From NCBI RefSeq assembly GCF_002157895.1, contig NZ_CP021377.1, forward strand, positions 620,001-684,000: a stretch of DNA of 64,000 bases. Reading direction: 5' to 3'. Below are positions 1 to 64,000 of this stretch, one piece after another. The notes beneath the pieces are model-generated. The model saw only the letters and a program-made list of their open reading frames with translations. It was not told where the DNA came from and searched no databases. The stretch's first letter is position 1. Each line of letters starts with the position of its first letter. The DNA comes from Oceanisphaera profunda. GTDB taxonomy: Bacteria > Pseudomonadota > Gammaproteobacteria > Enterobacterales > Aeromonadaceae. The position numbers and the translations under genes were made by a program.

Positions 1-1
1 C

Positions 2-88
2 AAAAGTGCACTCCACATTGGTGTGGCGCATTATTCAGGACTCAAGTCTAACGGGGATTCAAAGCAAGGGGAATGGCTGTGGCTGTGA
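2..88 (+). CDS. possible 3' end of an unidentified gene
   Basis: An open frame enters from the left edge and stops at a TGA at 86-88, giving 28 residues that end EWLWL. It is too short to recognise. The hairpin at 103-133 lies just downstream and could terminate it. The frame may simply be open by chance, so confidence is low. Confidence 0.2.
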   Translation, partial: KSALHIGVAHYSGLKSNGDSKQGEWLWL

Positions 89-102
89 TGGGGCGCTAAA
101 AA

Positions 103-133
103 CAACAACCCAGCCGCATTTGCAGCTGGGTTT
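103..133 (-). terminator. rho-independent terminator, possibly bidirectional
   Basis: The arms CCCAGC (109-114) and GCTGGG (125-130) form a hairpin, extended inward by a TGC/GCG pairing. On the minus strand a T-rich run follows the stem, which suits the small ORF at 150-314. On the plus strand only TTT follows. Confidence 0.6.
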
Positions 134-149
134 AAAGTAATAACACCTG

Positions 150-314
150 TTATGCACCTTCCAGCGCTAAATCCGTAGACTCAAGTATGACCTTCGATGG
201 CTCGGCTTGTTGTTGTAACCAACACAACAAACTGGCGGGATAACAATCGTCTGCAGTCCATATGCAAGGCGTTGTGATAGCAACAGCAGTATTTTTTTGC
301 GCAACATAGTCCAT
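150..314 (-). CDS. small hypothetical protein, 54 residues
   Basis: An ATG at 314 opens a 54-codon frame ending in TAA at 150-152, starting MDYVAQKN and ending LALEGA. An AGAGGG Shine-Dalgarno-like stretch lies about 7 nt before the ATG, and a terminator-like hairpin follows the stop after about 20 nt. The protein has three cysteines, two tryptophans and a QQQ run, with no signal peptide and no membrane helix. I do not recognise the family. The RBS and terminator argue for a real gene, but the short length leaves doubt. Confidence 0.4.
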   Translation of the reverse strand: MDYVAQKNTAVAITTPCIWTADDCYPASLLCWLQQQAEPSKVILESTDLALEGA

Positions 315-471
315 TATGTAGCCCTCTTACTATTGAGTGATCATGATGTTAGCTGGTTAATCTCAACACTGAGCTTGTAGCCTAACACCCAATATTGACA
401 CTGCGATGACAGCGCAATACCCACTAAGCATAGCTAATCACGGCTCTCTTGCCAGCTTCGCACGTAAAGCC

Positions 472-500
472 GCCCTTTAATCAACGGCTGATTAAAGGGC
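472..500 (-). terminator. 12-bp perfect inverted repeat, likely terminator of the MFS gene
   Basis: GCCCTTTAATCA (472-483) and its exact complement (489-500) are separated by 5 nt, about 48 nt past the stop of the minus-strand transporter gene. No clear T-tract follows on either strand, so it may act as an mRNA 3'-end stem or a weak terminator. Confidence 0.5.
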
Positions 501-547
501 TATGAAGATAGTGTTAGTAAGGAGTAATGAGGCTTTTAGTCTCGTAG

Positions 548-1921
548 CTAGTGAGGCACCAGTATTGACTCTTCTTCCCCGATTTCGAGCTCTGGCTCTG
601 GTAAATCTAGCTCCATTTGACAGGCTTGCGCTTGGGCAATTTCTTCTGCTTCTAAGTGCGGATAAATCTCTTCTTCTGGCACATCCACAAATTCTTCGTT
701 TCGCGGATCCAGTTCGCTGATCACACCCACGGTTTCTGCGGAGCTCGGAATATATTGCGCCTGATCTTCTACTTCCACCACCCGGGATCTCAAACTCCAC
801 ATCCAAGTATAAGAGCCCAACAAGAGCGCGATAGCACCACAGCCATAATACAAACCTTGCGCACCAAACCACGACATCATACTGGAGCTAAACAAGGGCC
901 CCAAAGTACTGCCTAGGCCATAGCTCAGCAGCAAAGTCGTGCTGGCCGCCACTATATGTTGAGCTTCCATACGGTCATTGGTAATGGCCACCGCCACCGG
1001 ATAAATGGCCGCCACCATGCCCATATAGAGCGCCGAAAAACCAATTAAAAAGCCCAGATGATAAGGCCCAGCCAACACCACGCCCAGCGCACTCACCGCC
1101 ACTAAAGCATTAATCCACACCATGATTTTGCTGCGATCTAAGCGGTCGCATAAGCGGCCCAGCGGCAAGGCAAAAATAATAAAGGCGAACACTGAGGCGG
1201 CCATAAAGTAGGATAATTGTTCCACTTTAAGCCCCACATTAATGGCATAAACCGGTGCCATGGCGTAGAAACTACTGATCAGCATGCCACTGCACAGCGC
1301 CGCCAATAAGCCCACCGGCGCCTCTTTAATAATGGCCTTTACGCTGATGCGCTCGTTGTGCTCTATGGTGGGGGCATCCATGCGACTCAACGATAAAGGT
1401 ACTAAGGCGGCGATCAGCACTATAGCGCCGAGCGTAAAAGGGATATACGCCATCGGGTCAATAAAGCCGATCAATAACTGACCGGCGGTGGCCGCCAAGT
1501 AAGTACAAATTTGGTAAGAGAAAAACAAAGTAGCGCGGTTATCGTTGCTGGCCACAGCGCTAAACCAGCTTTCAATCACGATAAAACAGCCGGCCACGGC
1601 AATACCGCCAAAAGCGCGTAATAAAGACCACAGCAAGATGCTGTCGGTAAGCGGGAAGATTAGTGTCGAGCTGGCCAAGAAGGCACTAAACACGGCGAAG
1701 GCGCGAATATGGCCCACTCGCTTAATCACTCTAGGGCCATATAAAGAGCCCAACACGAAGCCCACTGAGTAGCACACCATAATGCTACCAATCAGCGTCG
1801 GTTCAACGCCTTTAAGGCCTAAATTAACGCCGAGCAAGGTCATCACAAAGGTGTTGCCACCCATAAGTAAGAAGACACTGAAAATTAACGCAGACAGCGA
1901 AATAACCAAACGTGTAAGCAT
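548..1921 (-). CDS. MFS transporter, YcaD-like
   Basis: Inner-membrane major facilitator superfamily protein with about 12 hydrophobic segments in two halves. The loop after helix 2 carries the MFS-typical GxxxxPRVIKRVGHIR pattern, and the second half has a related GRLCDRLDRSK loop. Family resemblance is to E. coli YcaD-type permeases; the substrate is unknown. The frame is open from 1978, but I chose the ATG at 1921 (MLTRLVISLS) because it starts at the first helix and has AGGG upstream. It is about 458 residues. The last 70 or so residues form a very acidic, Glu-rich cytoplasmic tail that is longer than usual for the family. The gene stands alone, with a hairpin at 472-500 after it. Confidence 0.8.
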   Translation of the reverse strand: MLTRLVISLSALIFSVFLLMGGNTFVMTLLGVNLGLKGVEPTLIGSIMVCYSVGFVLGSLYGPRVIKRVGHIRAFAVFSAFLASSTLIFPLTDSILLWSLLRAFGGIAVAGCFIVIESWFSAVASNDNRATLFFSYQICTYLAATAGQLLIGFIDPMAYIPFTLGAIVLIAALVPLSLSRMDAPTIEHNERISVKAIIKEAPVGLLAALCSGMLISSFYAMAPVYAINVGLKVEQLSYFMAASVFAFIIFALPLGRLCDRLDRSKIMVWINALVAVSALGVVLAGPYHLGFLIGFSALYMGMVAAIYPVAVAITNDRMEAQHIVAASTTLLLSYGLGSTLGPLFSSSMMSWFGAQGLYYGCGAIALLLGSYTWMWSLRSRVVEVEDQAQYIPSSAETVGVISELDPRNEEFVDVPEEEIYPHLEAEEIAQAQACQMELDLPEPELEIGEEESILVPH

Positions 1922-2180
1922 GCCAACCCTATTCGTAAAGTTAAGTGAGTGGAGTGGTAATAACGATTGCGAAAACAAGTGAAAAATAACAGCTAAGAGT
2001 GACAGTATTCACCCAGACTAAACAGCGGCGTGGATAAACTTTCGATGTAAAACGTGAAGGGACGGGTGTTTTGTACCCGCAACAGTGAGCCACTATCTTG
2101 CCGGTAGAATAATGGCAGACAGTGTTGGTCACCTGTATCGGCAAACCAGTATTGATGGCGCTTAAATTTTAGGGTTAAAA

Positions 2181-2205
2181 AAATCCCCAGCTAGGCTGGG
2201 GATTT
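2181..2205 (-). terminator. terminator after glcB, symmetrical
   Basis: AAATCCCCAGC (2181-2191), a TAG loop and GCTGGGGATTT (2195-2205) form a perfect 11-bp stem, with A-tracts before and T-tracts after it. It lies about 60 nt past the glcB stop on the minus strand. It could work in both directions, but nothing on the plus strand ends here. Confidence 0.8.
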
Positions 2206-2265
2206 TTGTGCTCGTCTGACTGTATTCCTCAAACCAAGGGCCTAGGCCAATGAGTAGAGGCTGCT

Positions 2266-4446
2266 TTAAGCCTGTTGAGCTTTCAGCTTACGACGATAAG
2301 CGTGCAGCAGTGGCTCAGTATAACCACTTGGCTGAGTGCGACCTTCCAGTACTAAGTCACAAGCCGCTTTAAAGGCGATGCCATCAAAGCTTGGTGCCAT
2401 ATTGGTGTACTTAGTATCACCGGCGTTTTGCTGGTCAACTATGGCGGCCATGCGTTTCATGGACTCCATCACCTGCTCTTCGTTCAAGATACCGTGACGC
2501 AACCAGTTAGCAATGTGCTGGGCTGAGATACGCAAGGTAGCACGGTCTTCCATCAGGCCCACATCATTAATGTCTGGCACTTTGGACACACCCACACCTT
2601 GGTCAATCCAACGCACCACATAACCCAACAGGCCTTGCGCATTGTTATCCAGTTCATGCTGGATTTCAGCGGCAGTTAGGCTGTCTTTTGCTTCTTGAGT
2701 CAGCAAAGGAATGGTCAACAGTGCATTTAAGCTAGCTGCTTCGCGAGACTTCAGCTCGTCTTGACGGTCATGCACATTCACCTGATGGTAATGGGTAGCG
2801 TGCAAGGTAGCGGCCGTTGGCGAAGGTACCCAAGCGGTGTTAGCACCGGCTAAGGGATGCACAATTTTGGTTTCGAGCATTTCGGCCATTTTATCTGGAA
2901 TAGCCCACATGCCTTTACCAATTTGTGCTTTGCCTTGTAAGCCCGTTGCCAAACCCACATCTACGTTGTTATTTTCGTAGGCGCTGAGCCAGGCTTGCTT
3001 GCGCATATTGCCTTTGCGTACCACAGGGCCCGCTTCCATGCTGGTGTGAATTTCATCACCAGTACGGTCAAGGAAACCGGTGTTAATAAACACCGCACGC
3101 TCTTTCGCTTCGGCAATACAGGCCTTGAGGTTAACACTGGTGCGGCGCTCTTCGTCCATAATACCCACTTTCAGGGTGTTATGAGCCAAGCCCAGCACTT
3201 GCTCGGTGCGCTCAAACAGCTCACAAGCAAAGGCTACTTCTTCAGGACCGTGCATCTTCGGCTTAACGATATACACGCTGCCAGTGCGGGAGTTACGGAA
3301 CTCGCTGTTGCCTTTCAAGTCGTGCATCGCAATCAGGCTGGTCACCAGCGCATCAAGAATGCCTTCTGGTACTTCATTGCCGTCTTTATCCAGTACCGCT
3401 TCGTTGGTCATCAAGTGACCCACGTTACGTACGAACAACAAGCTACGACCGTGCAAACGGAAGGCTTCACCGTTCGGGTTTAGGTACTCGCGGTCTGGAT
3501 TCAGGCTACGAGTGAACTCTTTATCGCCTTTTTTGATCTTCTCGGTCAGGGTACCCTTCATCAGGCCCAACCAATTGCGATACACGCCCACTTTGTCTTC
3601 AGCATCAACGGCGGCGATGGAATCTTCGCAGTCCATGATGGTAGATAACGCAGCTTCCAGCACTAAGTCTTTAATGCCGGCTTTGTCAGTGGCGCCCACT
3701 TGGCTGTTAGGGTCGAATTGCAGTTCGATATGAATACCGTTGTTTCGGATCAATACCGAGCTGGGAGCGGCGGTGTCGCCGTTATAGCCCACAAACTTGC
3801 TGTTATCAGCTAAGCTCGTCACTTCGCCATTTTCCAGCGTAATCTGCAGTGCACCGTTTACGATGGCGTAAGCGGTCGCATCTGCGTGGCTGCCCACTGC
3901 TAAAGGTGCAGCTTGGTTCAGCAGATTGCGACCCCAAGCGACGACTTTAGCGGCGCGAGCTGGATTAAAATCTTTGGTTTTTTCTGCGCCATCTTTATCA
4001 GAAATAGCGTCACTGCCGTAAAGGGCGTCATACAAGCTACCCCAACGAGCGTTCGCGGCATTGAGCGCGAAGCGAGCATTGTTCACAGGCACCACCAGTT
4101 GCGGGCCGGCTAAAGTAGCCAGTTCAGCGTCAACGTTAGTGGTGGTAATGGCGAAGTCTGCTGCAGCCGGCAATAAATAGCCGATGTCAGTTAAGAATTG
4201 CTTGTAAGTTGCCGCATCAAACGAAGAACCGGCATTAGCTTGGTGCCATTCATCGATTTGGTGTTGCAAGGTTTCCCGCTTTTCTAGCAGAGCGCGGTTT
4301 TTAGGAGCCAAATCGTTAACGATCTGTTCCATACCTGCCCAAAATGCTGCTGGCTCAACACCAGTGCCGGGAATAATTTCGTTTACTACCAGATCATGAA
4401 GAACGGTAGCAACTTGTAAAGTGCCGAGATGAGTACGTTCCGTCAT
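2266..4446 (-). CDS. glcB: malate synthase G
   Basis: Condenses glyoxylate with acetyl-CoA to malate in the cytoplasm, in glyoxylate/glycolate use. The 726 residues match the monomeric G form (about 720), not the shorter A form. Visible family landmarks are [62 protein letters not shown] and, near the C-terminus, [17 protein letters not shown]. These contain the expected Mg-binding Glu and Asp residues and the catalytic Asp. The ATG at 4446 is preceded by an A/G-rich stretch (AGAAGAAGAAA). No glycolate oxidase or isocitrate lyase gene is adjacent, so it is probably transcribed alone and ended at 2181-2205. Confidence 0.97.
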
Positions 4447-4800
4447 ATTTTTCTTCTTCTATTCTAGTTGTCAGTAGTGTGTTTAAGACCGATTACTAAC
4501 CCTAATCGCTTGGTTTCATAGTTTACCCCTTGTAGGGAGTCAGAGGCAAAAATGAATTGCTATTAGTAACAGCGCAATCTATGCCAATTGTGCATAAATA
4601 TTCACTACGTGAATTAAAACACTTTAAATTCAACCACATAGACAAATATAAAATAAAAAACAATTTGACCATAAACTCAGCATTTTCTTTCATGCAACGA
4701 TAACTTTCGCTTTTATTGCCAAAAGTACACCCAGTAATGTTAGGGCTACTCGCCACATCAATCACACAGGGTGGCGTAAAGTTACGAGCGCGCTTGGGTT
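4447..4800. other. intergenic region between glcB and phoU
   Basis: About 350 nt holding the upstream region of glcB (minus strand) and the 3' end of the pst operon. An AT-rich stretch covers roughly 4600-4690. A minus-strand open frame at 4523-4765 shows no family features and no good RBS, so I do not call it. I see no clear terminator for phoU. Confidence 0.5.
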
Positions 4801-5505
4801 TTAGTCTAATAAATTGTAAATATCTTCGTCACTGCGGTGGCGCACATCTTTGCCTTTCACAAAATAAATGATGTATTCACACAGGTGCTGCACGCGGTCC
4901 CCTACCCGCTCTAGCGAGCGTACACACCAGAGTACTTTGAGCACCTGCGGGATCGATCGCGGATCCTCCATCATAAATGTCATCAGCTCACGTACTATAG
5001 ACTCATAATCACGATTCAGCTGACTATCTTGTTTGTGCACTGCAATAGCCGCCGTTAAGTCCATACGTGCAAACGCATCCAAGCCTTGATGCAGCATGCT
5101 CACCGCGCGCCGTCCCATATTTTCAATCGACACCAAAGGCGGCTGTGGTTGATCGGCATTATCGATGACCATACGGCTAATGCGCTTAGCAGCATCGCCG
5201 ATCCGCTCTAAATCAGTAATGGTTTTTAGCACCACCAATACCAGTCGTAAATCCGACGCGGCGGGCTGGCGTTTAGCGATAATGCGGGTGCAGTCTTCGG
5301 CTATCTCTACTTCAAGCGCGTTAACCTCTTGGTCTCTAGCGACAGTTTGGCGCGCCAGATCGAGATCTTGTTTGTGCATCGCAGTAATAGCATCACTGAG
5401 CTGTTGCTCAACCAAGCCGCCCATCACCAGCACCTGATTACGCACCTCTTCGAGCTCCGCATTAAACTGGCCAGAAATATGTTTATTGAGTTTTTGCTGA
5501 TTCAT
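4801..5505 (-). CDS. phoU: phosphate signalling protein PhoU
   Basis: Cytoplasmic negative regulator linking the Pst transporter to the PhoR kinase. The 234 residues fit the usual length of about 240, with two copies of the PhoU three-helix repeat. Typical stretches are [20 protein letters not shown] and [14 protein letters not shown] in the first half, and [18 protein letters not shown] in the second. These contain the conserved E/DxxxD metal-binding motifs. It starts 11 nt after the pstB stop and is the last gene of the pstC-pstA-pstB-phoU operon. Confidence 0.97.
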
Positions 5506-5516
5506 CTGCTGGTTCC

Positions 5517-6353
5517 TTAACCGTAGCGACCGGTAATGTAGTCTTCGGTCTTCTTTTTAGCCGGCGTGGTAAACAAGGTATTGGTGTCTGTGTATTCAAT
5601 CAGCTCCCCCATATACATAAACGCCGTGTTGTCAGACACCCGCGCCGCTTGTTGCATATTGTGGGTGACGATGACCACCGTAAACTGATCTTTTAAGGTG
5701 TGGATCAACTCTTCAATCACCAAGGTCGAAATCGGATCCAAGGCCGAAGTAGGCTCATCGAGTAATAACACTTCAGGCTCGATAGCAATGGCGCGCGCTA
5801 TCACCAAACGCTGTTGCTGACCGCCAGACAGGCCAAAGGCATTTTCATGCAATCTATCTTTAGCCTCATCCCACAATGCCGCACCGCGCAGCGATCGCTC
5901 CACCGCATCATCCAGTCGGCGGCGGTCGTTGATCCCTTGCAGGCGCAAACCGTACACCACATTTTCATAAATGGTCTTCGGGAAAGGGTTGGGCCGCTGA
6001 AACACCATGCCCACCCGACGGCGCAAAGCCGCCACATCCACACTTTTGTGGTAGATATTTTGCTCGTGTAACAGGATCTCGCCTTCTATGCGGCAATGAT
6101 CTACTAAATCGTTCATGCGATTAATACACCGCAGCAAGGTTGACTTACCACAGCCCGAAGGCCCGATAAAGGCCGTGACCTGACCTTTGGCAATGTTCAT
6201 ATTGACGTCAAATAACGCCTGCTTCCCACCATAGAATAAATTCAGGTTACGTATTTCCAATGCTTTTTGCTCCGCACTCAAGCCCTGCGGTGCTAGCGAT
6301 ATATTCTGCTGTTGACTCATGTGCTGACTGTTAGGCATGGCGATGTTCATCAT
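5517..6353 (-). CDS. pstB: phosphate ABC transporter ATP-binding protein PstB
   Basis: ATPase of the high-affinity phosphate importer, on the inner face of the membrane. It shows Walker A (GPSGCGKST), a Q-loop in [12 protein letters not shown], the signature LSGGQQQR, Walker B ([11 protein letters not shown]) and the switch histidine in IVTHNM. At 278 residues it is slightly longer than E. coli PstB because of a 30-residue N-terminal extension rich in Gln and Met; alternative ATGs at residues 2, 6 and 12 leave the start somewhat open. It lies between pstA (about 50 nt before) and phoU. Confidence 0.97.
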
Positions 6354-6405
6354 ATTATTACCTCAAACTGGGGTCTCTGGCGCAAGCTAATCACAGGCGC
6401 ACCGC

Positions 6406-8055
6406 TTATTGATCGAGAGAGCGGAATTTTTCCCGCAGGTGATTACGAATGCCAATGGCCGTCAAGTTCAGCCCCACTATTACCGTAACCAACAAGAAAG
6501 AAGTGGCGTAAACCAAAGGCCGTGCCGCCTCTACGTTCGGGCTTTGAAAGCCTACGTCGTAGATATGAAAGCCCAAGTGCATGAATTTTCGCTCTACATG
6601 TAGAAAAGGGAAGTTACCGTCTACCGGCAAGTTCGGCGCCAGCTTTACCACTCCCACTAGCATCAAGGGGGCGACCTCTCCCGCCGCACGGGCAATGGCC
6701 AAAATAAGTCCGGTCATAATCGCAGGGCTGGCCATGGGGATCACGATGCGCCATAAGGTTTCCGCTTTGGTCGCGCCCAAGGCCAGTGAGCCTTGGCGTA
6801 CCGAGCTGGGTATGCGCGACAAGCCCTCTTCGGTAGAGACGATGACCACCGGCAAGGTTAAAATCGCCAGCGTTAACGCGGACCACAACACCCCAGGCGA
6901 GCCAAAGGTCGGCGTAGGCAAGGATTCCGGATAAAACAGCTGATCCAGCGAGCCGCCAACCATATACACGAAGAAGCCCAAACCAAACACGCCATAGACG
7001 ATGGACGGCACCCCAGCTAAGTTGATCACGGCGATGCGGATCATTTTGGTCAGGTTATTTTTGCCCGCATATTCGTGCAGATAAATCGCCGCCACCACAC
7101 CCAGCGGCGTGACGATAATGGCCATCAAGATCACCATAAAAACGGTGCCAAAGATGGCGGGAAACACGCCGCCTTCGGTGTTGGCTTCACGCGGCTCACC
7201 GCTCACAAACTTACCTATTTGTGAGAACCAGTGCAGTGCCTTGGCCAGGGTGCCCATGTCATTGGGCCAAGTGGCATCCAATACGCTACCCAACGACAAG
7301 GTGACCGACTCGCCGCGCATATCACGCACCACAATATTATCGCGCTGCGCCTCGGTGCGCAGTGCAAATAACTGCTTCTCTAACACTTGATAATCGGCTC
7401 TAAGCTGCTGCTCCTGACTGCGAATTTCTGCCAAGGCGCTCTCTGTGGCCGTTCCTTCGAGCTCTAAGCGGCGCTGCTTTAGGCGGAGCTGTTCAAGCTG
7501 ATAGCTAATGCTGCCAATATCGCCTCTTTGTAAGGATTTCATCTCACGGTTAAGTTTCTGTACCCGCTCCAAGCGGCTATTCAACTGCTCACGCAAGTCA
7601 CCACTTACCGCATTGTCACCTTGGCGCACCTGCTCCAGATACCCGTAAAAGTTGCCGTTATTTGAGCGCTCTAACACCACTAAATCAGCGGGCTGCGCCC
7701 GAGACGCAATATTGGTTTCCAGTAACCAGCGAAAATCTAGCGGTACAAACTCCCGGTTACCGGTTTTAATTAAAAAACGCGTTAAGGTCTCAGCCGTCAC
7801 CCCTTCCATGGCCAAACCAGCACCACGCAGCTGCGCCAGTGACACTTGCTCGCGATCATGAATTTCACCAATCACCGTGTACTGCTCGCCTGCCGGCGTA
7901 CTCACCTGCCACTCATAGATACTGTGCGGCCAGAAAAAGGTCAGCCCGCGCCAGCCAATCAGCAGTAATAAACCCAATACCGCCACCAAACTGACGCTCA
8001 CGGCACCGCCGGTCATCCAGATCCAAGGCGCGCCCGATTTAAACCATTTATTCAT
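6406..8055 (-). CDS. pstA: phosphate ABC transporter permease PstA, long form
   Basis: Membrane subunit of the phosphate importer. A first membrane helix at about residues 13-36 is followed by about 250 periplasmic residues rich in Gln, Glu, Arg and Leu that look coiled-coil-forming (roughly 150-240). The ABC permease domain then occupies about 300-545, with the EAA loop near GSLALGATKAETLWRIVIP. At 549 residues it is nearly twice E. coli PstA, a form known from Vibrio, Shewanella, Aeromonas and Pseudomonas relatives. It starts 11 nt after pstC and is co-transcribed with it. The role of the periplasmic insert is not known to me. Confidence 0.95.
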   Translation of the reverse strand: MNKWFKSGAPWIWMTGGAVSVSLVAVLGLLLLIGWRGLTFFWPHSIYEWQVSTPAGEQYTVIGEIHDREQVSLAQLRGAGLAMEGVTAETLTRFLIKTGNREFVPLDFRWLLETNIASRAQPADLVVLERSNNGNFYGYLEQVRQGDNAVSGDLREQLNSRLERVQKLNREMKSLQRGDIGSISYQLEQLRLKQRRLELEGTATESALAEIRSQEQQLRADYQVLEKQLFALRTEAQRDNIVVRDMRGESVTLSLGSVLDATWPNDMGTLAKALHWFSQIGKFVSGEPREANTEGGVFPAIFGTVFMVILMAIIVTPLGVVAAIYLHEYAGKNNLTKMIRIAVINLAGVPSIVYGVFGLGFFVYMVGGSLDQLFYPESLPTPTFGSPGVLWSALTLAILTLPVVIVSTEEGLSRIPSSVRQGSLALGATKAETLWRIVIPMASPAIMTGLILAIARAAGEVAPLMLVGVVKLAPNLPVDGNFPFLHVERKFMHLGFHIYDVGFQSPNVEAARPLVYATSFLLVTVIVGLNLTAIGIRNHLREKFRSLDQ

Positions 8056-8066
8056 GTGGTCCGCCC

Positions 8067-10322
8067 CTACATTGAACTGTATTTGTCACGCAGTCGCTGG
8101 CGAACAAACTCAGCAACCGTGTTAAACATGAAAGTGAAAATAAACAGCACGAACGCGGCCAAGAACAACACTCGGTAATGTGAGCTGTTGACTTCCGCCT
8201 CCGGCATTTCCACCGCTATATTGGCCGCCAAGGTGCGCATGCCGCTAAAGATACTGAGATCCATCACAGGAGTGTTGCCGGTGGCCATCAGCACTATCAT
8301 GGTTTCGCCCACCGCTCGGCCTAAGCCCATCATCACGGCGGAGAAAATACCCGGACTGGCGGTCAGCATGACCACACGGGTCAGGGTTTGCCAAGTCGTA
8401 GCACCCAGCGCCAAAGAGCCGTTAGTTAAATGCCGGGGTACCGAAAATACCGCATCTTCAGCAATGGAGAAGATGGTGGGAATAACCGCAAAGCCCATGG
8501 CGATACCCACCACCAGAGAGTTGCGTTGATCAAAGCCTATGCCCAGTTCGTTAGTCAAAAAGCCGCGGGCGTCACCGCCAAACAACACGTCTTCTACCCA
8601 AGGGCTTAAGGCAAAAGAGCTCCAGCCAACCAAGATCACCAGCGGCAGCAAGATAATGCATTGCCAACCTTCCGGCACCCAATTGCGCAAAGACTTAGGC
8701 AGGTGATGCCAAGCAAAGGCCATTACCAAAATCGACACCGGTAACATCACCAGCAAGATCACCATGCCCGGCAAATGACCTTCAATTAAGGGCGCCAGCC
8801 AAAGTCCGGCCAAAAAGCCCAAAATTACCGTTGGCAGGGCTTCCATGATCTCCACCGTCGGCTTGACCACTTTGCGCAGGCCCGACGACATAAAGTAAGC
8901 GGTGTACACAGCACCGGCAATGGCAATAGGGATGGCAAACAACAGCGCATAGAATGCCGCTTTCAGGGTACCAAACGAGATAGGCACCAAGCTCAACTTA
9001 GACTCAAAGTCACTGCTACCCGAGGTGGACTGCCACACATACTGAGGCTCTGGGTAGCCTTCGTACCACACCTTGGTCCAGAGTGCGCGCCAGGTGACTT
9101 CGGGATGTTCATTTTCCACATAAAAGGTGGAAACAGTGTCGCCGCTTTGCATCAACAACATGGAGTTGCGCGGCGACATGGCCAGCGCAGACACCGGCGA
9201 CTCAGCTAAGGGAGCAGAAAACAGTCGCGAGCCACCGGTAGTGTGGAAAATATCTAAGCTGCCCGTGCTGGACGTGGTAATAAATCCTTTACGATTTATC
9301 TCAGAAGTAATTTGGGTCACTGCACCTTGGGTGGCAAAGTCGCGAATAAAAATAAACTCACGCTTGCCGTCACGCGCCACTTCAAACCACTGAGATATTT
9401 TACCGTTATCGTTGGCCACCAAAATCGAGTTACCGCCCGACAATAGGCTTAAGGTGGTAATATTGGCGCCTTTGGCATTCATGGTCAGTACGTTGCGCAG
9501 CGCCACTTTATTGAGATTACGCACATCAAACACATACACTTCGTTTTTGCTGCGCGCAAACAAGAAGCGCAGATTCGGCGTTAGCAATAACTGATCCACG
9601 TCACTGGGCAAACCAGGGATCTCGACGTGAGTCGAGTTGAGCTCCACTTCACCGGTTATAAAGTTTTCTTTACCGGCAAAGCGCGTCAGCACGCCACGCC
9701 CCAACTCGGTAATGCCGGCTACCAGCAAGTCTTGACCTTGGCTGGCCACACTAAGCTGAGTAAGGCTCTGCCCCGCCTCGTCCACCACCAAGGGTTGCTC
9801 GCCAAACGGAAAGGTTACTTGCGGCTCAATGGTGCGAATATTATCCGGATAACTGACATTAAACTTAGGCGTCAGCACCATAATGGTGCCGTCAATCAGG
9901 CCATAGGCCACCATATTATGACTAATGCTGCGGGCAACACTGGTCACCTCGCGGTCGATATTCAGGCTATGAACGCGCTTACCCTGTTGCGGCAGAGAAT
10001 AGAAGTCGACGTCACCTTGATCGTTAAAGCGATACACCAACTCATTTTGCTCTTCTACCCCCAACAACACCGTCTCGCCCAACTCACGGCTAATGCCTGA
10101 GCCTGCACCGGGTTCTTGCAAGCTAAACTCAGCACCCGGCTCCACCCGCGCACTGTCAAAAATGGGTTTAACCACATAGAGCAGATATAAGAAAATCAAT
10201 AATAAGGTCACCAGCACCAAAATGCCGCCGGTGGTCACGCCGATTTGCGCGATACGGTCTTTCAACCAGCGCTTGCGACTGCCCGACAAAGCAAGGGCTT
10301 GGGCTTGAGTTTGGGTTGACAT
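8067..10322 (-). CDS. pstC: phosphate ABC transporter permease PstC, long form
   Basis: First gene of the pstC-pstA-pstB-phoU operon. One membrane helix (about residues 28-50) is followed by about 380 periplasmic residues with repeated short beta-strand patterns, possibly propeller-like. The permease domain is in the last 300 or so residues, with an EAA-like loop at NGSLALGATTWQTLTRVVM. At 751 residues it is more than twice E. coli PstC, matching the long marine-gammaproteobacterial form. The ATG at 10322 follows an AGGTGG-like RBS. A triple Pho-box array lies about 50 nt upstream, so it is very probably activated by PhoB under phosphate limitation. Confidence 0.95.
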   Translation of the reverse strand: MSTQTQAQALALSGSRKRWLKDRIAQIGVTTGGILVLVTLLLIFLYLLYVVKPIFDSARVEPGAEFSLQEPGAGSGISRELGETVLLGVEEQNELVYRFNDQGDVDFYSLPQQGKRVHSLNIDREVTSVARSISHNMVAYGLIDGTIMVLTPKFNVSYPDNIRTIEPQVTFPFGEQPLVVDEAGQSLTQLSVASQGQDLLVAGITELGRGVLTRFAGKENFITGEVELNSTHVEIPGLPSDVDQLLLTPNLRFLFARSKNEVYVFDVRNLNKVALRNVLTMNAKGANITTLSLLSGGNSILVANDNGKISQWFEVARDGKREFIFIRDFATQGAVTQITSEINRKGFITTSSTGSLDIFHTTGGSRLFSAPLAESPVSALAMSPRNSMLLMQSGDTVSTFYVENEHPEVTWRALWTKVWYEGYPEPQYVWQSTSGSSDFESKLSLVPISFGTLKAAFYALLFAIPIAIAGAVYTAYFMSSGLRKVVKPTVEIMEALPTVILGFLAGLWLAPLIEGHLPGMVILLVMLPVSILVMAFAWHHLPKSLRNWVPEGWQCIILLPLVILVGWSSFALSPWVEDVLFGGDARGFLTNELGIGFDQRNSLVVGIAMGFAVIPTIFSIAEDAVFSVPRHLTNGSLALGATTWQTLTRVVMLTASPGIFSAVMMGLGRAVGETMIVLMATGNTPVMDLSIFSGMRTLAANIAVEMPEAEVNSSHYRVLFLAAFVLFIFTFMFNTVAEFVRQRLRDKYSSM

Positions 10323-10370
10323 GGGTCCACCTCGATAAATATCCAGTGGCGCTTATTGTAGGGGCAAGAT

Positions 10371-10400
10371 ATGACAACTATGTGACAAGCCATGTGACAG
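10371..10400 (-). promoter_or_regulatory. Pho-box array upstream of pstC
   Basis: Read on the minus strand, CTGTCAC, TTGTCAC and TTGTCAT occur at about 11-nt steps within 10371-10400, matching PhoB direct repeats. The array sits about 50-80 nt before the pstC start, the expected place for a PhoB-activated promoter. Confidence 0.8.
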
Positions 10401-10429
10401 TGGCAGATAAGCCTATTAGGCGTGAGACG

Positions 10430-10745
10430 TGAGGAAACAATAAAGCGCCAAGCACAAGAGGCCGTCTTTAGCCGGCCGGTTTTGTGCAACAAAACTTGAG
10501 CGCTTAATGGTAAAGGCAAACCTGCGGTGCGGATATCTGCATATTGCACGGCTGCAGGTTCAGCTGTAGGCGATGCTTTAGCTTCGCTAATGTGGCGTAG
10601 TCACATCGCAACGCCAATATTTCATGTCCCTCTATAGCCAAATTTATAGCCAAATTCATTCATGGCCAAGGAAGAAGATGTGCGTCAGATCCGGCCTTGC
10701 CGGATTTCGCGGCTAAAGCCGGCGACTACATTCGTGCTGTATGTT
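10430..10745. repeat. intergenic dispersed-repeat copies between pstC and tadA
   Basis: The gap of about 360 nt holds two pieces of a GCCGGC hairpin repeat. One is GCCGTCTTTAGCCGGCCGG with the GTGCAACAAAAC tail (about 10460-10497), which has a close relative at about 51575-51615. The second has hairpin arms ATCCGGC (10689-10695) and GCCGGAT (10699-10705), followed by CGGCTAAAGCCGGCGACTACA. A GCGATGCTTTAGCTTCGC-like hairpin sits near 10570. The stems could also end tadA transcription. Confidence 0.55.
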
Positions 10746-10764
10746 GAACTCTGCGGGATGTCTC

Positions 10765-11313
<549 letters not shown>

Positions 11314-11559
11314 TCAGTTTATTTAGCAAGACGTCGCTCTTAATTAAGACTGCCGCTTCTACAGGCCGCCCAGTATGACAAAATAGTGCGTTGCAGAAAA
11401 CAGGCCGCAGAACACCATCATAGGGCTAAAGCACGGCCGCGTGATGAAGCGGGTACCGGTTTCGTGAGCGTAAAAAAGCGAAGCCTGCAGCTAACATGCA
11501 CGAAAACGGCCCATAACGGATAAGAAAGCAGCAAACGAACGGGAAATAACAAAAGGAGC

Positions 11560-11588
11560 TTGCGCCCTTTAATCCAGCCTTATATAGT
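11560..11588 (+). promoter_or_regulatory. promoter of tRNA-Pro
   Basis: A TTGCGC -35 (11560-11565) and TATAGT -10 (11583-11588) are separated by 17 nt, about 11 nt before the mature tRNA 5' end. The interval 11308-11559 shows no other feature. Confidence 0.6.
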
Positions 11589-11599
11589 TGGCTCCGATT

Positions 11600-11676
11600 C
11601 GGCGTGTAGCGCAGCTTGGTAGCGCACTAGCATGGGGTGTTAGGGGTCGGAGGTTCGAATCCTCTCACGCCGACCA
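11600..11676 (+). tRNA. tRNA-Pro(GGG)
   Basis: The 77-nt cloverleaf has an acceptor stem CGGCGTG/CACGCCG, a T-loop GGTTCGAAT and an encoded CCA. The anticodon loop reads GGG at the centre of CATGGGGTG, as in E. coli proL. A terminator follows immediately. Confidence 0.95.
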
Positions 11677-11684
11677 AATCAAAT

Positions 11685-11712
11685 AAAAAACCCACCTCTG
11701 GTGGGTTTTTTA
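11685..11712 (+). terminator. terminator of tRNA-Pro
   Basis: CCCACC (11691-11696), a TCT loop and GGTGGG (11700-11705) are followed by TTTTTT and preceded by AAAAAA. Confidence 0.9.
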
Positions 11713-11790
11713 TTGCCTGCTTTTCAAAACCGTAGCGCGATCCTGACTAATTATAATCTACAGCATAGCGACTATCCCTGCGCTCACAAC

Positions 11791-11825
11791 AAAAAACGCG
11801 ACCGAGATACGGTCGCGTTTTTTGT
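11791..11825 (-). terminator. terminator of the GNAT gene, bidirectional type
   Basis: ACGCGACCG and CGGTCGCGT form a 9-bp stem around an AGATA loop, with A-tracts and T-tracts on opposite sides. It lies about 40 nt past the minus-strand acetyltransferase stop. Confidence 0.85.
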
Positions 11826-11860
11826 TAAAGTAAAGTCTCGAAAATTCTGAAAAGCTAAGC

Positions 11861-12322
11861 TTATATTTTACTTTCCATCAGCAATACTGGCACTCGCTCA
11901 CCTTTACGCTCTAACTCTCTTTGCTCGACAAAGCTAAAGCCCACGCGCTCAAAAAAAGGCCGAGCAGTAATGCTGGCTTCACAATAGAGCTGTTGCAAGC
12001 CGCGGGCGCCCGCTTCGGCTTTAAGGCGCTGCATTAAAGCGCGCCCCACACCCACACCTTGATGGGCGTGATGCACGTAAAATAAATCAATACGCCCGTC
12101 TTCGGCCAATTCGGCAAAGCCGAGTAGCTCTCGGCCCTCGGTGGCCACGATAGGATGAGTGCGAATAAAGCGACTCACCCAATGGGGCGCATCATATTCA
12201 TCGGGCGCCCACACCACGAGTTCATCGTGGCTGTAATCCGCCTGATTAATGCGGTGCACGGTATCGTGGAGCAAACGCCAAATGCTGCCGGCCTCACCAC
12301 TGCGGATTTTTCTGATTTCCAT
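11861..12322 (-). CDS. GNAT family N-acetyltransferase
   Basis: The 153 residues have the GNAT fold. Motif A is in IDLFYVHHAHQGVGVGRALM, with Q-x-x-G-V-G for acetyl-CoA, and motif B is near ARPFFERVGFSFVEQREL. The N-terminal part (residues 1-70) contains the substrate-binding loop with WAPDEYDAPHW. The substrate is unknown. The gene has its own terminator and lies between tRNA-Pro and pstS. No Pho box is visible before it, so membership of the Pho regulon is not indicated. Confidence 0.85.
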   Translation of the reverse strand: MEIRKIRSGEAGSIWRLLHDTVHRINQADYSHDELVVWAPDEYDAPHWVSRFIRTHPIVATEGRELLGFAELAEDGRIDLFYVHHAHQGVGVGRALMQRLKAEAGARGLQQLYCEASITARPFFERVGFSFVEQRELERKGERVPVLLMESKI

Positions 12323-12560
12323 GTCGACTCCTGCCGCTACCTTGTGCGCCTAAACTGGCTCTCTATATAGCCACATTTGTCGCCAATAAAAAAGTGTCGC
12401 AGGGTCATTCTGCACTATTTATTGCCTATTTCGCCGACTTTACTCTAATTTAGCGCCTCTTAGTCACATATCACTATCAGCAATAACATAAGTTGCGACA
12501 TTATCTCGCCCCATAATGCAAAGCAAAAAACGACACGCAAAAACCATATCGCTAGAAAGC
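12323..12560. other. intergenic region between GNAT gene and pstS terminator
   Basis: This AT-rich stretch contains the upstream region of the minus-strand GNAT gene. I see no ORF with family features and no repeat. Confidence 0.4.
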
Positions 12561-12590
12561 AAAAAACCCCGAGCATAAGCTCGGGGAAAA
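12561..12590 (-). terminator. terminator of pstS
   Basis: CCCCGAGC (12567-12574), an ATAA loop and GCTCGGGG (12579-12586) are followed on the minus strand by a TTTTTT run. It lies about 90 nt past the pstS stop. Confidence 0.85.
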
Positions 12591-12677
12591 ATATAATCAC
12601 AGTGGATGCTTTAACAGTAATAGCTCAGCCTAATATGATTGATACACTGACATCTGGCGGCTAAAAAAGACTGTTTT

Positions 12678-13646
12678 TTATAAACCTAATTTCTTCAAAT
12701 CCGCTGCAATCACGCTCGCTGGCACGGGTACGTAACCGTCTTTATTGACGATTTCTTGCCCTTGCTTAGATAACATCAGCTTCACGAATTCGGCTTCCAT
12801 TGGCCCTAGCGGCTGGTTAGGGTGCTTGTTCACGTAAACATATAAAAAGCGCGACAAGGGATAATCGCCACTGGTGGCATTATCGGCATTGGCTGCGACA
12901 AAATCTTTAGTGCCCGCTGCCGCTAAAGGGACGGCCCGCACACTTGAGGTGCTGTAGCCTAAGCCCGAGTAGCCAATCGCATTCAAAGACGAAGACACCG
13001 ATTGCACTACCGAGGCCGAGCCTGGCTGCTCATTTACGTTATTTTTAAAGTCGCCTTTACAGAGCGCCTCATCTTTAAAGTAGCCATAAGTACCGGATAC
13101 CGAGTTACGACCGTAAAGCTGAATGTCACGCGCAGCCCAATCGCCACTTAGTCCAGTTTTTCCCCACTGGGTAATAGGCTCGGCACTACCACAGCTTAAA
13201 GTGCTGGAGAAAATAGCGTCCACCTGATCGATGCTTAAGCCTTCGATGGGGTTATCTTTATGCACAAATACCGCCAAGGCATCAATCGCCACGCGCACGG
13301 CGGTCGGCTTATAGCCATAACGCTTTTCAAAGGCTTCTACTTCATTGCTTTTCATGCCGCGGCTCATGGGCCCAAATTGAGCCGTGCCTTCAGTCAGTGC
13401 GGCTGGTGCGGTAGAGGAACCTGCGGCTTGGATCTGAATATTCACGTTCGGATAATGACGAGTGAAGGCTTCTCCCCACAGCGTGGCCATATTAGCCAAA
13501 GTGTCGGAGCCAACCGAGGATAGGTTGCCGGAAATACCACTTACTTTTTCATAATCCGCTAACTTGCTATCTACGGCGGCCAGTACATTGGCTGATGCCA
13601 GAGCGGCCGTTAAACCAAGAGCTGTTACTAGAGTATTCAGTTTCAT
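12678..13646 (-). CDS. pstS: phosphate ABC transporter substrate-binding protein PstS
   Basis: Periplasmic phosphate-binding protein feeding PstCA. A signal peptide (residues 1-23, ending VLAA) precedes a PBP-like domain. Phosphate-contact regions of the family are visible: [34 protein letters not shown] and [12 protein letters not shown]. The 322 residues match the marine-gammaproteobacterial PstS type, not the 346-residue E. coli form. It is monocistronic with its own terminator. A four-repeat Pho-box array lies upstream. pstS stands about 2.3 kb from pstCAB, an arrangement different from E. coli. Confidence 0.95.
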
Positions 13647-13699
13647 GCTTATCTCCGTTTGGGTTCGATTCCTTTAGACGTCGCCAGTATTGCCTTTCT

Positions 13700-13742
13700 A
13701 TGTGACAGAGAGATGAAATAGTGATGACCAAGCTGTGACAAA
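13700..13742 (-). promoter_or_regulatory. Pho-box array upstream of pstS
   Basis: On the minus strand, four 11-nt units begin TTGTCAC, TGGTCAT, ATTTCAT and CTGTCAC across 13700-13742. The outer units match the PhoB consensus well and the third is weak. The array lies about 55-95 nt before the pstS start. Confidence 0.8.
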
Positions 13743-13833
13743 TACGATGAAGAACAAAGAAAGCGGGAAGCTATAAATTAGAAGCCCGAAGTTAAAACCA
13801 CGGCACACCCTGTAGGCTCGGTCTTTCCCGCTT

Positions 13834-15147
13834 CTAACTCTCAGCTTTAAGCTTTTTTTCAAGTACTCTGTGCTCAGGCAAGGTAAAACTAAAGCAGCTG
13901 CCTTTGCCTAACTGGCTGCTGATCTCTAATCGTGAGTCATGGTGGGCCAGTGCATGCTTCACTATGGCCAAGCCCAACCCTGAGCCACCCGTATGGCGAC
14001 TGCGCGCCTTATCAACCCGATAAAAGCGCTCTGTGAGTCGATTAAGGTGCTCAAACGCAATCCCCGCACCTGAGTCTGTGACCGAAAAGCGCGCCTGCAG
14101 CCCTTCGCGGCGCCATTCCACCACAATGCGCGTATTGCCAGCAGTGTGGCGAATGGCGTTATACACCAAGTTAGAAACAGTACTGCGTAATTGCTCTTGA
14201 TCGCCCAATACCAAAAGTTGCTTATCAATCTCAAAACAAAATTCATGGCCTTTTTCGCCACTGAGCGCCTGCGCTTCCAGTTTTAGCATCGCCAATATGG
14301 CCGGCAGCTCCACTACTTGGTCACTGGCCACTGAGTTTGCAGCCTCAATGCGATTTAGGGTCATCAATTGCTTAACCAGCGCTTCCATACGCAAGGTTTG
14401 ATCCAGCATCACCAAGCGCGTTTTTTGCCACATAGCGGGCTCTGGCGGCTCTTCTAATATTTCCATGTAGCCTTTGAGTACGGTTAAGGGAGTGCGCAAT
14501 TCGTGGGAAACGTTAGCCACAAAGGTTTTGCGCACTTGCTCCAAACTGCGCAAACGTGTGACGTCTCGCACCACTAGCAATAGCTGATCTTCCACATAGC
14601 TCATGATGCGAAACTCCAGCAGCGTTTGTTCACGCAGTGGTGAGGGTAGCTCTAATGGATCGTGAAACTCGCCGCGCTCCAGATAAGCAATAAACAGCGG
14701 AGTACGGATCAAGTTACCAATATGCTGGCTCGCATCATCGGGCCACCGAAAGCCCAACAGCTGTTGGGCTAACTTATTACACCAAATAATACCGCCATCT
14801 TGACCTATCACCACAGCCGCGTCCGGCAGCGCCTCGGCACCTTGGCGAAAACGGCGAATCAAACGTGCCAGCTCTCGGCGTCGCGCACGTTGGCGCAGCT
14901 GTAAGCGATATAAGCCATTAAAAATCGTCTCCCAACTGCCCTGCCCTTGCGGCGGGATCAAACTGCGATCCCGCCATAACCAAATAGCGAGCTTGCGTTG
15001 AAACCGCGAGTGCCACAATAAATGCACGACTGTGGCACCCAATAGCCCGAGCGTGATCTCTGAAAATGCCAGCCCCAGCAGCGCGAAACCGCCGTAATAA
15101 AGCAGTAGCCGCCACCACCAACCTGGGTTAGATGCTGATAATTGCAT
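13834..15147 (-). CDS. phoR: phosphate regulon sensor histidine kinase PhoR
   Basis: Inner-membrane kinase controlling PhoB. Two N-terminal membrane helices (about residues 11-45) are followed by a basic linker, a PAS domain (about 95-195), the HisKA domain with VSHELRTPLTVLKGY (His215) and the HATPase domain with NLVYNAIRHT, DSGAGI and GGSGLGLAIVKH. The 437 residues fit the family. It starts 6 nt after phoB, forming a phoBR operon. There is no large periplasmic sensor domain, which agrees with phosphate being sensed through Pst/PhoU. Confidence 0.96.
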   Translation of the reverse strand: MQLSASNPGWWWRLLLYYGGFALLGLAFSEITLGLLGATVVHLLWHSRFQRKLAIWLWRDRSLIPPQGQGSWETIFNGLYRLQLRQRARRRELARLIRRFRQGAEALPDAAVVIGQDGGIIWCNKLAQQLLGFRWPDDASQHIGNLIRTPLFIAYLERGEFHDPLELPSPLREQTLLEFRIMSYVEDQLLLVVRDVTRLRSLEQVRKTFVANVSHELRTPLTVLKGYMEILEEPPEPAMWQKTRLVMLDQTLRMEALVKQLMTLNRIEAANSVASDQVVELPAILAMLKLEAQALSGEKGHEFCFEIDKQLLVLGDQEQLRSTVSNLVYNAIRHTAGNTRIVVEWRREGLQARFSVTDSGAGIAFEHLNRLTERFYRVDKARSRHTGGSGLGLAIVKHALAHHDSRLEISSQLGKGSCFSFTLPEHRVLEKKLKAES

Positions 15148-15153
15148 GTTCGT

Positions 15154-15843
15154 CTAAAGACGTGTTGAAAAGCGGTAACCGGCACCGCGCACGGTTTGGA
15201 TCATTTGATCGTGCCCTCCGGGCGATATCGCTTTGCGCAAACGGCGAATGTGCACATCCACGGTTCTGTCTTCCACATACACATTGGTGCCCCATACATT
15301 ATTCAGCAGTTGCTCGCGGCTATACACGCGCTCGGGATGGGTCATAAAAAAGTGTAATAAGCGAAACTCAGTGGGCCCCAGTTCTAGCGCCTGTTCATGG
15401 GCACTGACTCTGTGGGTAATAGGATCAAGCTTTAGGCCTTGCACCTCTACCAACTCATCTGCCGCCATAGGGGTGACGCGACGCAGCACTGCATTTAAGC
15501 GCGAGGTCAGCTCTTTGATGGAAAAAGGTTTAGTAATGTAATCGTCGGCGCCCACATCTAAGCCTCTGATCTTGTCTTCTTCTTCGGCACGGGCGGTGAG
15601 CATGATCACCGGAATTTGGCGAGTGAGCTCATTTTGCTTTAATTGCTTAATAAACTGAATACCGCTGCCACCAGGCAGCATCCAATCCAGTAAAATCAGT
15701 TCGGGGTAAGGTTCTTTGAGCAGATTGACTGCTTGCTGATAGTCCGCCGCAGCCGTGGGGCTAAAGCCTTTTTGTTCGAGCATTAAACACAACATGTCGC
15801 GAATGGCGACCTCATCTTCTACCACCAGTATGTTCCGTGTCAT
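15154..15843 (-). CDS. phoB: phosphate regulon response regulator PhoB
   Basis: Transcriptional activator of the Pho regulon. The receiver domain (residues 1-120) has the acidic pair in VVEDE, the phospho-acceptor Asp53 in [10 protein letters not shown] and the conserved Lys in DDYITKPFS. The C-terminal winged helix (about 130-229) contains [27 protein letters not shown] and [13 protein letters not shown]. Its 229 residues equal E. coli PhoB. A Pho-box array just upstream suggests autoregulation. Confidence 0.97.
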
Positions 15844-15869
15844 CTCACTGTCCTTACGGGCCTTGACTC

Positions 15870-15902
15870 TGTGTGACCATTATTAGCAGTAAGTGTGACA
15901 GT
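15870..15902 (-). promoter_or_regulatory. Pho-box array upstream of phoB
   Basis: On the minus strand, CTGTCACACTT, ACTGCTAATAA and TGGTCACACAG follow each other in 11-nt register, about 27-59 nt before the phoB start. The outer units fit the PhoB consensus and the middle one is poor. Confidence 0.7.
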
Positions 15903-16064
15903 TTTATGAATTGATTACCTTTTATCAATGACTTGCCGGTTAGGCATTCATGACCGAGCCAGATTATTAGGTGGGATCGATGAGCGAAATATGAGTTAAC
16001 CAGCAGTTTGGCGTGGCACCTTTAGCCGCTGCACAGCTTATGTCTACACTACCTATGGGACCCA

Positions 16065-16532
16065 TTAAGTATGTTGGCACAGTGAAATGGATGCCCTGTC
16101 ATCGGTGGCCTGCCGGTACTGCAAATACAGCTCTGGCTGGCCGCTAGCCGCGTCTGTCCCTTCTTTGAGCACGGTAAAGCCTTGGTTTAAATAAAAATTC
16201 ACCGCTATGTCATTTTCACAATACAACGTTACTGACAGCTGAGTGCGTTGTTGCTTAGCAAAGTCGAGCAGCGCCCGCCCTATACCTTGTTGCTGACAAT
16301 CTGGACGCACAAACAGCGCCGCCAAATAATCATCGATCAAGGCCACAAACCCCTGTACTTCTTGTGCTCGCTCACACACCCAGATCTCGGCAGCAGGAAA
16401 ATAGCGGGCGCGCATGGCAGCTTGCTGCTGCCACCAAAAGGCGGCGGGAATAAAATCATGGGCTTGCAAAGAGGCGAGTAGCCAAACTTCTTGAATGGCT
16501 TCCTCATCAATGGCCTTGGCGGCTCGTATCAT
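16065..16532 (-). CDS. GNAT family N-acetyltransferase, YiaC-like
   Basis: The 155 residues have a GNAT fold. Motif A is ALFVRPDCQQQGIGRALLDFA, and motif B is in YCENDIAVNFYLNQGFTVL. By eye the pattern is closest to the YiaC/YjaB acetyltransferases of E. coli, including the N-terminal HDFIPAAFWW and an IWV strand. YiaC is reported to acetylate protein lysines; the same activity here is only inference. The gene stands alone between phoB and the divergent rdgC. About 20 hydrophilic residues follow the fold at the C-terminus. Confidence 0.82.
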   Translation of the reverse strand: MIRAAKAIDEEAIQEVWLLASLQAHDFIPAAFWWQQQAAMRARYFPAAEIWVCERAQEVQGFVALIDDYLAALFVRPDCQQQGIGRALLDFAKQQRTQLSVTLYCENDIAVNFYLNQGFTVLKEGTDAASGQPELYLQYRQATDDRASISLCQHT

Positions 16533-16714
16533 TAGCTGCTCTCCGGCGAAAATTTAAGTGTGTCTAACTGAGTGTATAGAGCTTTAACCAAGCCAATTGC
16601 TCTTTAATTAGGCACTGTGAGCCAGATCAGTAAGCCGACCTCGATAATGACAGCCTGATCACAAAGCCAGTTTGCAGTACAATGCGTTTTTTGAGGCTCG
16701 CTATCGAGGATGCT

Positions 16715-17623
16715 ATGTGGTTTAAGAACCTGCAGATTTATCGTTTTACCCGCCCGTTTGATGTGTCATTAGAAGATCTGGAAAAGCAGCTCGAAGCCCT
16801 GCCCTTTACGCCTTGTGGCAGCCAAGAACAGTCTAAATTTGGTTGGGTTTCGCCCTTAGGTAAACACGGCCAGGCCATGACTCACGTGGCTGGTGAGCAG
16901 ATTTTGTTGTGTGCGAAAAAAGAAGACAAAATGCTCCCCGGCTCTGTGATCAATGACATGGTGGCAGAAAAAGCCGAAGCCATTGAGATTGAGCAAGGCC
17001 GCGCGCTGAAGAAAAAAGAAAAAGACGCGCTCAAAGAAGAGATCATCGTCGACCTGCTGCCCCGCGCCTTTAGCCGTTTTCAGCAAACCTTTGCCTGGAT
17101 CAATCCTAAAGATGGCTTTATTGCCGTGGATGCCAGCTCTGCAAAGCGTGCTGAAGACTTATTGGCCTTATTACGCAAAACCATAGGCTCACTGCCAGTG
17201 GTGCCGCTGGCCATGACCACGCCGCCTGAGCTCACGCTCACTGAATGGCTCAAAGAAGGTGCTGCACCAGCAGGTTTTGCCTTAGAAGACGAAGTAGAGC
17301 TGCGCTCAGCGCTGGAACACGGCGGTATTATTCGCGCCAAGCAACACGACTTGCTTAGTGAAGAAATTAAAGTGCATCTAGAAGCGGATAAACTGGTCAC
17401 CAAGTTGGCGCTAAACTGGGCCGAGACCATTAGCTTTATTCTCTCTGATGACATGAGCATAAAGCGCTTAAAGTTCTCTGAAGAGCTGCGCGAGCAAAAC
17501 GACGACGTCACTAATGAAGACGTGGCCGCCCGTTTTGACGCGGACTTTGCCTTAGTGACCGGCGAGCTGTCCAATTTCATCCCCGATCTTATCGAAGCTT
17601 TAGGCGGCGAAGAGAATCGGTAA
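16715..17623 (+). CDS. rdgC: recombination-associated protein RdgC
   Basis: Nucleoid-associated, ring-forming dsDNA-binding protein that modulates RecA-dependent recombination. The start MWFKNLQIYRFTRPF at 16715 is the standard family N-terminus, so the in-frame ATG at 16682 (eleven residues longer) is unlikely. The resulting 302 residues equal the normal length. Family stretches include GWVSPLG, LLPRAFSRFQQTFAWI and LKFSEELREQNDD. It is monocistronic, followed by a GCGCCGAGC-type repeat and a strong terminator. Confidence 0.96.
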   Translation: MWFKNLQIYRFTRPFDVSLEDLEKQLEALPFTPCGSQEQSKFGWVSPLGKHGQAMTHVAGEQILLCAKKEDKMLPGSVINDMVAEKAEAIEIEQGRALKKKEKDALKEEIIVDLLPRAFSRFQQTFAWINPKDGFIAVDASSAKRAEDLLALLRKTIGSLPVVPLAMTTPPELTLTEWLKEGAAPAGFALEDEVELRSALEHGGIIRAKQHDLLSEEIKVHLEADKLVTKLALNWAETISFILSDDMSIKRLKFSEELREQNDDVTNEDVAARFDADFALVTGELSNFIPDLIEALGGEENR

Positions 17624-17670
17624 TACTTAGCGCCGAGCGCCCTGCACCAAGCGCCTAGCTAAAACAAAAA

Positions 17671-17704
17671 ACGGCACCGAGAGTCATCTCGGTGCCGTTT
17701 TTTG
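17671..17704 (+). terminator. terminator of rdgC
   Basis: ACGGCACCGAGA (17671-17682), a GTCA loop and its perfect 12-nt complement (17687-17698) are followed by a T-tract. A GCGCCGAGC/CACCAAGCGCC repeat (17630-17662) precedes it. Confidence 0.92.
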
Positions 17705-17808
17705 TGTAAGACGAAAAGCGTAATGTGTGAGGAGAAAAGCGCCAAACTTTCAGGCGAAGTGTTTTATTTTTTACTCCTCACCCTTCACGATTCACCCTTC
17801 ACTGTCAG

Positions 17809-18870
17809 TTAAGCATTACCCTGCACTTTCATTTTTAGCTCGGCGGCGAAGTTGAGCATCCGCTCCAGTGGGATCATGGCTTTAATGCGCGTGGCTTCAT
17901 CCACTTGTATCTCATGGGTGGCACCGCCGTCCCGTAGCGCGTCACGAATGGATTCTAAGCCGTTCATGGCCATCCACGGGCAACTAGCACAGCTGCGGCA
18001 GGTAGCGCCGTTGCCGCCGGTAGGAGCGGCGACCAGCTCTTTGTCCGGGCAGGCTTGTTGCATCTTATAAAAAATGCCTTGGTCGGTGGCCACAATCAGT
18101 TTCTTGTTGGGCAACGTTTGTGCCGCCTTAATCAACTGACTGGTGGAGCCCACCGCATCGGCCAAAGCAATCACCGCAGCCGGAGATTCCGGGTGCACTA
18201 ACACTGCTGCATCGGGGTTTTGTGCTTTCAGCTCTTTTAGGGCCTGAGCGCGAAACTCATCGTGTACGATGCACGCCGCTTGCCAGCGCAGCATCTTGGT
18301 GCCGGTTTCTTTTTCGATATAAGCGCCTAAGTGGCGATCTGGTGCCCAGATGATCTTGTGGCCTTCGCTATCCAAGTGTTCAACAATTTCCAACGCGATA
18401 CTAGACGTTACCACCCAATCGGCGCGGGCTTTCACTGCCGCCGAGGTATTGGCGTACACCACGACCGTATGGTCTGGGTGATTATCACAAAACTCGGTAA
18501 ATTCATCCGCAGGGCAGCCTAAGTCCAGTGAGCACTCGGCTTTAAGAGTTGGCATTAATACGGTTTTTTCTGGGCTTAGAATTTTTGAGGTTTCGCCCAT
18601 AAAGCGCACCCCCGCCACAATCAGCGTCTTGGCTTGATGCTCTTTACCAAAACGTGCCATTTCTAGCGAGTCGGACACGCAGCCACCGGTCTCTTCGGCC
18701 AGCGCTTGAATAATAGGATCCGTATAGTAGTGCGCCACTAGCACCGCATTACGCGCCGTGAGTAGTCCTTTAATTTCTTCTGTCAGTTCCCGCTGCCGAT
18801 CAACCGTCAGCGCAGCCGGCTTGGCGGGAAATGGATAGTCAAATTCGTAAATATCAACAGCTTCAGTCAT
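17809..18870 (-). CDS. nadA: quinolinate synthase NadA
   Basis: Iron-sulfur enzyme condensing iminoaspartate with dihydroxyacetone phosphate to quinolinate, in de novo NAD synthesis. The cluster cysteines expected for the family lie in [21 protein letters not shown] and [34 protein letters not shown] near the N-terminus is the family hallmark. The 353 residues match E. coli (347). It lies downstream of the Lys/Val tRNA array, the same neighbourhood as in E. coli, and has no neighbouring nad gene. Confidence 0.97.
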
Positions 18871-19170
18871 AACAGGTTACCGTGTTCCATCCGGATTACG
18901 TCAAGGGCTGACATTATAACGCTACTGGCGGAGTAACCCAAATCTAAGCTCGAAAATGGTGAGGGGTGAAGCGTAAGGAGTAAGAGGCCGACAAGAACAA
19001 AGACGGCACATCATAGCCAATTAGCGTTGAGGGTTAGTTTGTTCCCCTCCCCCTTCACACCTCGCTATTCACTATTCGCATAATTAAAATGCAGAATCGA
19101 AAAAATCCGCAGCGCGGCTTGGGTATAAACGAAGGTAGGTAGAAATTGAGGATATCTAACTAAACGAAGA
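18871..19170. repeat. GTGAGGAGTGAGG-type low-complexity repeat between nadA and tRNA array
   Basis: Runs such as GGTGAGGGGTGAAGCGTAAG (from 18958) and, in opposite sense, CCCCTCCCCCTTCACACCTC (19044 on) belong to a low-complexity family also seen at 17740-17800, 32690-32715 and 35537-35575. I see no gene here. No clear tRNA-array terminator is visible. Confidence 0.5.
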
Positions 19171-19246
19171 TGGTGGGGCATGCGGGATTCGAACCTGCGA
19201 CCAATTGATTAAAAGTCAACTGCTCTACCAACTGAGCTAATGCCCC
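19171..19246 (-). tRNA. tRNA-Lys(TTT)
   Basis: 76-nt tRNA beginning GGGGCATTAGCTCAG on the minus strand, anticodon TTT in GACTTTTAATC, CCA encoded. This copy is last in the direction of transcription. Confidence 0.95.
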
Positions 19247-19295
19247 GATAAATCGGTAGTACTCATAACTGCCATGCGGCACTTATCGTTAAAAT

Positions 19296-19371
19296 TGGTG
19301 GGTGATACTGGGCTCGAACCAGTGACCCCCTCCTTGTAAGGGAGGTGCTCTCCCAGCTGAGCTAATCACCC
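19296..19371 (-). tRNA. tRNA-Val(TAC)
   Basis: 76-nt tRNA beginning GGGTGATTAGCTCAG on the minus strand, anticodon TAC in CCTTACAAGG, CCA encoded. Confidence 0.95.
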
Positions 19372-19388
19372 TGGGACGTTCTTAAATC

Positions 19389-19464
19389 TGGTGGGGCATG
19401 CGGGATTCGAACCTGCGACCAATTGATTAAAAGTCAACTGCTCTACCAACTGAGCTAATGCCCC
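19389..19464 (-). tRNA. tRNA-Lys(TTT)
   Basis: Same sequence as the Lys copy at 19171-19246, one amplified Lys-Val unit further upstream. Confidence 0.95.
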
Positions 19465-19512
19465 GATAAATCGGTAGTACTGATAACTGCCATACGGCAC
19501 TTATCGTTAAAT

Positions 19513-19588
19513 TGGTGGGTGATACTGGGCTCGAACCAGTGACCCCCTCCTTGTAAGGGAGGTGCTCTCCCAGCTGAGCTAATCACCC
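19513..19588 (-). tRNA. tRNA-Val(TAC)
   Basis: Same sequence as the Val copy at 19296-19371, anticodon TAC, CCA encoded. Confidence 0.95.
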
Positions 19589-19605
19589 TGGGACCTTCTT
19601 AAATC

Positions 19606-19681
19606 TGGTGGGGCATGCGGGATTCGAACCTGCGACCAATTGATTAAAAGTCAACTGCTCTACCAACTGAGCTAATGCCCC
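19606..19681 (-). tRNA. tRNA-Lys(TTT)
   Basis: Same sequence as the other Lys copies, anticodon TTT. It begins exactly 217 nt from the copy at 19389. Confidence 0.95.
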
Positions 19682-19729
19682 GATAAATCGGTAGTACTGA
19701 TAACTGCCATACGGCACTTATCGTTAAAT

Positions 19730-19805
19730 TGGTGGGTGATACTGGGCTCGAACCAGTGACCCCCTCCTTGTAAGGGAGGTGCTCTCCCAGCTGAGCTAAT
19801 CACCC
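19730..19805 (-). tRNA. tRNA-Val(TAC)
   Basis: Same sequence as the other Val copies. It begins exactly 217 nt from the copy at 19513. Confidence 0.95.
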
Positions 19806-19822
19806 TGGGACCTTCTTAAATC

Positions 19823-19898
19823 TGGTGGGGCATGCGGGATTCGAACCTGCGACCAATTGATTAAAAGTCAACTGCTCTACCAACTGAGCTAATGCCCC
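19823..19898 (-). tRNA. tRNA-Lys(TTT)
   Basis: Same sequence as the other Lys copies. It begins exactly 217 nt from the copy at 19606. Confidence 0.95.
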
Positions 19899-19947
19899 GA
19901 TAAATCGGTAGTACTGATAACTGCCATACGGCACTTATCATTAAAAT

Positions 19948-20023
19948 TGGTGGGTGATACTGGGCTCGAACCAGTGACCCCCTCCTTGTAAGGGAGGTGC
20001 TCTCCCAGCTGAGCTAATCACCC
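19948..20023 (-). tRNA. tRNA-Val(TAC)
   Basis: Same sequence as the other Val copies. It begins a second repeat series with 131-nt spacing. Confidence 0.95.
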
Positions 20024-20078
20024 TGGGCTTACTGTTACCGTTTCTTGGCTAAAGCAACAAACCATAATTTTCATAATT

Positions 20079-20154
20079 TGGTGGGTGATACTGGGCTCGA
20101 ACCAGTGACCCCCTCCTTGTAAGGGAGGTGCTCTCCCAGCTGAGCTAATCACCC
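20079..20154 (-). tRNA. tRNA-Val(TAC)
   Basis: Same sequence as the other Val copies, with a spacer (CTGTTACCGTTTCTTGGCTA) shared with the next unit. Confidence 0.95.
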
Positions 20155-20209
20155 TGGGCTTTCTGTTACCGTTTCTTGGCTAAACCAACAAACCATAACC
20201 TTCATAATT

Positions 20210-20285
20210 TGGTGGGTGATACTGGGCTCGAACCAGTGACCCCCTCCTTGTAAGGGAGGTGCTCTCCCAGCTGAGCTAATCACCC
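20210..20285 (-). tRNA. tRNA-Val(TAC)
   Basis: Same sequence as the other Val copies, 131 nt from the copy at 20079. Confidence 0.95.
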
Positions 20286-20323
20286 TGGGACGTACTGTTA
20301 ACTCTTACTACTAAACACAAATC

Positions 20324-20399
20324 TGGTGGGGCATGCGGGATTCGAACCTGCGACCAATTGATTAAAAGTCAACTGCTCTACCAACTGAGCTAATGCCCC
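20324..20399 (-). tRNA. tRNA-Lys(TTT)
   Basis: First tRNA of the array in the direction of transcription, same sequence as the other Lys copies. It lies about 200 nt past the cpoB stop. No strong promoter is obvious in that gap, so part of the transcription may come through from cpoB. Confidence 0.95.
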
Positions 20400-20595
20400 A
20401 AACGTGCTCTTTATTTACTCTGACTTACTATTTAATTTTGCTTTTTCTCGTCCGCAATCAAGGCGCTAAAGCTCCCCTGCCAACGGCGGCCTATAATACG
20501 GATTTTATTTTTCGGTGCAACAGCTAAATCGTCATTTAATGTTGTTTGGTTAAGGAGTGAGCACTCTCGGTATTCAACAAAGCTAAATGCTGCTT

Positions 20596-21393
20596 TTACA
20601 AGCTATCTAACGCTTGTTGCGCCAAACCCGCTGAACTGCTGCTGCCATATTCATTTAACACTTGCTCTAGGTAGACACGCGCTTGAGAATTATTATTTTG
20701 CTCTTTCGCGATCTGGCCTAATTTTAATAACGACTCAGCACGCTTGGTAGATTGAGGATACGCCTCGACCACCCGTGCAAATTGCGCCTTAGCTTGGTCG
20801 AAGCGCTTTTGCGTGTACAACAGCTGCCCCAGCCAGTAATGCGCATTAGGCACATAGCCAGACTCTGGGTATTGGGTGATAAAGCGCGCAAAGGCAGGAA
20901 TAGCCGCCGCATAGTCTTTATCCTGCAACACCAAGTTCACCGCATTGTCGTAGGCCGCTTGCTCATTACCGTGGGCCGTAGTCGTACTGTTAGTGCTGGC
21001 GGTGTTGCTCGTGCTTGCAGCAGGTTCAGCTTTGTTACTGGCAGCCTTGGGGTCAGGCTCATTAGAAGCGGGCGCGGGTGGCGTAGCCGCCGCTTGAGGC
21101 TGTGCGATATCTTGTAACTGCAACAAAATATCTTTTTGCCGCTCGATAACCTGTTCAAGACGATAACTTTGTTCTTCCAGTGTTCCTCGCAGCTCGCTAA
21201 CTTCGCGCTGCAATGAGTTCAACTGATTTTGTTGGGTAATTTGTGATTGGCTACGGGCATTAAAACCGCGCTCTAACTCTGCCAATCTATCGTCTACCGA
21301 GCCGCTGCCACCCACACTGCTTACTGGCGCTTGCGCCAAACAAGCGGTGGATAAAACAGCGGCCATAACTATGGCCGCTAATTTATAGGTCAT
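20596..21393 (-). CDS. cpoB: cell division coordinator CpoB (YbgF)
   Basis: Periplasmic protein that couples Tol-Pal outer-membrane constriction to PBP1B septal synthesis. A signal peptide (residues 1-20) is followed by a coiled coil (about 35-95, many Gln, Leu and Glu) that forms trimers in the family. Next come a linker rich in Ala, Pro, Ser and Thr (95-145) and three TPR repeats (about 145-265), with GYVPNAHYWLGQLLYTQKRF as a clear TPR. The 265 residues match E. coli (263). It is the last protein gene of ybgC-tolQRAB-pal-cpoB and ends just before the tRNA array. Confidence 0.95.
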   Translation of the reverse strand: MTYKLAAIVMAAVLSTACLAQAPVSSVGGSGSVDDRLAELERGFNARSQSQITQQNQLNSLQREVSELRGTLEEQSYRLEQVIERQKDILLQLQDIAQPQAAATPPAPASNEPDPKAASNKAEPAASTSNTASTNSTTTAHGNEQAAYDNAVNLVLQDKDYAAAIPAFARFITQYPESGYVPNAHYWLGQLLYTQKRFDQAKAQFARVVEAYPQSTKRAESLLKLGQIAKEQNNNSQARVYLEQVLNEYGSSSSAGLAQQALDSL

Positions 21394-21409
21394 AAAATCA
21401 ATCTAAACC

Positions 21410-21940
21410 TTAATAAACCAGAACCGCACGACGGTTCTTAGAGAACGCAGAGTCAGTGTGTGAGGCATCAACTGGCTTTTCTTCGCCGTAGCTAACGATA
21501 GCCAACTGAGCACCACTTACACCCAAGCTCTGCAGGTAGCTGGTCACTGCTTTCGCGCGACGCTCGCCAAGGGCAATGTTGTACTCTGGCGTGCCACGCT
21601 CATCCGCATGACCTTCCACCAAAATACTAACAGAAGAGTTAGAACGCAGGTAATTAGCATGCGCTTCTAACACTTGTGCATAATGGCCGCTCACTTCGTC
21701 TTGGTCAAACTCAAAGTAGATAACGTTTTCACGACGCAGGGCTTCGTATTGCTGACGCATCTGCTCTTCAGCTGACATAGCGCCGCCATTTTGCATGCCG
21801 CCAGTTTGTACGCCGCCACCAGTCTGGTAGCTGTCGTCAGCGCCGCCCAGGGCATCTGAGTCACTGGTTGAGCTACAAGCAGCTAAGGTCAACATCGGCA
21901 GTGCTATGGCCAGACTCTGCAGCAATTTCTTCATTTGCAT
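21410..21940 (-). CDS. pal: peptidoglycan-associated lipoprotein Pal
   Basis: Outer-membrane lipoprotein that binds peptidoglycan and TolB. The signal sequence ends in the lipobox LAAC (Cys at about residue 21). A Gly-, Ser- and Gln-rich linker follows, then an OmpA-like domain (about 70-176) with VEGHADERGTPEYNIALGERRA, the diaminopimelate-binding motif. I keep the first ATG (21940) because AAGGA lies 9 nt before it; MKKLL two residues later is the alternative. The 176 residues match the family. Confidence 0.97.
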   Translation of the reverse strand: MQMKKLLQSLAIALPMLTLAACSSTSDSDALGGADDSYQTGGGVQTGGMQNGGAMSAEEQMRQQYEALRRENVIYFEFDQDEVSGHYAQVLEAHANYLRSNSSVSILVEGHADERGTPEYNIALGERRAKAVTSYLQSLGVSGAQLAIVSYGEEKPVDASHTDSAFSKNRRAVLVY

Positions 21941-21968
21941 TTTTTAATTCCTTTGGTTTTTTATTCGA

Positions 21969-23282
21969 TTAGTTAAGGTACGGTGACCATGCTGGTGCAC
22001 GAACATCACCACTTCGTGCGGGAAGCCTGGCCTTAAAGCGACCATCCATAGACACCAAAGACAGCACCTGACGGCCCTGGTATGTCGTACTATAGATAAT
22101 CATAGTGCCGTTAGGAGCCGGGCTTGGGGATTCGTCGAGTTGTGTTTCGGTTAACACCTGCAACTGACCTCCATCCAGCTCTTGACGAGCAATGCGGTAT
22201 TTTCCTTGTGCACGGCTGACCAGCACTAAGCTTTTGCCATCACCCGTTACACGAGGACCTAAATTAGTATCACCTTGGAAGGTGACGCGGCGCGCTTCGC
22301 CGGAGTTCACATTCGCCTGATAAACTTGTGGCTTACCACCCCGCTCAGACACAAAGTAGATGGACTGACCATCCGCCGCCCAAGTGGGCTCTGTGTCTAT
22401 ACTGCGGTTATTGGTAATACGCGTATATTGCTTGTTACCTAAATTCAGCACATACACTTCTGGTTGACCATCACGGGATAACACTAACGCCAATTTGCTA
22501 CCGTCTGGTGAAAACTGCGGCGCGCCGTTAATGCCCTGCTGTGAGCTCACCACTTGGCGCTGCTGGCTATAGATGTCTTGTACTACAATCTCGGCTTTCT
22601 TGTTCTCAAACGATACGTAAGCAAGCTTACGGCCATCCGGCGACCAAGCTGGCGACATTAAGGGCTCGCGTGAGCGCAGTAATAACTGCTCATTAAAGCC
22701 ATCATAATCGGCAATTTTCAGCTGATAAGGAAATTCCGCACCGTGATGTACGTTTACATAGGCAATACGGGTTAAAAACGCGCCTTTAATGCCGGTCAGC
22801 TTTTCAAAAGCAATGTCTGCCATGCGGTGTGCGTATTGACGCAACTGCGCTGCCGGTACGGTAGCGGTACGGCTTTCTAGCAACTTAGCACCACTTTGAT
22901 CCAATACATCGGCCAGCTCAAAGCTAATACGATACTGATTATTACCTGCAGGTTCGATAGAGCCCACCATCACCGCATCTACTTGCTGTTGGCGCCACAG
23001 ATTAGGGTCTAATTCACTGGCACTCGATACTTGCTGGGGTAAACGATTGCGATCCAGTGGGCGAAACATGCCGCTGTTACGAAAATCACTGGCAATCACG
23101 TCCGCCACATCTTGCGGCATAGCGCCACTGCCGGTCCATTTAAACGGCACCACGGCCACGGGACGCGCACTGTCTGTGCCACCGGTGATCTCAATTTCAA
23201 AGGCCGCGTTTGCTTGTGTTGTTAACACAAGTGCCGTTGAAAATAACAGCGGTAACCATAACCACATCCATCGTTTCGTCAT
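21969..23282 (-). CDS. tolB: Tol-Pal system beta-propeller protein TolB
   Basis: Periplasmic protein that shuttles between TolA and Pal. A signal peptide (about residues 1-27) is followed by an alpha/beta domain and a six-bladed propeller with repeated [21 protein letters not shown] and [15 protein letters not shown] motifs. The tolA stop TAG overlaps a GTG that precedes the ATG at 23282. I use the ATG, though the GTG at 23285 is possible and closer to GAGG. About 437 residues, as in E. coli (430). Confidence 0.97.
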
Positions 23283-23284
23283 CA

Positions 23285-24574
23285 CTAGATCCTCGGTTTC
23301 AGAGTTAGATTCAGGTTTTGTATCTGTTTAATTAGTTCCGGGTTTTTTGGCATCGGCAACGGGCTGGCCTTGCGGATCGCCACTATACCCGCTTGGCACA
23401 CGGCGTTATCGCCACTGCCATCGCCTACCTGAAGCACTAAGCCATCGTTGGCCAAACGCACATTCACCACGCACTGCTTACCTTGCATGGTTGAACTTAC
23501 TTGAAAGTGGCGTTCAACCGCTTGTTGTATCATAGCTCTGGCCTGATCAATCTCGCCTTGGGACGGAGCGGCCGGCGCACTGCTCTTGCCTGCGTCATCG
23601 CCCATCATAGCTTCCAAATCTTTTAATGCTTGGCTACTGGCTGCCGCTTTGGCATCGGCTGCGGCTTTAGCAGCCTTAGCATCAGCAGCAGCTTTGGCAT
23701 CAGCAACCTTCTTCGCTTCTGCGGCTTTGGCGTCGGCGACCTTCTTCACTTCAGCCGCTTTTGCATCAGCAACGGCTTTAGCGTCGGCGGCTTTCTTGGC
23801 TTCTACCGCTTTAGCATCAGCGGCGGCTTTAGCCTCGGCGGCCTTCTTTACCTCTTGTGCTTTAGCGTCTGCTGCGGCCTTAGCGTCAGCGGCTTTTTTG
23901 GCCTCTTGTGCTTTGGCATCGGCCACTTTTTTGGCTTCTGCATCTGCAGCCGCTTTGGCGTCCGCCGCTTTTTTAGCCTCTTGTGCTTTAGCGTCAGCCT
24001 GCTTCTTAGCTTGTGCATCCGCGACTGCTTTTTCATCAGCCAGTTTCTTAGCGGCTAATGCCTTAGCATCACTGATGGCTTTGGCTTCCGCGGCTTGAGT
24101 GGCCGCTGCTGCTTTTGCATCAGCGGCGGCTTTGGCATCGGCGGCAGCCTTCGCTTGTGCAGCTTGTTTCTGTTGCGCCGCAGCTTGTTGTTCGGCCACT
24201 TTTTGTTGCTCTGCCTTGGCCGCTGCTTGTGCGGTCGCCACGGCTTTTTCTTGGGCTGCGGTTTGCGCTGCAGCTTGAGTCTGTGCCTGCTCCGCCGCTT
24301 GTTGGGCGGCTTTTGCCTCTGCTACAGCCGCGGCCGCCGCTTGCGATTCTTCAGCAGCTTGCGCTTGTGCACGTTCGGCACGCATCGCATCTAACTGCTT
24401 AGCCTGCTGAGCCATCATGCCACTATCAATCATGGTGGCTTCAATAATAGAAGCCGGCTGTGACGGCCGCTTAGGCGCTTGAAAATCCATGCCGACCAGC
24501 AACACCACGCCCACCACCAGATGCAGGCCCAGTGAGATGATGATTGATCGTTTAACTCCGTCTTGCTCCGTCAT
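23285..24574 (-). CDS. tolA: cell envelope integrity protein TolA
   Basis: Links the TolQR motor to TolB and Pal across the periplasm. One N-terminal membrane helix (about residues 11-30) is followed by a very long Ala/Lys/Asp/Glu helical rod (about 45-315) built of repeated [17 protein letters not shown] and similar units. The C-terminal domain III (about 340-429) has the paired cysteines in KQCVVNVRL and DNAVCQAGI. The ATG at 24574 follows a GTG at 24577, the same GTGATG arrangement as tolB. The rod repeats are nearly identical at DNA level and may vary in copy number. Confidence 0.95.
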
Positions 24575-24581
24575 CACAACC

Positions 24582-25007
24582 TTAAGACTCCGGCTGCGTC
24601 ATCAGGCCCACGCTCGGCACACCGGCCGCTTTTAGCGTGGCCATCAACTTGATTACGGCGTCGTAGGGCACTTGAGCGTCACCTTGCACCACTACCGGTG
24701 ATTTAGGTGTCACCTGCAGCTGGCTCATCACCGCCTCTGACAAAGTCAGCAAGTCCATGATGTGGCTCTCACTGTCACCAATATCCAGATAATAAACGCC
24801 GGCCGCATCCACGGACGCCACAATCGGCTTATCGCTGTCTTCGGGCATCATTTCCGCTTCCGCTTGAGGCAAATCCACGTTTACGCCTTGGGTGATCACG
24901 GGGGCGGTCGCCATAAAGATGATCAGCAATACCAACATCACATCGATATAGGGCACCACGTTGATTTCGGCCACGCTCTTGCGTCGTCTGCGCTTGTAGC
25001 CTTGCAT
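24582..25007 (-). CDS. tolR: Tol-Pal proton channel subunit TolR
   Basis: ExbD/TolR family. It has a single membrane helix (about residues 18-38) preceded by RRRRKSVAEINVVPYIDVMLVLL, with the Asp needed for proton flow. A periplasmic domain (45-141) ends AGVPSVGLMTQP, typical of TolR. Its start overlaps the end of tolQ by one base (TAATG type). Confidence 0.96.
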   Translation of the reverse strand: MQGYKRRRRKSVAEINVVPYIDVMLVLLIIFMATAPVITQGVNVDLPQAEAEMMPEDSDKPIVASVDAAGVYYLDIGDSESHIMDLLTLSEAVMSQLQVTPKSPVVVQGDAQVPYDAVIKLMATLKAAGVPSVGLMTQPES

Positions 25008-25687
25008 TAGGCTTTACCTGCCGCCACTTGGCGGTTCAAAATGGTCGAAAATTCGTCCATAAAGTTGGCCAGGTGGTTCTCTTGGCGCTCTACCTGATAA
25101 CTAAAACGGTTATAGGCGATAACGGCTGGAATGGCGGCAAACAAGCCCAATGCGGTGGCTATCAAAGCTTCCGCAATACCCGGTGCCACCATCGACAGCG
25201 TGGCTTGTTTCACTTCTGCCAAGGCGATAAAGGCGTTCATGATGCCCCACACAGTACCAAACAGGCCGATATAAGGGCTGATCGAGCCAATGGTCGCCAA
25301 CATAGAAAGGTTCGTTTCTAGACGGTCCACTTCCCGAGAAAGCGCCACGCGCATAGTGCGATAAGTACCATCGAGCAGGCTTTCTTGAGAACGGCCTTGC
25401 TTTTGCAGACGAATAAATTCTTTAAAGCCCGCGTAAAATATTTGCTCCATGCCCGCTAAATTATCGCGCCGCGCATTGCTCTCATGATAAAGGCGGCTTA
25501 AATCAGAGCCTGACCAAAATTTATCCTCAAAGCTGGTGGAGTCATTTTGTGCGGTAGTCAGTATTTTACGGCGATTAAAAATCATCGCCCACGACAACAC
25601 CGACATGCCCAGCAGCAGCAGCATGACAAATTTAACCAGTAAGCTGGCCTGTAAAAAAAGACCTATAAACGATATTTCAGCATGCAC
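25007..25687 (-). CDS. tolQ: Tol-Pal proton channel subunit TolQ
   Basis: MotA/TolQ/ExbB family inner-membrane protein with three helices (about residues 10-38, 130-160 and 170-195). The conserved stretch is [20 protein letters not shown]. The start at 25687 is a GTG that overlaps the end of ybgC by 11 nt; the nearby ATG is out of frame. The 226 residues match E. coli (230). Confidence 0.96.
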
Positions 25688-26087
25688 CTGATATTACTCC
25701 CATCAGCGGCTCAGGAATGGCAAAGGGTTTCATATGAGCTATTTGAACACATGCAATCAGCACGGTTCCCCGCACCAGAGAAAGGCCCGCATCATCCAGA
25801 ATTTCTTGCTCAAACACAATAGACGCACGTTTCAGCTTTTTCACCGTCACGGTGACTGTTAATGCATCATTAAAGCGAGCGGGCTTCAACATATCCAGCT
25901 CCACCTTACGCACCACGAAGGCCACGCCTTGTTCAAGCAAGGTATCTTGTTCTACATCCAGACTGCGCAACCACTCGGTGCGCGCTCTTTCCATATATTT
26001 CAAATAATTAGCGTTGTAAACAATACCACCGGCGTCGGTATCTTCGTAGTAGATCCGTACCGGCCAAGTAAAGACTGCAGTAGACAT
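25677..26087 (-). CDS. ybgC: acyl-CoA thioester hydrolase YbgC
   Basis: Hot-dog fold thioesterase that heads the tol-pal operon in many proteobacteria. [30 protein letters not shown] carries the catalytic Asp of the 4-hydroxybenzoyl-CoA thioesterase family. The frame is open from 26129, but [19 protein letters not shown] at 26087 is the usual N-terminus. About 136 residues. It is transcribed with tolQRAB-pal-cpoB. Confidence 0.93.
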
Positions 26088-26129
26088 CATTGGTTCAGCC
26101 CATTTGTTTAGCCCAACTGTGCAACCCAT

Positions 26130-26581
26130 TGGTTAATGCAGTAACAGAGGGCCAAAAAACATGCCAACACTATACCTGAGAGAAATTTCTGAGAGAAGAC
26201 AATGGCCGACCGCGGCGACAATTCTCGGCAAAAGAAGGAGCAGCGCTGAGGCCCCGTCGCCAAGCAAGGCCAAGAACGAAAGATTTTTTGCCACGCTGTT
26301 TTGTAACGAGAGGCACGGAAGAACACGGAAAAATTAAGATGGGATAAAATAGAAAATTAAATGGCTAAGGCCAAGCCTTCTGACATTTGTAGGCGAACGC
26401 TTGCTCTCGCATTACGCTAGATGTTAGTGCAGACGCTATTTCTTAGCCGTCTTCCTGATGAAAATCAGGATCTCTGTTTATATCTTTAACGCATAAAAAC
26501 GAGATCCTGAAACAAGTTCAGGATGACGACCAAGGTGCCTCTCGTGACAAAGCAGCGTGGCCAAGAAAGTTTTGTGTTTAA
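26130..26581. repeat. stacked intergenic repeats between ybgC and ruvB
   Basis: Three dispersed families are found side by side: a GCACGGAAGAACACGGAAAA element (26310-26335), a TGTAGGCGAACGCTTGCTCT element (26391-26420), and a paired hairpin element (26449-26530) with CCTGATGAAAATCAGG and CCTGAAACAAGTTCAGG stems in opposite GCCGTC...GACG flanks. No gene is seen. Confidence 0.7.
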
Positions 26582-27637
26582 TTATCTTTGAACAAGCGGT
26601 GCCTTACTTCTTACCGCTTCAGCCAAGCGCCCTTCGGGTAGCTCGAAACCGAAGTGTAGGTAGGCGCGCGGCGTGGCCATGCGGCCGCGGGGGGTGCGTT
26701 GTAAGAAACCTTGTTGGATCAAAAACGGCTCTATCACATCTTCTATGGTTTCTTTTTCTTCGCCAATAGCAGCCGCGAGGTTATCTAGCCCCACAGGCCC
26801 GCCCATAAATTTATCTAACAGTGCCATCAACAGCTTGCGGTCCATGTAGTCAAAGCCTTGCTTGTCTACATCCAGCATGTCTAGCGCCTGGGCGGCGATA
26901 TCGGCGTTAATCTCGCCACTGCCTTTTACTTCGGCAAAGTCACGCACTCGGCGTAACAAACGGTTAGCGATACGCGGCGTACCACGAGCACGACGGGCCA
27001 TTTCATAGGCGCCCTCGTCATCAATCACCAAACCTAATTTATTGGCGCTACGGCTAACGATGTGCGCCAAGTCCGCTACTTGATAAAACTCCAGCCGTTG
27101 TACTATGCCAAAGCGATCCCGCAGCGGCGAAGTTAAAGAACCGGCACGGGTAGTGGCGCCCACCAGCGTAAATGGCGGCAATTCCAGCTTAATGGAGCGT
27201 GCGGCTGGGCCCTCGCCTATCATGATATCCAGCTGATAATCTTCCATCGCCGGATACAAGATTTCTTCCACCACTGGGCTTAAGCGGTGAATTTCATCGA
27301 TAAACAGCACGTCGCCCGCTTCAAGATTGGTTAGCATGGCCGCCAAGTCACCGGCTTTTTCCAGCACAGGGCCAGACGTCGTCTTAATGCTCACGCCCAT
27401 CTCTAACGCCACGATATTGGCCAAGGTGGTTTTACCTAAGCCGGGTGGCCCGAAAATCAACAGGTGATCCAGCGCCTCTTCACGGCGGCGCGCCGCTTCG
27501 ATAAAGATCTCCATTTGGCTGCGCACATGATCTTGGCCGCGATATTCCGCCAGTGATCGCGGGCGAATCGCGCGATCGATCACTTCCTCTTCATGAGGTA
27601 CCGGTGCGGGATCAATAAAACGGTCTGCTTCAATCAT
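26582..27637 (-). CDS. ruvB: Holliday junction branch migration helicase RuvB
   Basis: AAA+ motor that drives branch migration with RuvA. Walker A is [11 protein letters not shown] (about residues 65-75), Walker B is LFIDEIHRL, sensor I is [18 protein letters not shown], and the arginine-finger region and the C-terminal winged helix ([17 protein letters not shown]) are complete. At 351 residues it is slightly longer than E. coli (336) through a C-terminal extension. It starts 17 nt after ruvA and is co-transcribed with it. Confidence 0.98.
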
Positions 27638-27653
27638 GCTTATACCTGAGTAG

Positions 27654-28259
27654 TTATGCCTGAGAACGCAAGGCTTCGCGGATCAGCTGCTCAACGTCAA
27701 GGCCGGGCTTGGCGACTTTGGTGATCATGGCTTCAGCGGCGGCAGGCTTATAACCCAGCGCTTGCAGCGCGGCAATGGCTTCATTCTTGGCACCATCAAT
27801 GTGGCCGGCTTGCGTTACTGCATCGGGAGCGGGATTAAACAGATCGTAGCCACCGAAGTTTTTCAGTCGGTCACGCATTTCCACAATCAAACGCTCAGCG
27901 GTTTTCTTACCCACGCCCGGCAATTTCACCAAGGCTTTAATATCACCTTGATCAATATGATAAATAAATTGCTCTGCCGTCATGCCAGACATAATGCCCA
28001 GCGCCAGCTTAGGGCCTACACCGTTGGTTTTAATCAGTTCACGAAACAAGGCGCGTTCGGTTTTGGTATTAAAGCCAAACAATAACTGTGCATCTTCACG
28101 CACCACAAAATGCGTAAGCACAGTGGCGGGCTCACCCACATTGGGCAAGTCATAAAAACAGCTCATGGGTAACGTCACTTCATAACCCACGCCATTGATC
28201 TCTAATAAGATCTCCGGCGCCTGTTTTTCACTGATAATCCCTTTTAACCGACCAATCAC
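27654..28259 (-). CDS. ruvA: Holliday junction branch migration protein RuvA
   Basis: Forms tetramers that clamp Holliday junctions and recruit RuvB. The OB domain (1-65), helix-hairpin-helix motifs ([14 protein letters not shown] and [16 protein letters not shown]) and C-terminal RuvB-binding three-helix domain (about 150-201) are present. The 201 residues match E. coli (203). A LexA-like box lies about 44 nt upstream. Confidence 0.98.
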
Positions 28260-28302
28260 ACCCGTCTCCTAACACCCACGCAAGGGCATAAGAATAATAA
28301 AT

Positions 28303-28322
28303 TACTGGATGAATATCCAGTA
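28303..28322. promoter_or_regulatory. LexA (SOS) box before ruvAB
   Basis: TACTGGATGAATATCCAGTA is a near-perfect palindrome that keeps the TACTG...CAGTA ends of the gammaproteobacterial LexA consensus. It lies 44 nt before ruvA, matching the known SOS control of ruvAB in E. coli. Confidence 0.8.
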
Positions 28323-28330
28323 ATACAAAA

Positions 28331-28521
28331 ACAGCGCCGAGCGCTCGGCATCAAGTGCCTAGCTAAAGAAAGACTCCGCTCTTTGCCGTCTTCCTGAACT
28401 CGACCGTATCTCGGTTTTATATTATTAAAAGCGAGACCCTGACTTTCGTCAGGATGACGGCTTAACCACAAACACCCTTCTCTGTTTAGCTGGGTGCTAG
28501 GCGCCGGGCGCTCGGCGCTGT
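28331..28521. repeat. stacked intergenic repeats between ruvA and ruvC
   Basis: A GCGCCGAGC-type repeat (28333-28371), a CCTGA/TCAGG paired hairpin element (28386-28463) and a second GCGCCGAGC-type repeat in opposite orientation (28486-28521) fill the gap. They separate ruvAB from ruvC. Confidence 0.7.
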
Positions 28522-28523
28522 CG

Positions 28524-29045
28524 TTAACGCATCCTGCCGCGCACTGTGCCGCGTACTTGGCCGGCCATGCTGATCAAACTTTGGTAAGTGTGGCCGTGAC
28601 ACAGCGCCACCGCCAAGCCATCGGCGGCATCTTCTTGGGGCGTGCCGGGTAGGTTTAATAACCGCACTACCATATGCTGCACTTGGGCTTTATCGGCGCC
28701 CCCCTGCCCTACGACCGCCTGCTTAATTTGCCGCGCCGAATATTCGGCCACGGCTAATCCCGCATTGGCGGCGGCGACTATGGCTGCACCACGGGCTTGG
28801 CCTAACTTAAGTGCTGAGTCAGGGTTTTTTGCCATAAACACCTGCTCGATGGCAAATAAGTCCGGTTGAAACTGTAGGATAATTTCGCTGACGCCGTCGT
28901 AAATCTTTTTTAAGCGGGGTGCCAGCTCGGTGTCGGTCATGCGAATGCAGCCCGAACCAAGGTAAGTCATCTTATTACCCACTTGGCGAACCACGCCGTA
29001 GCCGGTAATGCGCGAGCCTGGGTCTATGCCCAATATAATGGCCAT
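28524..29045 (-). CDS. ruvC: crossover junction endodeoxyribonuclease RuvC
   Basis: Holliday junction resolvase. The catalytic Asp7 lies in [15 protein letters not shown], the Glu in [23 protein letters not shown], and the last acidic residues in [14 protein letters not shown], all of which are kept. The 173 residues equal E. coli RuvC. It lies 141 nt after yebC; that spacer holds a weak inverted repeat (GAGAGCC at 29105, GGCTCTC at 29135). Confidence 0.98.
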
Positions 29046-29186
29046 GAGTAACAGCTGTAAGCCGTAAGCTGTCAGCTAGAAGCTAAAAACCAGCAATGAA
29101 AAGAGAGAGCCAACACTAGAGATGTTCCAGCTTAGGCTCTCCGCTTAACATTTCCGGCTTCTAGCTTGAGGCTTCAAGCCCTAGGC

Positions 29187-29927
29187 TTAGAGCAATGCCG
29201 CCAGTTCGTCGGAGATGTCGGCGTTGTGATACACCTCTTGTACGTCATCCGCGTCTTCTAGCATGTCAATCAGCTTCATAAATTTCGGCGCCGTATCTTC
29301 ATCAAGCTCGGCACTGGTAGAGGGGATCATGGTCACTTCTGCGTTAACCGCTTCCAGCCCTGCTGTATCCAGCGCGTCTTTCACTTGGCCAAACTCTTCC
29401 CACTGGGTGTACACATCAATGGAGCCATCGTCATGCACTTCTACATCATCGGCACCGGCTTCAAGGGCTGCATCCATCACGGTTTCTTCATCGAGACCTT
29501 GATAGCTGATCACGCCTTTTTTCTCAAACAAATAGGCCACTGAACCGTCGGTACCTAAGTTGCCGCCATTTTTAGAAAATGCGTGGCGCACTTCTGCTAC
29601 CGTACGGTTACGGTTGTCGGTCATGCATTCCACCATCACCGCCGTGCCTGCAGGGCCGTAGCCTTCATAAATCACGGTTTCTAATGCGGCACCATCCAAC
29701 TCACCGGCACCACGTTTAACGGCACGGTCTACCGTATCCCGGGTCATATTATTAGACAGCGCCTTGTCCACCGCCGCGCGTAAGCGTGGGTTAGTGGCGA
29801 TGTCTGAGCCGCCCTCACGGGCCGCTGTAGTTAATTCGCGAATTAATTTGGTGAAGATTTTACCGCGCTGGGCATCTTTTGCCGCCTTGCGGTGCTTGAT
29901 ATTGGACCATTTGCTATGACCTGCCAT
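29187..29927 (-). CDS. yebC: YebC/PmpR family DNA-binding regulator
   Basis: [20 protein letters not shown] is the invariant family start, and the family stretches [11 protein letters not shown] and [19 protein letters not shown] follow. The 246 residues match E. coli (246). YebC homologues act as transcription regulators and, in recent work, as helpers of ribosomes at proline stretches; which role applies here is not shown. It lies in the conserved aspS-nudB-yebC-ruvC order. Confidence 0.96.
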
Positions 29928-29971
29928 CAGTGTTCTCTCCCTTTTTATTCAGAACTAAAAGTTATTCTTAA

Positions 29972-30412
29972 CTAAGAGTTATTCTGAGCTTGGATCAGCC
30001 TGTCGATGGCTAATTTATTGGTCCATGAACTGGCTTGTTCACGGGCCTCGGCAAAAGGCAACCAGCACTGAGCTTGATGCTCAGTGAGTGCCGCCTCTGC
30101 AGTCTTCGACAGACGAAAGTAAAATTCGTATTCCCAATTATGAGTCACACCCGGGCGGTATCTGTGCCGCCAGCGGGGATAAATCTCAAAGCGCACTCGA
30201 CGCCCCGTTTCAATTAGCTCGGCGCCCGCACCCAGTTGTAAACCGGTTTCTTCCAGCAATTCTCGCTCAGCTGCTTGCCAGCGGGTTTCACCCACATCCA
30301 AGCTGCCGGTCACCGATTGCCAAAAGTCCGGATTATCCAAGCGTTGCAACAGCAACACTTGGGTGTCGGTGTGGATCAACACCAATACCGACTCTGGGTG
30401 CTTATAAGCCAT
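29972..30412 (-). CDS. nudB: dihydroneopterin triphosphate pyrophosphatase NudB
   Basis: Nudix hydrolase of folate synthesis, removing pyrophosphate from dihydroneopterin triphosphate. The Nudix box is complete from GSLDVGETRWQAAEREL through LEETGL (about residues 37-59). A Trp-rich region (FWQSVTG, YPRWRHRYRPGVTHNWEYEF) is typical of NudB. The 146 residues match E. coli (150). Its start is 2 nt from the aspS stop, so the two are translationally close. Confidence 0.93.
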   Translation of the reverse strand: MAYKHPESVLVLIHTDTQVLLLQRLDNPDFWQSVTGSLDVGETRWQAAERELLEETGLQLGAGAELIETGRRVRFEIYPRWRHRYRPGVTHNWEYEFYFRLSKTAEAALTEHQAQCWLPFAEAREQASSWTNKLAIDRLIQAQNNS

Positions 30413-30414
30413 GC

Positions 30415-32235
30415 TTAGTTGCCAGCCTGTTCGGTTTTCTCAGCCTTGTCCGCTTGCTCATTCTTAGGTGCTTTGACGGGTATCTCGGTGCGGATCGCCA
30501 ACTCTAATAACGAATCGGGATTAGCCAAGCTAGGCGCATCGGTCAACAAGCAAGAGGCGGTGGTGGTTTTCGGGAAGGCAATCACATCGCGAATATTGTC
30601 GGTGCCGGTTAACAACATCACTAAGCGATCCAGACCAAAGGCCAAACCCGCATGCGGCGGCGTGCCGTACTTTAATGCTTCCAGCAAGAAGCCAAACTTC
30701 TCTTGCTGCTCGTCGGCGTTAATACCCAATAAGCGGAACACAGTTTGCTGCATCTCACTGTGGTGAATACGCACCGAGCCACCGCCCACTTCGTAGCCGT
30801 TAATGACCATATCATAGGCATTGGCCAGCGCAGTTAACGGCGCGGCTTGCAGCTGTTCGGCGGTTAAATCTTTGGCAGCAGTAAAGGGGTGATGCATGGC
30901 GTAAAGACGATCATCACCGGCTTCTTGTTCAAACATCGGGAAATCCACCACCCACAGTGGGCGCCAGCCATCTTCAAACAAGTCTAAATCTTTGCCCAGC
31001 TTCAAGCGCAGTGCACCGATGGCATCGCTCACTACCTTGGCAGAGTCGGCACCAAAGAAGATAGCATCGCCGTCCGTCGCACCAGTGCGCGCCAGCAGCT
31101 CGGTCACTATCTCTTCATTTAAGAATTTAGCCACCGGAGACTGTACGCCTGCCAAGCCTTTGGCGGCTTCGTTCACTTTCATCCACGCCAAGCCTTTAGC
31201 ACCGTAGATACCGACAAACTTGCCGTATTCATCAATTTGCTTGCGTGATAATGCCGCACCACCCGGTACGCGCAAAGCTGCTACGCGGCCGTTAGCATCG
31301 TTGGCTGGCCCCGCGAACACTTGGAAGTCCACGTCTTTTACCAAGTCGGCAATATCGACTAATTCGGTGGCAATACGCAAGTCTGGCTTATCGGAGCCAA
31401 AACGACGCATGGCTTCCGCATAGGTCATGATGGGGAAGGTGCCTAAGTCCACGTCAATCACATCTTTCCATAATTCGGTGACCAACTGCTCCATAATTTC
31501 GCGCACTTGCTCGGCGCTCATAAAAGAGGTTTCAACATCGATCTGGGTAAATTCTGGCTGACGGTCGGCACGCAAGTCTTCATCACGAAAGCACTTTACG
31601 ATTTGGTAGTAACGGTCAAAGCCGCTCATCATCAGCAACTGTTTAAACAGCTGTGGCGACTGAGGCAGCGCATAGAAGTGGCCTTTGTGTACTCGGCTTG
31701 GCACTAAGTAGTCACGCGCACCTTCTGGAGTAGCCTTGGTCAACATAGGGGTTTCTATATCTAAGAAACCTTGGTCATCCATAAAGCGGCGCACGCGGCT
31801 GGTCACCTTGGCTCGCGTCTTTAAATACATGGCCTGCTCAGGGCGGCGTAAGTCTAAGTAGCGATATTTAAGACGCTGCTCTTCTGAGTTATTTTGGTTA
31901 AAATCCAGCGGCAAGGCTTCGGCTTTATTGATGATGGTCAGCTCATGGGCAAATATTTCTACTGCACCGGTGGCCATGTCTTTGTTGACTTGCGACTCGG
32001 GGCGGGCACGCACTATGCCTTTCATTTGAATACAAAACTCGGCACGCAAGGTCGACGCCAAGTCGTAAGCTTCGGCTTTATCTGGGTCGAAAAACACCTG
32101 CACCAAGCCTTCGCGGTCACGCATATCGATAAAAATCAAACCGCCTAAGTCACGACGACGATTTACCCAGCCGCTAAGAGTCACGCTCTGACCGACCAGA
32201 GCTGCGTCAACTTGCCCGCAATAATGAGTGCGCAT
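30415..32235 (-). CDS. aspS: aspartate-tRNA ligase
   Basis: Class IIb aminoacyl-tRNA synthetase of bacterial type. It has an N-terminal OB anticodon-binding domain (1-105), a catalytic core with motif 2 in [18 protein letters not shown], a GAD insertion domain (about 290-420) and motif 3 in [13 protein letters not shown]. At 606 residues it is about 15 longer than E. coli because of a charged tail rich in Lys, Glu and Ala ([16 protein letters not shown]). It heads the aspS-nudB-yebC-ruvC series. Confidence 0.98.
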
Positions 32236-32987
32236 GGAGTCTTCCTATTGTGTTGTGGTGCGAAATTTGGCCGCACCGCATGAATTTGTTATTGAATAGC
32301 GCGCTAGTATAAGGGAAAGCAGCGAGCTTGGTAAAATCATAAAGGGTAGCGCCGAGCAACCAGCGCCAAGCGCCCAGCTAAAGAGGGACACTTAGTCACG
32401 AATTAAACACATAAAACTGATCTTTCGGGAGCTGTCAGCTTTAAACTATTGGTTCAAGACAAACACTAAAATCTAGAGCCAGAGCTGTTTTTGCAACGGA
32501 AGAACGCGGAACGCACGGAAAAATAAAGATAAGTTCGGAAAAGGCCAAAGCTTTAGGGGTAAGACCTTAACCATTAAATATCTTATAAGTCGTTTTCAGA
32601 TTTGATCACTATTTTTCCGTGGATTCCGTGGCAGAGAAATCTTTAGTCACTTTGTTGAGCTCGGCGCTTGGCGTTCGCGGCCAGCTCTTCCTCATCACCC
32701 TTTACACTTCACTCTTAACCGGATTTATTCAGACCTGCTCTCTATTTTTCTGTGGGTTTCGCGACTCTCGTAACAAAGAAGCGTTGCCAATAGGTTTTAG
32801 TCACTAAGACCTAAAACGAGATCCTGAAGCGAGTTCAGGATGACGGCATAAAGACTAAGAACAGTGCTTAGCGCTTGGCGCTGCTTGAGCTCTTCCCCTT
32901 CACCCTTTACTGGGTTTATTCAGATTTGATCACTATTTTTCCGTGTCCTTCAGTGGATTCCGTTGCACAAACAGTCTTGGTGTTGGT
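32236..32987. repeat. 750-nt gene-free gap filled with dispersed repeats
   Basis: Copies in order: GCGCCGAGC-type (32347-32385), CACGGAA type (32491-32536), its reverse complement (about 32595-32640), reverse GCGCCGAGC-type (32657-32685), a CACTTCAC-type run (32690-32715), a half hairpin element with CCTGAAGCGAGTTCAGG (32812-32848), GCGCTTGGCGCT (32862-32890) and another reverse CACGGAA copy (about 32918-32972). I see no ORF worth calling. Confidence 0.7.
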
Positions 32988-34370
32988 TTATCTCTTAGCT
33001 TGGCGCTGTTGTAAATGCCCTAAGCCGCGCTGATAAAACTGCCACGACACTAAACCTGCAGCCACGTTACCCAGTAATACCCCTATATATAAGCCGCTCA
33101 TGCCGGCTAAGGTGGCGCCCAACCAAAGCGCCGGCAAGTAGCAGGCAAACAAACGTAATACGGAAATCCATACCGCCCGCATCGGCATGCCCAGCGCGTT
33201 ACACACTGACACCATTAGCATGCACACACCCAGTGCCGCATAACTGATGGGCACCCACAACATATAGCTCAGTAAATAACGCTCGGTGTCAGCGTCGGGG
33301 GCCAGTGCGGGGGCAATCAGCCCACGGCTGGCCAGCCAAAATAAGGCGATAAGGATTTGTAGACCGATAACAAAACGTACTGCAACCAGTACTAGGTTAT
33401 GTACGCGATCCAGTTGTTGGGAGCCCAGTAAACGTCCCACCATTGGCGGCAGCGCCATGGTTAGCGCCAGCACAATCACAATGGAAAACAATTCTAAGCG
33501 GCTGCCGAGCGTCCAGGCCGCAATGGCCGAGCCCCCAAAGCCGGCGATTAAGCGAATGGCCAGTAACGCCGCCAAACCAGGCATCAATTGGCTGAGCATG
33601 GCAGGGGCGCTGGTGTTAAAAATATCACGCAGCGCCGGAGCTAGCGGTAATTGACTGGGTTTAAAATCCAGCCAATGGCGCTTTAATATTCGGGAATACA
33701 TAATGGCCGAGCCCACTGTACAGGCAACAATGGTGGCATAAGCGGCACCGGGCAAGCCCCAGCCGAAGGTAAAAATAAACAGCGGATCCAGCAGGATATT
33801 AAGAATGCTAGTAACCACCATCATTAAGCCCGGTAAACGCATATCGCCATTGGCCCGCGCAACACTGCTAGCAAAGTATAAAAAAGCGCCCAACCAAGCA
33901 CTGGCCAGCCAGGGTAGCCAATAGCCTTCGGTATAGGGCAGCAGCTCCGCACTGGCACCCAAGGCGGTGAGTAGCGGAATGCGCAGCAGCCAAATGAAGG
34001 CACATAATAGCAAGGTCACACAACAACCCGTCAGCACCACCAAGCCGCCTATATGCTTGGCGCGCCCTGATTTTCCCGCACCAATGGCACGAGAAATAAG
34101 TGCGGTGGAGGCGATACCAATGCCAATTTGTACGCCGATTAATACTTGCTGTATCGGCAGCGTAAAGCCCAAGGCCGCCAGTTCTTGCAGCCCTAACATA
34201 CTGATAAAGACACTGTCGGCCAGCTGAAAACTCATTAACGCCACCACGCCAAACAGCATCGGCCAGGTCATGCTAAATAAGGCACGCGGCAGTGATTGAT
34301 CGGCTAAGTATTTTTTGGGCTTAGGCTGACTAGGGGGTGATAACGGGGCTGAGGGCTGACTGGGTGACAT
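32988..34370 (-). CDS. MATE family efflux transporter
   Basis: About 12 hydrophobic helices in two homologous halves of the MATE (NorM/DinF) fold. LPRALFSMTWPMLFGVVALMSFQLADSVFIS at the first helices and the matching FNTSAPAMLSQLMPGLAALLAIRLI in the second half are family-typical. Likely exports cationic drugs or metabolites with Na+ or H+; the substrate is unknown. I chose the ATG at 34370 (MSPSQPSAPL), leaving about 460 residues with a Pro/Ser-rich N-terminus. The in-frame ATG at 34421 would add a hydrophobic stretch with no family support. Confidence 0.88.
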   Translation of the reverse strand: MSPSQPSAPLSPPSQPKPKKYLADQSLPRALFSMTWPMLFGVVALMSFQLADSVFISMLGLQELAALGFTLPIQQVLIGVQIGIGIASTALISRAIGAGKSGRAKHIGGLVVLTGCCVTLLLCAFIWLLRIPLLTALGASAELLPYTEGYWLPWLASAWLGAFLYFASSVARANGDMRLPGLMMVVTSILNILLDPLFIFTFGWGLPGAAYATIVACTVGSAIMYSRILKRHWLDFKPSQLPLAPALRDIFNTSAPAMLSQLMPGLAALLAIRLIAGFGGSAIAAWTLGSRLELFSIVIVLALTMALPPMVGRLLGSQQLDRVHNLVLVAVRFVIGLQILIALFWLASRGLIAPALAPDADTERYLLSYMLWVPISYAALGVCMLMVSVCNALGMPMRAVWISVLRLFACYLPALWLGATLAGMSGLYIGVLLGNVAAGLVSWQFYQRGLGHLQQRQAKR

Positions 34371-34429
34371 GGTGTTATTCAAGGCTGCTGCAGGCTGTAA
34401 AATGGCGGCCAATGATAGCACTCATCGGG

Positions 34430-34680
34430 TGTTTATGTGATGCTCTTGAGTTACAGCGCCGAGCGCCCAGCACCAAGCGCCGAGCTAAGGATGAACCAAT
34501 GACAGTCCCTTATTTTTGCCACGTAACGCACAGCAACGCACGGAATCAGTTCACGGGGGACAAGTGAACAGAGCTTATTTATTAATGGTAAGAGCTAAGA
34601 TCAGGGCTTGGTATTTTTAGTGTTAGTTGTTGTTAATCTTTAGCTTGGTGCTTGGCGCCGGGCGCTCGGCGCTTTTGTAA
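34430..34680. repeat. dispersed repeats between MATE gene and yecE-like gene
   Basis: A GCGCCGAGC-type repeat (34454-34488) and its reverse complement (34641-34675) flank a degenerate CACGGAA-type copy (34515-34560). The outer pair could form a long stem. Confidence 0.6.
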
Positions 34681-34688
34681 GGATCTTT

Positions 34689-35534
34689 ATGTCGTCGTTA
34701 TATATTGGTTTGAGTCAGTGGTCGCATCCGGCTTGGCCGGGCCAACTGCTGAGTAAGAACCTGAAAAGTACCGAGCATTTATTGGATTACGCCCAAGTGT
34801 TTAATTCCGTGGAAGGCAATACCAGCTTTTATGGGGTGCCAGATACCCATAGCTTGGTGCGCTGGGCCAGCCAAACGCCGGATGATTTTCGCTTTACCTT
34901 TAAATTTCCCGCCACCGTGAGTCATCAAGGGCAGTTGATCGACAATGTGCCGGTCGCTTTGTCGTTTATTGAGCAGTTAGCGCCGCTGCGCGATAAGCTC
35001 GGCATGCTAATGCTGCAATTGCCTGCCGCTTGTGGGCCTGAACAGCTCAATGGCCTTGCCCACTTATTAAACGCCCTGCCTCAAGATCTGCAATACGGCG
35101 TTGAGGTTAGGCATCCGGCATTTTTTGCTAAGGGTGAAGCCGAGCGCATGCTCAATCGTTTATTACTCGAATATAATGCCAATCGCATTATTATGGACTC
35201 ACGCCCCGTGTTCTCTTGCCCACCGACGACACCGGCATTAGCCGACGCCCAGCAAAAGAAGCCCCAAGTACCGGTGCATATTATTAGTACGGGGCAAGCT
35301 CCGGTGATCCGCTTTATTGGTCATCCACAGCCCGATTATAATCACCGTTTTTGGCAAGCCTGGCTGCCACGCATTCAAGGCTGGTTAACTGAGGGCAAGT
35401 CGGTGTATTTATTTGTGCACACCGCCGATAATCAGTTGGCGCCCATATTGGCGGCAGAGATTGCCGCAGCACTGCACCATCCCCTGCCCGACTTTCCGGG
35501 ACTCGCCCCAAGCCCACAGGGGCAATTGTTTTAG
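34689..35534 (+). CDS. DUF72 family protein, YecE-like
   Basis: TIM-barrel-like DUF72 protein of 281 residues. Family stretches are YIGLSQWSHPAWPG at the N-terminus, FNSVEGNTSFYGVP, FRFTFKFPATVSH, YGVEVRHPAFF and the C-terminal VYLFVHTADNQLAP. YecE proteins have no established function that I know of. E. coli yecE also lies close to the cmo genes, aspS and ruvC, so the location here is conserved. It has its own upstream region and is probably transcribed alone. Confidence 0.85.
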   Translation: MSSLYIGLSQWSHPAWPGQLLSKNLKSTEHLLDYAQVFNSVEGNTSFYGVPDTHSLVRWASQTPDDFRFTFKFPATVSHQGQLIDNVPVALSFIEQLAPLRDKLGMLMLQLPAACGPEQLNGLAHLLNALPQDLQYGVEVRHPAFFAKGEAERMLNRLLLEYNANRIIMDSRPVFSCPPTTPALADAQQKKPQVPVHIISTGQAPVIRFIGHPQPDYNHRFWQAWLPRIQGWLTEGKSVYLFVHTADNQLAPILAAEIAAALHHPLPDFPGLAPSPQGQLF

Positions 35535-35536
35535 TT

Positions 35537-35720
35537 TGTGTGAGGCGTGAAGCGTGAGGAGTGAGGAGTGAGGTGAAAAATAAAGCGCCTAGCGCCTAGC
35601 GCAAGAAAAACACCGCCCTTGGCAGTCTTCCTGAACTTGTTTCAGGATCTCGCTTTTATGTTTAACACCTAAAACTTAAAACGAGATCCTGATGTGCATC
35701 AGGAAGACGGCTTAAGGGAT
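35537..35720. repeat. GTGAGG run, GCGCCTAGC repeat and complete paired-hairpin element
   Basis: A GTGAGGAGTGAGG run (35537-35575) is followed by GCGCCTAGCGCCTAGCGC (35582-35603). A full copy of the paired element (35610-35716) comes next: a CCTGAACTTGTTTCAGG stem, TCTCGCTTTT, then AAAACGAGATCCTGA and a CCTGATGTGCATCAGG stem, ending GACGGCTTAAGG. This copy shows the whole element most clearly. Confidence 0.75.
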
Positions 35721-35805
35721 AGCGCAGTGCTCTTTGTTATGAACAGTTAATTAGTTTGTCGCCTGCAGTTGCTTCTTTTACAATGGCGCCCATTGTGTCA
35801 GCTAA

Positions 35806-36656
<851 letters not shown>

Positions 36657-36663
<7 letters not shown>

Positions 36664-37667
36664 ATTTTAGTAGTTTTTACCAGCAGATTGCCAAATGTCG
36701 GCTACAGCACTGGCTGCATTGCTTGCCGGCGCAATTGCATACTTGGCAAAAAAGTAATCTGCATGGCGATCTGGCCCGCTGGGTGCGCGCGCTGCATAAA
36801 CTGCCGCATATCGACACAGACCGCATAGAATTAACTGATAGCGTCAGCATCGGACGCCCCGGCGAGATAAGCTTAGGCGAACAAAAAAAGATCAACAGCC
36901 TGTTAGAGCAGTTTCATCCGTGGCGTAAAGGCCCGTTTGAAATTCACGGCGTGCACATAGATACCGAATGGCGTTCCGATTGGAAATGGGATCGGGTATT
37001 GCCGCACATTAGCCCGCTTAAACATCGCTATGTGCTAGATGTAGGCTGTGGTAGCGGTTATCACTTATGGCGCATGCGCGGTGCCGGCGCCAAGATGGCG
37101 GTAGGTATAGATCCTTCAGCGCTGTTTTTATGCCAGTTTGAAGCCGTTAAGCATTTCACCAATGACTACCAAGGCATTCAAGTATTGCCGTTAGGCATTG
37201 AAGAACTGCCAGAGCTGCGGGCTTTCGATACTGTGTTTTCTATGGGCGTGCTTTATCACAGACGCTCACCTATCGAGCATTTACTGCAATTAAAAGCGCA
37301 GTTGTGCGATGGCGGAGAATTAGTGTTGGAAACGCTCGTCATTGACGGAGACGCCAACCAAGTGCTGGTGCCGGGCGAGCGTTACGCAAAAATGCGTAAT
37401 GTCTGGTTTATTCCCAGCTCCGCTGCCCTAGTGGGATGGTTAGAAAAGTGTGGATTTGAAAATATCCGGGTGGTGGATGAAAGTACCACCAGCCTAGACG
37501 AACAAAGACGCACCGAATGGATGCGTAACGAATCACTTGCGGACTTTTTAGATCCAACGGACGCAAGTAAAACCATAGAGGGTTACCCGGCACCACTTCG
37601 GACGATTATTATCGCCAATAAACCGGTTGACCCACAAAACCATCAACAAGAGGCACAATATGACTAA
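36657..37667 (+). CDS. cmoB: tRNA U34 carboxymethyltransferase CmoB
   Basis: Transfers the carboxymethyl group from carboxy-SAM to ho5U34 of tRNA. The SAM-fold motif [20 protein letters not shown] and [13 protein letters not shown] are clear, together with [12 protein letters not shown] and WFIPS, family signatures. The 336 residues match E. coli (323). Its start lies in the last unit of the 18-nt repeat, with AGG about 12 nt before it; [12 protein letters not shown] is the expected N-terminus. The end overlaps the next gene by 8 nt. Confidence 0.96.
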
Positions 37668-38430
37668 AGTTGCGACATCACTGATCCTCCCCTTGTTGCT
37701 AACCGCTTGTGTTAGCCAGACGTCACCGATGGACGCGCTGCCCCAGCCTCAACCTATAACCGAGCCTGAGCTCAGTGCTAGTCTGTCCGGTCTAGAAACC
37801 CGACTGCTGGGCACTATGTCAGAGCAAAATCAGCAACTGAGCAGTAATCACCATGCTTTTATGGCGGCATTGCAACAGGATATTAGAAACTTGAAAAAGC
37901 AGATCAATCGCCCCGTGATCGCACCGCAACCGGTCGCGACACCCACCAAAATCACTGAAGTAACGAAAAACGAAACCACAGACGGCAAACTGGTGGTCGG
38001 GGAAACCGAACAAGTGTGGTTAGACATAGTTAACGACAGCTTCGCCGCCCGTATCGATACCGGTGCCACCACCTCATCGTTAAGTGCGCAAGACATTACG
38101 GTGTTCGAGCGCGATGGCAAACCTTGGGTTAGCTTTAACATGGCTCACGAAGGCGTGGATGAAAAGCTGCAGGTCGAAACCCGCTTAGTGCGTTATGTGC
38201 GTATTCGCCAAGCTTCTGCCGAAGACATAGAGCGTCGCCCTGTGGTCGAGCTCACCATGCGCTTGGGTCGTTTGGCGGAAAAAACCGAATTTACCCTAAC
38301 CGACCGTAGCCAGATGACTTATTCAGTGCTGCTGGGCCGTGAGTTTTTAAAAGACATCGCCGTGGTTGATATTGCCCGTCAAAACGTCCAAGGCAAGCCT
38401 AAGCGCCCCACTCCTGCTACAAGCGAGTAA
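37660..38430 (+). CDS. retropepsin-like aspartic protease lipoprotein (RimK-associated protease family)
   Basis: The signal sequence ends in a lipobox LLTAC (Cys at about residue 17), so it is probably a membrane-anchored lipoprotein. Then come a low-complexity linker rich in Pro and Gln and a short helical region (about 40-90). The C-terminal domain (about 120-250) carries [14 protein letters not shown], the D-T-G-A active site of retropepsin-like proteases, and [12 protein letters not shown]. The family is annotated as ATP-dependent zinc protease but is predicted to be a retropepsin-like aspartic protease. The ATG at 37660 (AAGAGG before it) is preferred to 37627. It starts a three-gene set with the next two genes. 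Confidence 0.82.
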
Positions 38431-38434
38431 GTAA

Positions 38435-39988
38435 ATGTATTCTCGTAAACCCTTTTATATCATTGTGGCCGCGCTGTTTTTGATCGGCTTTGCGTTAATG
38501 TTACAGCGCCACTTCGTTTATGAAGTGCCTTGGTTGCCGGGCGAAAAACGCCAAATTTGGTCCATTGAAGCCAAGGTCGAATTTGAAGCCAAAGGCAAAC
38601 CGGTGAAAGCCTCATTGGCCATTCCCGGAAGTCAGCCCGGCTTTACCCTGATGAACGAGTCAGCGGCCTCGCCTGGCTACGGCTTAGCGTTTGTTGAAGC
38701 CAAAGGCGGTAGCCGTGCCGAGTGGAGCATTCGCAATGCGTCTGGCCCCCAAGAGCTGTACTACAAAGTAGACATGATGCACGACCCGTTTGCCAAGGCG
38801 CCTTTGTCTACCGAGATACCGCGCATTGCCCAAACTGAAGTGCCGGAGCCCTACGCCACGGCCATGGATCAGGTGCTCACTCAAGCCAAAGAGCGCTCCG
38901 CAGACGGCTTAACACTGGCCCGCGAGCTGCTGAAAGAGCTAAAGAACAGCAGTCAAAATGCCGAGTTATTGGCGCAATATCAGTCGCCGGCTCCCTTGCT
39001 TATTGAAATGCTGCACAGAGCCGCCGTGCCCGCCCGTCTGTTACAAGGCTTGCAGTTAGAAGATGGCCGCCGCCGCCAGCCACTCGTTAACCTAGTACAG
39101 GTCTATGAGGGCAAGGAGTACGAGATTTTTAATCCGGACACCGGCGAGCAAGGTAATCAAGAACAGCTGTTGATGTGGGAATACCATTCCTCTCCGGTGC
39201 TGGATTTAGTGGGCGGCAGCAATTCCCGCGTCACCTTTACCATGATCGAACAAGAGCAACCGGTGAATGTGGCGCTGGCGAAAAAATTTGATCAGCCACA
39301 CTGGATTAACGTGTCGCTGTATAACTTACCGCTAGAAGAACAGGCACTATTTAAAGGCATCTTGCTGGTGCCAATTGGCGTGTTAGTGGTGGTGTTTTTA
39401 CGCATTATTATTGGCATCAAAACCTCCGGTACTTTTATGCCGGTGTTGATCGCCATGGCCTTTATTCAAACCAGCTTGATTACCGGCTTGGTGGGTTTCT
39501 TAATCATAGTGGGCACTGGCTTAATTTTGCGCTCTTACCTGTCGCACTTAAACTTGCTACTGGTGGCGCGAATATCGGCGGTGATCATCATGGTAATCGG
39601 CATTATTGGCTTCTTTAGCATTATTGCCTATCAACTCGGCTTAACCGAGGGCATGAAGATCACCTTCTTCCCGATGATTATCTTGGCTTGGACCATAGAG
39701 CGCATGTCGATTCTGTGGGAAGAAGAAGGCCCTAAAGAAGTGGTGAAGCAAGGCGGTGGTTCCTTGATGGTGGCAGTAGTGGCGTTTTTGGCCATGAACA
39801 GCGAAGTGGTGCGCCACATCACCTTTAACTTCTTGGGCCTGCAGCTGATCGTTATGGCGGTGGTACTGCTGTTAGGTAACTACACCGGTTACCGTCTAAC
39901 CGAGCTTAAGCGCTTTAAGCCTTTGGTAGACGAATACAATACCGATAGTAAAGCCGATAATAAAATCGAAGATAAAAAGCATGATTAA
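38435..39988 (+). CDS. inactive transglutaminase fused to 7 transmembrane helices
   Basis: The 517 residues comprise one N-terminal membrane helix (about 7-24), a periplasmic part (about 25-300) with a transglutaminase-like fold, and seven C-terminal helices (about 305-490). AAVPARLLQGLQLEDGRRRQPLVNLVQVYEG is family-typical; a Cys in the expected transglutaminase position is not visible, which fits the inactive designation. It is known from genomic studies to be linked to retropepsin-like proteases and ATP-grasp ligases. It begins 5 nt after the protease and overlaps the ligase by 8 nt, so the three are translationally coupled. The tail is very hydrophilic (Lys, Asp). Confidence 0.82.
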   Translation: MYSRKPFYIIVAALFLIGFALMLQRHFVYEVPWLPGEKRQIWSIEAKVEFEAKGKPVKASLAIPGSQPGFTLMNESAASPGYGLAFVEAKGGSRAEWSIRNASGPQELYYKVDMMHDPFAKAPLSTEIPRIAQTEVPEPYATAMDQVLTQAKERSADGLTLARELLKELKNSSQNAELLAQYQSPAPLLIEMLHRAAVPARLLQGLQLEDGRRRQPLVNLVQVYEGKEYEIFNPDTGEQGNQEQLLMWEYHSSPVLDLVGGSNSRVTFTMIEQEQPVNVALAKKFDQPHWINVSLYNLPLEEQALFKGILLVPIGVLVVVFLRIIIGIKTSGTFMPVLIAMAFIQTSLITGLVGFLIIVGTGLILRSYLSHLNLLLVARISAVIIMVIGIIGFFSIIAYQLGLTEGMKITFFPMIILAWTIERMSILWEEEGPKEVVKQGGGSLMVAVVAFLAMNSEVVRHITFNFLGLQLIVMAVVLLLGNYTGYRLTELKRFKPLVDEYNTDSKADNKIEDKKHD

Positions 39989-40988
39989 ACGCTGGTTAGC
40001 ACAATACGCATCTCCGTTTGCGCTGGGCGACATGGGCATTATGGGCATGAACCAGCGTAATATTTCTTATATCAGCCGTTATAATCCGCGTCGTTTATAC
40101 CCGCTGGTGGACGATAAGCTGGAAACCAAACGCATCGCGCTAGATGCAGGCGTAACGGTGCCGGACTTGATTGGCGTAATTGAGTTTCAGCATCAGGTCT
40201 CAAGCCTGCTCGATAAAATCAAAGACTGGCCGGGCTTTTGTATTAAGCCCGCCAAAGGCTCGGGCGGTAAAGGCATAGTGGTGATCGTCAGCCAAGACGG
40301 CCAAAGCTTCCTTAAGCCCAGTGGCAAAGCAGAGAGCATCAACGATTTAGAGCGCCATGTGTCTAACATCTTGGCTGGCCTGTTTTCCTTAGGCGGCAAG
40401 CCCGATGTGGCGTTAATCGAAGCGCTTATCAACTTTGATGATGTGTTTGACGGCTTCTCTTATGAAGGCGTACCCGACACCCGCGTCATCGTGTTTAAGG
40501 GCTTTCCGGTGATGGCCATGATGCGCTTGTCTACCGAAGCCTCTGACGGCAAAGCTAACTTGCACCAAGGTGCGGTGGGCGTGGGGCTGGACATTAACAG
40601 CGGCCGCGCAATTCGCGCCGTGCAGCATAACCTGCCGATTCGTTACCATCCGGATACCGGTCGTGACTTGCTGGAGCTTAAGGTACCCAACTGGGAGCTA
40701 ATCTTGAGCTTATCTTCCTCTTGCTACGAGATGTCGGGTTTAGGCTATATTGGCACCGACATGGTATTGGATAAGTTTAAAGGCCCCATGTTGCTGGAGC
40801 TAAACGCCCGCCCAGGGCTGGCCATTCAAACTGCCAATGGCGCCGGCTTAGTGCCGAGGCTTCGCAAAGTAGAGAAGCTCGGCCGCTACGCGACTTTTAG
40901 CCCAGAAGAACGAGTGCGCTTTTCACGCCGCGAATTTGCCGCCGAAGTTCAGTTATCCATGAAAACCGAACCGCCGATGCCGGAATAA
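39981..40988 (+). CDS. alpha-L-glutamate ligase-like ATP-grasp protein
   Basis: RimK-related ATP-grasp of 335 residues. The ATP-binding part is at FCIKPAKGSGGKGIVVI, the acidic metal ligands at LGYIGTDMVLDKFKGPMLLELNARPGLAIQ. GDMGIMGMNQRNISYISRYNPRRLYPLVDDK at the N-terminus is characteristic of this subgroup. Expected activity is ligation of an amino acid to a carboxyl group, but the substrate is unknown. Membrane and periplasmic partners suggest a peptide or envelope component. A terminator follows at 41011. Confidence 0.85.
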   Translation: MIKRWLAQYASPFALGDMGIMGMNQRNISYISRYNPRRLYPLVDDKLETKRIALDAGVTVPDLIGVIEFQHQVSSLLDKIKDWPGFCIKPAKGSGGKGIVVIVSQDGQSFLKPSGKAESINDLERHVSNILAGLFSLGGKPDVALIEALINFDDVFDGFSYEGVPDTRVIVFKGFPVMAMMRLSTEASDGKANLHQGAVGVGLDINSGRAIRAVQHNLPIRYHPDTGRDLLELKVPNWELILSLSSSCYEMSGLGYIGTDMVLDKFKGPMLLELNARPGLAIQTANGAGLVPRLRKVEKLGRYATFSPEERVRFSRREFAAEVQLSMKTEPPMPE

Positions 40989-41007
40989 GGCTGAAAGCTA
41001 GAAAAAT

Positions 41008-41037
41008 AAGACCCAGCCTCGGCTGGGTGTTTTTTAG
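41008..41037 (+). terminator. terminator of the protease/7TM/ligase operon
   Basis: ACCCAGCC (41011-41018), a TC loop and GGCTGGGT (41021-41028) are followed by GTTTTTTAG. It lies 22 nt past the ligase stop and supports a cotranscribed cmo/ligase block ending here. Confidence 0.88.
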
Positions 41038-41089
41038 TTCATCTACCGTAATCCCGGCTTACACAGAGATATTATTCAGGTTCTTAAGA

Positions 41090-41612
41090 ACAAGATCTTC
41101 TCTGCAACGGAATCCACAGAATCCACGGAAAAATAGAGATTAAATCTGAAATACATATTATTAATAATACCAATCGTATTAATTATTTGGTCAGCCTGAC
41201 AGCTAGATTTAATGTGATTGTTTTTTGTAGTGTGCCCACCTTGTTGGCAGGCAAAGAGTATCGGCACGGTTTGGGTTTTGTTCTTAACGGTTAAAACCAT
41301 CCTGCTTCGCAGGACCACCGAAGTCATCTTCACTGAAGATACGGGTGGACTACAACACACGCTTTTTGTAGAAGCCCGCTTTAGTTAGCTACGCAATGGG
41401 GTTTTTATGTCGATCTTAAATAGAACGATTATTTAGTGCGTTTGGTATTACTTCGGATTATCAAAACTTAAACGAGATCCTGATGTACATCAGGATGACG
41501 GCTTAAGGACAGGCTACAGCGCACTTAACCGTCATACCGGTACGTCTTGCTGAACTTGATTCAGTATCAGCATGACATAGCCGCAGTATCTCGCCCTTCG
41601 CTTTCATACATA
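41090..41612. repeat. dispersed repeats between ligase operon and rluB
   Basis: A CACGGAA-type copy (41096-41148) precedes a long imperfect element (41218-41385) that has GTAGTGTGCCCACC near its left end and GGGTGGACTACAACACAC near its right, partly inverted. Next are a half hairpin element with CCTGATGTACATCAGG (41468-41512) and a diverged one (41525-41600). No gene is seen. Confidence 0.6.
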
Positions 41613-41648
41613 AAAAAGCACCGAGCCTTTTCAGGCTCGGTGCTTTTT
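41612..41648 (-). terminator. terminator of rluB, bidirectional type
   Basis: AAAAAGCACCGAGCCT (41613-41628) and its complement (41633-41648) form a 16-bp stem ended by T-tracts on both strands. A GCGCCGAGC-type repeat (41651-41695) lies between it and the rluB stop. Confidence 0.9.
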
Positions 41649-41695
41649 ATTTAGCTAGGCGCTTGGTGCTAGGCGCTCGGCGCTAGGCGCTGGTT

Positions 41696-42637
41696 TTAAA
41701 TTCTCGTCTTTTGCTTTTGGCGCGGGTTACGAGCGCGGCTGGTGGGCTTTTTCTTCAGGCCGGTGCCAGTACTGGCACCTGCTCCGGCACCGGTGCCGCC
41801 GCTGTTAGTGCGGGAGTTGTGGCGGCGTACGGCCTTGCGGATTTGTGCCACTTGCTTGTAACGCTTAGGCGCATCCACATCGACTTTACTTTCCGACTCA
41901 GGCGTTAAGCCCACTTCGCTACGCAAGTAGTTTAATTGGTCTAATGGCATTTCTGACCAACCGCCACGGGGCAAGTTGCGCGGTAATTCGATTTTGCCAT
42001 AGCGGACGCGGATCAAGCGGCTTACCTGCATCTCTTGGGATTCCCACAAGCGGCGCACTTCGCGGTTACGACCTTCTTTTAGCGTGACATGAAACCAGTT
42101 GTTCATGCCTTCGCCACCGCTGTACTTAAGGGTGTCGAATTTGCCCATGCCATCTTCCAGCATGACGCCTTTACGCAAACGCTGCAGCATGGCTTCATCC
42201 ACTTCACCAAATACGCGCACCGCATATTCGCGGTCTATTTCATGGCGTGGGTGCATCAGGCGGTTCGCTAATTCACCGTCTGTGGTAAACAGCAACAAAC
42301 CTGAGGTGTTCACATCCAAACGGCCTACTGATATCCAACGCGCACCCTGCAATTTTGGTAGGCGATCAAATACCGTTGGCCGGCCTTCTGGATCTTTACG
42401 GGTGCTCATCTCGCCTTCTGGCTTGTGATACATCAATACGCGGCACAATACATCTGCTTCGGCTTGAGTTTCTACCTGATGGCCGTCTAAGCGAATTTGC
42501 TCTTTGCCCGTGACGCGGTCACCTAAGGTGGCCACTTTACCATCGACACTCACTCGTCCTTGGCTGATCAGCGCTTCAATTTCACGGCGTGAGCCTTTAC
42601 CGGCTCGCGCTAGCACTTTTTGTAATTTTTCAGTCAT
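41696..42637 (-). CDS. rluB: 23S rRNA pseudouridine synthase RluB
   Basis: Makes pseudouridine 2605 in 23S rRNA. An S4 domain (about residues 1-60, [22 protein letters not shown]) is followed by an RsuA-type catalytic domain with the Asp in [26 protein letters not shown] long basic C-terminal tail (about 255-313, many Arg, Lys, Gly and Thr) is typical of RluB compared with RsuA. I chose the ATG at 42637 (MTEKLQKV) over 42655. It is 23 nt from the yciO stop, in the yciO-rluB pair. Confidence 0.94.
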
Positions 42638-42660
42638 GTTGTTCACTTTTACCAAAGAAC

Positions 42661-43281
42661 TTATTCAAAAGGAGTGGTGTCGCCGGCGCCAACGCGGGCA
42701 ATCACAGGGGTATCATCGTAAAGCTCAATCACGGTAGTCGGCTTAGGATCCAGCACGCCACCATCGATGATCAAATCCACCAGCTTTTCGAGCTGCTCAC
42801 GGATCAGCTGCGGATCGTATTCCGCCTCTGTCTCATTGGGCATAATCAAACTACCGGACATTAACGGCTCGCCCAGCGCTTCTAATAACGCCAAGGTAAT
42901 GGGGTTATTCGGTACCCTCAGGCCAATGGTTTTACGCTTAGGATTTTGCAGACGCTTAGGCACTTCTTTAGTGGCGCGCAAAATAAAGGTATAAGCACCT
43001 GGAGTATTATTTTTCATCAATCTAAAAGCACCGTTATCCACTCGCGCGTAAAACGACAGCTCGGATAAATCTCGGCACACTAGAGTGAAGTTGTGATCTT
43101 TTTCTAGCTTACGGATGCGGCAAATGCGCTCCATAGCGTTTTTGTCACCCACCAAGCAGCCAATGGCATAGCCAGAGTCGGTGGGATAGACCAAAACACC
43201 CCCTTGGCGAATAATAGCCACCGCTTGATTGATCAAGCGTGGCTGGGGGCTTTCGGGGTGCAGTTCAAAATACTGACTCAT
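42661..43281 (-). CDS. yciO: Sua5/YciO/YrdC family protein YciO
   Basis: The 206 residues have the YrdC-like fold. [13 protein letters not shown] and GPxxx-like [23 protein letters not shown] are the ATP and threonine regions of threonylcarbamoyl-AMP synthases. YciO is a paralogue of TsaC with weak activity in E. coli; its cell role is uncertain. The order rnm-yciO-rluB is the same as in E. coli (yciV-yciO-rluB). It starts 18 nt after rnm. Confidence 0.92.
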
Positions 43282-43299
43282 GATTCCTCCCGGAATGAT

Positions 43300-44133
43300 T
43301 TAAATAAAACGCGTCCACACTGGGGTCGCTTCTTTGGGCAACCATAATTGGCGCCCCAGTTCACGCCACGGGCTGGGAAAATGAAAATCCGACCCCACTG
43401 ACGCTGCTAAATTGTATTCTTTGCTCCACTCGCCCAAGGTGGCTCGCTCTTGAGGGCTTTGCTGCCCCATGGACACTTCCATGGCATCACCACCGGCCTC
43501 AGCAAAGGCGACAATCATTTTTCTCACCCACTTGTTCGACAAGTCATAACGGGTGGGATGCGCCAATACCGCCACGCCGCCCGCTTGCTGAATGGCGCTA
43601 ATGGCCGCTTCAAGCGAGCACCAATTAGGCGGCGCATAGCCGGTGTTGCCGCGGCTAATAAATTTCTTGAACACCTTAGGTATAGACTCAGCCGCGCCCT
43701 GACTCAACAACCATTTCGCCATATGGGTGCGGGTAATGGGTGCGTCACCGGCCAAAGCACGCGCGCCTTCATAGGCACCCGGAAAATTAGCTTTCTCTAA
43801 GCGCTCGGCCATTAAGTGGGCTCGTTGCTCGCGCCTAACTTGCTGCTCGGCCAACAAGTCATTCAGGCCTTCGTGGTCGAGCGCAATATTAAGCCCCACC
43901 ACGTGGACCTCGAGCGCTTGCCATAAACAGGATATTTCTACGCCGTTAATTAAGCGCACGCCATGTTTGTCTGCCGCCACTGCCGCCTCGGCTAATCCGC
44001 CTAGAGTGTCGTGGTCGGTCAGCGCTAATATATCCACCTCTTTTTCGGCGGCACGCGCCATCAGCTCGGTGGGTGTTAATTGACCATCAGAAGCGGTGGA
44101 ATGACTGTGCAAATCGATGCGTATTAAAATAAT
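43300..44133 (-). CDS. rnm: RNase AM / PHP-domain phosphoesterase (YciV)
   Basis: PHP-domain 5'-3' exonuclease that trims rRNA 5' ends and degrades 3',5'-bisphosphonucleotides. Metal ligands are visible: DLHSH, LALTDHDTL, VEISC, GVAVLAHPTRYDL and GSDFHFP. The N-terminus is the odd point. No ATG or GTG occurs in frame before the stop codon upstream. A TTG at 44112 would begin at the Leu of DLHSH and lose the Asp and the first strand. Two ATT codons at 44133 and 44130, with GAGG about 5 nt before, would give a normal N-terminus (ILIRIDLHSHS). I list the ATT at 44133, as used by infC; this is uncertain. Confidence 0.88.
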   Translation of the reverse strand: MILIRIDLHSHSTASDGQLTPTELMARAAEKEVDILALTDHDTLGGLAEAAVAADKHGVRLINGVEISCLWQALEVHVVGLNIALDHEGLNDLLAEQQVRREQRAHLMAERLEKANFPGAYEGARALAGDAPITRTHMAKWLLSQGAAESIPKVFKKFISRGNTGYAPPNWCSLEAAISAIQQAGGVAVLAHPTRYDLSNKWVRKMIVAFAEAGGDAMEVSMGQQSPQERATLGEWSKEYNLAASVGSDFHFPSPWRELGRQLWLPKEATPVWTRFI

Positions 44134-44146
44134 CCTGTCCTCAGGG

Positions 44147-44186
44147 TTGACTTGGCACCCCTAATATCGTTTAACTGTATACAGTT
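44147..44186 (+). promoter_or_regulatory. trp promoter and likely TrpR operator
   Basis: A TTGACT -35 (44147-44152), an 18-nt spacer and TTAACT -10 (44171-44176) resemble the E. coli trp promoter, which also has TTAACT. The perfect 14-nt palindrome AACTGTATACAGTT (44173-44186) overlaps the -10 and start region, where TrpR binds. The divergent rnm start lies only 14 nt from the -35. Confidence 0.75.
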
Positions 44187-44208
44187 TCAGTTCAACGAGC
44201 AGAGCGTC

Positions 44209-44307
44209 ATGCTTTTTCAAGACTTAGTTCAGCAACACTCCACACTCCCTAGTGCTATCCAAGATAGTTCTAGCCAAGGCATTACTTGGTGGTGGCACAC
44301 TCCTTAA
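44209..44307 (+). CDS. trpL: trp operon leader peptide TrpL
   Basis: The 32-codon ORF ends ...ITWWWHTP with three adjacent Trp codons (44287-44295), followed 47 nt later by the terminator hairpin. This is the classic attenuation peptide: ribosome stalling at the Trp codons when charged tRNA-Trp is scarce allows antitermination. It begins about 30 nt after the -10. Confidence 0.9.
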   Translation: MLFQDLVQQHSTLPSAIQDSSSQGITWWWHTP

Positions 44308-44317
44308 TTGCGGGTGT

Positions 44318-44384
44318 GATTTGCTGTCTTCGTCTCAAAGTCTCAGCGAACATAAAAGCCCGCCCCAGTGCGGGCTTTTTTATT
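44318..44384 (+). terminator. trp attenuator
   Basis: AAAAGCCCGC (44354-44363), a CCCAGT loop and GCGGGCTTTT (44370-44379) with a T-run form the terminator stem. The stretch between trpL and this stem can supply the antiterminator pairing; I did not fold it in detail. Confidence 0.88.
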
Positions 44385-44404
44385 ATCCAGCAAAAGGTGG
44401 CGCG

Positions 44405-44542
44405 ATGAAACCAAAGCAGCGTAATTTTTGGCGATGGCAACCCCAATCGAGACTAACTCCAATCGCAACGGCATTCGTCACCATCATAGACGAAGACATT
44501 GCTAGCCAGGTGATCAGGCAAATCCCTGATGACCGAGATTAA
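44405..44542 (+). CDS. small ORF between trp attenuator and trpE, 45 residues
   Basis: An ATG at 44405 with AAAGGTGG 5 nt before it opens a 45-codon frame ending in TAA at 44540. The peptide starts MKPKQRNFWRWQPQSR and ends RQIPDDRD: a basic, aromatic N-terminus and an acidic end, with no signal peptide. It lies wholly between the attenuator and trpE, with 17 nt to the trpE ATG, so translation coupling is possible. I do not recognise it. Confidence 0.5.
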   Translation: MKPKQRNFWRWQPQSRLTPIATAFVTIIDEDIASQVIRQIPDDRD

Positions 44543-44559
44543 CAAATAAGGAATATCCC

Positions 44560-46125
44560 ATGGCGCATGGTTCGCTCCACGTCTTACTGCAAGATGCACC
44601 CTATACCGATGATCCGCTGGCGTTATTTGCCGCCCTAACTCAAGCTGGCGACAACAGCATGCTACTGGAGTCGGCAGAAATTGATACCAAAGCCGGCACT
44701 CAAAGCCTGTTAATGCTGGATGCGTGTGTACGCCTCGTTTGCCAAGGCCGCACCGTTACGCTAACCGCCTTAAATGCCAATGGCTTACCGGCATTAGACT
44801 TAGTTGAGCAAGCACTCGGCGGCGAACGTGCTGCAAAGTCTGCTTCTCTGCAGCAGCTCACGGTCACCTTCCCCCAAGCGGACGACACCCTAGACGAAGA
44901 CAATCGCTTAAAAGCGCCGTCGGTGCTGGAAACCTTGCGGCTGATCTTAACACGTTTTAGTGCAAATCTTGGCCAACAACATGTATTTATGGCCGGCACT
45001 TTCGCCTATGACCTCATTGCCTCTTTCGAGCAGTTAGAGGGGGTGCCTGAGGGCATTAACGCTTGTCCTGATTTTTGCTTTTATCTCGCCGAAACGCTGA
45101 TCACTCTGGATCATAAACAAGACAGCGCCCAGTTAACGGCCTGTGTGTTTGACCCAGCCGAACAAGACCGATTGCAAGCACGCCTTGATGCGCTCGCTAT
45201 CAGTTGCGGCCAAACTCATCCGCAACCCACGGCGGACACCCAATTGCAGGGTAAAATTCAAGTCAGCAAGAGCGACGCAGAATTTAAAGCAGATGTGATT
45301 AATCTTAAAGAGCACATAAAGATCGGCAATATTTTTCAAGTGGTGCCTTCACGCAGCTTTAGCCTGCCCTGCCCACGCCCGTTGGCTGCCTATCGTAAGC
45401 TTAAGCAGACCAACCCCAGCCCGTATCTTTTTTATGTGAACGACCAAGACTTCACCCTATTTGGCGCCAGTCCTGAAAGCTCGGTCAAATTTGATCATGC
45501 TAGCCGCATGGTAGAAATGTATCCCATTGCCGGCACCCGCAAGCGCGGCCTCAATAAAGACGGCAGCATTAATCTCGACTTAGACGGTCGTATCGAATTA
45601 GAGCTGCGCCAAGACGCCAAAGAAACCGCCGAGCACCTGATGCTGGTGGACTTAGCCCGCAACGACATTGCGCGCATTAGCGAGCCCGGCAGCCGCTACG
45701 TGAAAGACTTATTAAGTGTGGATCGCTACAGCCACGTCATGCACTTGGTGTCTCGCGTAGTCGGTACGCTGCGCCATGACTTAGATGCACTGCACGGTTA
45801 TCAGGCTTGCATGAACATGGGTACGCTCACCGGTGCACCCAAAATTCGCGCCAGCGCGCTTATCCGCGAAGTAGAACAGCAACGTCGTGGTAGCTACGGC
45901 GGTGCCGTGGGGTATGTAAACGGCAATGGCGATATGGATACCTGCATCGTTATTCGCTCGGCCTTTGTTAGTAACGGCGTGGCCCATGTGCAAGCCGGTG
46001 CCGGTGTGGTCTATGACTCAGACCCGCAAGCCGAAGCCGATGAAACGCGCAGCAAAGCAGCGGCAGTACTCAACGCCATCGCACTGGCCCACGGCAGCAC
46101 ACTGGCGGAGGTGAGCCATGACTAA
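44560..46125 (+). CDS. trpE: anthranilate synthase component I
   Basis: Chorismate to anthranilate, with TrpG supplying ammonia. The 521 residues match E. coli TrpE (520). N-terminal domain residues for Trp feedback lie near LLESAEID, and the chorismate-binding core includes IFQVVPSRSFSLPCPRP, AGTRKRG, LMLVDLARNDIARIS and GTLTGAPKIRA. AAGGA precedes the ATG by about 9 nt. It overlaps trpGD by 8 nt. Confidence 0.97.
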   Translation: MAHGSLHVLLQDAPYTDDPLALFAALTQAGDNSMLLESAEIDTKAGTQSLLMLDACVRLVCQGRTVTLTALNANGLPALDLVEQALGGERAAKSASLQQLTVTFPQADDTLDEDNRLKAPSVLETLRLILTRFSANLGQQHVFMAGTFAYDLIASFEQLEGVPEGINACPDFCFYLAETLITLDHKQDSAQLTACVFDPAEQDRLQARLDALAISCGQTHPQPTADTQLQGKIQVSKSDAEFKADVINLKEHIKIGNIFQVVPSRSFSLPCPRPLAAYRKLKQTNPSPYLFYVNDQDFTLFGASPESSVKFDHASRMVEMYPIAGTRKRGLNKDGSINLDLDGRIELELRQDAKETAEHLMLVDLARNDIARISEPGSRYVKDLLSVDRYSHVMHLVSRVVGTLRHDLDALHGYQACMNMGTLTGAPKIRASALIREVEQQRRGSYGGAVGYVNGNGDMDTCIVIRSAFVSNGVAHVQAGAGVVYDSDPQAEADETRSKAAAVLNAIALAHGSTLAEVSHD

Positions 46126-47719
46126 TACCGTTTTCTTACTCGATAACTACGACTCTTTTACCTATAACTTAGTCGACCAATTTCGCAGCCTCGGCAGTAA
46201 CGTTAAGGTCTATCGCAACACGGTACCGGTGGCGCAATTAATGGCCGCCATGGAAGCCAGTGAGCAGCAAAATGAGCGTCCGATCTTGGTATTATCGCCA
46301 GGCCCAGGCGTGCCCAGTGCGGCCGGCAATATGCCAGCCCTGATCACTACCTGCATCGGCCGTTTCCCTATCTTGGGTATTTGCTTAGGCCATCAAGCAT
46401 TGGTCGAGCACTACGGCGGCGTGGTAGAAAGTGCCGGTGAAATTAAGCACGGCAAAAGCTCGCTTATTACGCACAACGGCCAAGGGGTATTTGCCAATTT
46501 ATCTAACCCCTTGCCCGTGGCCCGTTATCACTCATTAGTGGGTACGCACATTCCCAGCGCTTTGCCGGTGATTGCCGATTACCAAGGCATGACCATGGCA
46601 GTACAAGATACCGCCAAGCGAGTGCTGGGCTTTCAGTTTCATCCCGAGTCCATTATGACCACAGAAGGCGAGCAACTGCTGGCCCAGAGTTTGGCCTTTT
46701 TAAGCGCGCCAGAAGGCAAGGCCATGGATCAGCTGTTTCGCGGCGAGCACATTAGTCGCGCCCAGTCTCATGGCTTATTTAGCGAGCTGCTCAAAGGCGA
46801 CATGGATCAAATGACCATGGCCTCTTTGCTGACGGTGCTAAAAATGAAAGGCGAAACACCAGATGAGATTGCCGGTGCCGCCCAAGCACTGCTGGATGCG
46901 GCCTCGCCCTTCCCGCGCCCTGAATACGCGTTTTGCGATATAGTTGGCACCGGCGGCGATGGTATGAATACCATTAACGTCTCCACTACCTCGGCCTTAG
47001 TAGCCGCAGCCTGTGGCATTAAGGTGGCCAAGCACGGCAACCGTGGCGTGTCTTCTAAGTCCGGCTCGTCCGACTTACTGGAGCAATTGGGCATAGATCT
47101 GAATATGAGTGCCGAGCAAGCCCGCCGCTGCCTCGATGAAGTGAACGTCTGCTTCTTGTTTGCGCCCAATTATCACGGTGGTATTCGCCACGCCCAACCG
47201 GTGCGCAAAGCGCTGAAAACTCGCACCATCTTTAACGTGCTGGGCCCGCTTATTAACCCTGCACGGCCCGACTTTATGCTGCTCGGTGTTTACTCCGAGC
47301 AATTGGTGCGTCCCATCGCCGACACCTTACTGGCCATGGGCCTTAAGCGTGGCATGGTAGTACACGGCAGCGGTTTAGATGAAATTGCCATTCATGGCCC
47401 CACCTCGGTGGCAGAGATTCTTGACGGTGAGATCAGTGAATACACTATTACCCCCGAAGAATTAGGCCTAGAGCGCTATGACATTAGCGCCATTGCCGGC
47501 GGCGAGCCCAGCGAAAACAAAGCCATTACCGTGGCTTTATTGCAAGGCGGCGGTAGCCCAGCACAACAAGGGGTGATTGCCCTAAATGTGGCGCCCTTGC
47601 TGGTGATGAGCGGCCAAGCCGAGACCCTAAAAGAAGCCGTAGTCCAAGTGCTGGCTGTGTTAAAATCAGGCAAAGCCATGGATGTGGCCAATAAACTGGC
47701 GGAGTTAAGTCAATGTTAA
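46118..47719 (+). CDS. trpGD: fused anthranilate synthase component II / anthranilate phosphoribosyltransferase
   Basis: Residues 1 to about 195 form the glutamine amidotransferase with LGICLGHQALVEHYGG (nucleophile Cys about 91) and the His-Glu pair in GFQFHPESI. Residues about 200-533 form TrpD with IVGTGGDGMNTINVSTT and KHGNRGVSSKSGSSDLLE. The same fusion is known in E. coli and its relatives. It overlaps trpE by 8 nt and trpCF by 7 nt. Confidence 0.97.
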   Translation: MTNTVFLLDNYDSFTYNLVDQFRSLGSNVKVYRNTVPVAQLMAAMEASEQQNERPILVLSPGPGVPSAAGNMPALITTCIGRFPILGICLGHQALVEHYGGVVESAGEIKHGKSSLITHNGQGVFANLSNPLPVARYHSLVGTHIPSALPVIADYQGMTMAVQDTAKRVLGFQFHPESIMTTEGEQLLAQSLAFLSAPEGKAMDQLFRGEHISRAQSHGLFSELLKGDMDQMTMASLLTVLKMKGETPDEIAGAAQALLDAASPFPRPEYAFCDIVGTGGDGMNTINVSTTSALVAAACGIKVAKHGNRGVSSKSGSSDLLEQLGIDLNMSAEQARRCLDEVNVCFLFAPNYHGGIRHAQPVRKALKTRTIFNVLGPLINPARPDFMLLGVYSEQLVRPIADTLLAMGLKRGMVVHGSGLDEIAIHGPTSVAEILDGEISEYTITPEELGLERYDISAIAGGEPSENKAITVALLQGGGSPAQQGVIALNVAPLLVMSGQAETLKEAVVQVLAVLKSGKAMDVANKLAELSQC

Positions 47720-49122
47720 GTACCGTATTAGGCAAAATTGTTGCCGACAAAAAAATCTGGGTGCGCGAGCGCAAAGTCAGCCAGCCATTAAGCGGCTTTG
47801 AGGCTAAATTAACGCCCAGTGATCGCCCCTTTGTGGCGGCACTTGAGGCCAAGAGCCCGGCGTTTATTTTAGAATGTAAGAAGGCCTCGCCGTCTAAAGG
47901 CTTAATTCGCGAAGATTTTAACTTAGACGCCATTGCCCAAGTCTATGGTCGTCATGCCTCGGCCATTTCGGTACTCACCGATGAAAAGTATTTTCAGGGT
48001 CAGTTCGACTTCGTCACTCAAGTGCGCAGCCAAGTAACTCAGCCGGTGATCTGCAAAGATTTTATTATCGACGCTTACCAAATTAAGCTGGCGCGCTTAT
48101 ATCAAGCAGACGCCATCTTGCTGATGCTGTCGGTACTCACCGATGAAGAATACGTAGCACTCAATGCGGTGGCTGAATCATTAAACATGGGCGTGCTCAC
48201 CGAGGTGATCAGCGAAGAAGAAGTGGCCCGCGCCATCGCGCTAAACGCCAAGGTGATCGGCATTAATAACCGCGACCTGCGGGATTTATCTATCGACCTC
48301 GATCGTACTAAGCAGTTATCTGCGCTGATCCCCGCCGATCGCATCGTTATCTCCGAGTCCGGTATTAACCATCACTCTCAGGTTCAAGAATTATCTGCTT
48401 ACGCCGATGGCTTCTTGGTTGGCAGCTCTTTGATGGCCCAAGACGACGTTGAACTGGCCGTGCGCCAGCTTATTTTAGGTGCAAATAAAGTCTGTGGCCT
48501 CACTCGCCCGCAAGATGCAGCCAGCGCCTATGCCGCCGGTGCCGTGCACGGTGGGCTAATTTTTGTCAGCCATAGCCCGCGCTATGTCACTACCGCTCAA
48601 GCCAGAACCATTATGGCTGCCGCTCCCTTGCATTATGTAGGTGTGTTTCAAAACCATGATCTTGCTGAAGTCAGCCAAACCGCTAAAGCATTAGGCTTAC
48701 ACGCAGTGCAATTGCACGGCGAAGAAGATGACGCCTTTATCGACGCCCTTAAGCAAGCTCACCCAGAGTTAGCGGTCTGGAAGTCGGTGCCGGTCAGTGA
48801 CCAGTTACCAAGCTTGCCCGCAGGCGCAGATCGCCTACTGTTTGATACCCAAGCCGCAGGCCAAAGCGGTGGCACCGGTCAGGCTTTTGATTGGGGTTTG
48901 CTGAATAAATTAACCGACCGCAGCCAAGCCATGCTGGCTGGTGGTATTAATCCAGACAACGCCGCACAGGCCGCCAGCCTTGGCTGCGTAGGCTTGGATT
49001 TTAATTCTGGTGTAGAAAGCGCCCCCGGCCAAAAAGATGCCGAGAAATTAAACGCCGCTTTCACTTCTCTTCGTTCGTATGGCAGAAAGTCTGGCCGTAA
49101 AACAGATAGCAGGAATAAATAA
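47713..49122 (+). CDS. trpCF: fused indole-3-glycerol phosphate synthase / phosphoribosylanthranilate isomerase
   Basis: Two TIM barrels. TrpC (about residues 1-255) has [34 protein letters not shown] and VISESGI. TrpF (about 256-455) has [12 protein letters not shown] with the catalytic Cys, [11 protein letters not shown], and [13 protein letters not shown]. The 469 residues match E. coli TrpC (453). Its stop overlaps the trpB start (TAATG), so translation is coupled. Confidence 0.97.
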
Positions 49123-50312
49123 TGAGCTTACTCGATCCTTTCTTCGGTGATTTTGGTGGCATGTATGTGCCACAAATCCTAATGCCCGCCTTGCTGCAAT
49201 TAGAAAAGGCCTTTGTCGACTCCCAGCAAGATCCAGAGTTTGATCGCGAATTTCGTGAACTGCTCACCGAATACGCCGGTCGCCCCACGCCATTAACCCG
49301 CGTGCGTAATTTGGCATCAAACACCAAGACCCGTATTTATCTTAAGCGGGAAGACCTACTGCACGGCGGCGCCCACAAAACTAACCAAGTGTTGGGCCAA
49401 GCATTACTCGCCAAGCGCATGGGTAAAACCGAAATTATCGCCGAAACCGGCGCTGGGCAACATGGCGTGGCCACTGCCTTGGCCTGTGCCTTGATGGGCT
49501 TAAAATGCCGCATCTACATGGGAGCCAAAGACTGCGCCCGCCAAGAGCCAAACGTGTTTCGTATGAAGCTGATGGGTGCCGAAGTAATACCGGTACACGC
49601 CGGCTCATCTACGCTCAAAGATGCCTGTAACGAAGCGCTGCGCGACTGGGCTGGTAACTACGAAACCGCCCACTATATGCTGGGCACCGCCGCCGGCCCG
49701 CACCCCTTCCCCACCATAGTGCGTGAATTTCAGCGCATGATAGGTGAAGAAACCAAAGTGCAAATCATGCAACACGAAGCCCATTTACCCGATGCGGTGA
49801 TCGCTTGCGTGGGCGGTGGCTCTAACGCCATTGGCATGTTTGCCGATTTTATCGACGAAGAAAATGTGCGCTTAATTGGCGTTGAGCCTGCCGGTAAAGG
49901 TATTAGCACCGGCGAGCACGGTGCCACCTTGGGCGAAGGCACCAAAGGCATCTTCTTTGGCATGTTGTCTTTGATGATGCACAACGAAGATGGCCAAGTA
50001 TCTGAGTCTTACTCAGTGTCTGCCGGCCTCGACTTCCCGTCTGTGGGCCCACAACACGCACATTTGGCCACCATTGGCCGCGCCGAGTATGTGTCAGTCA
50101 CCGATGATGAAGCACTGGATGCCTTCCAAGCATTAGCCCGCAATGAGGGTATTATTCCGGCACTGGAGTCCTCCCATGCTCTGGCATACGCCCTAAAAAT
50201 GGCGGAAGCAGAGCCTGAAAAAGAACAAGTATTAGTAGTTAACTTATCTGGCCGAGGCGACAAGGATATCTTTACCGTTGCTGAGATTTTAGCGCAAAAG
50301 GGAGAAATGTAA
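49122..50312 (+). CDS. trpB: tryptophan synthase beta subunit
   Basis: PLP enzyme joining indole and serine. The PLP lysine is in [24 protein letters not shown], the phosphate-binding loop in [14 protein letters not shown], and [13 protein letters not shown] is the catalytic Glu region. The 396 residues match E. coli (397). It overlaps trpA by one base. Confidence 0.98.
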
Positions 50313-51118
50313 TGAGCCGCTATCAACGCTTATTTGACCGCTTAGCTACGGCTAATCAAGGTGCGTTTGTGCCCTTTATTACTCTGGGCGATCCCAATCC
50401 GGCTGACTCGCTCAAAGTCATAGATGCGCTGATTGCCGGCGGCGCCGATGCATTGGAGCTCGGTATTCCCTTCTCCGATCCGGTAGCCGACGGCCCCACC
50501 ATTCAAGCCGCCAGTATTCGCGCCTTAAATGCCGGCACTCGCACTCAAACCTGCTTTGAGATGCTGACCCAAGTGCGCGCTAAATATCCCGAGATCCCTA
50601 TCGGCTTATTGGTCTACGCCAACCTAGTTTACGCACCGGGCATGGACAGCTTTTATGCTCGCGCCGCCGCCGCAGGTGTGGATTCAGTATTGGTGGCCGA
50701 TGCACCATTAGAAATGTCGGCGCCCTTTAGAGCCGCCGCCAGCAAAGCGGGCATAGAAACCATTTTTATCGCCCCGCCCAATGGCGACGAAGCCACACTA
50801 AAAGCCATTGCCGAAGCCGGTGCGGGTTATACGTATTTGCTAAGCCGCGCCGGTGTAACCGGTACCGAGACTAAAGCCGGCAAGCCGGTAGATACCTTGC
50901 TCGCCACCTTGGCTAAGTACAATGCACCGCCCTCTTTGCTGGGTTTTGGTATTTCTACCCCCGAGCAAGTGCGCGAGGCCATCAAGGCCGGTGCCGCCGG
51001 TGCTATCTCTGGCTCCGCTATCGTGAAAATCATCGAGCAACATCAAGATGATATTGATGCATTAACGGCTGCGTTGACGGCATTCGTGAAAGAGATGAAA
51101 GCGGCAACTAAAAAATAG
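50312..51118 (+). CDS. trpA: tryptophan synthase alpha subunit
   Basis: Cleaves indole-3-glycerol phosphate and passes indole to TrpB. The catalytic Glu is in [19 protein letters not shown], and the catalytic Asp in [24 protein letters not shown] and [12 protein letters not shown] complete the phosphate site. The 268 residues equal E. coli. It is the last gene of the operon; a repeat and terminator follow at once. Confidence 0.98.
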
Positions 51119-51199
51119 CGCCAAGCGCCGAGCACCAAGCGCCGAGCACCAAGCGCCGAGCTAAACAAAAATACCGAGCACAGGGCTCGGTATTTTTTT
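51117..51199 (+). terminator. terminator of the trp operon, preceded by ACCAAGCGCCGAGC repeats
   Basis: Three near-identical units of ACCAAGCGCCGAGC type (51117-51163) start at the trpA stop codon. The terminator stem follows with arms AAAATACCGAGC (51168-51179) and GCTCGGTATTTT (51185-51196) and a T-run. Confidence 0.9.
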
Positions 51200-51204
51200 G
51201 CCCG

Positions 51205-51620
51205 CCCCTTGCCGTCTTCCTGATGCACATCAGGATCTCGGTGTAGCTCTTAAAGACTAAAGCTATCTTGCAACGGAAGAACGCAGAAGAACACGGAAAA
51301 ATAGAGATCAGATCTGAAAGAGACCCTGATGGTAAGAGCGGGGGCTTGTAGGCGAACGCTTGCTCTCGCATTTCGCCGCAGGCGGAACAGGTGCATACAT
51401 AGCGACCGGCGCTTAGCGCTGCTCTTTAAGCCGTCTTCCTGATGCACATCAGGATCGGGATCTCGGTTTAGCTCTTAAAGACTAAAGCTATTTTTGCCAC
51501 GGAATCCACGGAAGAACACGGAAAAATAGGGATCAAATATGAAAAGGATCTAGATGGGGTAAGGGCTGGCACTTTGTAGAGGCCGCTTCAGCTGGCCGGT
51601 TTTGCGCAGCAAAACGTCTA
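51205..51620. repeat. stacked dispersed repeats between trpA and the tRNA-Arg fragment
   Basis: Paired-element halves with CCTGATGCACATCAGG (51218-51235 and again 51437-51454), CACGGAA-type copies (51270-51320 and 51492-51545), a TGTAGGCGAACGCTTGCTCT piece (51347-51366), and a GAGGCCGCTTCAGCTGGCCG hairpin with GCGCAGCAAAAC tail (51578-51615). No gene is seen. Confidence 0.7.
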
Positions 51621-51769
51621 GTGATATTTTGCCTCCTAATCTAAAAGCCGTCTTACGTTTTGCGCCATACGTCAAAGGCAGTACCAGTGCGTCTTTAACT
51701 GACGGCGTACAGCGTAATACGTATAACGGTATTTGCCGTCGAATAAACCGCCACTTAACCGCTTGCGTA

Positions 51770-51859
51770 TTGTGCTACTTACCCAAAAAAAGTTAGTATA
51801 CGAGTCAGCGCTGCCCCCATAGTTAAATGGATATAACAAGGTCCTCCTAAGACTTCGTT
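51770..51859 (+). pseudogene. 5' part of tRNA-Arg(CCT) with its promoter, cut after the anticodon arm
   Basis: TTGTGC (51770-51775) and TAGTAT (51794-51799) are 18 nt apart and form a tRNA-type promoter. From 51813, GCCCCCATAGTTAAATGGAT continues through the D-arm and anticodon arm (AGGTC-CTCCTAA-GACTT, anticodon CCT), closely like E. coli argW. After about 51855-51859 the sequence becomes AT-rich and has no T-arm (no TTCGA) and no TGGGGGC acceptor 3' strand. The break lies at the left edge of the element that carries the integrase, so this is probably an attL within the tRNA gene; the 3' part should lie at the far end. Confidence 0.8.
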
Positions 51860-52070
51860 TTAATTTACGTCTAATATTTAACCTAATATATAAAATACTA
51901 AAACACACATAACTTACTGATTTTATTATTAAATATTTAGCATATTAGTGTGTAACGTTGTTGAGTTAGTTTTTTTCACCTCGTTTTATTTTGTATTTTA
52001 TATATAATTTACTGAACAATGACTGAACAATTTACCGAACAAAATTTTTCTTCTTTTCTATGGGGAAGTC
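51860..52070. other. left-end region of the mobile element, before the integrase
   Basis: AT-rich sequence with TATATAAAATACTA-like stretches, probably including the attachment arm sites and the integrase promoter. No ORF is called. Confidence 0.5.
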
Positions 52071-53345
52071 ATGACTGACAAAATTAAGAAGACTAAGACA
52101 AAGCGCATAGCCTTGACCGACCCTAAAATTCGCGCGTTACCTCCGCCTGAAGAGGACCGTTACGATGTATACGACACTAAGTCACCGGGCCTGTTTATCA
52201 GGGTCGGTAAGCGCTCAAAAGTCTTCTATCTTCTTAGAGGTTCTGATCGCATTAAAATTGGTAACTTCAGGGATTTTCACCACATAAACGGGCCCGTGTT
52301 TGAGGCCCGAAGAGCAGCGAGTGACATCCTTCTCGATCTACGCCCCTCCTCTTCCCATGTCCCTTCTATGGCTCTTGGGGACTATTTGGATAAGCATTAC
52401 GCTGCGGAGAGAAAAGGACACAGAAGGCCCCTTAGGCCTCAAACTATAAAAAGCCTAAAAAGTTTTTTTTCAGATTGGCTATCTATTCCGATACATAGAA
52501 TAAATTCAGACTTACTTTCAAAAAAAATTACTGAATGGGAGAGCCCCACCACAATAGAAAATGGAAAGCTAAAACGCGGTAATACTAAAGCAACTATTAG
52601 AAAGAAGTTTATACTTATTAATGCTGTATTTAATCACCTTGTTCGCCAAGAGCACATTTTAAAGAACCCCTTTAACTCTCGGGGTTTTAAGATAGATACG
52701 GTAGAGCATAAGATTAACATTTATAATGATAATATTAGATATTCTGAGTTGATGAACTATTTAGTATCAGAAGAGCGTATTGAGTTAGAATTTGATGGTA
52801 ATCGCGGAAAAACGCATACAAGAGCAGCGCGAATATATATTGCGGTTATAATTCGTCTTGGACTAAGAGACAACGAAGCCAGACTAAATAATGCTGATAA
52901 TTTTGTTATTGAATCATCACTTGAAGGGGAGCAAAGACTTAGGCTGATCATACCCGCAGATATTACTAAAACAGGTAAAGGTAGAGAGGTTTTATTATCC
53001 TGCCCTATCCTTATACCAGCAATACGTGACTATAAAGATAATCATTATGTGCACAATGATGACGGACTGATGTTTTTTAACCAATCGACAAAGTCTGCAT
53101 ATACAAACAATCTCGGCCGCTCACTTTATCAAGAATTAAAAAAAGAATTTAAGCTAGGTATGAATGGTAATGGAAGTGGGCGAAAATATGATTTTCGCCA
53201 CACTCTGGCTACACGTGCTTATCGTGCAAAAGGCGATATAAAGCTTGTTGCCGACCTAATTGGAGATAGCGTTGAGACTGCATCGAAGTATTATGTGGCT
53301 AGCGATCCTGAGGCTGCAAGACTGGTTATATCTAACCTTGAGTAG
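52071..53345 (+). CDS. tyrosine recombinase (integrase) with N-terminal arm-binding domain
   Basis: Residues about 14-90 resemble the DUF4102-type arm-binding domain (TDPKIRALPPPEEDRYDVYD, SPGLFIRVGK). A core-binding domain follows (about 95-205) and then the catalytic domain (about 220-420). Visible catalytic positions: Arg266 in IRLGLRDNEAR, a Lys near TKTGKGR (about 300), Arg376 in YDFRHTLATRAY and Tyr407 or 408 near the end. The usual box-II His (first residue of HxLR) is Tyr373, and the usual His/Trp before the nucleophile is Asp399 in LIGDSVETASKYY. It lies about 210 nt from the tRNA-Arg fragment and reads away from it. Confidence 0.88.
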   Translation: MTDKIKKTKTKRIALTDPKIRALPPPEEDRYDVYDTKSPGLFIRVGKRSKVFYLLRGSDRIKIGNFRDFHHINGPVFEARRAASDILLDLRPSSSHVPSMALGDYLDKHYAAERKGHRRPLRPQTIKSLKSFFSDWLSIPIHRINSDLLSKKITEWESPTTIENGKLKRGNTKATIRKKFILINAVFNHLVRQEHILKNPFNSRGFKIDTVEHKINIYNDNIRYSELMNYLVSEERIELEFDGNRGKTHTRAARIYIAVIIRLGLRDNEARLNNADNFVIESSLEGEQRLRLIIPADITKTGKGREVLLSCPILIPAIRDYKDNHYVHNDDGLMFFNQSTKSAYTNNLGRSLYQELKKEFKLGMNGNGSGRKYDFRHTLATRAYRAKGDIKLVADLIGDSVETASKYYVASDPEAARLVISNLE

Positions 53346-53420
53346 CATTTTTTATTATGTGATATTTCCAATCTGTTGTTCAATGTTTTTATTTTTTGAT
53401 CTACCCTTGGATAATTATAA

Positions 53421-53454
53421 ACAACTGTCGCCAGCACTTTCTGGCGGCTGTTGT
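53421..53454. terminator. hairpin between convergent integrase and rep genes
   Basis: ACAACTGTCGCCAG (53421-53434), a 6-nt loop and CTGGCGGCTGTTGT (53441-53454) pair with two mismatches. It lies about 75 nt past the integrase stop and could end that transcript. No strong T-tract follows. Confidence 0.6.
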
Positions 53455-53597
53455 ATATCTTTCAGAAATTCAGTAAATAAATGTCTTTTTTCTTTGTTTT
53501 TGGCTCTAATTCACTTCTTTTATAATCTAATTTATATATTTTCTTTTAATAAAAAATCTAATCAAGGGCTTTTGATTAGTCTTGTATCTTGATCTTA

Positions 53598-53622
53598 CTT
53601 GGGTGGCGGGTGGGCTTGGCCC
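53598..53622. other. G-rich stem/possible G-quadruplex next to the rep stop
   Basis: GGGTGGCGGGTGGG (53601-53614) stands out in very AT-rich DNA, with three GGG tracts and one GG, and pairs partly with the following GGCCCCTGCC. It lies just past the stop of the minus-strand rep gene, so it could be a terminator stem or an origin-associated structure. Confidence 0.4.
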
Positions 53623-53627
53623 CTGCC

Positions 53628-55466
53628 TTATTCACTGTAAATCTTGAATTTTCTTTTCTTTATTAGCATAAAGCCGACATTAAGTCCTATTATTGACTTT
53701 TTGACTCCTCCCTCATCCTCTTTCTCTTCGTATGCATTTTCTATATCTATAAACTCAATTTTTTTTATAAAATCGGCATAATCTATGTTATTTTTTAGAT
53801 TCCCTTCCTTATCCTCTTCCATTCTTGTTGCTATTAATTCAATTTCATCATATCTATTCATTTGATTCACATGGTAATTTATTGCATCCCTTACTCTTTT
53901 TGATTTATTTTCAAACACTTCTTTAGCTTCTTTAAACGTCATGTATGATACTTCATCTTCTTCTTCATCACTTATATTAAACTCATCGTCGTGAATTAAC
54001 GCCAACAACTCCTGTTTTATTTTTATTTCTTTGTGTGTGTGTGTCTTTTTTATAAATTTGCTTTTTTGAAACTCTCTTTCTTTAAATCCGTTGTTTTCTG
54101 CATTCTTTATCTCTCTAATGACCCTATATATTGTTTTTATTCCACTTACGCCGAACGTCTGAAAAGAGCGAACGTTCAGACTTGATTTCCACGCGTCCAC
54201 CGCTTTTAGTGCTAATATATTTATTCCCTTTTCTTTAACTCCTAGGTTATTTGTTGTTGTTAGTTCTTTTATCGAGTCCAGCCCTACATGCTTCATTATG
54301 TACTTCGATAAATATGATGCTGCACTTGCTACCTTATTCCCCTTTAGTTCCTCTCCATTTTCATCATAACCTGATTCAATTATTTTTATTGAAGATGAGT
54401 TTCCGGAATGTAAAAAGTAAAAATTAAAAATTTCTTTATATCTTTCTTTTAGTTCTTTTTTACAAAACAATAAAATATGCCAGTGCGGGCATCCATCCTT
54501 ATGCGGCTCTATTACAGTAAATCCAAATCCTGAATTAATTCCAAATCTCAGGTCTTTAAATCCTTCTTTTTGGAGCTGCTTTCTTAGGTTTCCCCATTTT
54601 TTATCTCTCCATCTTTTTGCATCAGATGCGCTCTCTCCTTTATTACTATTCTTTCCTTTGGATGGGTTAGGATGAAAATTCGCTGGTGCTGTTATTGTTA
54701 TAAATAACCAAGTCATCCCTTTTTCTTTTGCTATATTTTCATATCCTTTTATTTCAATGTACAGTTCATTAAATTTATGACTTGCCGTCTTTTTTATTTC
54801 ACTTAAGGTAAGCTTCTTTCCGTTAGTAATTATGCTTTTTGATTTTAGAAAGCTCTCTCCATTTTCCAATTGCTCCTCTCTTCTTTTTAGAGAAAGTTCT
54901 CCTACGTATTTGTTATGCTCTCCCACCTCTTTATTTTGCTGTTCAGCGTGAAGCACACACTTTTTAGAATATCTGAAATATGAATTAGATACTCTTGTAG
55001 ATTTGCAGAAATCAAGAACTAGGTCTTTTCTTATTTCCTTTGTGTATGTACGTTCTTTATACGTCTTCATTCTTCCGGTTTTTTCGTTTAATATTTTTTC
55101 TTTTTTAGTCGTTTTTTTAACTTTAATGAAATTAGGAAAATGATTTTTTAGGTCCTGCCTTAACAAAGAAGACAGCTCTTCATCAAATTTTTCAGCATTA
55201 CCCGCGCACTCAATTAATAACTCAAGGATTCTATTCCCGATAGCTCTCCCCATTGCTTTTATATCTTTTTCTTTAACTTTTTCATCTAAAAAATAACTTA
55301 CTGGTGGAGCATAAAAAATAGTGTTAAATGACATCTTATATTCAAGCGAACCCTTGTATTCTTTGATTTCATTCGCTACTTTTTCATACTCATCATCTTT
55401 TGTTTTTTTTTGTGTTACTTCTAATTCCTTCGAAATTGATATCAGAGACACCACATGCTTATCCAT
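53628..55466 (-). CDS. HUH replication endonuclease, phage P2 gpA-like
   Basis: Rolling-circle replication initiator. Motif 1 is WLFITITAPANFHPN (about residues 253-267), the HUH metal motif is CPHWHILLF (His328, His330), and the tyrosine motif SYLSKYIMKH has two Tyr three residues apart (385, 389), as in P2 gpA and phiX174 A. Downstream, RSFQTFGVSGIKTIYRVIREI matches the gpA family pattern. The C-terminal third is very rich in Lys, Glu and Asp. The coding sequence is far more AT-rich than the chromosomal genes, pointing to a different origin. No capsid or tail genes lie near. Start at the ATG at 55466, with AAAGGA before it. Confidence 0.88.
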   Translation of the reverse strand: MDKHVVSLISISKELEVTQKKTKDDEYEKVANEIKEYKGSLEYKMSFNTIFYAPPVSYFLDEKVKEKDIKAMGRAIGNRILELLIECAGNAEKFDEELSSLLRQDLKNHFPNFIKVKKTTKKEKILNEKTGRMKTYKERTYTKEIRKDLVLDFCKSTRVSNSYFRYSKKCVLHAEQQNKEVGEHNKYVGELSLKRREEQLENGESFLKSKSIITNGKKLTLSEIKKTASHKFNELYIEIKGYENIAKEKGMTWLFITITAPANFHPNPSKGKNSNKGESASDAKRWRDKKWGNLRKQLQKEGFKDLRFGINSGFGFTVIEPHKDGCPHWHILLFCKKELKERYKEIFNFYFLHSGNSSSIKIIESGYDENGEELKGNKVASAASYLSKYIMKHVGLDSIKELTTTNNLGVKEKGINILALKAVDAWKSSLNVRSFQTFGVSGIKTIYRVIREIKNAENNGFKEREFQKSKFIKKTHTHKEIKIKQELLALIHDDEFNISDEEEDEVSYMTFKEAKEVFENKSKRVRDAINYHVNQMNRYDEIELIATRMEEDKEGNLKNNIDYADFIKKIEFIDIENAYEEKEDEGGVKKSIIGLNVGFMLIKKRKFKIYSE

Positions 55467-55564
55467 TTTTTAATCCTTTGTCATTCGCCGCCATTAACAT
55501 TATAAAATTATAATGTTTTTTATTTTTATTTATTTGCTTGTTTATTTTACAACAACAAAATATA

Positions 55565-55593
55565 ACGTCGGCATTTTCAGACAATGCCGACGT
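55565..55593. repeat. 11-bp perfect hairpin upstream of rep
   Basis: ACGTCGGCATT (55565-55575), a 7-nt loop and its exact complement (55583-55593) form a GC-rich stem in AT-rich DNA about 100 nt before the rep start and 20 nt past the stop of the next minus-strand ORF. It may be a terminator for that ORF or a replication-origin structure. Confidence 0.6.
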
Positions 55594-55613
55594 AGAGTTT
55601 AATTGTTATTATA

Positions 55614-55931
55614 CTACCTCATCCACTCTGTACGTTTAATGTACTCCTCAGATCCACCCGGATAATATTTACTTCCATACTTTATTTGCATATTAATAAC
55701 ATTATCTCTGCCGATAAGTTCGTGTGTTTCAACACCTCTGCTCATCACTTTCATAAAGGTTAAAATATCTTCCATTAACGCAGGTTCACTTGATGCGTAA
55801 TGCATAATGGCAAGCACATCACAAAGATGATTTGTTGAGTCATAGCCATTAAGTAATAAGCTAGCAATGAATTCTTTGTCTCTGTTGTATAAGCGGTAAC
55901 CCACTTCAACGTGTGTCTGATTAAATCTCAT
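55614..55931 (-). CDS. hypothetical protein of the mobile element, 105 residues
   Basis: The frame starts MRFNQTHVEVGYRLYN and ends IKRTEWMR. It looks globular and soluble, with an LLLNGYDSTNHLCDVLAIMHYASSEPALMEDILTFM helical centre and a Tyr/Gly-rich end. I do not recognise a family. It lies directly upstream of rep in the same direction and could be transcribed with it, but a hairpin stands between them. The base composition is less AT-rich than rep. Possible roles such as copy control or superinfection protection are not supported by any motif. Confidence 0.55.
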   Translation of the reverse strand: MRFNQTHVEVGYRLYNRDKEFIASLLLNGYDSTNHLCDVLAIMHYASSEPALMEDILTFMKVMSRGVETHELIGRDNVINMQIKYGSKYYPGGSEEYIKRTEWMR

Positions 55932-56605
55932 TCTTTATACTACCCATCAATGGCTGAAGCGGTATTGCTTAGCGCTTATGCAACAAACATTAACAGCTAT
56001 TTTTTATAGTGCAACCTCCCTAAATATAGCAAAAACCTTATATTACATATAATTAAGCATATATTAAATCAGGGCTAACACACTTCATATTTATATATAA
56101 AGTCGATATTTATTTATAAAAACGAGAAGAATGGTTACTTTTATTTACGGCTTTATATAATTTAGTAAGGAAATTAATTTTTCATGCTGCTTAAAAAATA
56201 CACAGAGTCACTATAAAAATAAATAAAATTAATTTCTAAGTGTTGCTTTTTTGAACACTTCAAGTGTGATTTTTGACTGTAAACGTAAAAAGCGAGGTCG
56301 CGGCGACGGCTGAAGAAGATATCTGAACCAGCGTTCAGCATGAAGATTCGCTTTGTTAGCGCTTACCTTGCATCTCTTTCATCAGAAAGCTGTGCTTTAC
56401 TGCTCTTCGCTTCAAGTGCAGGCCTGTTTTGCCTATAATGCTGGCACTAATATGACTTCAATCTACGCAAGAAACGCCGGTTTCATAAGGTATCGTCGAT
56501 GGCCACAACATCGTTCGCTAGTCATAACTACCAACTTAAGCAAAGTGTGCTTTGCCTTCGTGCGCTCACAATAAGAGCCTACATATATAGAAGAATAAAA
56601 TAGCC
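55932..56605. other. gene-free junction between the rep part and the hsd operon
   Basis: The first half (to about 56270) is very AT-rich and holds a 12-nt inverted repeat, GAAATTAATTTT (56170-56181) and its complement (56225-56236). From about 56280 the composition becomes like the chromosome, with GCGAGGTCGCGGCGACGGCT near 56291. The promoter of hsdM should lie in this second half. A 73-codon frame at 56353-56574 has no family features. Confidence 0.4.
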
Positions 56606-58642
56606 ATGAATCAACAGAAAATTAAGCAGTTAGAAACCGAGCTGTGGGACAGTGCCAACTCTCTTCGTGCGAATTCAAAGCTTACCGCTGCTGAGTACAA
56701 AGACCCGGTGTTAGGCTTAATTTTGCTGCGCTATGCACAAAATCGCTATGAACAAGCCAAGGTACAAGTAGCGGCTAGCATTCCCACTAGCCCCCGTGGT
56801 GGTAAGCGCGAAGCGACCAAAGCAGACTTTTTAGCCGCCGGGGCTATGATGCTGCCCGAAAAATCCCAATATGAGCATTTGGCTGGCCTCCCTGAAGCAG
56901 AAGATATCAGCGACGCTATTAATGAAGCAATGGGCTTAATTGAGCAAGAATATCCCGACTTAGCAGGGGTGTTACCGCGCAACTATCAAGAGATGGACTC
57001 CGATTTGTTACGTGAGCTGATCCGGGTGTTTAACAAAGACGCAGTGAAGAGCTTAACGGGTGATGTGTTTGGTCGTATTTATGAGTTTTTCTTAATGAAA
57101 TTCTCGATGGATGGTGCTGGTGCGCAAGAAGGCGGCGAGTTCTTTACTCCACCTTCTTTGGTGCAGCTCATCGTTAATATGATTAAACCCGACCATGGGA
57201 TTATTCACGATCCAGCTTGTGGTTCAGCGGGTATGTTTGTACAAACCGGACACTTTATTGAAGAACAGCACAAAAATGCCTCGGTTAACCAACGCATTAC
57301 TTGTTATGGCACCGAGCTAAAGTCTAACAACACCCGCTTGGCGAAAATGAACTTAGCCATACACGGTATCGAAGGAAAAATCAGTGAGAATAATAGTTTT
57401 TACTCCGATCCTCATGATTTAGTAGGCAAGTGTGACTTTGTAATGGCCAACCCGCCGTTTAACGTGAAAAAAGTCGATAAAAGCAAAGACTACGTTAAAA
57501 ATGATTCACGGTTGTTTAGCGATATTGGTATTCCTAAGGCCGATAACGGCAACTACATGTGGATACAGTATTTTTATCACTACCTGAATGATCAAGGTCG
57601 TGCAGGCTTTGTGATGGCTAGTTCAGCTACCGATGCGGGTGGCAGTGAGAAAGATATTCGCCAAAAGCTAATAGAAACCGATGCCGTAGATTGCATTGTG
57701 TCGGTGGGTAATAACTTCTTCTATACCCGTTCGCTACCCTGTCATGTGTGGTTTTTAGATAAAGATAAGCCAGCGGCGAACAAGAAAAAAATATTAATGA
57801 TTGATGCGCGTAACACCTTTCGCGTAGTCACTAATACTATTAATGATTATTCACCAGGGCAGCTCACTAATTTTAACGCCATTACTGAGTCGTACCGGGG
57901 TGATAAAGCGGCTATCGCCAACGCTCAAAAATCACACAACGCCGTGGCCGTCACCTTAGCGGCTATTATTGCCACTGCTATTAACATCTTACGAACGGCC
58001 TGCCAAAGCATTATTAATGCTCCAAATGAAGATGACTTTAAAGGCGTGAAGCCCAACTTAAAGTTTAATGATATTATCGAAGAATTAAATGAAGTATTAA
58101 GCATCGAAGACCACAGTGATTTTGACCTGTGTCAGCAATGGGTAGCGCGTTTCTCGCAGCCCGTTGAAAAGCTGTTTGCCTTGGTAGCGCAGTATCAAGC
58201 TAACTCAGATAAGGCCTTAGCAGGTTTTAGAAAGTTAGATAAAAAAGCGCAAGCTACCGATGATGCTAAGACTATTAAAAAGAAGCTGGACGCTAACAAT
58301 AAACTGCTAAAAGCCCTAACGACGGCGCTTAACAGCCACCAAGCACTGCTTAAGCAAAGCTTGGCTGACTACAGCCAACTGATCAGCGACTGGCAAACAC
58401 TGCGTGAGAACTTCCCTAACGATCAATATCGAGACGTGGAAGGACTGTGCAAAGTAGTGGATCGCGACGAGATCATAGAAAACGATTACAGCTTAACGCC
58501 GGGTCGCTATGTGGGTTATAGCGTGCAGGTAGATATGGATTTTGATTATCAATCAAAAATGTTTGATATAAAATCTGAACTAACGCAGCTTAATGACACT
58601 GCACAAAATCTGATGAAAACTATTTTAGAGGTGAAATTATGA
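56606..58642 (+). CDS. hsdM: type I restriction-modification system methyltransferase subunit HsdM
   Basis: N6-adenine methyltransferase subunit. An N-terminal helical HsdM domain (about residues 1-140) is followed by the SAM site DPACGSAGMFVQT (about 202) and the catalytic NPPF (about 285). At 678 residues it is clearly longer than the common 500-530 form; the extra C-terminal part (about 440-678) is helical and probably coiled-coil (KKKLDANNKLLKALTTALNS). ATGA overlap with hsdS shows translational coupling. The composition is similar to the chromosome, not to the AT-rich rep gene. Confidence 0.95.
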   Translation: MNQQKIKQLETELWDSANSLRANSKLTAAEYKDPVLGLILLRYAQNRYEQAKVQVAASIPTSPRGGKREATKADFLAAGAMMLPEKSQYEHLAGLPEAEDISDAINEAMGLIEQEYPDLAGVLPRNYQEMDSDLLRELIRVFNKDAVKSLTGDVFGRIYEFFLMKFSMDGAGAQEGGEFFTPPSLVQLIVNMIKPDHGIIHDPACGSAGMFVQTGHFIEEQHKNASVNQRITCYGTELKSNNTRLAKMNLAIHGIEGKISENNSFYSDPHDLVGKCDFVMANPPFNVKKVDKSKDYVKNDSRLFSDIGIPKADNGNYMWIQYFYHYLNDQGRAGFVMASSATDAGGSEKDIRQKLIETDAVDCIVSVGNNFFYTRSLPCHVWFLDKDKPAANKKKILMIDARNTFRVVTNTINDYSPGQLTNFNAITESYRGDKAAIANAQKSHNAVAVTLAAIIATAINILRTACQSIINAPNEDDFKGVKPNLKFNDIIEELNEVLSIEDHSDFDLCQQWVARFSQPVEKLFALVAQYQANSDKALAGFRKLDKKAQATDDAKTIKKKLDANNKLLKALTTALNSHQALLKQSLADYSQLISDWQTLRENFPNDQYRDVEGLCKVVDRDEIIENDYSLTPGRYVGYSVQVDMDFDYQSKMFDIKSELTQLNDTAQNLMKTILEVKL

Positions 58643-59952
58643 GGCTCACCGAAATGGAACTAGGTGAACTCATTCGTGTAAAACATGGTTTTGCATTTAA
58701 AAGTGAATATTTCTCATTTGAAGGTGAGCAGATAGTGTTAACCCCTGGTAATTTTTATGAATCAGGAGGCTTTAAATCCAGAGGAGATAAGGATCGCTTT
58801 TACACAGGGGATTATCCTAAGCAATATCTCTTAAAAAAACAGGATCTGATCGTTGCTATGACAGAGCAAGGAGCTGGCTTACTAGGAAGTGCAGCTCTTA
58901 TACCAGATAATGACCATTATTTACATAATCAACGGTTGGGTTTGGTCGAAATTATCGAACCACAAAAAATTGACAAGTATTTTTTATATTTAGTGTTTAA
59001 TGATGATCTTATTCGATCACAAATTGCTGGTAGCGCCACTGGCACAAAGGTTAAACATACCGCTCCTGAGCGAATATACAGATGTAAATATAGTTTCCCT
59101 TCATTGAACAATCAAAGAAAAATTGCATCTATAGTTAGTGCTTACGATGACCTTATCGAAAATAACTTAACGCGCATCAAGTTACTGGAAGAGCTGACAC
59201 AAATCACGTATGAAGAGTGGTTTGTACGCATGCGGTTCCCAGATCATGAAACAGTAAATACAAACCCTGAGACTATGCTACCTGAAGGATGGGAAAAAAG
59301 GAGTTTCCATGAGATAGGAGACATTGTCACTGGTAAAACCCCTTCAACAGCTGAAGCGGAAAACTTTGGTTTTGATGTACCATTTATAAAAACGCCTGAC
59401 ATGTATAATGCTCCTTATGTGATAGAGACGACTCAGTACTTATCTAAGAAAGGTGCAGAGACACAAAAAAATAAATACTTACCAAAAAACAGTCTGATTG
59501 TTAGCTGTATAGGCTCTGCTGGTGAATATGCTTTAGTAGCATGTCCAAGCCAAACTAATCAACAAATTAATGCAATAAAATTTTATGACTCTAGCCACGC
59601 ATTTTACATGTACTGCTATGCAAAACATTTAAAGCCATTACTTGAAGCTCTAGGTAGTAATGGTGCAACAATGACAAATGTAAACAAATCAAAATTTGAA
59701 AAAATAGAAGTTATTTTTCCAACAAGTAACCTTCTAACATCATTTAATCAGTTAGCAATTAACACTTTCGACTTAATATTTAACCTGCAACAAAAAAATA
59801 AACTACTAATAGAAGCCCGTGATATCTTGTTACCTCGCTTAATGACCGGCATCATAGACATAGAAAAAGTAGAGCTGCCAGCTGTATTACTAGCTCGCAT
59901 TCAAGAAAGTAGTCAGCACACCGACGAAGAGTTAGCCCCCGCTGACGCCTAA
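58639..59952 (+). CDS. hsdS: type I restriction-modification system specificity subunit HsdS
   Basis: DNA-recognition subunit with two target-recognition domains (about residues 1-180 and 215-400), each followed by a helical spacer. The first spacer begins NNQRKIASIVSAYDDLIENNLTRIKLLEELTQ, and the second has LLIEARDILLPRLMTGIID, typical of HsdS. The TRD coding parts are more AT-rich than the flanking hsdM and hsdR, common for exchangeable TRDs. The target sequence cannot be read from the protein by eye. It lies 13 nt before hsdR. Confidence 0.95.
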   Translation: MRLTEMELGELIRVKHGFAFKSEYFSFEGEQIVLTPGNFYESGGFKSRGDKDRFYTGDYPKQYLLKKQDLIVAMTEQGAGLLGSAALIPDNDHYLHNQRLGLVEIIEPQKIDKYFLYLVFNDDLIRSQIAGSATGTKVKHTAPERIYRCKYSFPSLNNQRKIASIVSAYDDLIENNLTRIKLLEELTQITYEEWFVRMRFPDHETVNTNPETMLPEGWEKRSFHEIGDIVTGKTPSTAEAENFGFDVPFIKTPDMYNAPYVIETTQYLSKKGAETQKNKYLPKNSLIVSCIGSAGEYALVACPSQTNQQINAIKFYDSSHAFYMYCYAKHLKPLLEALGSNGATMTNVNKSKFEKIEVIFPTSNLLTSFNQLAINTFDLIFNLQQKNKLLIEARDILLPRLMTGIIDIEKVELPAVLLARIQESSQHTDEELAPADA

Positions 59953-59965
59953 GGAGAAATGCGGT

Positions 59966-62900
59966 ATGAGTCAAGAATACTCTGAGGATGGATTAGTCGA
60001 AGCCGCTAGCCAAGAAGTGCTAGAACAACTTGGCTGGACTGTTAAAAACGCTTGGCATAACGAGAGCTTTTCAGATAAGGAAGATCGCTCTGATGGTCTG
60101 CTTGGCCGAGCTAATAAGTCAGAAGTGATCCTTAAACGCTATTTGCATGCCGCATTAACCACGCTTAACCCGGGCTTACCTAACAGCGCCTATCAAGACG
60201 CCATAGAGCAAATTTGTCTGACACCCGCCGATCAAAGTTTAGCTACTATTAACCAGCAAAAACACGAGCTACTTACCAAAGGCGTGTCGGTTAGCTATCA
60301 AGACGACGAAGGGCTTTTACAAAAAAAGCGCTTAAAGGTGTTTGACTTGGACAAGCCTGAGCAAAACCATTTTTTAGCCGTGCGTCAATTAGAAGTGGCA
60401 GGCCAAATTTATAACCGTCGGCCCGATATTGTGGGTTTTGTAAACGGTATTCCACTGGTGTTTTTTGAGTTGAAAGCTCACCATACTGAGCTGCGCCACG
60501 CTTATGATGAAAATTTAAGCGACTACAAAGACGTTATTCCTGAACTACTGCACAGCAATGCTTTTATTATATTAAGCAATGGTACCGACTCGCGCGTAGG
60601 CACGATGACTAGCCCCTATAAATTCTTTTTAGAATGGAAACGCATCGAAGAAGATGAAGAAGGTATGGTTAGCTTAGACACCATGTTGCGTGGCACCTGT
60701 GATAAAGCCCGCTTACTAGACTTATTTGAAAATTTTCTGTTATTCGATGGCGAAGGCGAAAATCTAACCAAAATAATGGCGAAAAACCACCAATTTATTG
60801 GGGTAAACAAAGTCATTGAGCAAGTAAAAAACATTGACGAGTTAGAGGGTAAGCTCGGCGTATTTTGGCATACTCAAGGCTCGGGCAAGTCGTACTCAAT
60901 GGTGTTTATTTGTCAGAAAATACTGCGTAGATTTGGTAAGAGTTACACCTTTTTAATTGTAGTGGATCGCACCGAACTTGAGAACCAGCTCTATGACACC
61001 TTTACCGGCTGTGGCGCGGTAACAGAACATAATATCCGAGCAAAAAATCGCCAGCACTTGCGTGAACTATTAGCCAATAATCATCGCTATGTGTTTACGC
61101 TCGTGCATAAATTCGGCATTGATAAAAATAAAGAAAAAGAATATCCGCTAATCACTAACCGTAGCAATATTATCGTCATTTCTGATGAAGCTCACCGTAC
61201 CCAAGACGGTACCTTTGCTCAAAACATGCGCTTTAAAGCCATTCCTAACGCCTCGTTTTTAGGTTGCACGGGTACACCACTGATCGACGATGAAATAGAA
61301 CCCACCAAAAAACTGTTTGGTGGTTATGTCTCAATTTATGATTTTAAACGCGCCGTAAAAGATGGTGCCACCCTCCCCCTTCGCTACCTTAATCGAGGTG
61401 AAAAGCTGGATATAGAAAATCCGGACTTAGATCAGCGCATGGCCGACATCATCAATGAGGAAGATTTAGATACCGATCAACTAGCCAAACTCAAGCGCGA
61501 ATTTGCCCGTGACTATCCGATCCTCACCTCGGATGACAGACTCGATAAAATAGCCAAAGATCTAGTATGGCACTTTAATGATCGCGGCTACCAAGGCAAA
61601 GCGATGTTTGTGGCCCTTGATAAACCCACAGCGGTGCGCATTTATGACAGAGTTATGCATTACTGGCCGGAGTATGTAGCTGAGCTGACCCAACGTATTG
61701 CTGAAGAAACAGATCAGCAAGAAGAGCTAACCCTCAAGAAATACCTTGCCCGAGTACAAGAAACCGAAGTGTGTGTGGTGGTCAGCCAAGAACAGAATGA
61801 AGTTAAAAAGTTTAAGGCGCTAGGGTTAGATATTGAGCACCACCGTAAAAAAATGGTGGCGCGAGACCTCGAAAAAGAGTTTAAAGACGATGATAACCCG
61901 TTTCGCTTAGCCATAGTCTGCGCCATGTGGATCACCGGCTTTGATGCGCCCTGCGTGTCGACCGTTTATTTAGACAAACCCATTAAAGGTCACACCTTGA
62001 TGCAAACCATAGCGCGGGCTAACCGCGTGTATGATGACGAAAAAGAAAACGGCTTAATCGTCGACTATGGCAACGTTTACACCCAATTAGAAAAAGCCTA
62101 TTCAGTGTATGGCGAAGGGGACAGTAAAAAAGGCGGCACGGGCAAACCTGGAGGCAGTGAAGGTAGTAATCCAGTAGAAAAGCTTGAGGAAATGGCAATC
62201 GAGCTAGATGTGGCAATAGTCGCAGTTAAGGACTTTTTGCTTGAGGTCGACTTTAACCTCGATCACCTAGTGAATGCCGAGTCAGCCATGGCGCGCCTAA
62301 CCGCATTAAGTAACGCAGCTAACGCCGTGAGCTTAAACCAAACCACGCGCACCCAGTTTGAAGTGGCGGCCCGCGATGTGTTTCGTAAATACAAGGCGCT
62401 GTTTCCTGAGGAAGTGGTTAAGCAATATATGTCAGCGTTTAGCGCCATTGAAGCCATATATAAATCATTGAATCAGAAAACACTATCGGCTGATATTTCT
62501 GCGGTAATGCGTAAGTTGCAGCAAGAAGTCAGTATGAGTGTAAGCACGCTCACCAGCGAAGTACATGAGACGGACTATGTGGACTTAAGCAACCTAGACT
62601 TCGATAGACTGCGACAAGCATTTGCCAAGTCAGCACAAAAAAACGCATTAGTGTTTGATCTGCAAGAAGCCATTGCAAGCCAACTAGAACAAATGGTGCG
62701 CCAAAATCCGATTCGTTTAGAGTTTTACGAAAAATATAAAAAAATTATTGCTGAATATAATGCCGGTAAAGATATGCAAGCCGTGCAGAAAGCTTTTGAT
62801 GACCTTAATGAATTTATGAAGAACGATCTCAACCCCGAGCGAGAGCGTGCCATGCGTGAAGGTTTAGATGAAGAGACGTTGGCGATTTTTGATTTGCTCA

Positions 62901-63175
62901 AAAAAGATGAATTAACAGCGGAAGAAGAAAAAACCGTTAAAAAAGTAGCGCAAAAAACCTTAGAAAAACTCAAGGCAGAAAAACTCAAAGTGGCACGCTG
63001 GCGTGAAAGCACCCAAGTCAGTTCCCAGATAAAAACCTTAATCCAAGATAACTTAGAATGGCTGCCACCAGAGGCTTACCCAGACGATGAGTTGGCAGAT
63101 ATAAGCCTGCTTGTGTATCAACATGTACACAGCAATTACCAAGGCGGTGGGCGTAGCACCTACGGACCGTTTTAA
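59966..63175 (+). CDS. hsdR: type I restriction enzyme endonuclease/translocase subunit HsdR
   Basis: ATP-driven DNA translocase with nuclease. The N-terminal nuclease core has RRPDIVGFVNGIPLVFFELKAH (D...ExK, about residues 153-170). The SF2 motor has Walker A TQGSGKSYSMV (about 306-316), DEAH in VISDEAHRTQ (about 407), motif III LGCTGTPL and motif VI TIARANRVY. A C-terminal helical domain (about 730-1060) binds the methylase. The 1069 residues match the family, and no damage is visible, so the R-M system looks complete. Confidence 0.96.
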   Translation: MSQEYSEDGLVEAASQEVLEQLGWTVKNAWHNESFSDKEDRSDGLLGRANKSEVILKRYLHAALTTLNPGLPNSAYQDAIEQICLTPADQSLATINQQKHELLTKGVSVSYQDDEGLLQKKRLKVFDLDKPEQNHFLAVRQLEVAGQIYNRRPDIVGFVNGIPLVFFELKAHHTELRHAYDENLSDYKDVIPELLHSNAFIILSNGTDSRVGTMTSPYKFFLEWKRIEEDEEGMVSLDTMLRGTCDKARLLDLFENFLLFDGEGENLTKIMAKNHQFIGVNKVIEQVKNIDELEGKLGVFWHTQGSGKSYSMVFICQKILRRFGKSYTFLIVVDRTELENQLYDTFTGCGAVTEHNIRAKNRQHLRELLANNHRYVFTLVHKFGIDKNKEKEYPLITNRSNIIVISDEAHRTQDGTFAQNMRFKAIPNASFLGCTGTPLIDDEIEPTKKLFGGYVSIYDFKRAVKDGATLPLRYLNRGEKLDIENPDLDQRMADIINEEDLDTDQLAKLKREFARDYPILTSDDRLDKIAKDLVWHFNDRGYQGKAMFVALDKPTAVRIYDRVMHYWPEYVAELTQRIAEETDQQEELTLKKYLARVQETEVCVVVSQEQNEVKKFKALGLDIEHHRKKMVARDLEKEFKDDDNPFRLAIVCAMWITGFDAPCVSTVYLDKPIKGHTLMQTIARANRVYDDEKENGLIVDYGNVYTQLEKAYSVYGEGDSKKGGTGKPGGSEGSNPVEKLEEMAIELDVAIVAVKDFLLEVDFNLDHLVNAESAMARLTALSNAANAVSLNQTTRTQFEVAARDVFRKYKALFPEEVVKQYMSAFSAIEAIYKSLNQKTLSADISAVMRKLQQEVSMSVSTLTSEVHETDYVDLSNLDFDRLRQAFAKSAQKNALVFDLQEAIASQLEQMVRQNPIRLEFYEKYKKIIAEYNAGKDMQAVQKAFDDLNEFMKNDLNPERERAMREGLDEETLAIFDLLKKDELTAEEEKTVKKVAQKTLEKLKAEKLKVARWRESTQVSSQIKTLIQDNLEWLPPEAYPDDELADISLLVYQHVHSNYQGGGRSTYGPF

Positions 63176-63181
63176 AGTAAT

Positions 63182-63207
63182 AAAAAGCGCCGATTTGGCG
63201 CTTTTTT
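63182..63207 (+). terminator. terminator of the hsd operon
   Basis: AAAAGCGCC (63183-63191), a GATTT loop and GGCGCTTTT (63197-63205) with a T-run lie 8 nt past the hsdR stop. Confidence 0.92.
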
Positions 63208-63399
63208 TATAAATAACTTTCCGCTCAAGACTAAATATCATTACGAGTCAGCAATGGAAACATGACTTAATAAAACCATAAGTTAATTAAAGTAAACTAT
63301 TTATTATAAACTCACGAAACCCTATCAGTAGTATAGTTTTAATTAAACAATTAACCCTGTATAATATAATATAATATTATGTTACTGCCCCAATGGTTA
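63208..63399. other. AT-rich gap after the hsd operon
   Basis: Highly AT-rich DNA with ATAATATAATATAATATTAT-like runs around 63360-63380. No gene or clear repeat is seen besides that run. Confidence 0.4.
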
Positions 63400-63584
63400 T
63401 GTTTTCTGGGTTTACCCAGAGGCCATAAAAAATAAATATAAGAATGTTAATACAGCTAGTGACCGACTAGCGGTATTCGTCCCTCATACCGCATTCGGCA
63501 AAAGGGGTAGCCCCCTTGTTGAATCCCTTTCACAATATATAAGTTTAAAGTTTCGGCTTTGCCTCACTTTAAACTTATATATTG
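63400..63584. other. cluster of inverted repeats, candidate oriT or origin
   Basis: Five inverted repeats follow each other upstream of the relaxase gene: TCTGGG/CCCAGA (about 63402-63418); GCTAGT (63455-63460) / ACTAGC (63466-63471); GCGGTAT (63470-63476) / ATACCGC (63486-63492); AAGGGG (63502-63507) / CCCCTT (63512-63517); and a perfect 19-bp pair CAATATATAAGTTTAAAGT (63533-63551) / complement (63566-63584), whose loop includes GGC-TTT-GCC. Such clusters beside a relaxase gene are typical of oriT regions. Which strand would be nicked cannot be told. Confidence 0.55.
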
Positions 63585-63653
63585 CGCACAAAAAAATAAA
63601 ATAACATCGATAATAATTATAATAATAATAATAAAAAAATAAGGAATAACATC

Positions 63654-64000
63654 ATGGCTTATCAGTTCATTCATATCGAAACCTATGCGAAGATTTCTAA
63701 TAAAAACAATAAGAAGCAAAGTATTTTTGGCATAGCCAAAGAAGCAGAGCGTGCTCCTTGCTCTTGCTCTCATGTTACTAATCCACAACCTCCTAAAACC
63801 TTCGGAAAATCTCCCTCTGAGATAGCTAAAATGGCTGTTGAACTTGCTTCTAAGAGCACTGATCCCAGAGGTCGTAAAATCAGAAAAGATGGTCAAATCT
63901 TGCTTGCAGGGGTGGCTTCATATCCAGTCAGAATGGAAGATTTGAAAAATGCTGATGATGAAGTAAAAGAGCATTTCTCTCAATGGCTCAGGCTGACTCG
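63654..64000 (+). CDS. probable mobilization relaxase, N-terminal part (cut by window end)
   Basis: The ATG at 63654 has AAGGA about 9 nt before it. The 115 visible residues start MAYQFIHIETYAKISNKNNK and include EAERAPCSCSHVTNPQPPKTFG, then IRKDGQILLAGVASYPVRM. From memory this pattern (HIETYA..., PH..NPQPP, DG..LLAGV.S.P) opens plasmid relaxases of the MobA/MobL-like group, whose HxH motif comes after the part visible here. That motif therefore cannot be checked. The gene lies right after the inverted-repeat cluster at 63400-63584, as expected for a relaxase and its oriT. The frame runs off the window. Confidence 0.6.
   Translation, partial: MAYQFIHIETYAKISNKNNKKQSIFGIAKEAERAPCSCSHVTNPQPPKTFGKSPSEIAKMAVELASKSTDPRGRKIRKDGQILLAGVASYPVRMEDLKNADDEVKEHFSQWLRLT

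What the first reader, a model, noticed from the sequence alone, without database searches (positions are those of the whole stretch)
51770..51859. tRNA-Arg(CCT) gene split at the left border of the mobile element
The promoter, acceptor 5' strand, D-arm and whole anticodon arm of an argW-like tRNA are present, but the T-arm and acceptor 3' strand are missing and replaced by AT-rich element DNA. Most elements that use tRNA genes restore the gene. Here the visible half is not restored, so crossover may lie near the anticodon loop and the 3' half should sit at the far end of the element. If this is the only tRNA-Arg(CCT) gene, decoding of AGG codons would change.
Basis: partly seen in the sequence, partly recalled or inferred. 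Interest (0 to 1): 0.75.

Follow-up and report, generated by a model that had tools for sequence, protein, structure and literature searches.

The report
Mobile island swaps host's arginine tRNA
A small mobile DNA element has inserted itself into the middle of a bacterium's only found tRNA gene for the AGG codon, breaking it, and appears to make up for the damage by carrying its own complete, different copy of the same tRNA, a trick so far described mainly in bacterial viruses.

Summary
Confirmed and extended. Window 51813-51855 is the 5' half of the host tRNA-Arg(CCT) gene, cut at the anticodon loop. The 3' half lies 1.2 kb beyond the window (window-equivalent 65163-65207). The joined halves are identical (75/75) to the intact gene in three same-genus genomes, and one of these keeps the empty site in register. 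The two ends share 13 bp; neither end restores the gene. The decisive feature is outside the window: 167 bp inside the right core the element carries a complete, different tRNA-Arg(CCT) gene (71% identical to the host gene), the only intact one found in the genome. So AGG decoding is probably preserved by replacement. Three further elements with related integrases, in Aeromonas australiensis and two genomes of another family, share the architecture: same cut, and a divergent cargo tRNA-Arg(CCT) 151-170 bp inside the far core (4 of 4). The logic is that of 'tRNA-dependent lysogeny', described in actinobacteriophages (mBio 2024), but these look like relaxase-bearing islands, with no virion family seen in our scans, in Gammaproteobacteria, at another tRNA. 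New variant of a known kind. Expression of the cargo tRNA and host dependence on it are inferred, not shown.

The parts
51813..51855 (+). 5' half of the host tRNA-Arg(CCT) gene (acceptor 5' strand, D-arm, anticodon arm), ending with the 13-bp core; attL. Its 3' half (attR) lies outside the window at window-equivalent 65163-65207 (L004 13664-13708)
51843..51855 (+). left copy of the shared core CCTCCTAAGACTT (anticodon loop CTCCTAA plus flanks); right copy at window-equivalent 65163-65175, beyond the window
52071..53345 (+). tyrosine integrase, 424 aa, reading away from the split gene and starting about 215 bp after the 13-bp core
   Evidence: (PF00589, at the cut-off)
53628..55466 (-). GPA-type replication initiator-like protein, 612 aa
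   Evidence: PF05840, 3e-31; phrog_91
55614..55931 (-). 105-aa ORF of unknown function
   Evidence: no family
56606..58642 (+). type I restriction-modification, HsdM
   Evidence: PF02384, PF12161
58639..59952 (+). type I restriction-modification, HsdS
   Evidence: PF01420
59966..63175 (+). type I restriction-modification, HsdR
   Evidence: PF04313, PF18766
63654..64000 (+). start of a Mob_Pre/MobV-like relaxase gene; it runs on to window-equivalent 64883 (L004 12155-13384). Beyond it, outside the window, lies the complete cargo tRNA-Arg(CCT) at window-equivalent 64919-64995 (L004 13420-13496; genome 684919-684995)
   Evidence: Mob_Pre, below cut-off; MobV 8e-12, below cut-off; cargo tRNA:

Best explanation
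A 13.3-kb integrative, probably mobilizable, element has recombined by its tyrosine integrase at the anticodon loop of the host's single tRNA-Arg(CCT) gene. Element and host site share only a short core (13 bp here, CCTCCTAAG in all four elements), so neither junction rebuilds the gene: the 5' half stays at the integrase end and the 3' half at the other end. The element instead carries its own complete tRNA-Arg(CCT) gene just inside the right end, which takes over the role of the broken gene. Shown from sequence: the split, the exact empty site, the short core, the cargo tRNA, that no other intact CCT gene was found, and the same arrangement in four related elements. Inferred: that the integrase acts at this core, that the cargo tRNA is transcribed, charged and used, that cells need it, and that precise excision restores the host gene.
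For: Split and far half. The joined gene is identical to that of three same-genus genomes, and G014 keeps the empty site in register. Cargo tRNA: ARAGORN, Rfam 64.2 bits, intact stems. Only CCT gene found: ARAGORN over the Rfam-guided regions gives 91 tRNAs, CCT 1 of 91; a loose pattern over the whole genome finds only the cargo and the 3' half plus one unrelated match. Same architecture in G033, G443 and G595; in each of these genomes the CCT pattern occurs exactly twice, cargo plus 3' half. Empty site for G595 in two Aeromonas records, where the two flank matches overlap by 15 and 14 bp. The four integrases are one side of a branch (96/91; 94% of bootstrap trees) in a 21-row tree. The four cargo tRNAs are 65-83% identical to one another yet keep their stems, with one mismatched pair in one cargo.
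Against: No expression or essentiality data. The promoter upstream of this cargo tRNA is not above chance (shuffle P 0.31). The same genome has tRNA-Arg(TCT), which could read AGG by wobble (recalled), so loss of CCT might be tolerated. One of the other 22 same-genus genomes (G019) shows no CCT match by the pattern, which may be a gap, a variant or a real absence. The tRNA count rests on a search that scored 150 of 205 candidates plus the pattern. Only four elements were found. The relaxase matches of the window element are below curated cut-offs.
Confidence: 0.86

Rival explanations
1. The cargo tRNA is there to serve the element's own AGG-rich genes, or is a chance passenger, and the broken host gene is simply tolerated because tRNA-Arg(TCT) reads AGG.
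For: AGG is 17 of 3635 codons in six element genes against 8 of 12574 in 33 long ORFs of the window's chromosomal part. tRNA-Arg(TCT) is present.
Against: The cargo has the very anticodon of the split gene and lies 151-170 bp inside the right core in 4 of 4 elements whose gene content is otherwise mostly different. 21 of 22 other same-genus genomes keep one CCT gene by the pattern.
Confidence: 0.1
2. Classical tRNA-gene island in which one end restores the target.
For: This is the usual arrangement (PMC8371274, passages); G361, with a weakly related integrase, shows it at the same tRNA (complete gene plus a displaced 3' fragment of the same sequence).
Against: The tRNA near attR is not joined to either half: it lies 167 bp inside, is 71% identical to the host gene, and both halves stand alone.
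Confidence: 0.02
3. The two halves are transcribed apart and joined, as in archaeal split tRNAs, or are separated by an intron.
For: The halves would still pair along all three stems examined.
Against: 13.3 kb of mobile DNA with an integrase lies between them; Rfam finds no intron in the window, only its 12 tRNAs; bacteria have no known tRNA trans-splicing (recalled); a complete CCT gene exists. No RNA test was possible.
Confidence: 0.01

Closest known systems
tRNA-dependent lysogeny of actinobacteriophages (Fionnbharth, LeBron, Gaia and others; PMC10865867; abstract, sections 10 and 11 and passages read)
   Same: Tyrosine integrase; short core in a tRNA gene (8-17 bp for the phages its Table 2 lists as not rebuilding the tRNA, 9-14 bp here); tRNA not rebuilt; [quoted passage not shown]
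   Different: There: temperate phages of Actinobacteria, tRNA-Lys, -Ile2 and -Leu, with the need for the phage tRNA shown by mutants. Here: relaxase-bearing islands of Gammaproteobacteria with no virion family seen, tRNA-Arg(CCT), no experiment.
Replaced tRNA-Leu(UAG) in Sinorhizobium meliloti phage-related sequences (PMC11476347; passages read)
   Same: Host tRNA gene inactivated and replaced by an element-borne isoacceptor that resembles the gene of other taxa.
   Different: Phage-related sequence, Alphaproteobacteria, other tRNA.
Lactobacillus johnsonii prophage Lj965 (only as cited in the Discussion of PMC10865867)
   Same: tRNA not rebuilt at the junction; prophage codes for a cognate tRNA.
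   Different: A prophage, of a Lactobacillus host.
tRNA-gene islands as defined by Islander (PMC4383910; only the search listing with the start of the abstract seen)
   Same: Tyrosine integrase, tRNA-gene target, split gene.
   Different: There the island restores the gene and leaves a displaced fragment; here it does not restore it.

Membership tests
tRNA-dependent lysogeny | tyrosine integrase and an attB site within a tRNA gene | tested here: met
   PF00589 at its cut-off, phrog_1 integrase 5e-23; split tRNA-Arg(CCT) with exact empty site
tRNA-dependent lysogeny | short common core, tRNA not rebuilt at attL or attR | tested here: met
   13-bp core; no complete tRNA at either junction
[quoted passage not shown]
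   cargo tRNA-Arg(CCT)
tRNA-dependent lysogeny | the element tRNA is required for stable integration | not testable with these tools
   needs a deletion experiment
tRNA-dependent lysogeny | the element is a temperate phage | tested here: not met
   No virion, packaging or lysis family in Pfam for the 7 main ORFs of the window element, nor in PHROGs for the 4 of those 7 that were scanned. For the other three elements none among the families listed (Pfam, PHROGs; lists cut at 25)
integrative and mobilizable element | integrase plus relaxase, without its own conjugation machinery | tested here: inconclusive
   Integrase met; relaxase Mob_Pre 21.9 bits (cut-off 25.5) and MobV 45.6 bits (cut-off 100), 38-42% identity in the listed plasmid matches; no conjugation family among the 7 ORFs. 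PF03432 relaxase clear in G033 and G443
integrative and mobilizable element | excises and is mobilised by a helper | not testable with these tools
   no experiment
classical restoring tRNA-gene island | target tRNA gene regenerated at one end, displaced fragment at the other | tested here: not met
   both ends carry half genes
intron-interrupted tRNA gene | self-splicing intron between the halves | tested here: not met
   no intron family in the window at gathering score; the last 1.2 kb of the element, past the window, was not scanned with Rfam

The most novel reading that the evidence does not exclude
A lineage of non-viral mobilizable islands uses tRNA replacement as its standing mode of integration. 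By cutting at the anticodon loop (shared CCTCCTAAG) and bringing a whole tRNA, the island need not match the rest of the host gene. Once inserted, the host's AGG tRNA with the CCT anticodon is supplied only by the island, so crude loss of the island would cost the cell that tRNA while clean excision gives the native gene back. This would be tRNA-dependent integration without lysogeny, with the tRNA acting as a maintenance device.
Probability: 0.55. Interest if true: 0.7.

Novelty: new variant of a known kind. Interest (0 to 1): 0.57.

Why it matters
It suggests that tRNA replacement at the insertion site is not only a phage trick: a deep group of island integrases keeps it in at least two bacterial families (4 of 4 members found). 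It explains one class of broken tRNA genes beside islands, warns that tools which expect a rebuilt tRNA may misplace such islands, and gives a testable case of a mobile element taking over a host's only tRNA of one anticodon. PMC10865867 (Discussion) says that the prevalence outside actinobacteriophages needs study; this is one answer.

Tried and rejected
Rejected: degenerate relic (both halves intact and complementary); restored gene at the far end; intron; chance tRNA-like match. Changed anticodon loop in the cargo to escape tRNA-cutting enzymes: the loop CTCCTAA is unchanged in all 8 sequences (the search was itself by this loop, so a changed loop could have been missed elsewhere).

Led nowhere: relatives of the integrase in plasmids, phages, viral contigs and genome contigs; the second genome-contig scan gave only the Aeromonas element plus two weak matches in unrelated MAGs. 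Of 27 loci with weakly matching integrases only L042 (G361) has a tRNA-Arg(CCT) part nearby, and that one is classical (these loci reach at most 1.5 kb to each side, so others may have been missed). Promoter scans are not above chance for the G000 cargo and native genes; of seven upstream regions only the G595 native gene stood out (shuffle P 0.003; G443 cargo 0.057; the G033 native gene was not tested there). A terminator on the gene's strand between half-gene and integrase was not found in G000, G033 or G443; in G595 the one match is the anticodon hairpin itself, so read-through from the old tRNA promoter into int is possible but untested. Integrase-blind class scan (369 genomes, 219 with a match): the list of places was cut; among the places listed only G000 has two different 3' parts within 300 bp. 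G359, G258 and G151 have pairs on one contig with identical sequence, and other pairs lie on different contigs. G044, G289, G291 and G362 have more than one match but their places were not shown.

Rows left out: the tree holds the 4 focal integrases and 17 of 27 weakly matching loci (18 tried; L045 gave no frame). In the family scans of the other three elements, ORFs under 120 aa, three ORFs split across fetched pieces (one is the G595 relaxase, known here only by its likeness to the others) and L060:1892-2251, L090:15544-15948 and L091:5040-5432 were not scanned.

Full report
The observation. The window is bases 620001-684000 of a one-contig 3,508,860-bp genome. At 51813-51855 lies the 5' half of a tRNA-Arg(CCT) gene, from the acceptor strand to just past the anticodon loop, followed by AT-rich DNA. 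No complete tRNA is found there. Past the window, the 3' half (core, T-arm, acceptor 3' strand and CCA) is at window-equivalent 65163-65207. The two ends share the 13-bp core CCTCCTAAGACTT. The joined halves give a 75-nt gene identical to the intact tRNA-Arg(CCT) of three same-genus genomes (L010, L019, L029). In G014 (L029, L055) the site is empty and in register: the left flank is 92-93% identical over 3.3 kb and 0.4 kb and the right flank 85% over 91 bases.

The element. It is 13,320 bp (one core copy): a tyrosine integrase about 215 bp from the split gene, a GPA-type replication initiator-like protein, HsdM, HsdS and HsdR, and a Mob_Pre/MobV-like relaxase whose scores are below the curated cut-offs. 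In 2-kb steps G+C falls from about 0.53 to 0.33-0.45. Upstream of the split gene lies a trpA gene (PF00290).

The cargo tRNA. 167 bp before the right core is a complete tRNA-Arg(CCT) (L004 13420-13496; Rfam 64.2 bits), with a terminator-like hairpin right after it. It is 71% identical to the host gene. The best listed match in the plasmid collection is 89.6%, in an Aeromonas record, at the end of the stretch that matches the flgT-side flank of the Aeromonas australiensis site, so probably that strain's native gene; the best phage match is 87.0%. ARAGORN over the regions around the Rfam tRNA matches gives 91 tRNAs, with Arg ACG 3, CCG 1, TCT 1 and CCT 1; the CCT gene is the cargo (the Rfam search scored 150 of 205 candidates). 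A loose CCT pattern over the whole genome finds the cargo, the 3' half and one unrelated match. In 21 of the 22 other same-genus genomes the CCT pattern occurs exactly once; G019 has none.

Relatives. The integrase is rare. Matches at E <= 1e-6 are 4 of 394 genomes of the order, and the two family scans add only weak ones (2 in 12 genomes; 6 in 74). The four are the window (G000), G033, G443 and G595. All four have the 5' half cut at the same place, with an integrase starting 216-256 bp after the common core and reading away from it, and at the far end a complete cargo tRNA-Arg(CCT) followed after 151-170 bp by the core and host 3' half. The elements span 13.3, 34.9, 19.7 and 44.5 kb (G000, G033, G443, G595). 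The shared core is CCTCCTAAG in all four, 13 bp in G000 and 14 bp in G595. In G033, G443 and G595 the CCT pattern occurs exactly twice per genome, cargo plus 3' half. For G595 the empty site is seen in Aeromonas caviae and A. media records, where the two flank matches overlap by 15 and 14 bp. Empty sites for G033 and G443 were not looked for.

Divergence with function kept. Cargo and host tRNAs are 71, 73, 84 and 77% identical within G000, G033, G443 and G595, and the cargos are 65-83% identical to one another, but the acceptor, anticodon and T stems pair throughout, except one mismatch in the anticodon stem of the G033 cargo. The host halves, 13 to 45 kb apart, also still pair, so the insertions are young or still excise (inference). 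The integrases are only 26% identical between G000 and the others, yet they are one side of a branch (96/91; 94% of bootstrap trees) in a tree with 17 weakly matching integrases (unrooted, some long branches, and the make-up of the G595 row departs from the rest). A weakly related integrase in G361 uses the same tRNA in the classical restoring way; for the other 26 weak loci no tRNA-Arg(CCT) part was seen within the short stretches held.

What the elements are. G033, G443 and G595 share a relaxase (31-42% identity; PF03432 in G033 and G443). No capsid, tail or terminase family is among those listed for them (lists cut at 25) or for the window element (7 ORFs, 4 of these). They carry different restriction or defence genes: type I in the window, HamA next to a DEAD-box helicase in G033, a SacI-type nuclease with a methylase in G443, an MmeI-type enzyme in G595.

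Mechanism. Most likely the integrase recombines at the anticodon loop, the host gene is broken, and the cargo tRNA takes over. Transcription of the cargo is not shown: promoter matches are at chance level for this copy, and in this element it might also be read from the relaxase gene 35 bp upstream. Whether the cell needs the tRNA is not shown either, since tRNA-Arg(TCT) is present. Element genes use AGG more than the neighbouring chromosome (17 of 3635 against 8 of 12574 codons), so a second benefit to the element is possible.

Known or new. The principle was published as tRNA-dependent lysogeny for actinobacteriophages in 2024 (PMC10865867; abstract, sections 10 and 11 and passages read), with a Lactobacillus prophage cited there and a Sinorhizobium phage-related case (PMC11476347, passages). 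PMC12429752 (passages) reports prophages that do not do it. In their listings I saw no report of it in non-phage mobilizable islands, in Gammaproteobacteria or at tRNA-Arg(CCT); most listed papers were not read, and the library lacks most subscription journals.

Noticed in passing
window 19171-20399: Cluster of 11 tRNA genes on the minus strand, 5 tRNA-Lys(TTT) and 6 tRNA-Val(TAC); within each kind the Rfam scores are equal.
   Followed up: no
window 51117-51161 and 51211-51557: Three 17-nt repeats 14 bp apart and blocks repeated about 219-225 bp apart, just downstream of trpA (50312-51118) and next to the split tRNA.
   Followed up: no
window 52071-55466 and L004 12155-13384: AGG and AGA arginine codons are much commoner in the integrase, Rep and relaxase genes than in HsdM/HsdR or the neighbouring chromosome.
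   Followed up: partly
L053 3017-7185; L088 8457-11383; L090 6722-9415: The G033 island carries a HamA protein next to a DEAD-box helicase, Hachiman-like defence (system name recalled); the G443 island a SacI-type nuclease and a cytosine methylase; the G595 island an MmeI-type enzyme.
   Followed up: partly
window 52071-53345 with the L053, L068 and L069 integrases: The active-site neighbourhood reads YDxRHT in all four integrases and GDS in three of four, where HxxR and GH are usual (recalled); G595 has GHS.
   Followed up: no
L088 12534-15095 and L090 410-2683: Large proteins of unknown function shared by the G443 and G595 islands at 27% identity; only a weak, below cut-off ATPase match for the first.
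   Followed up: no
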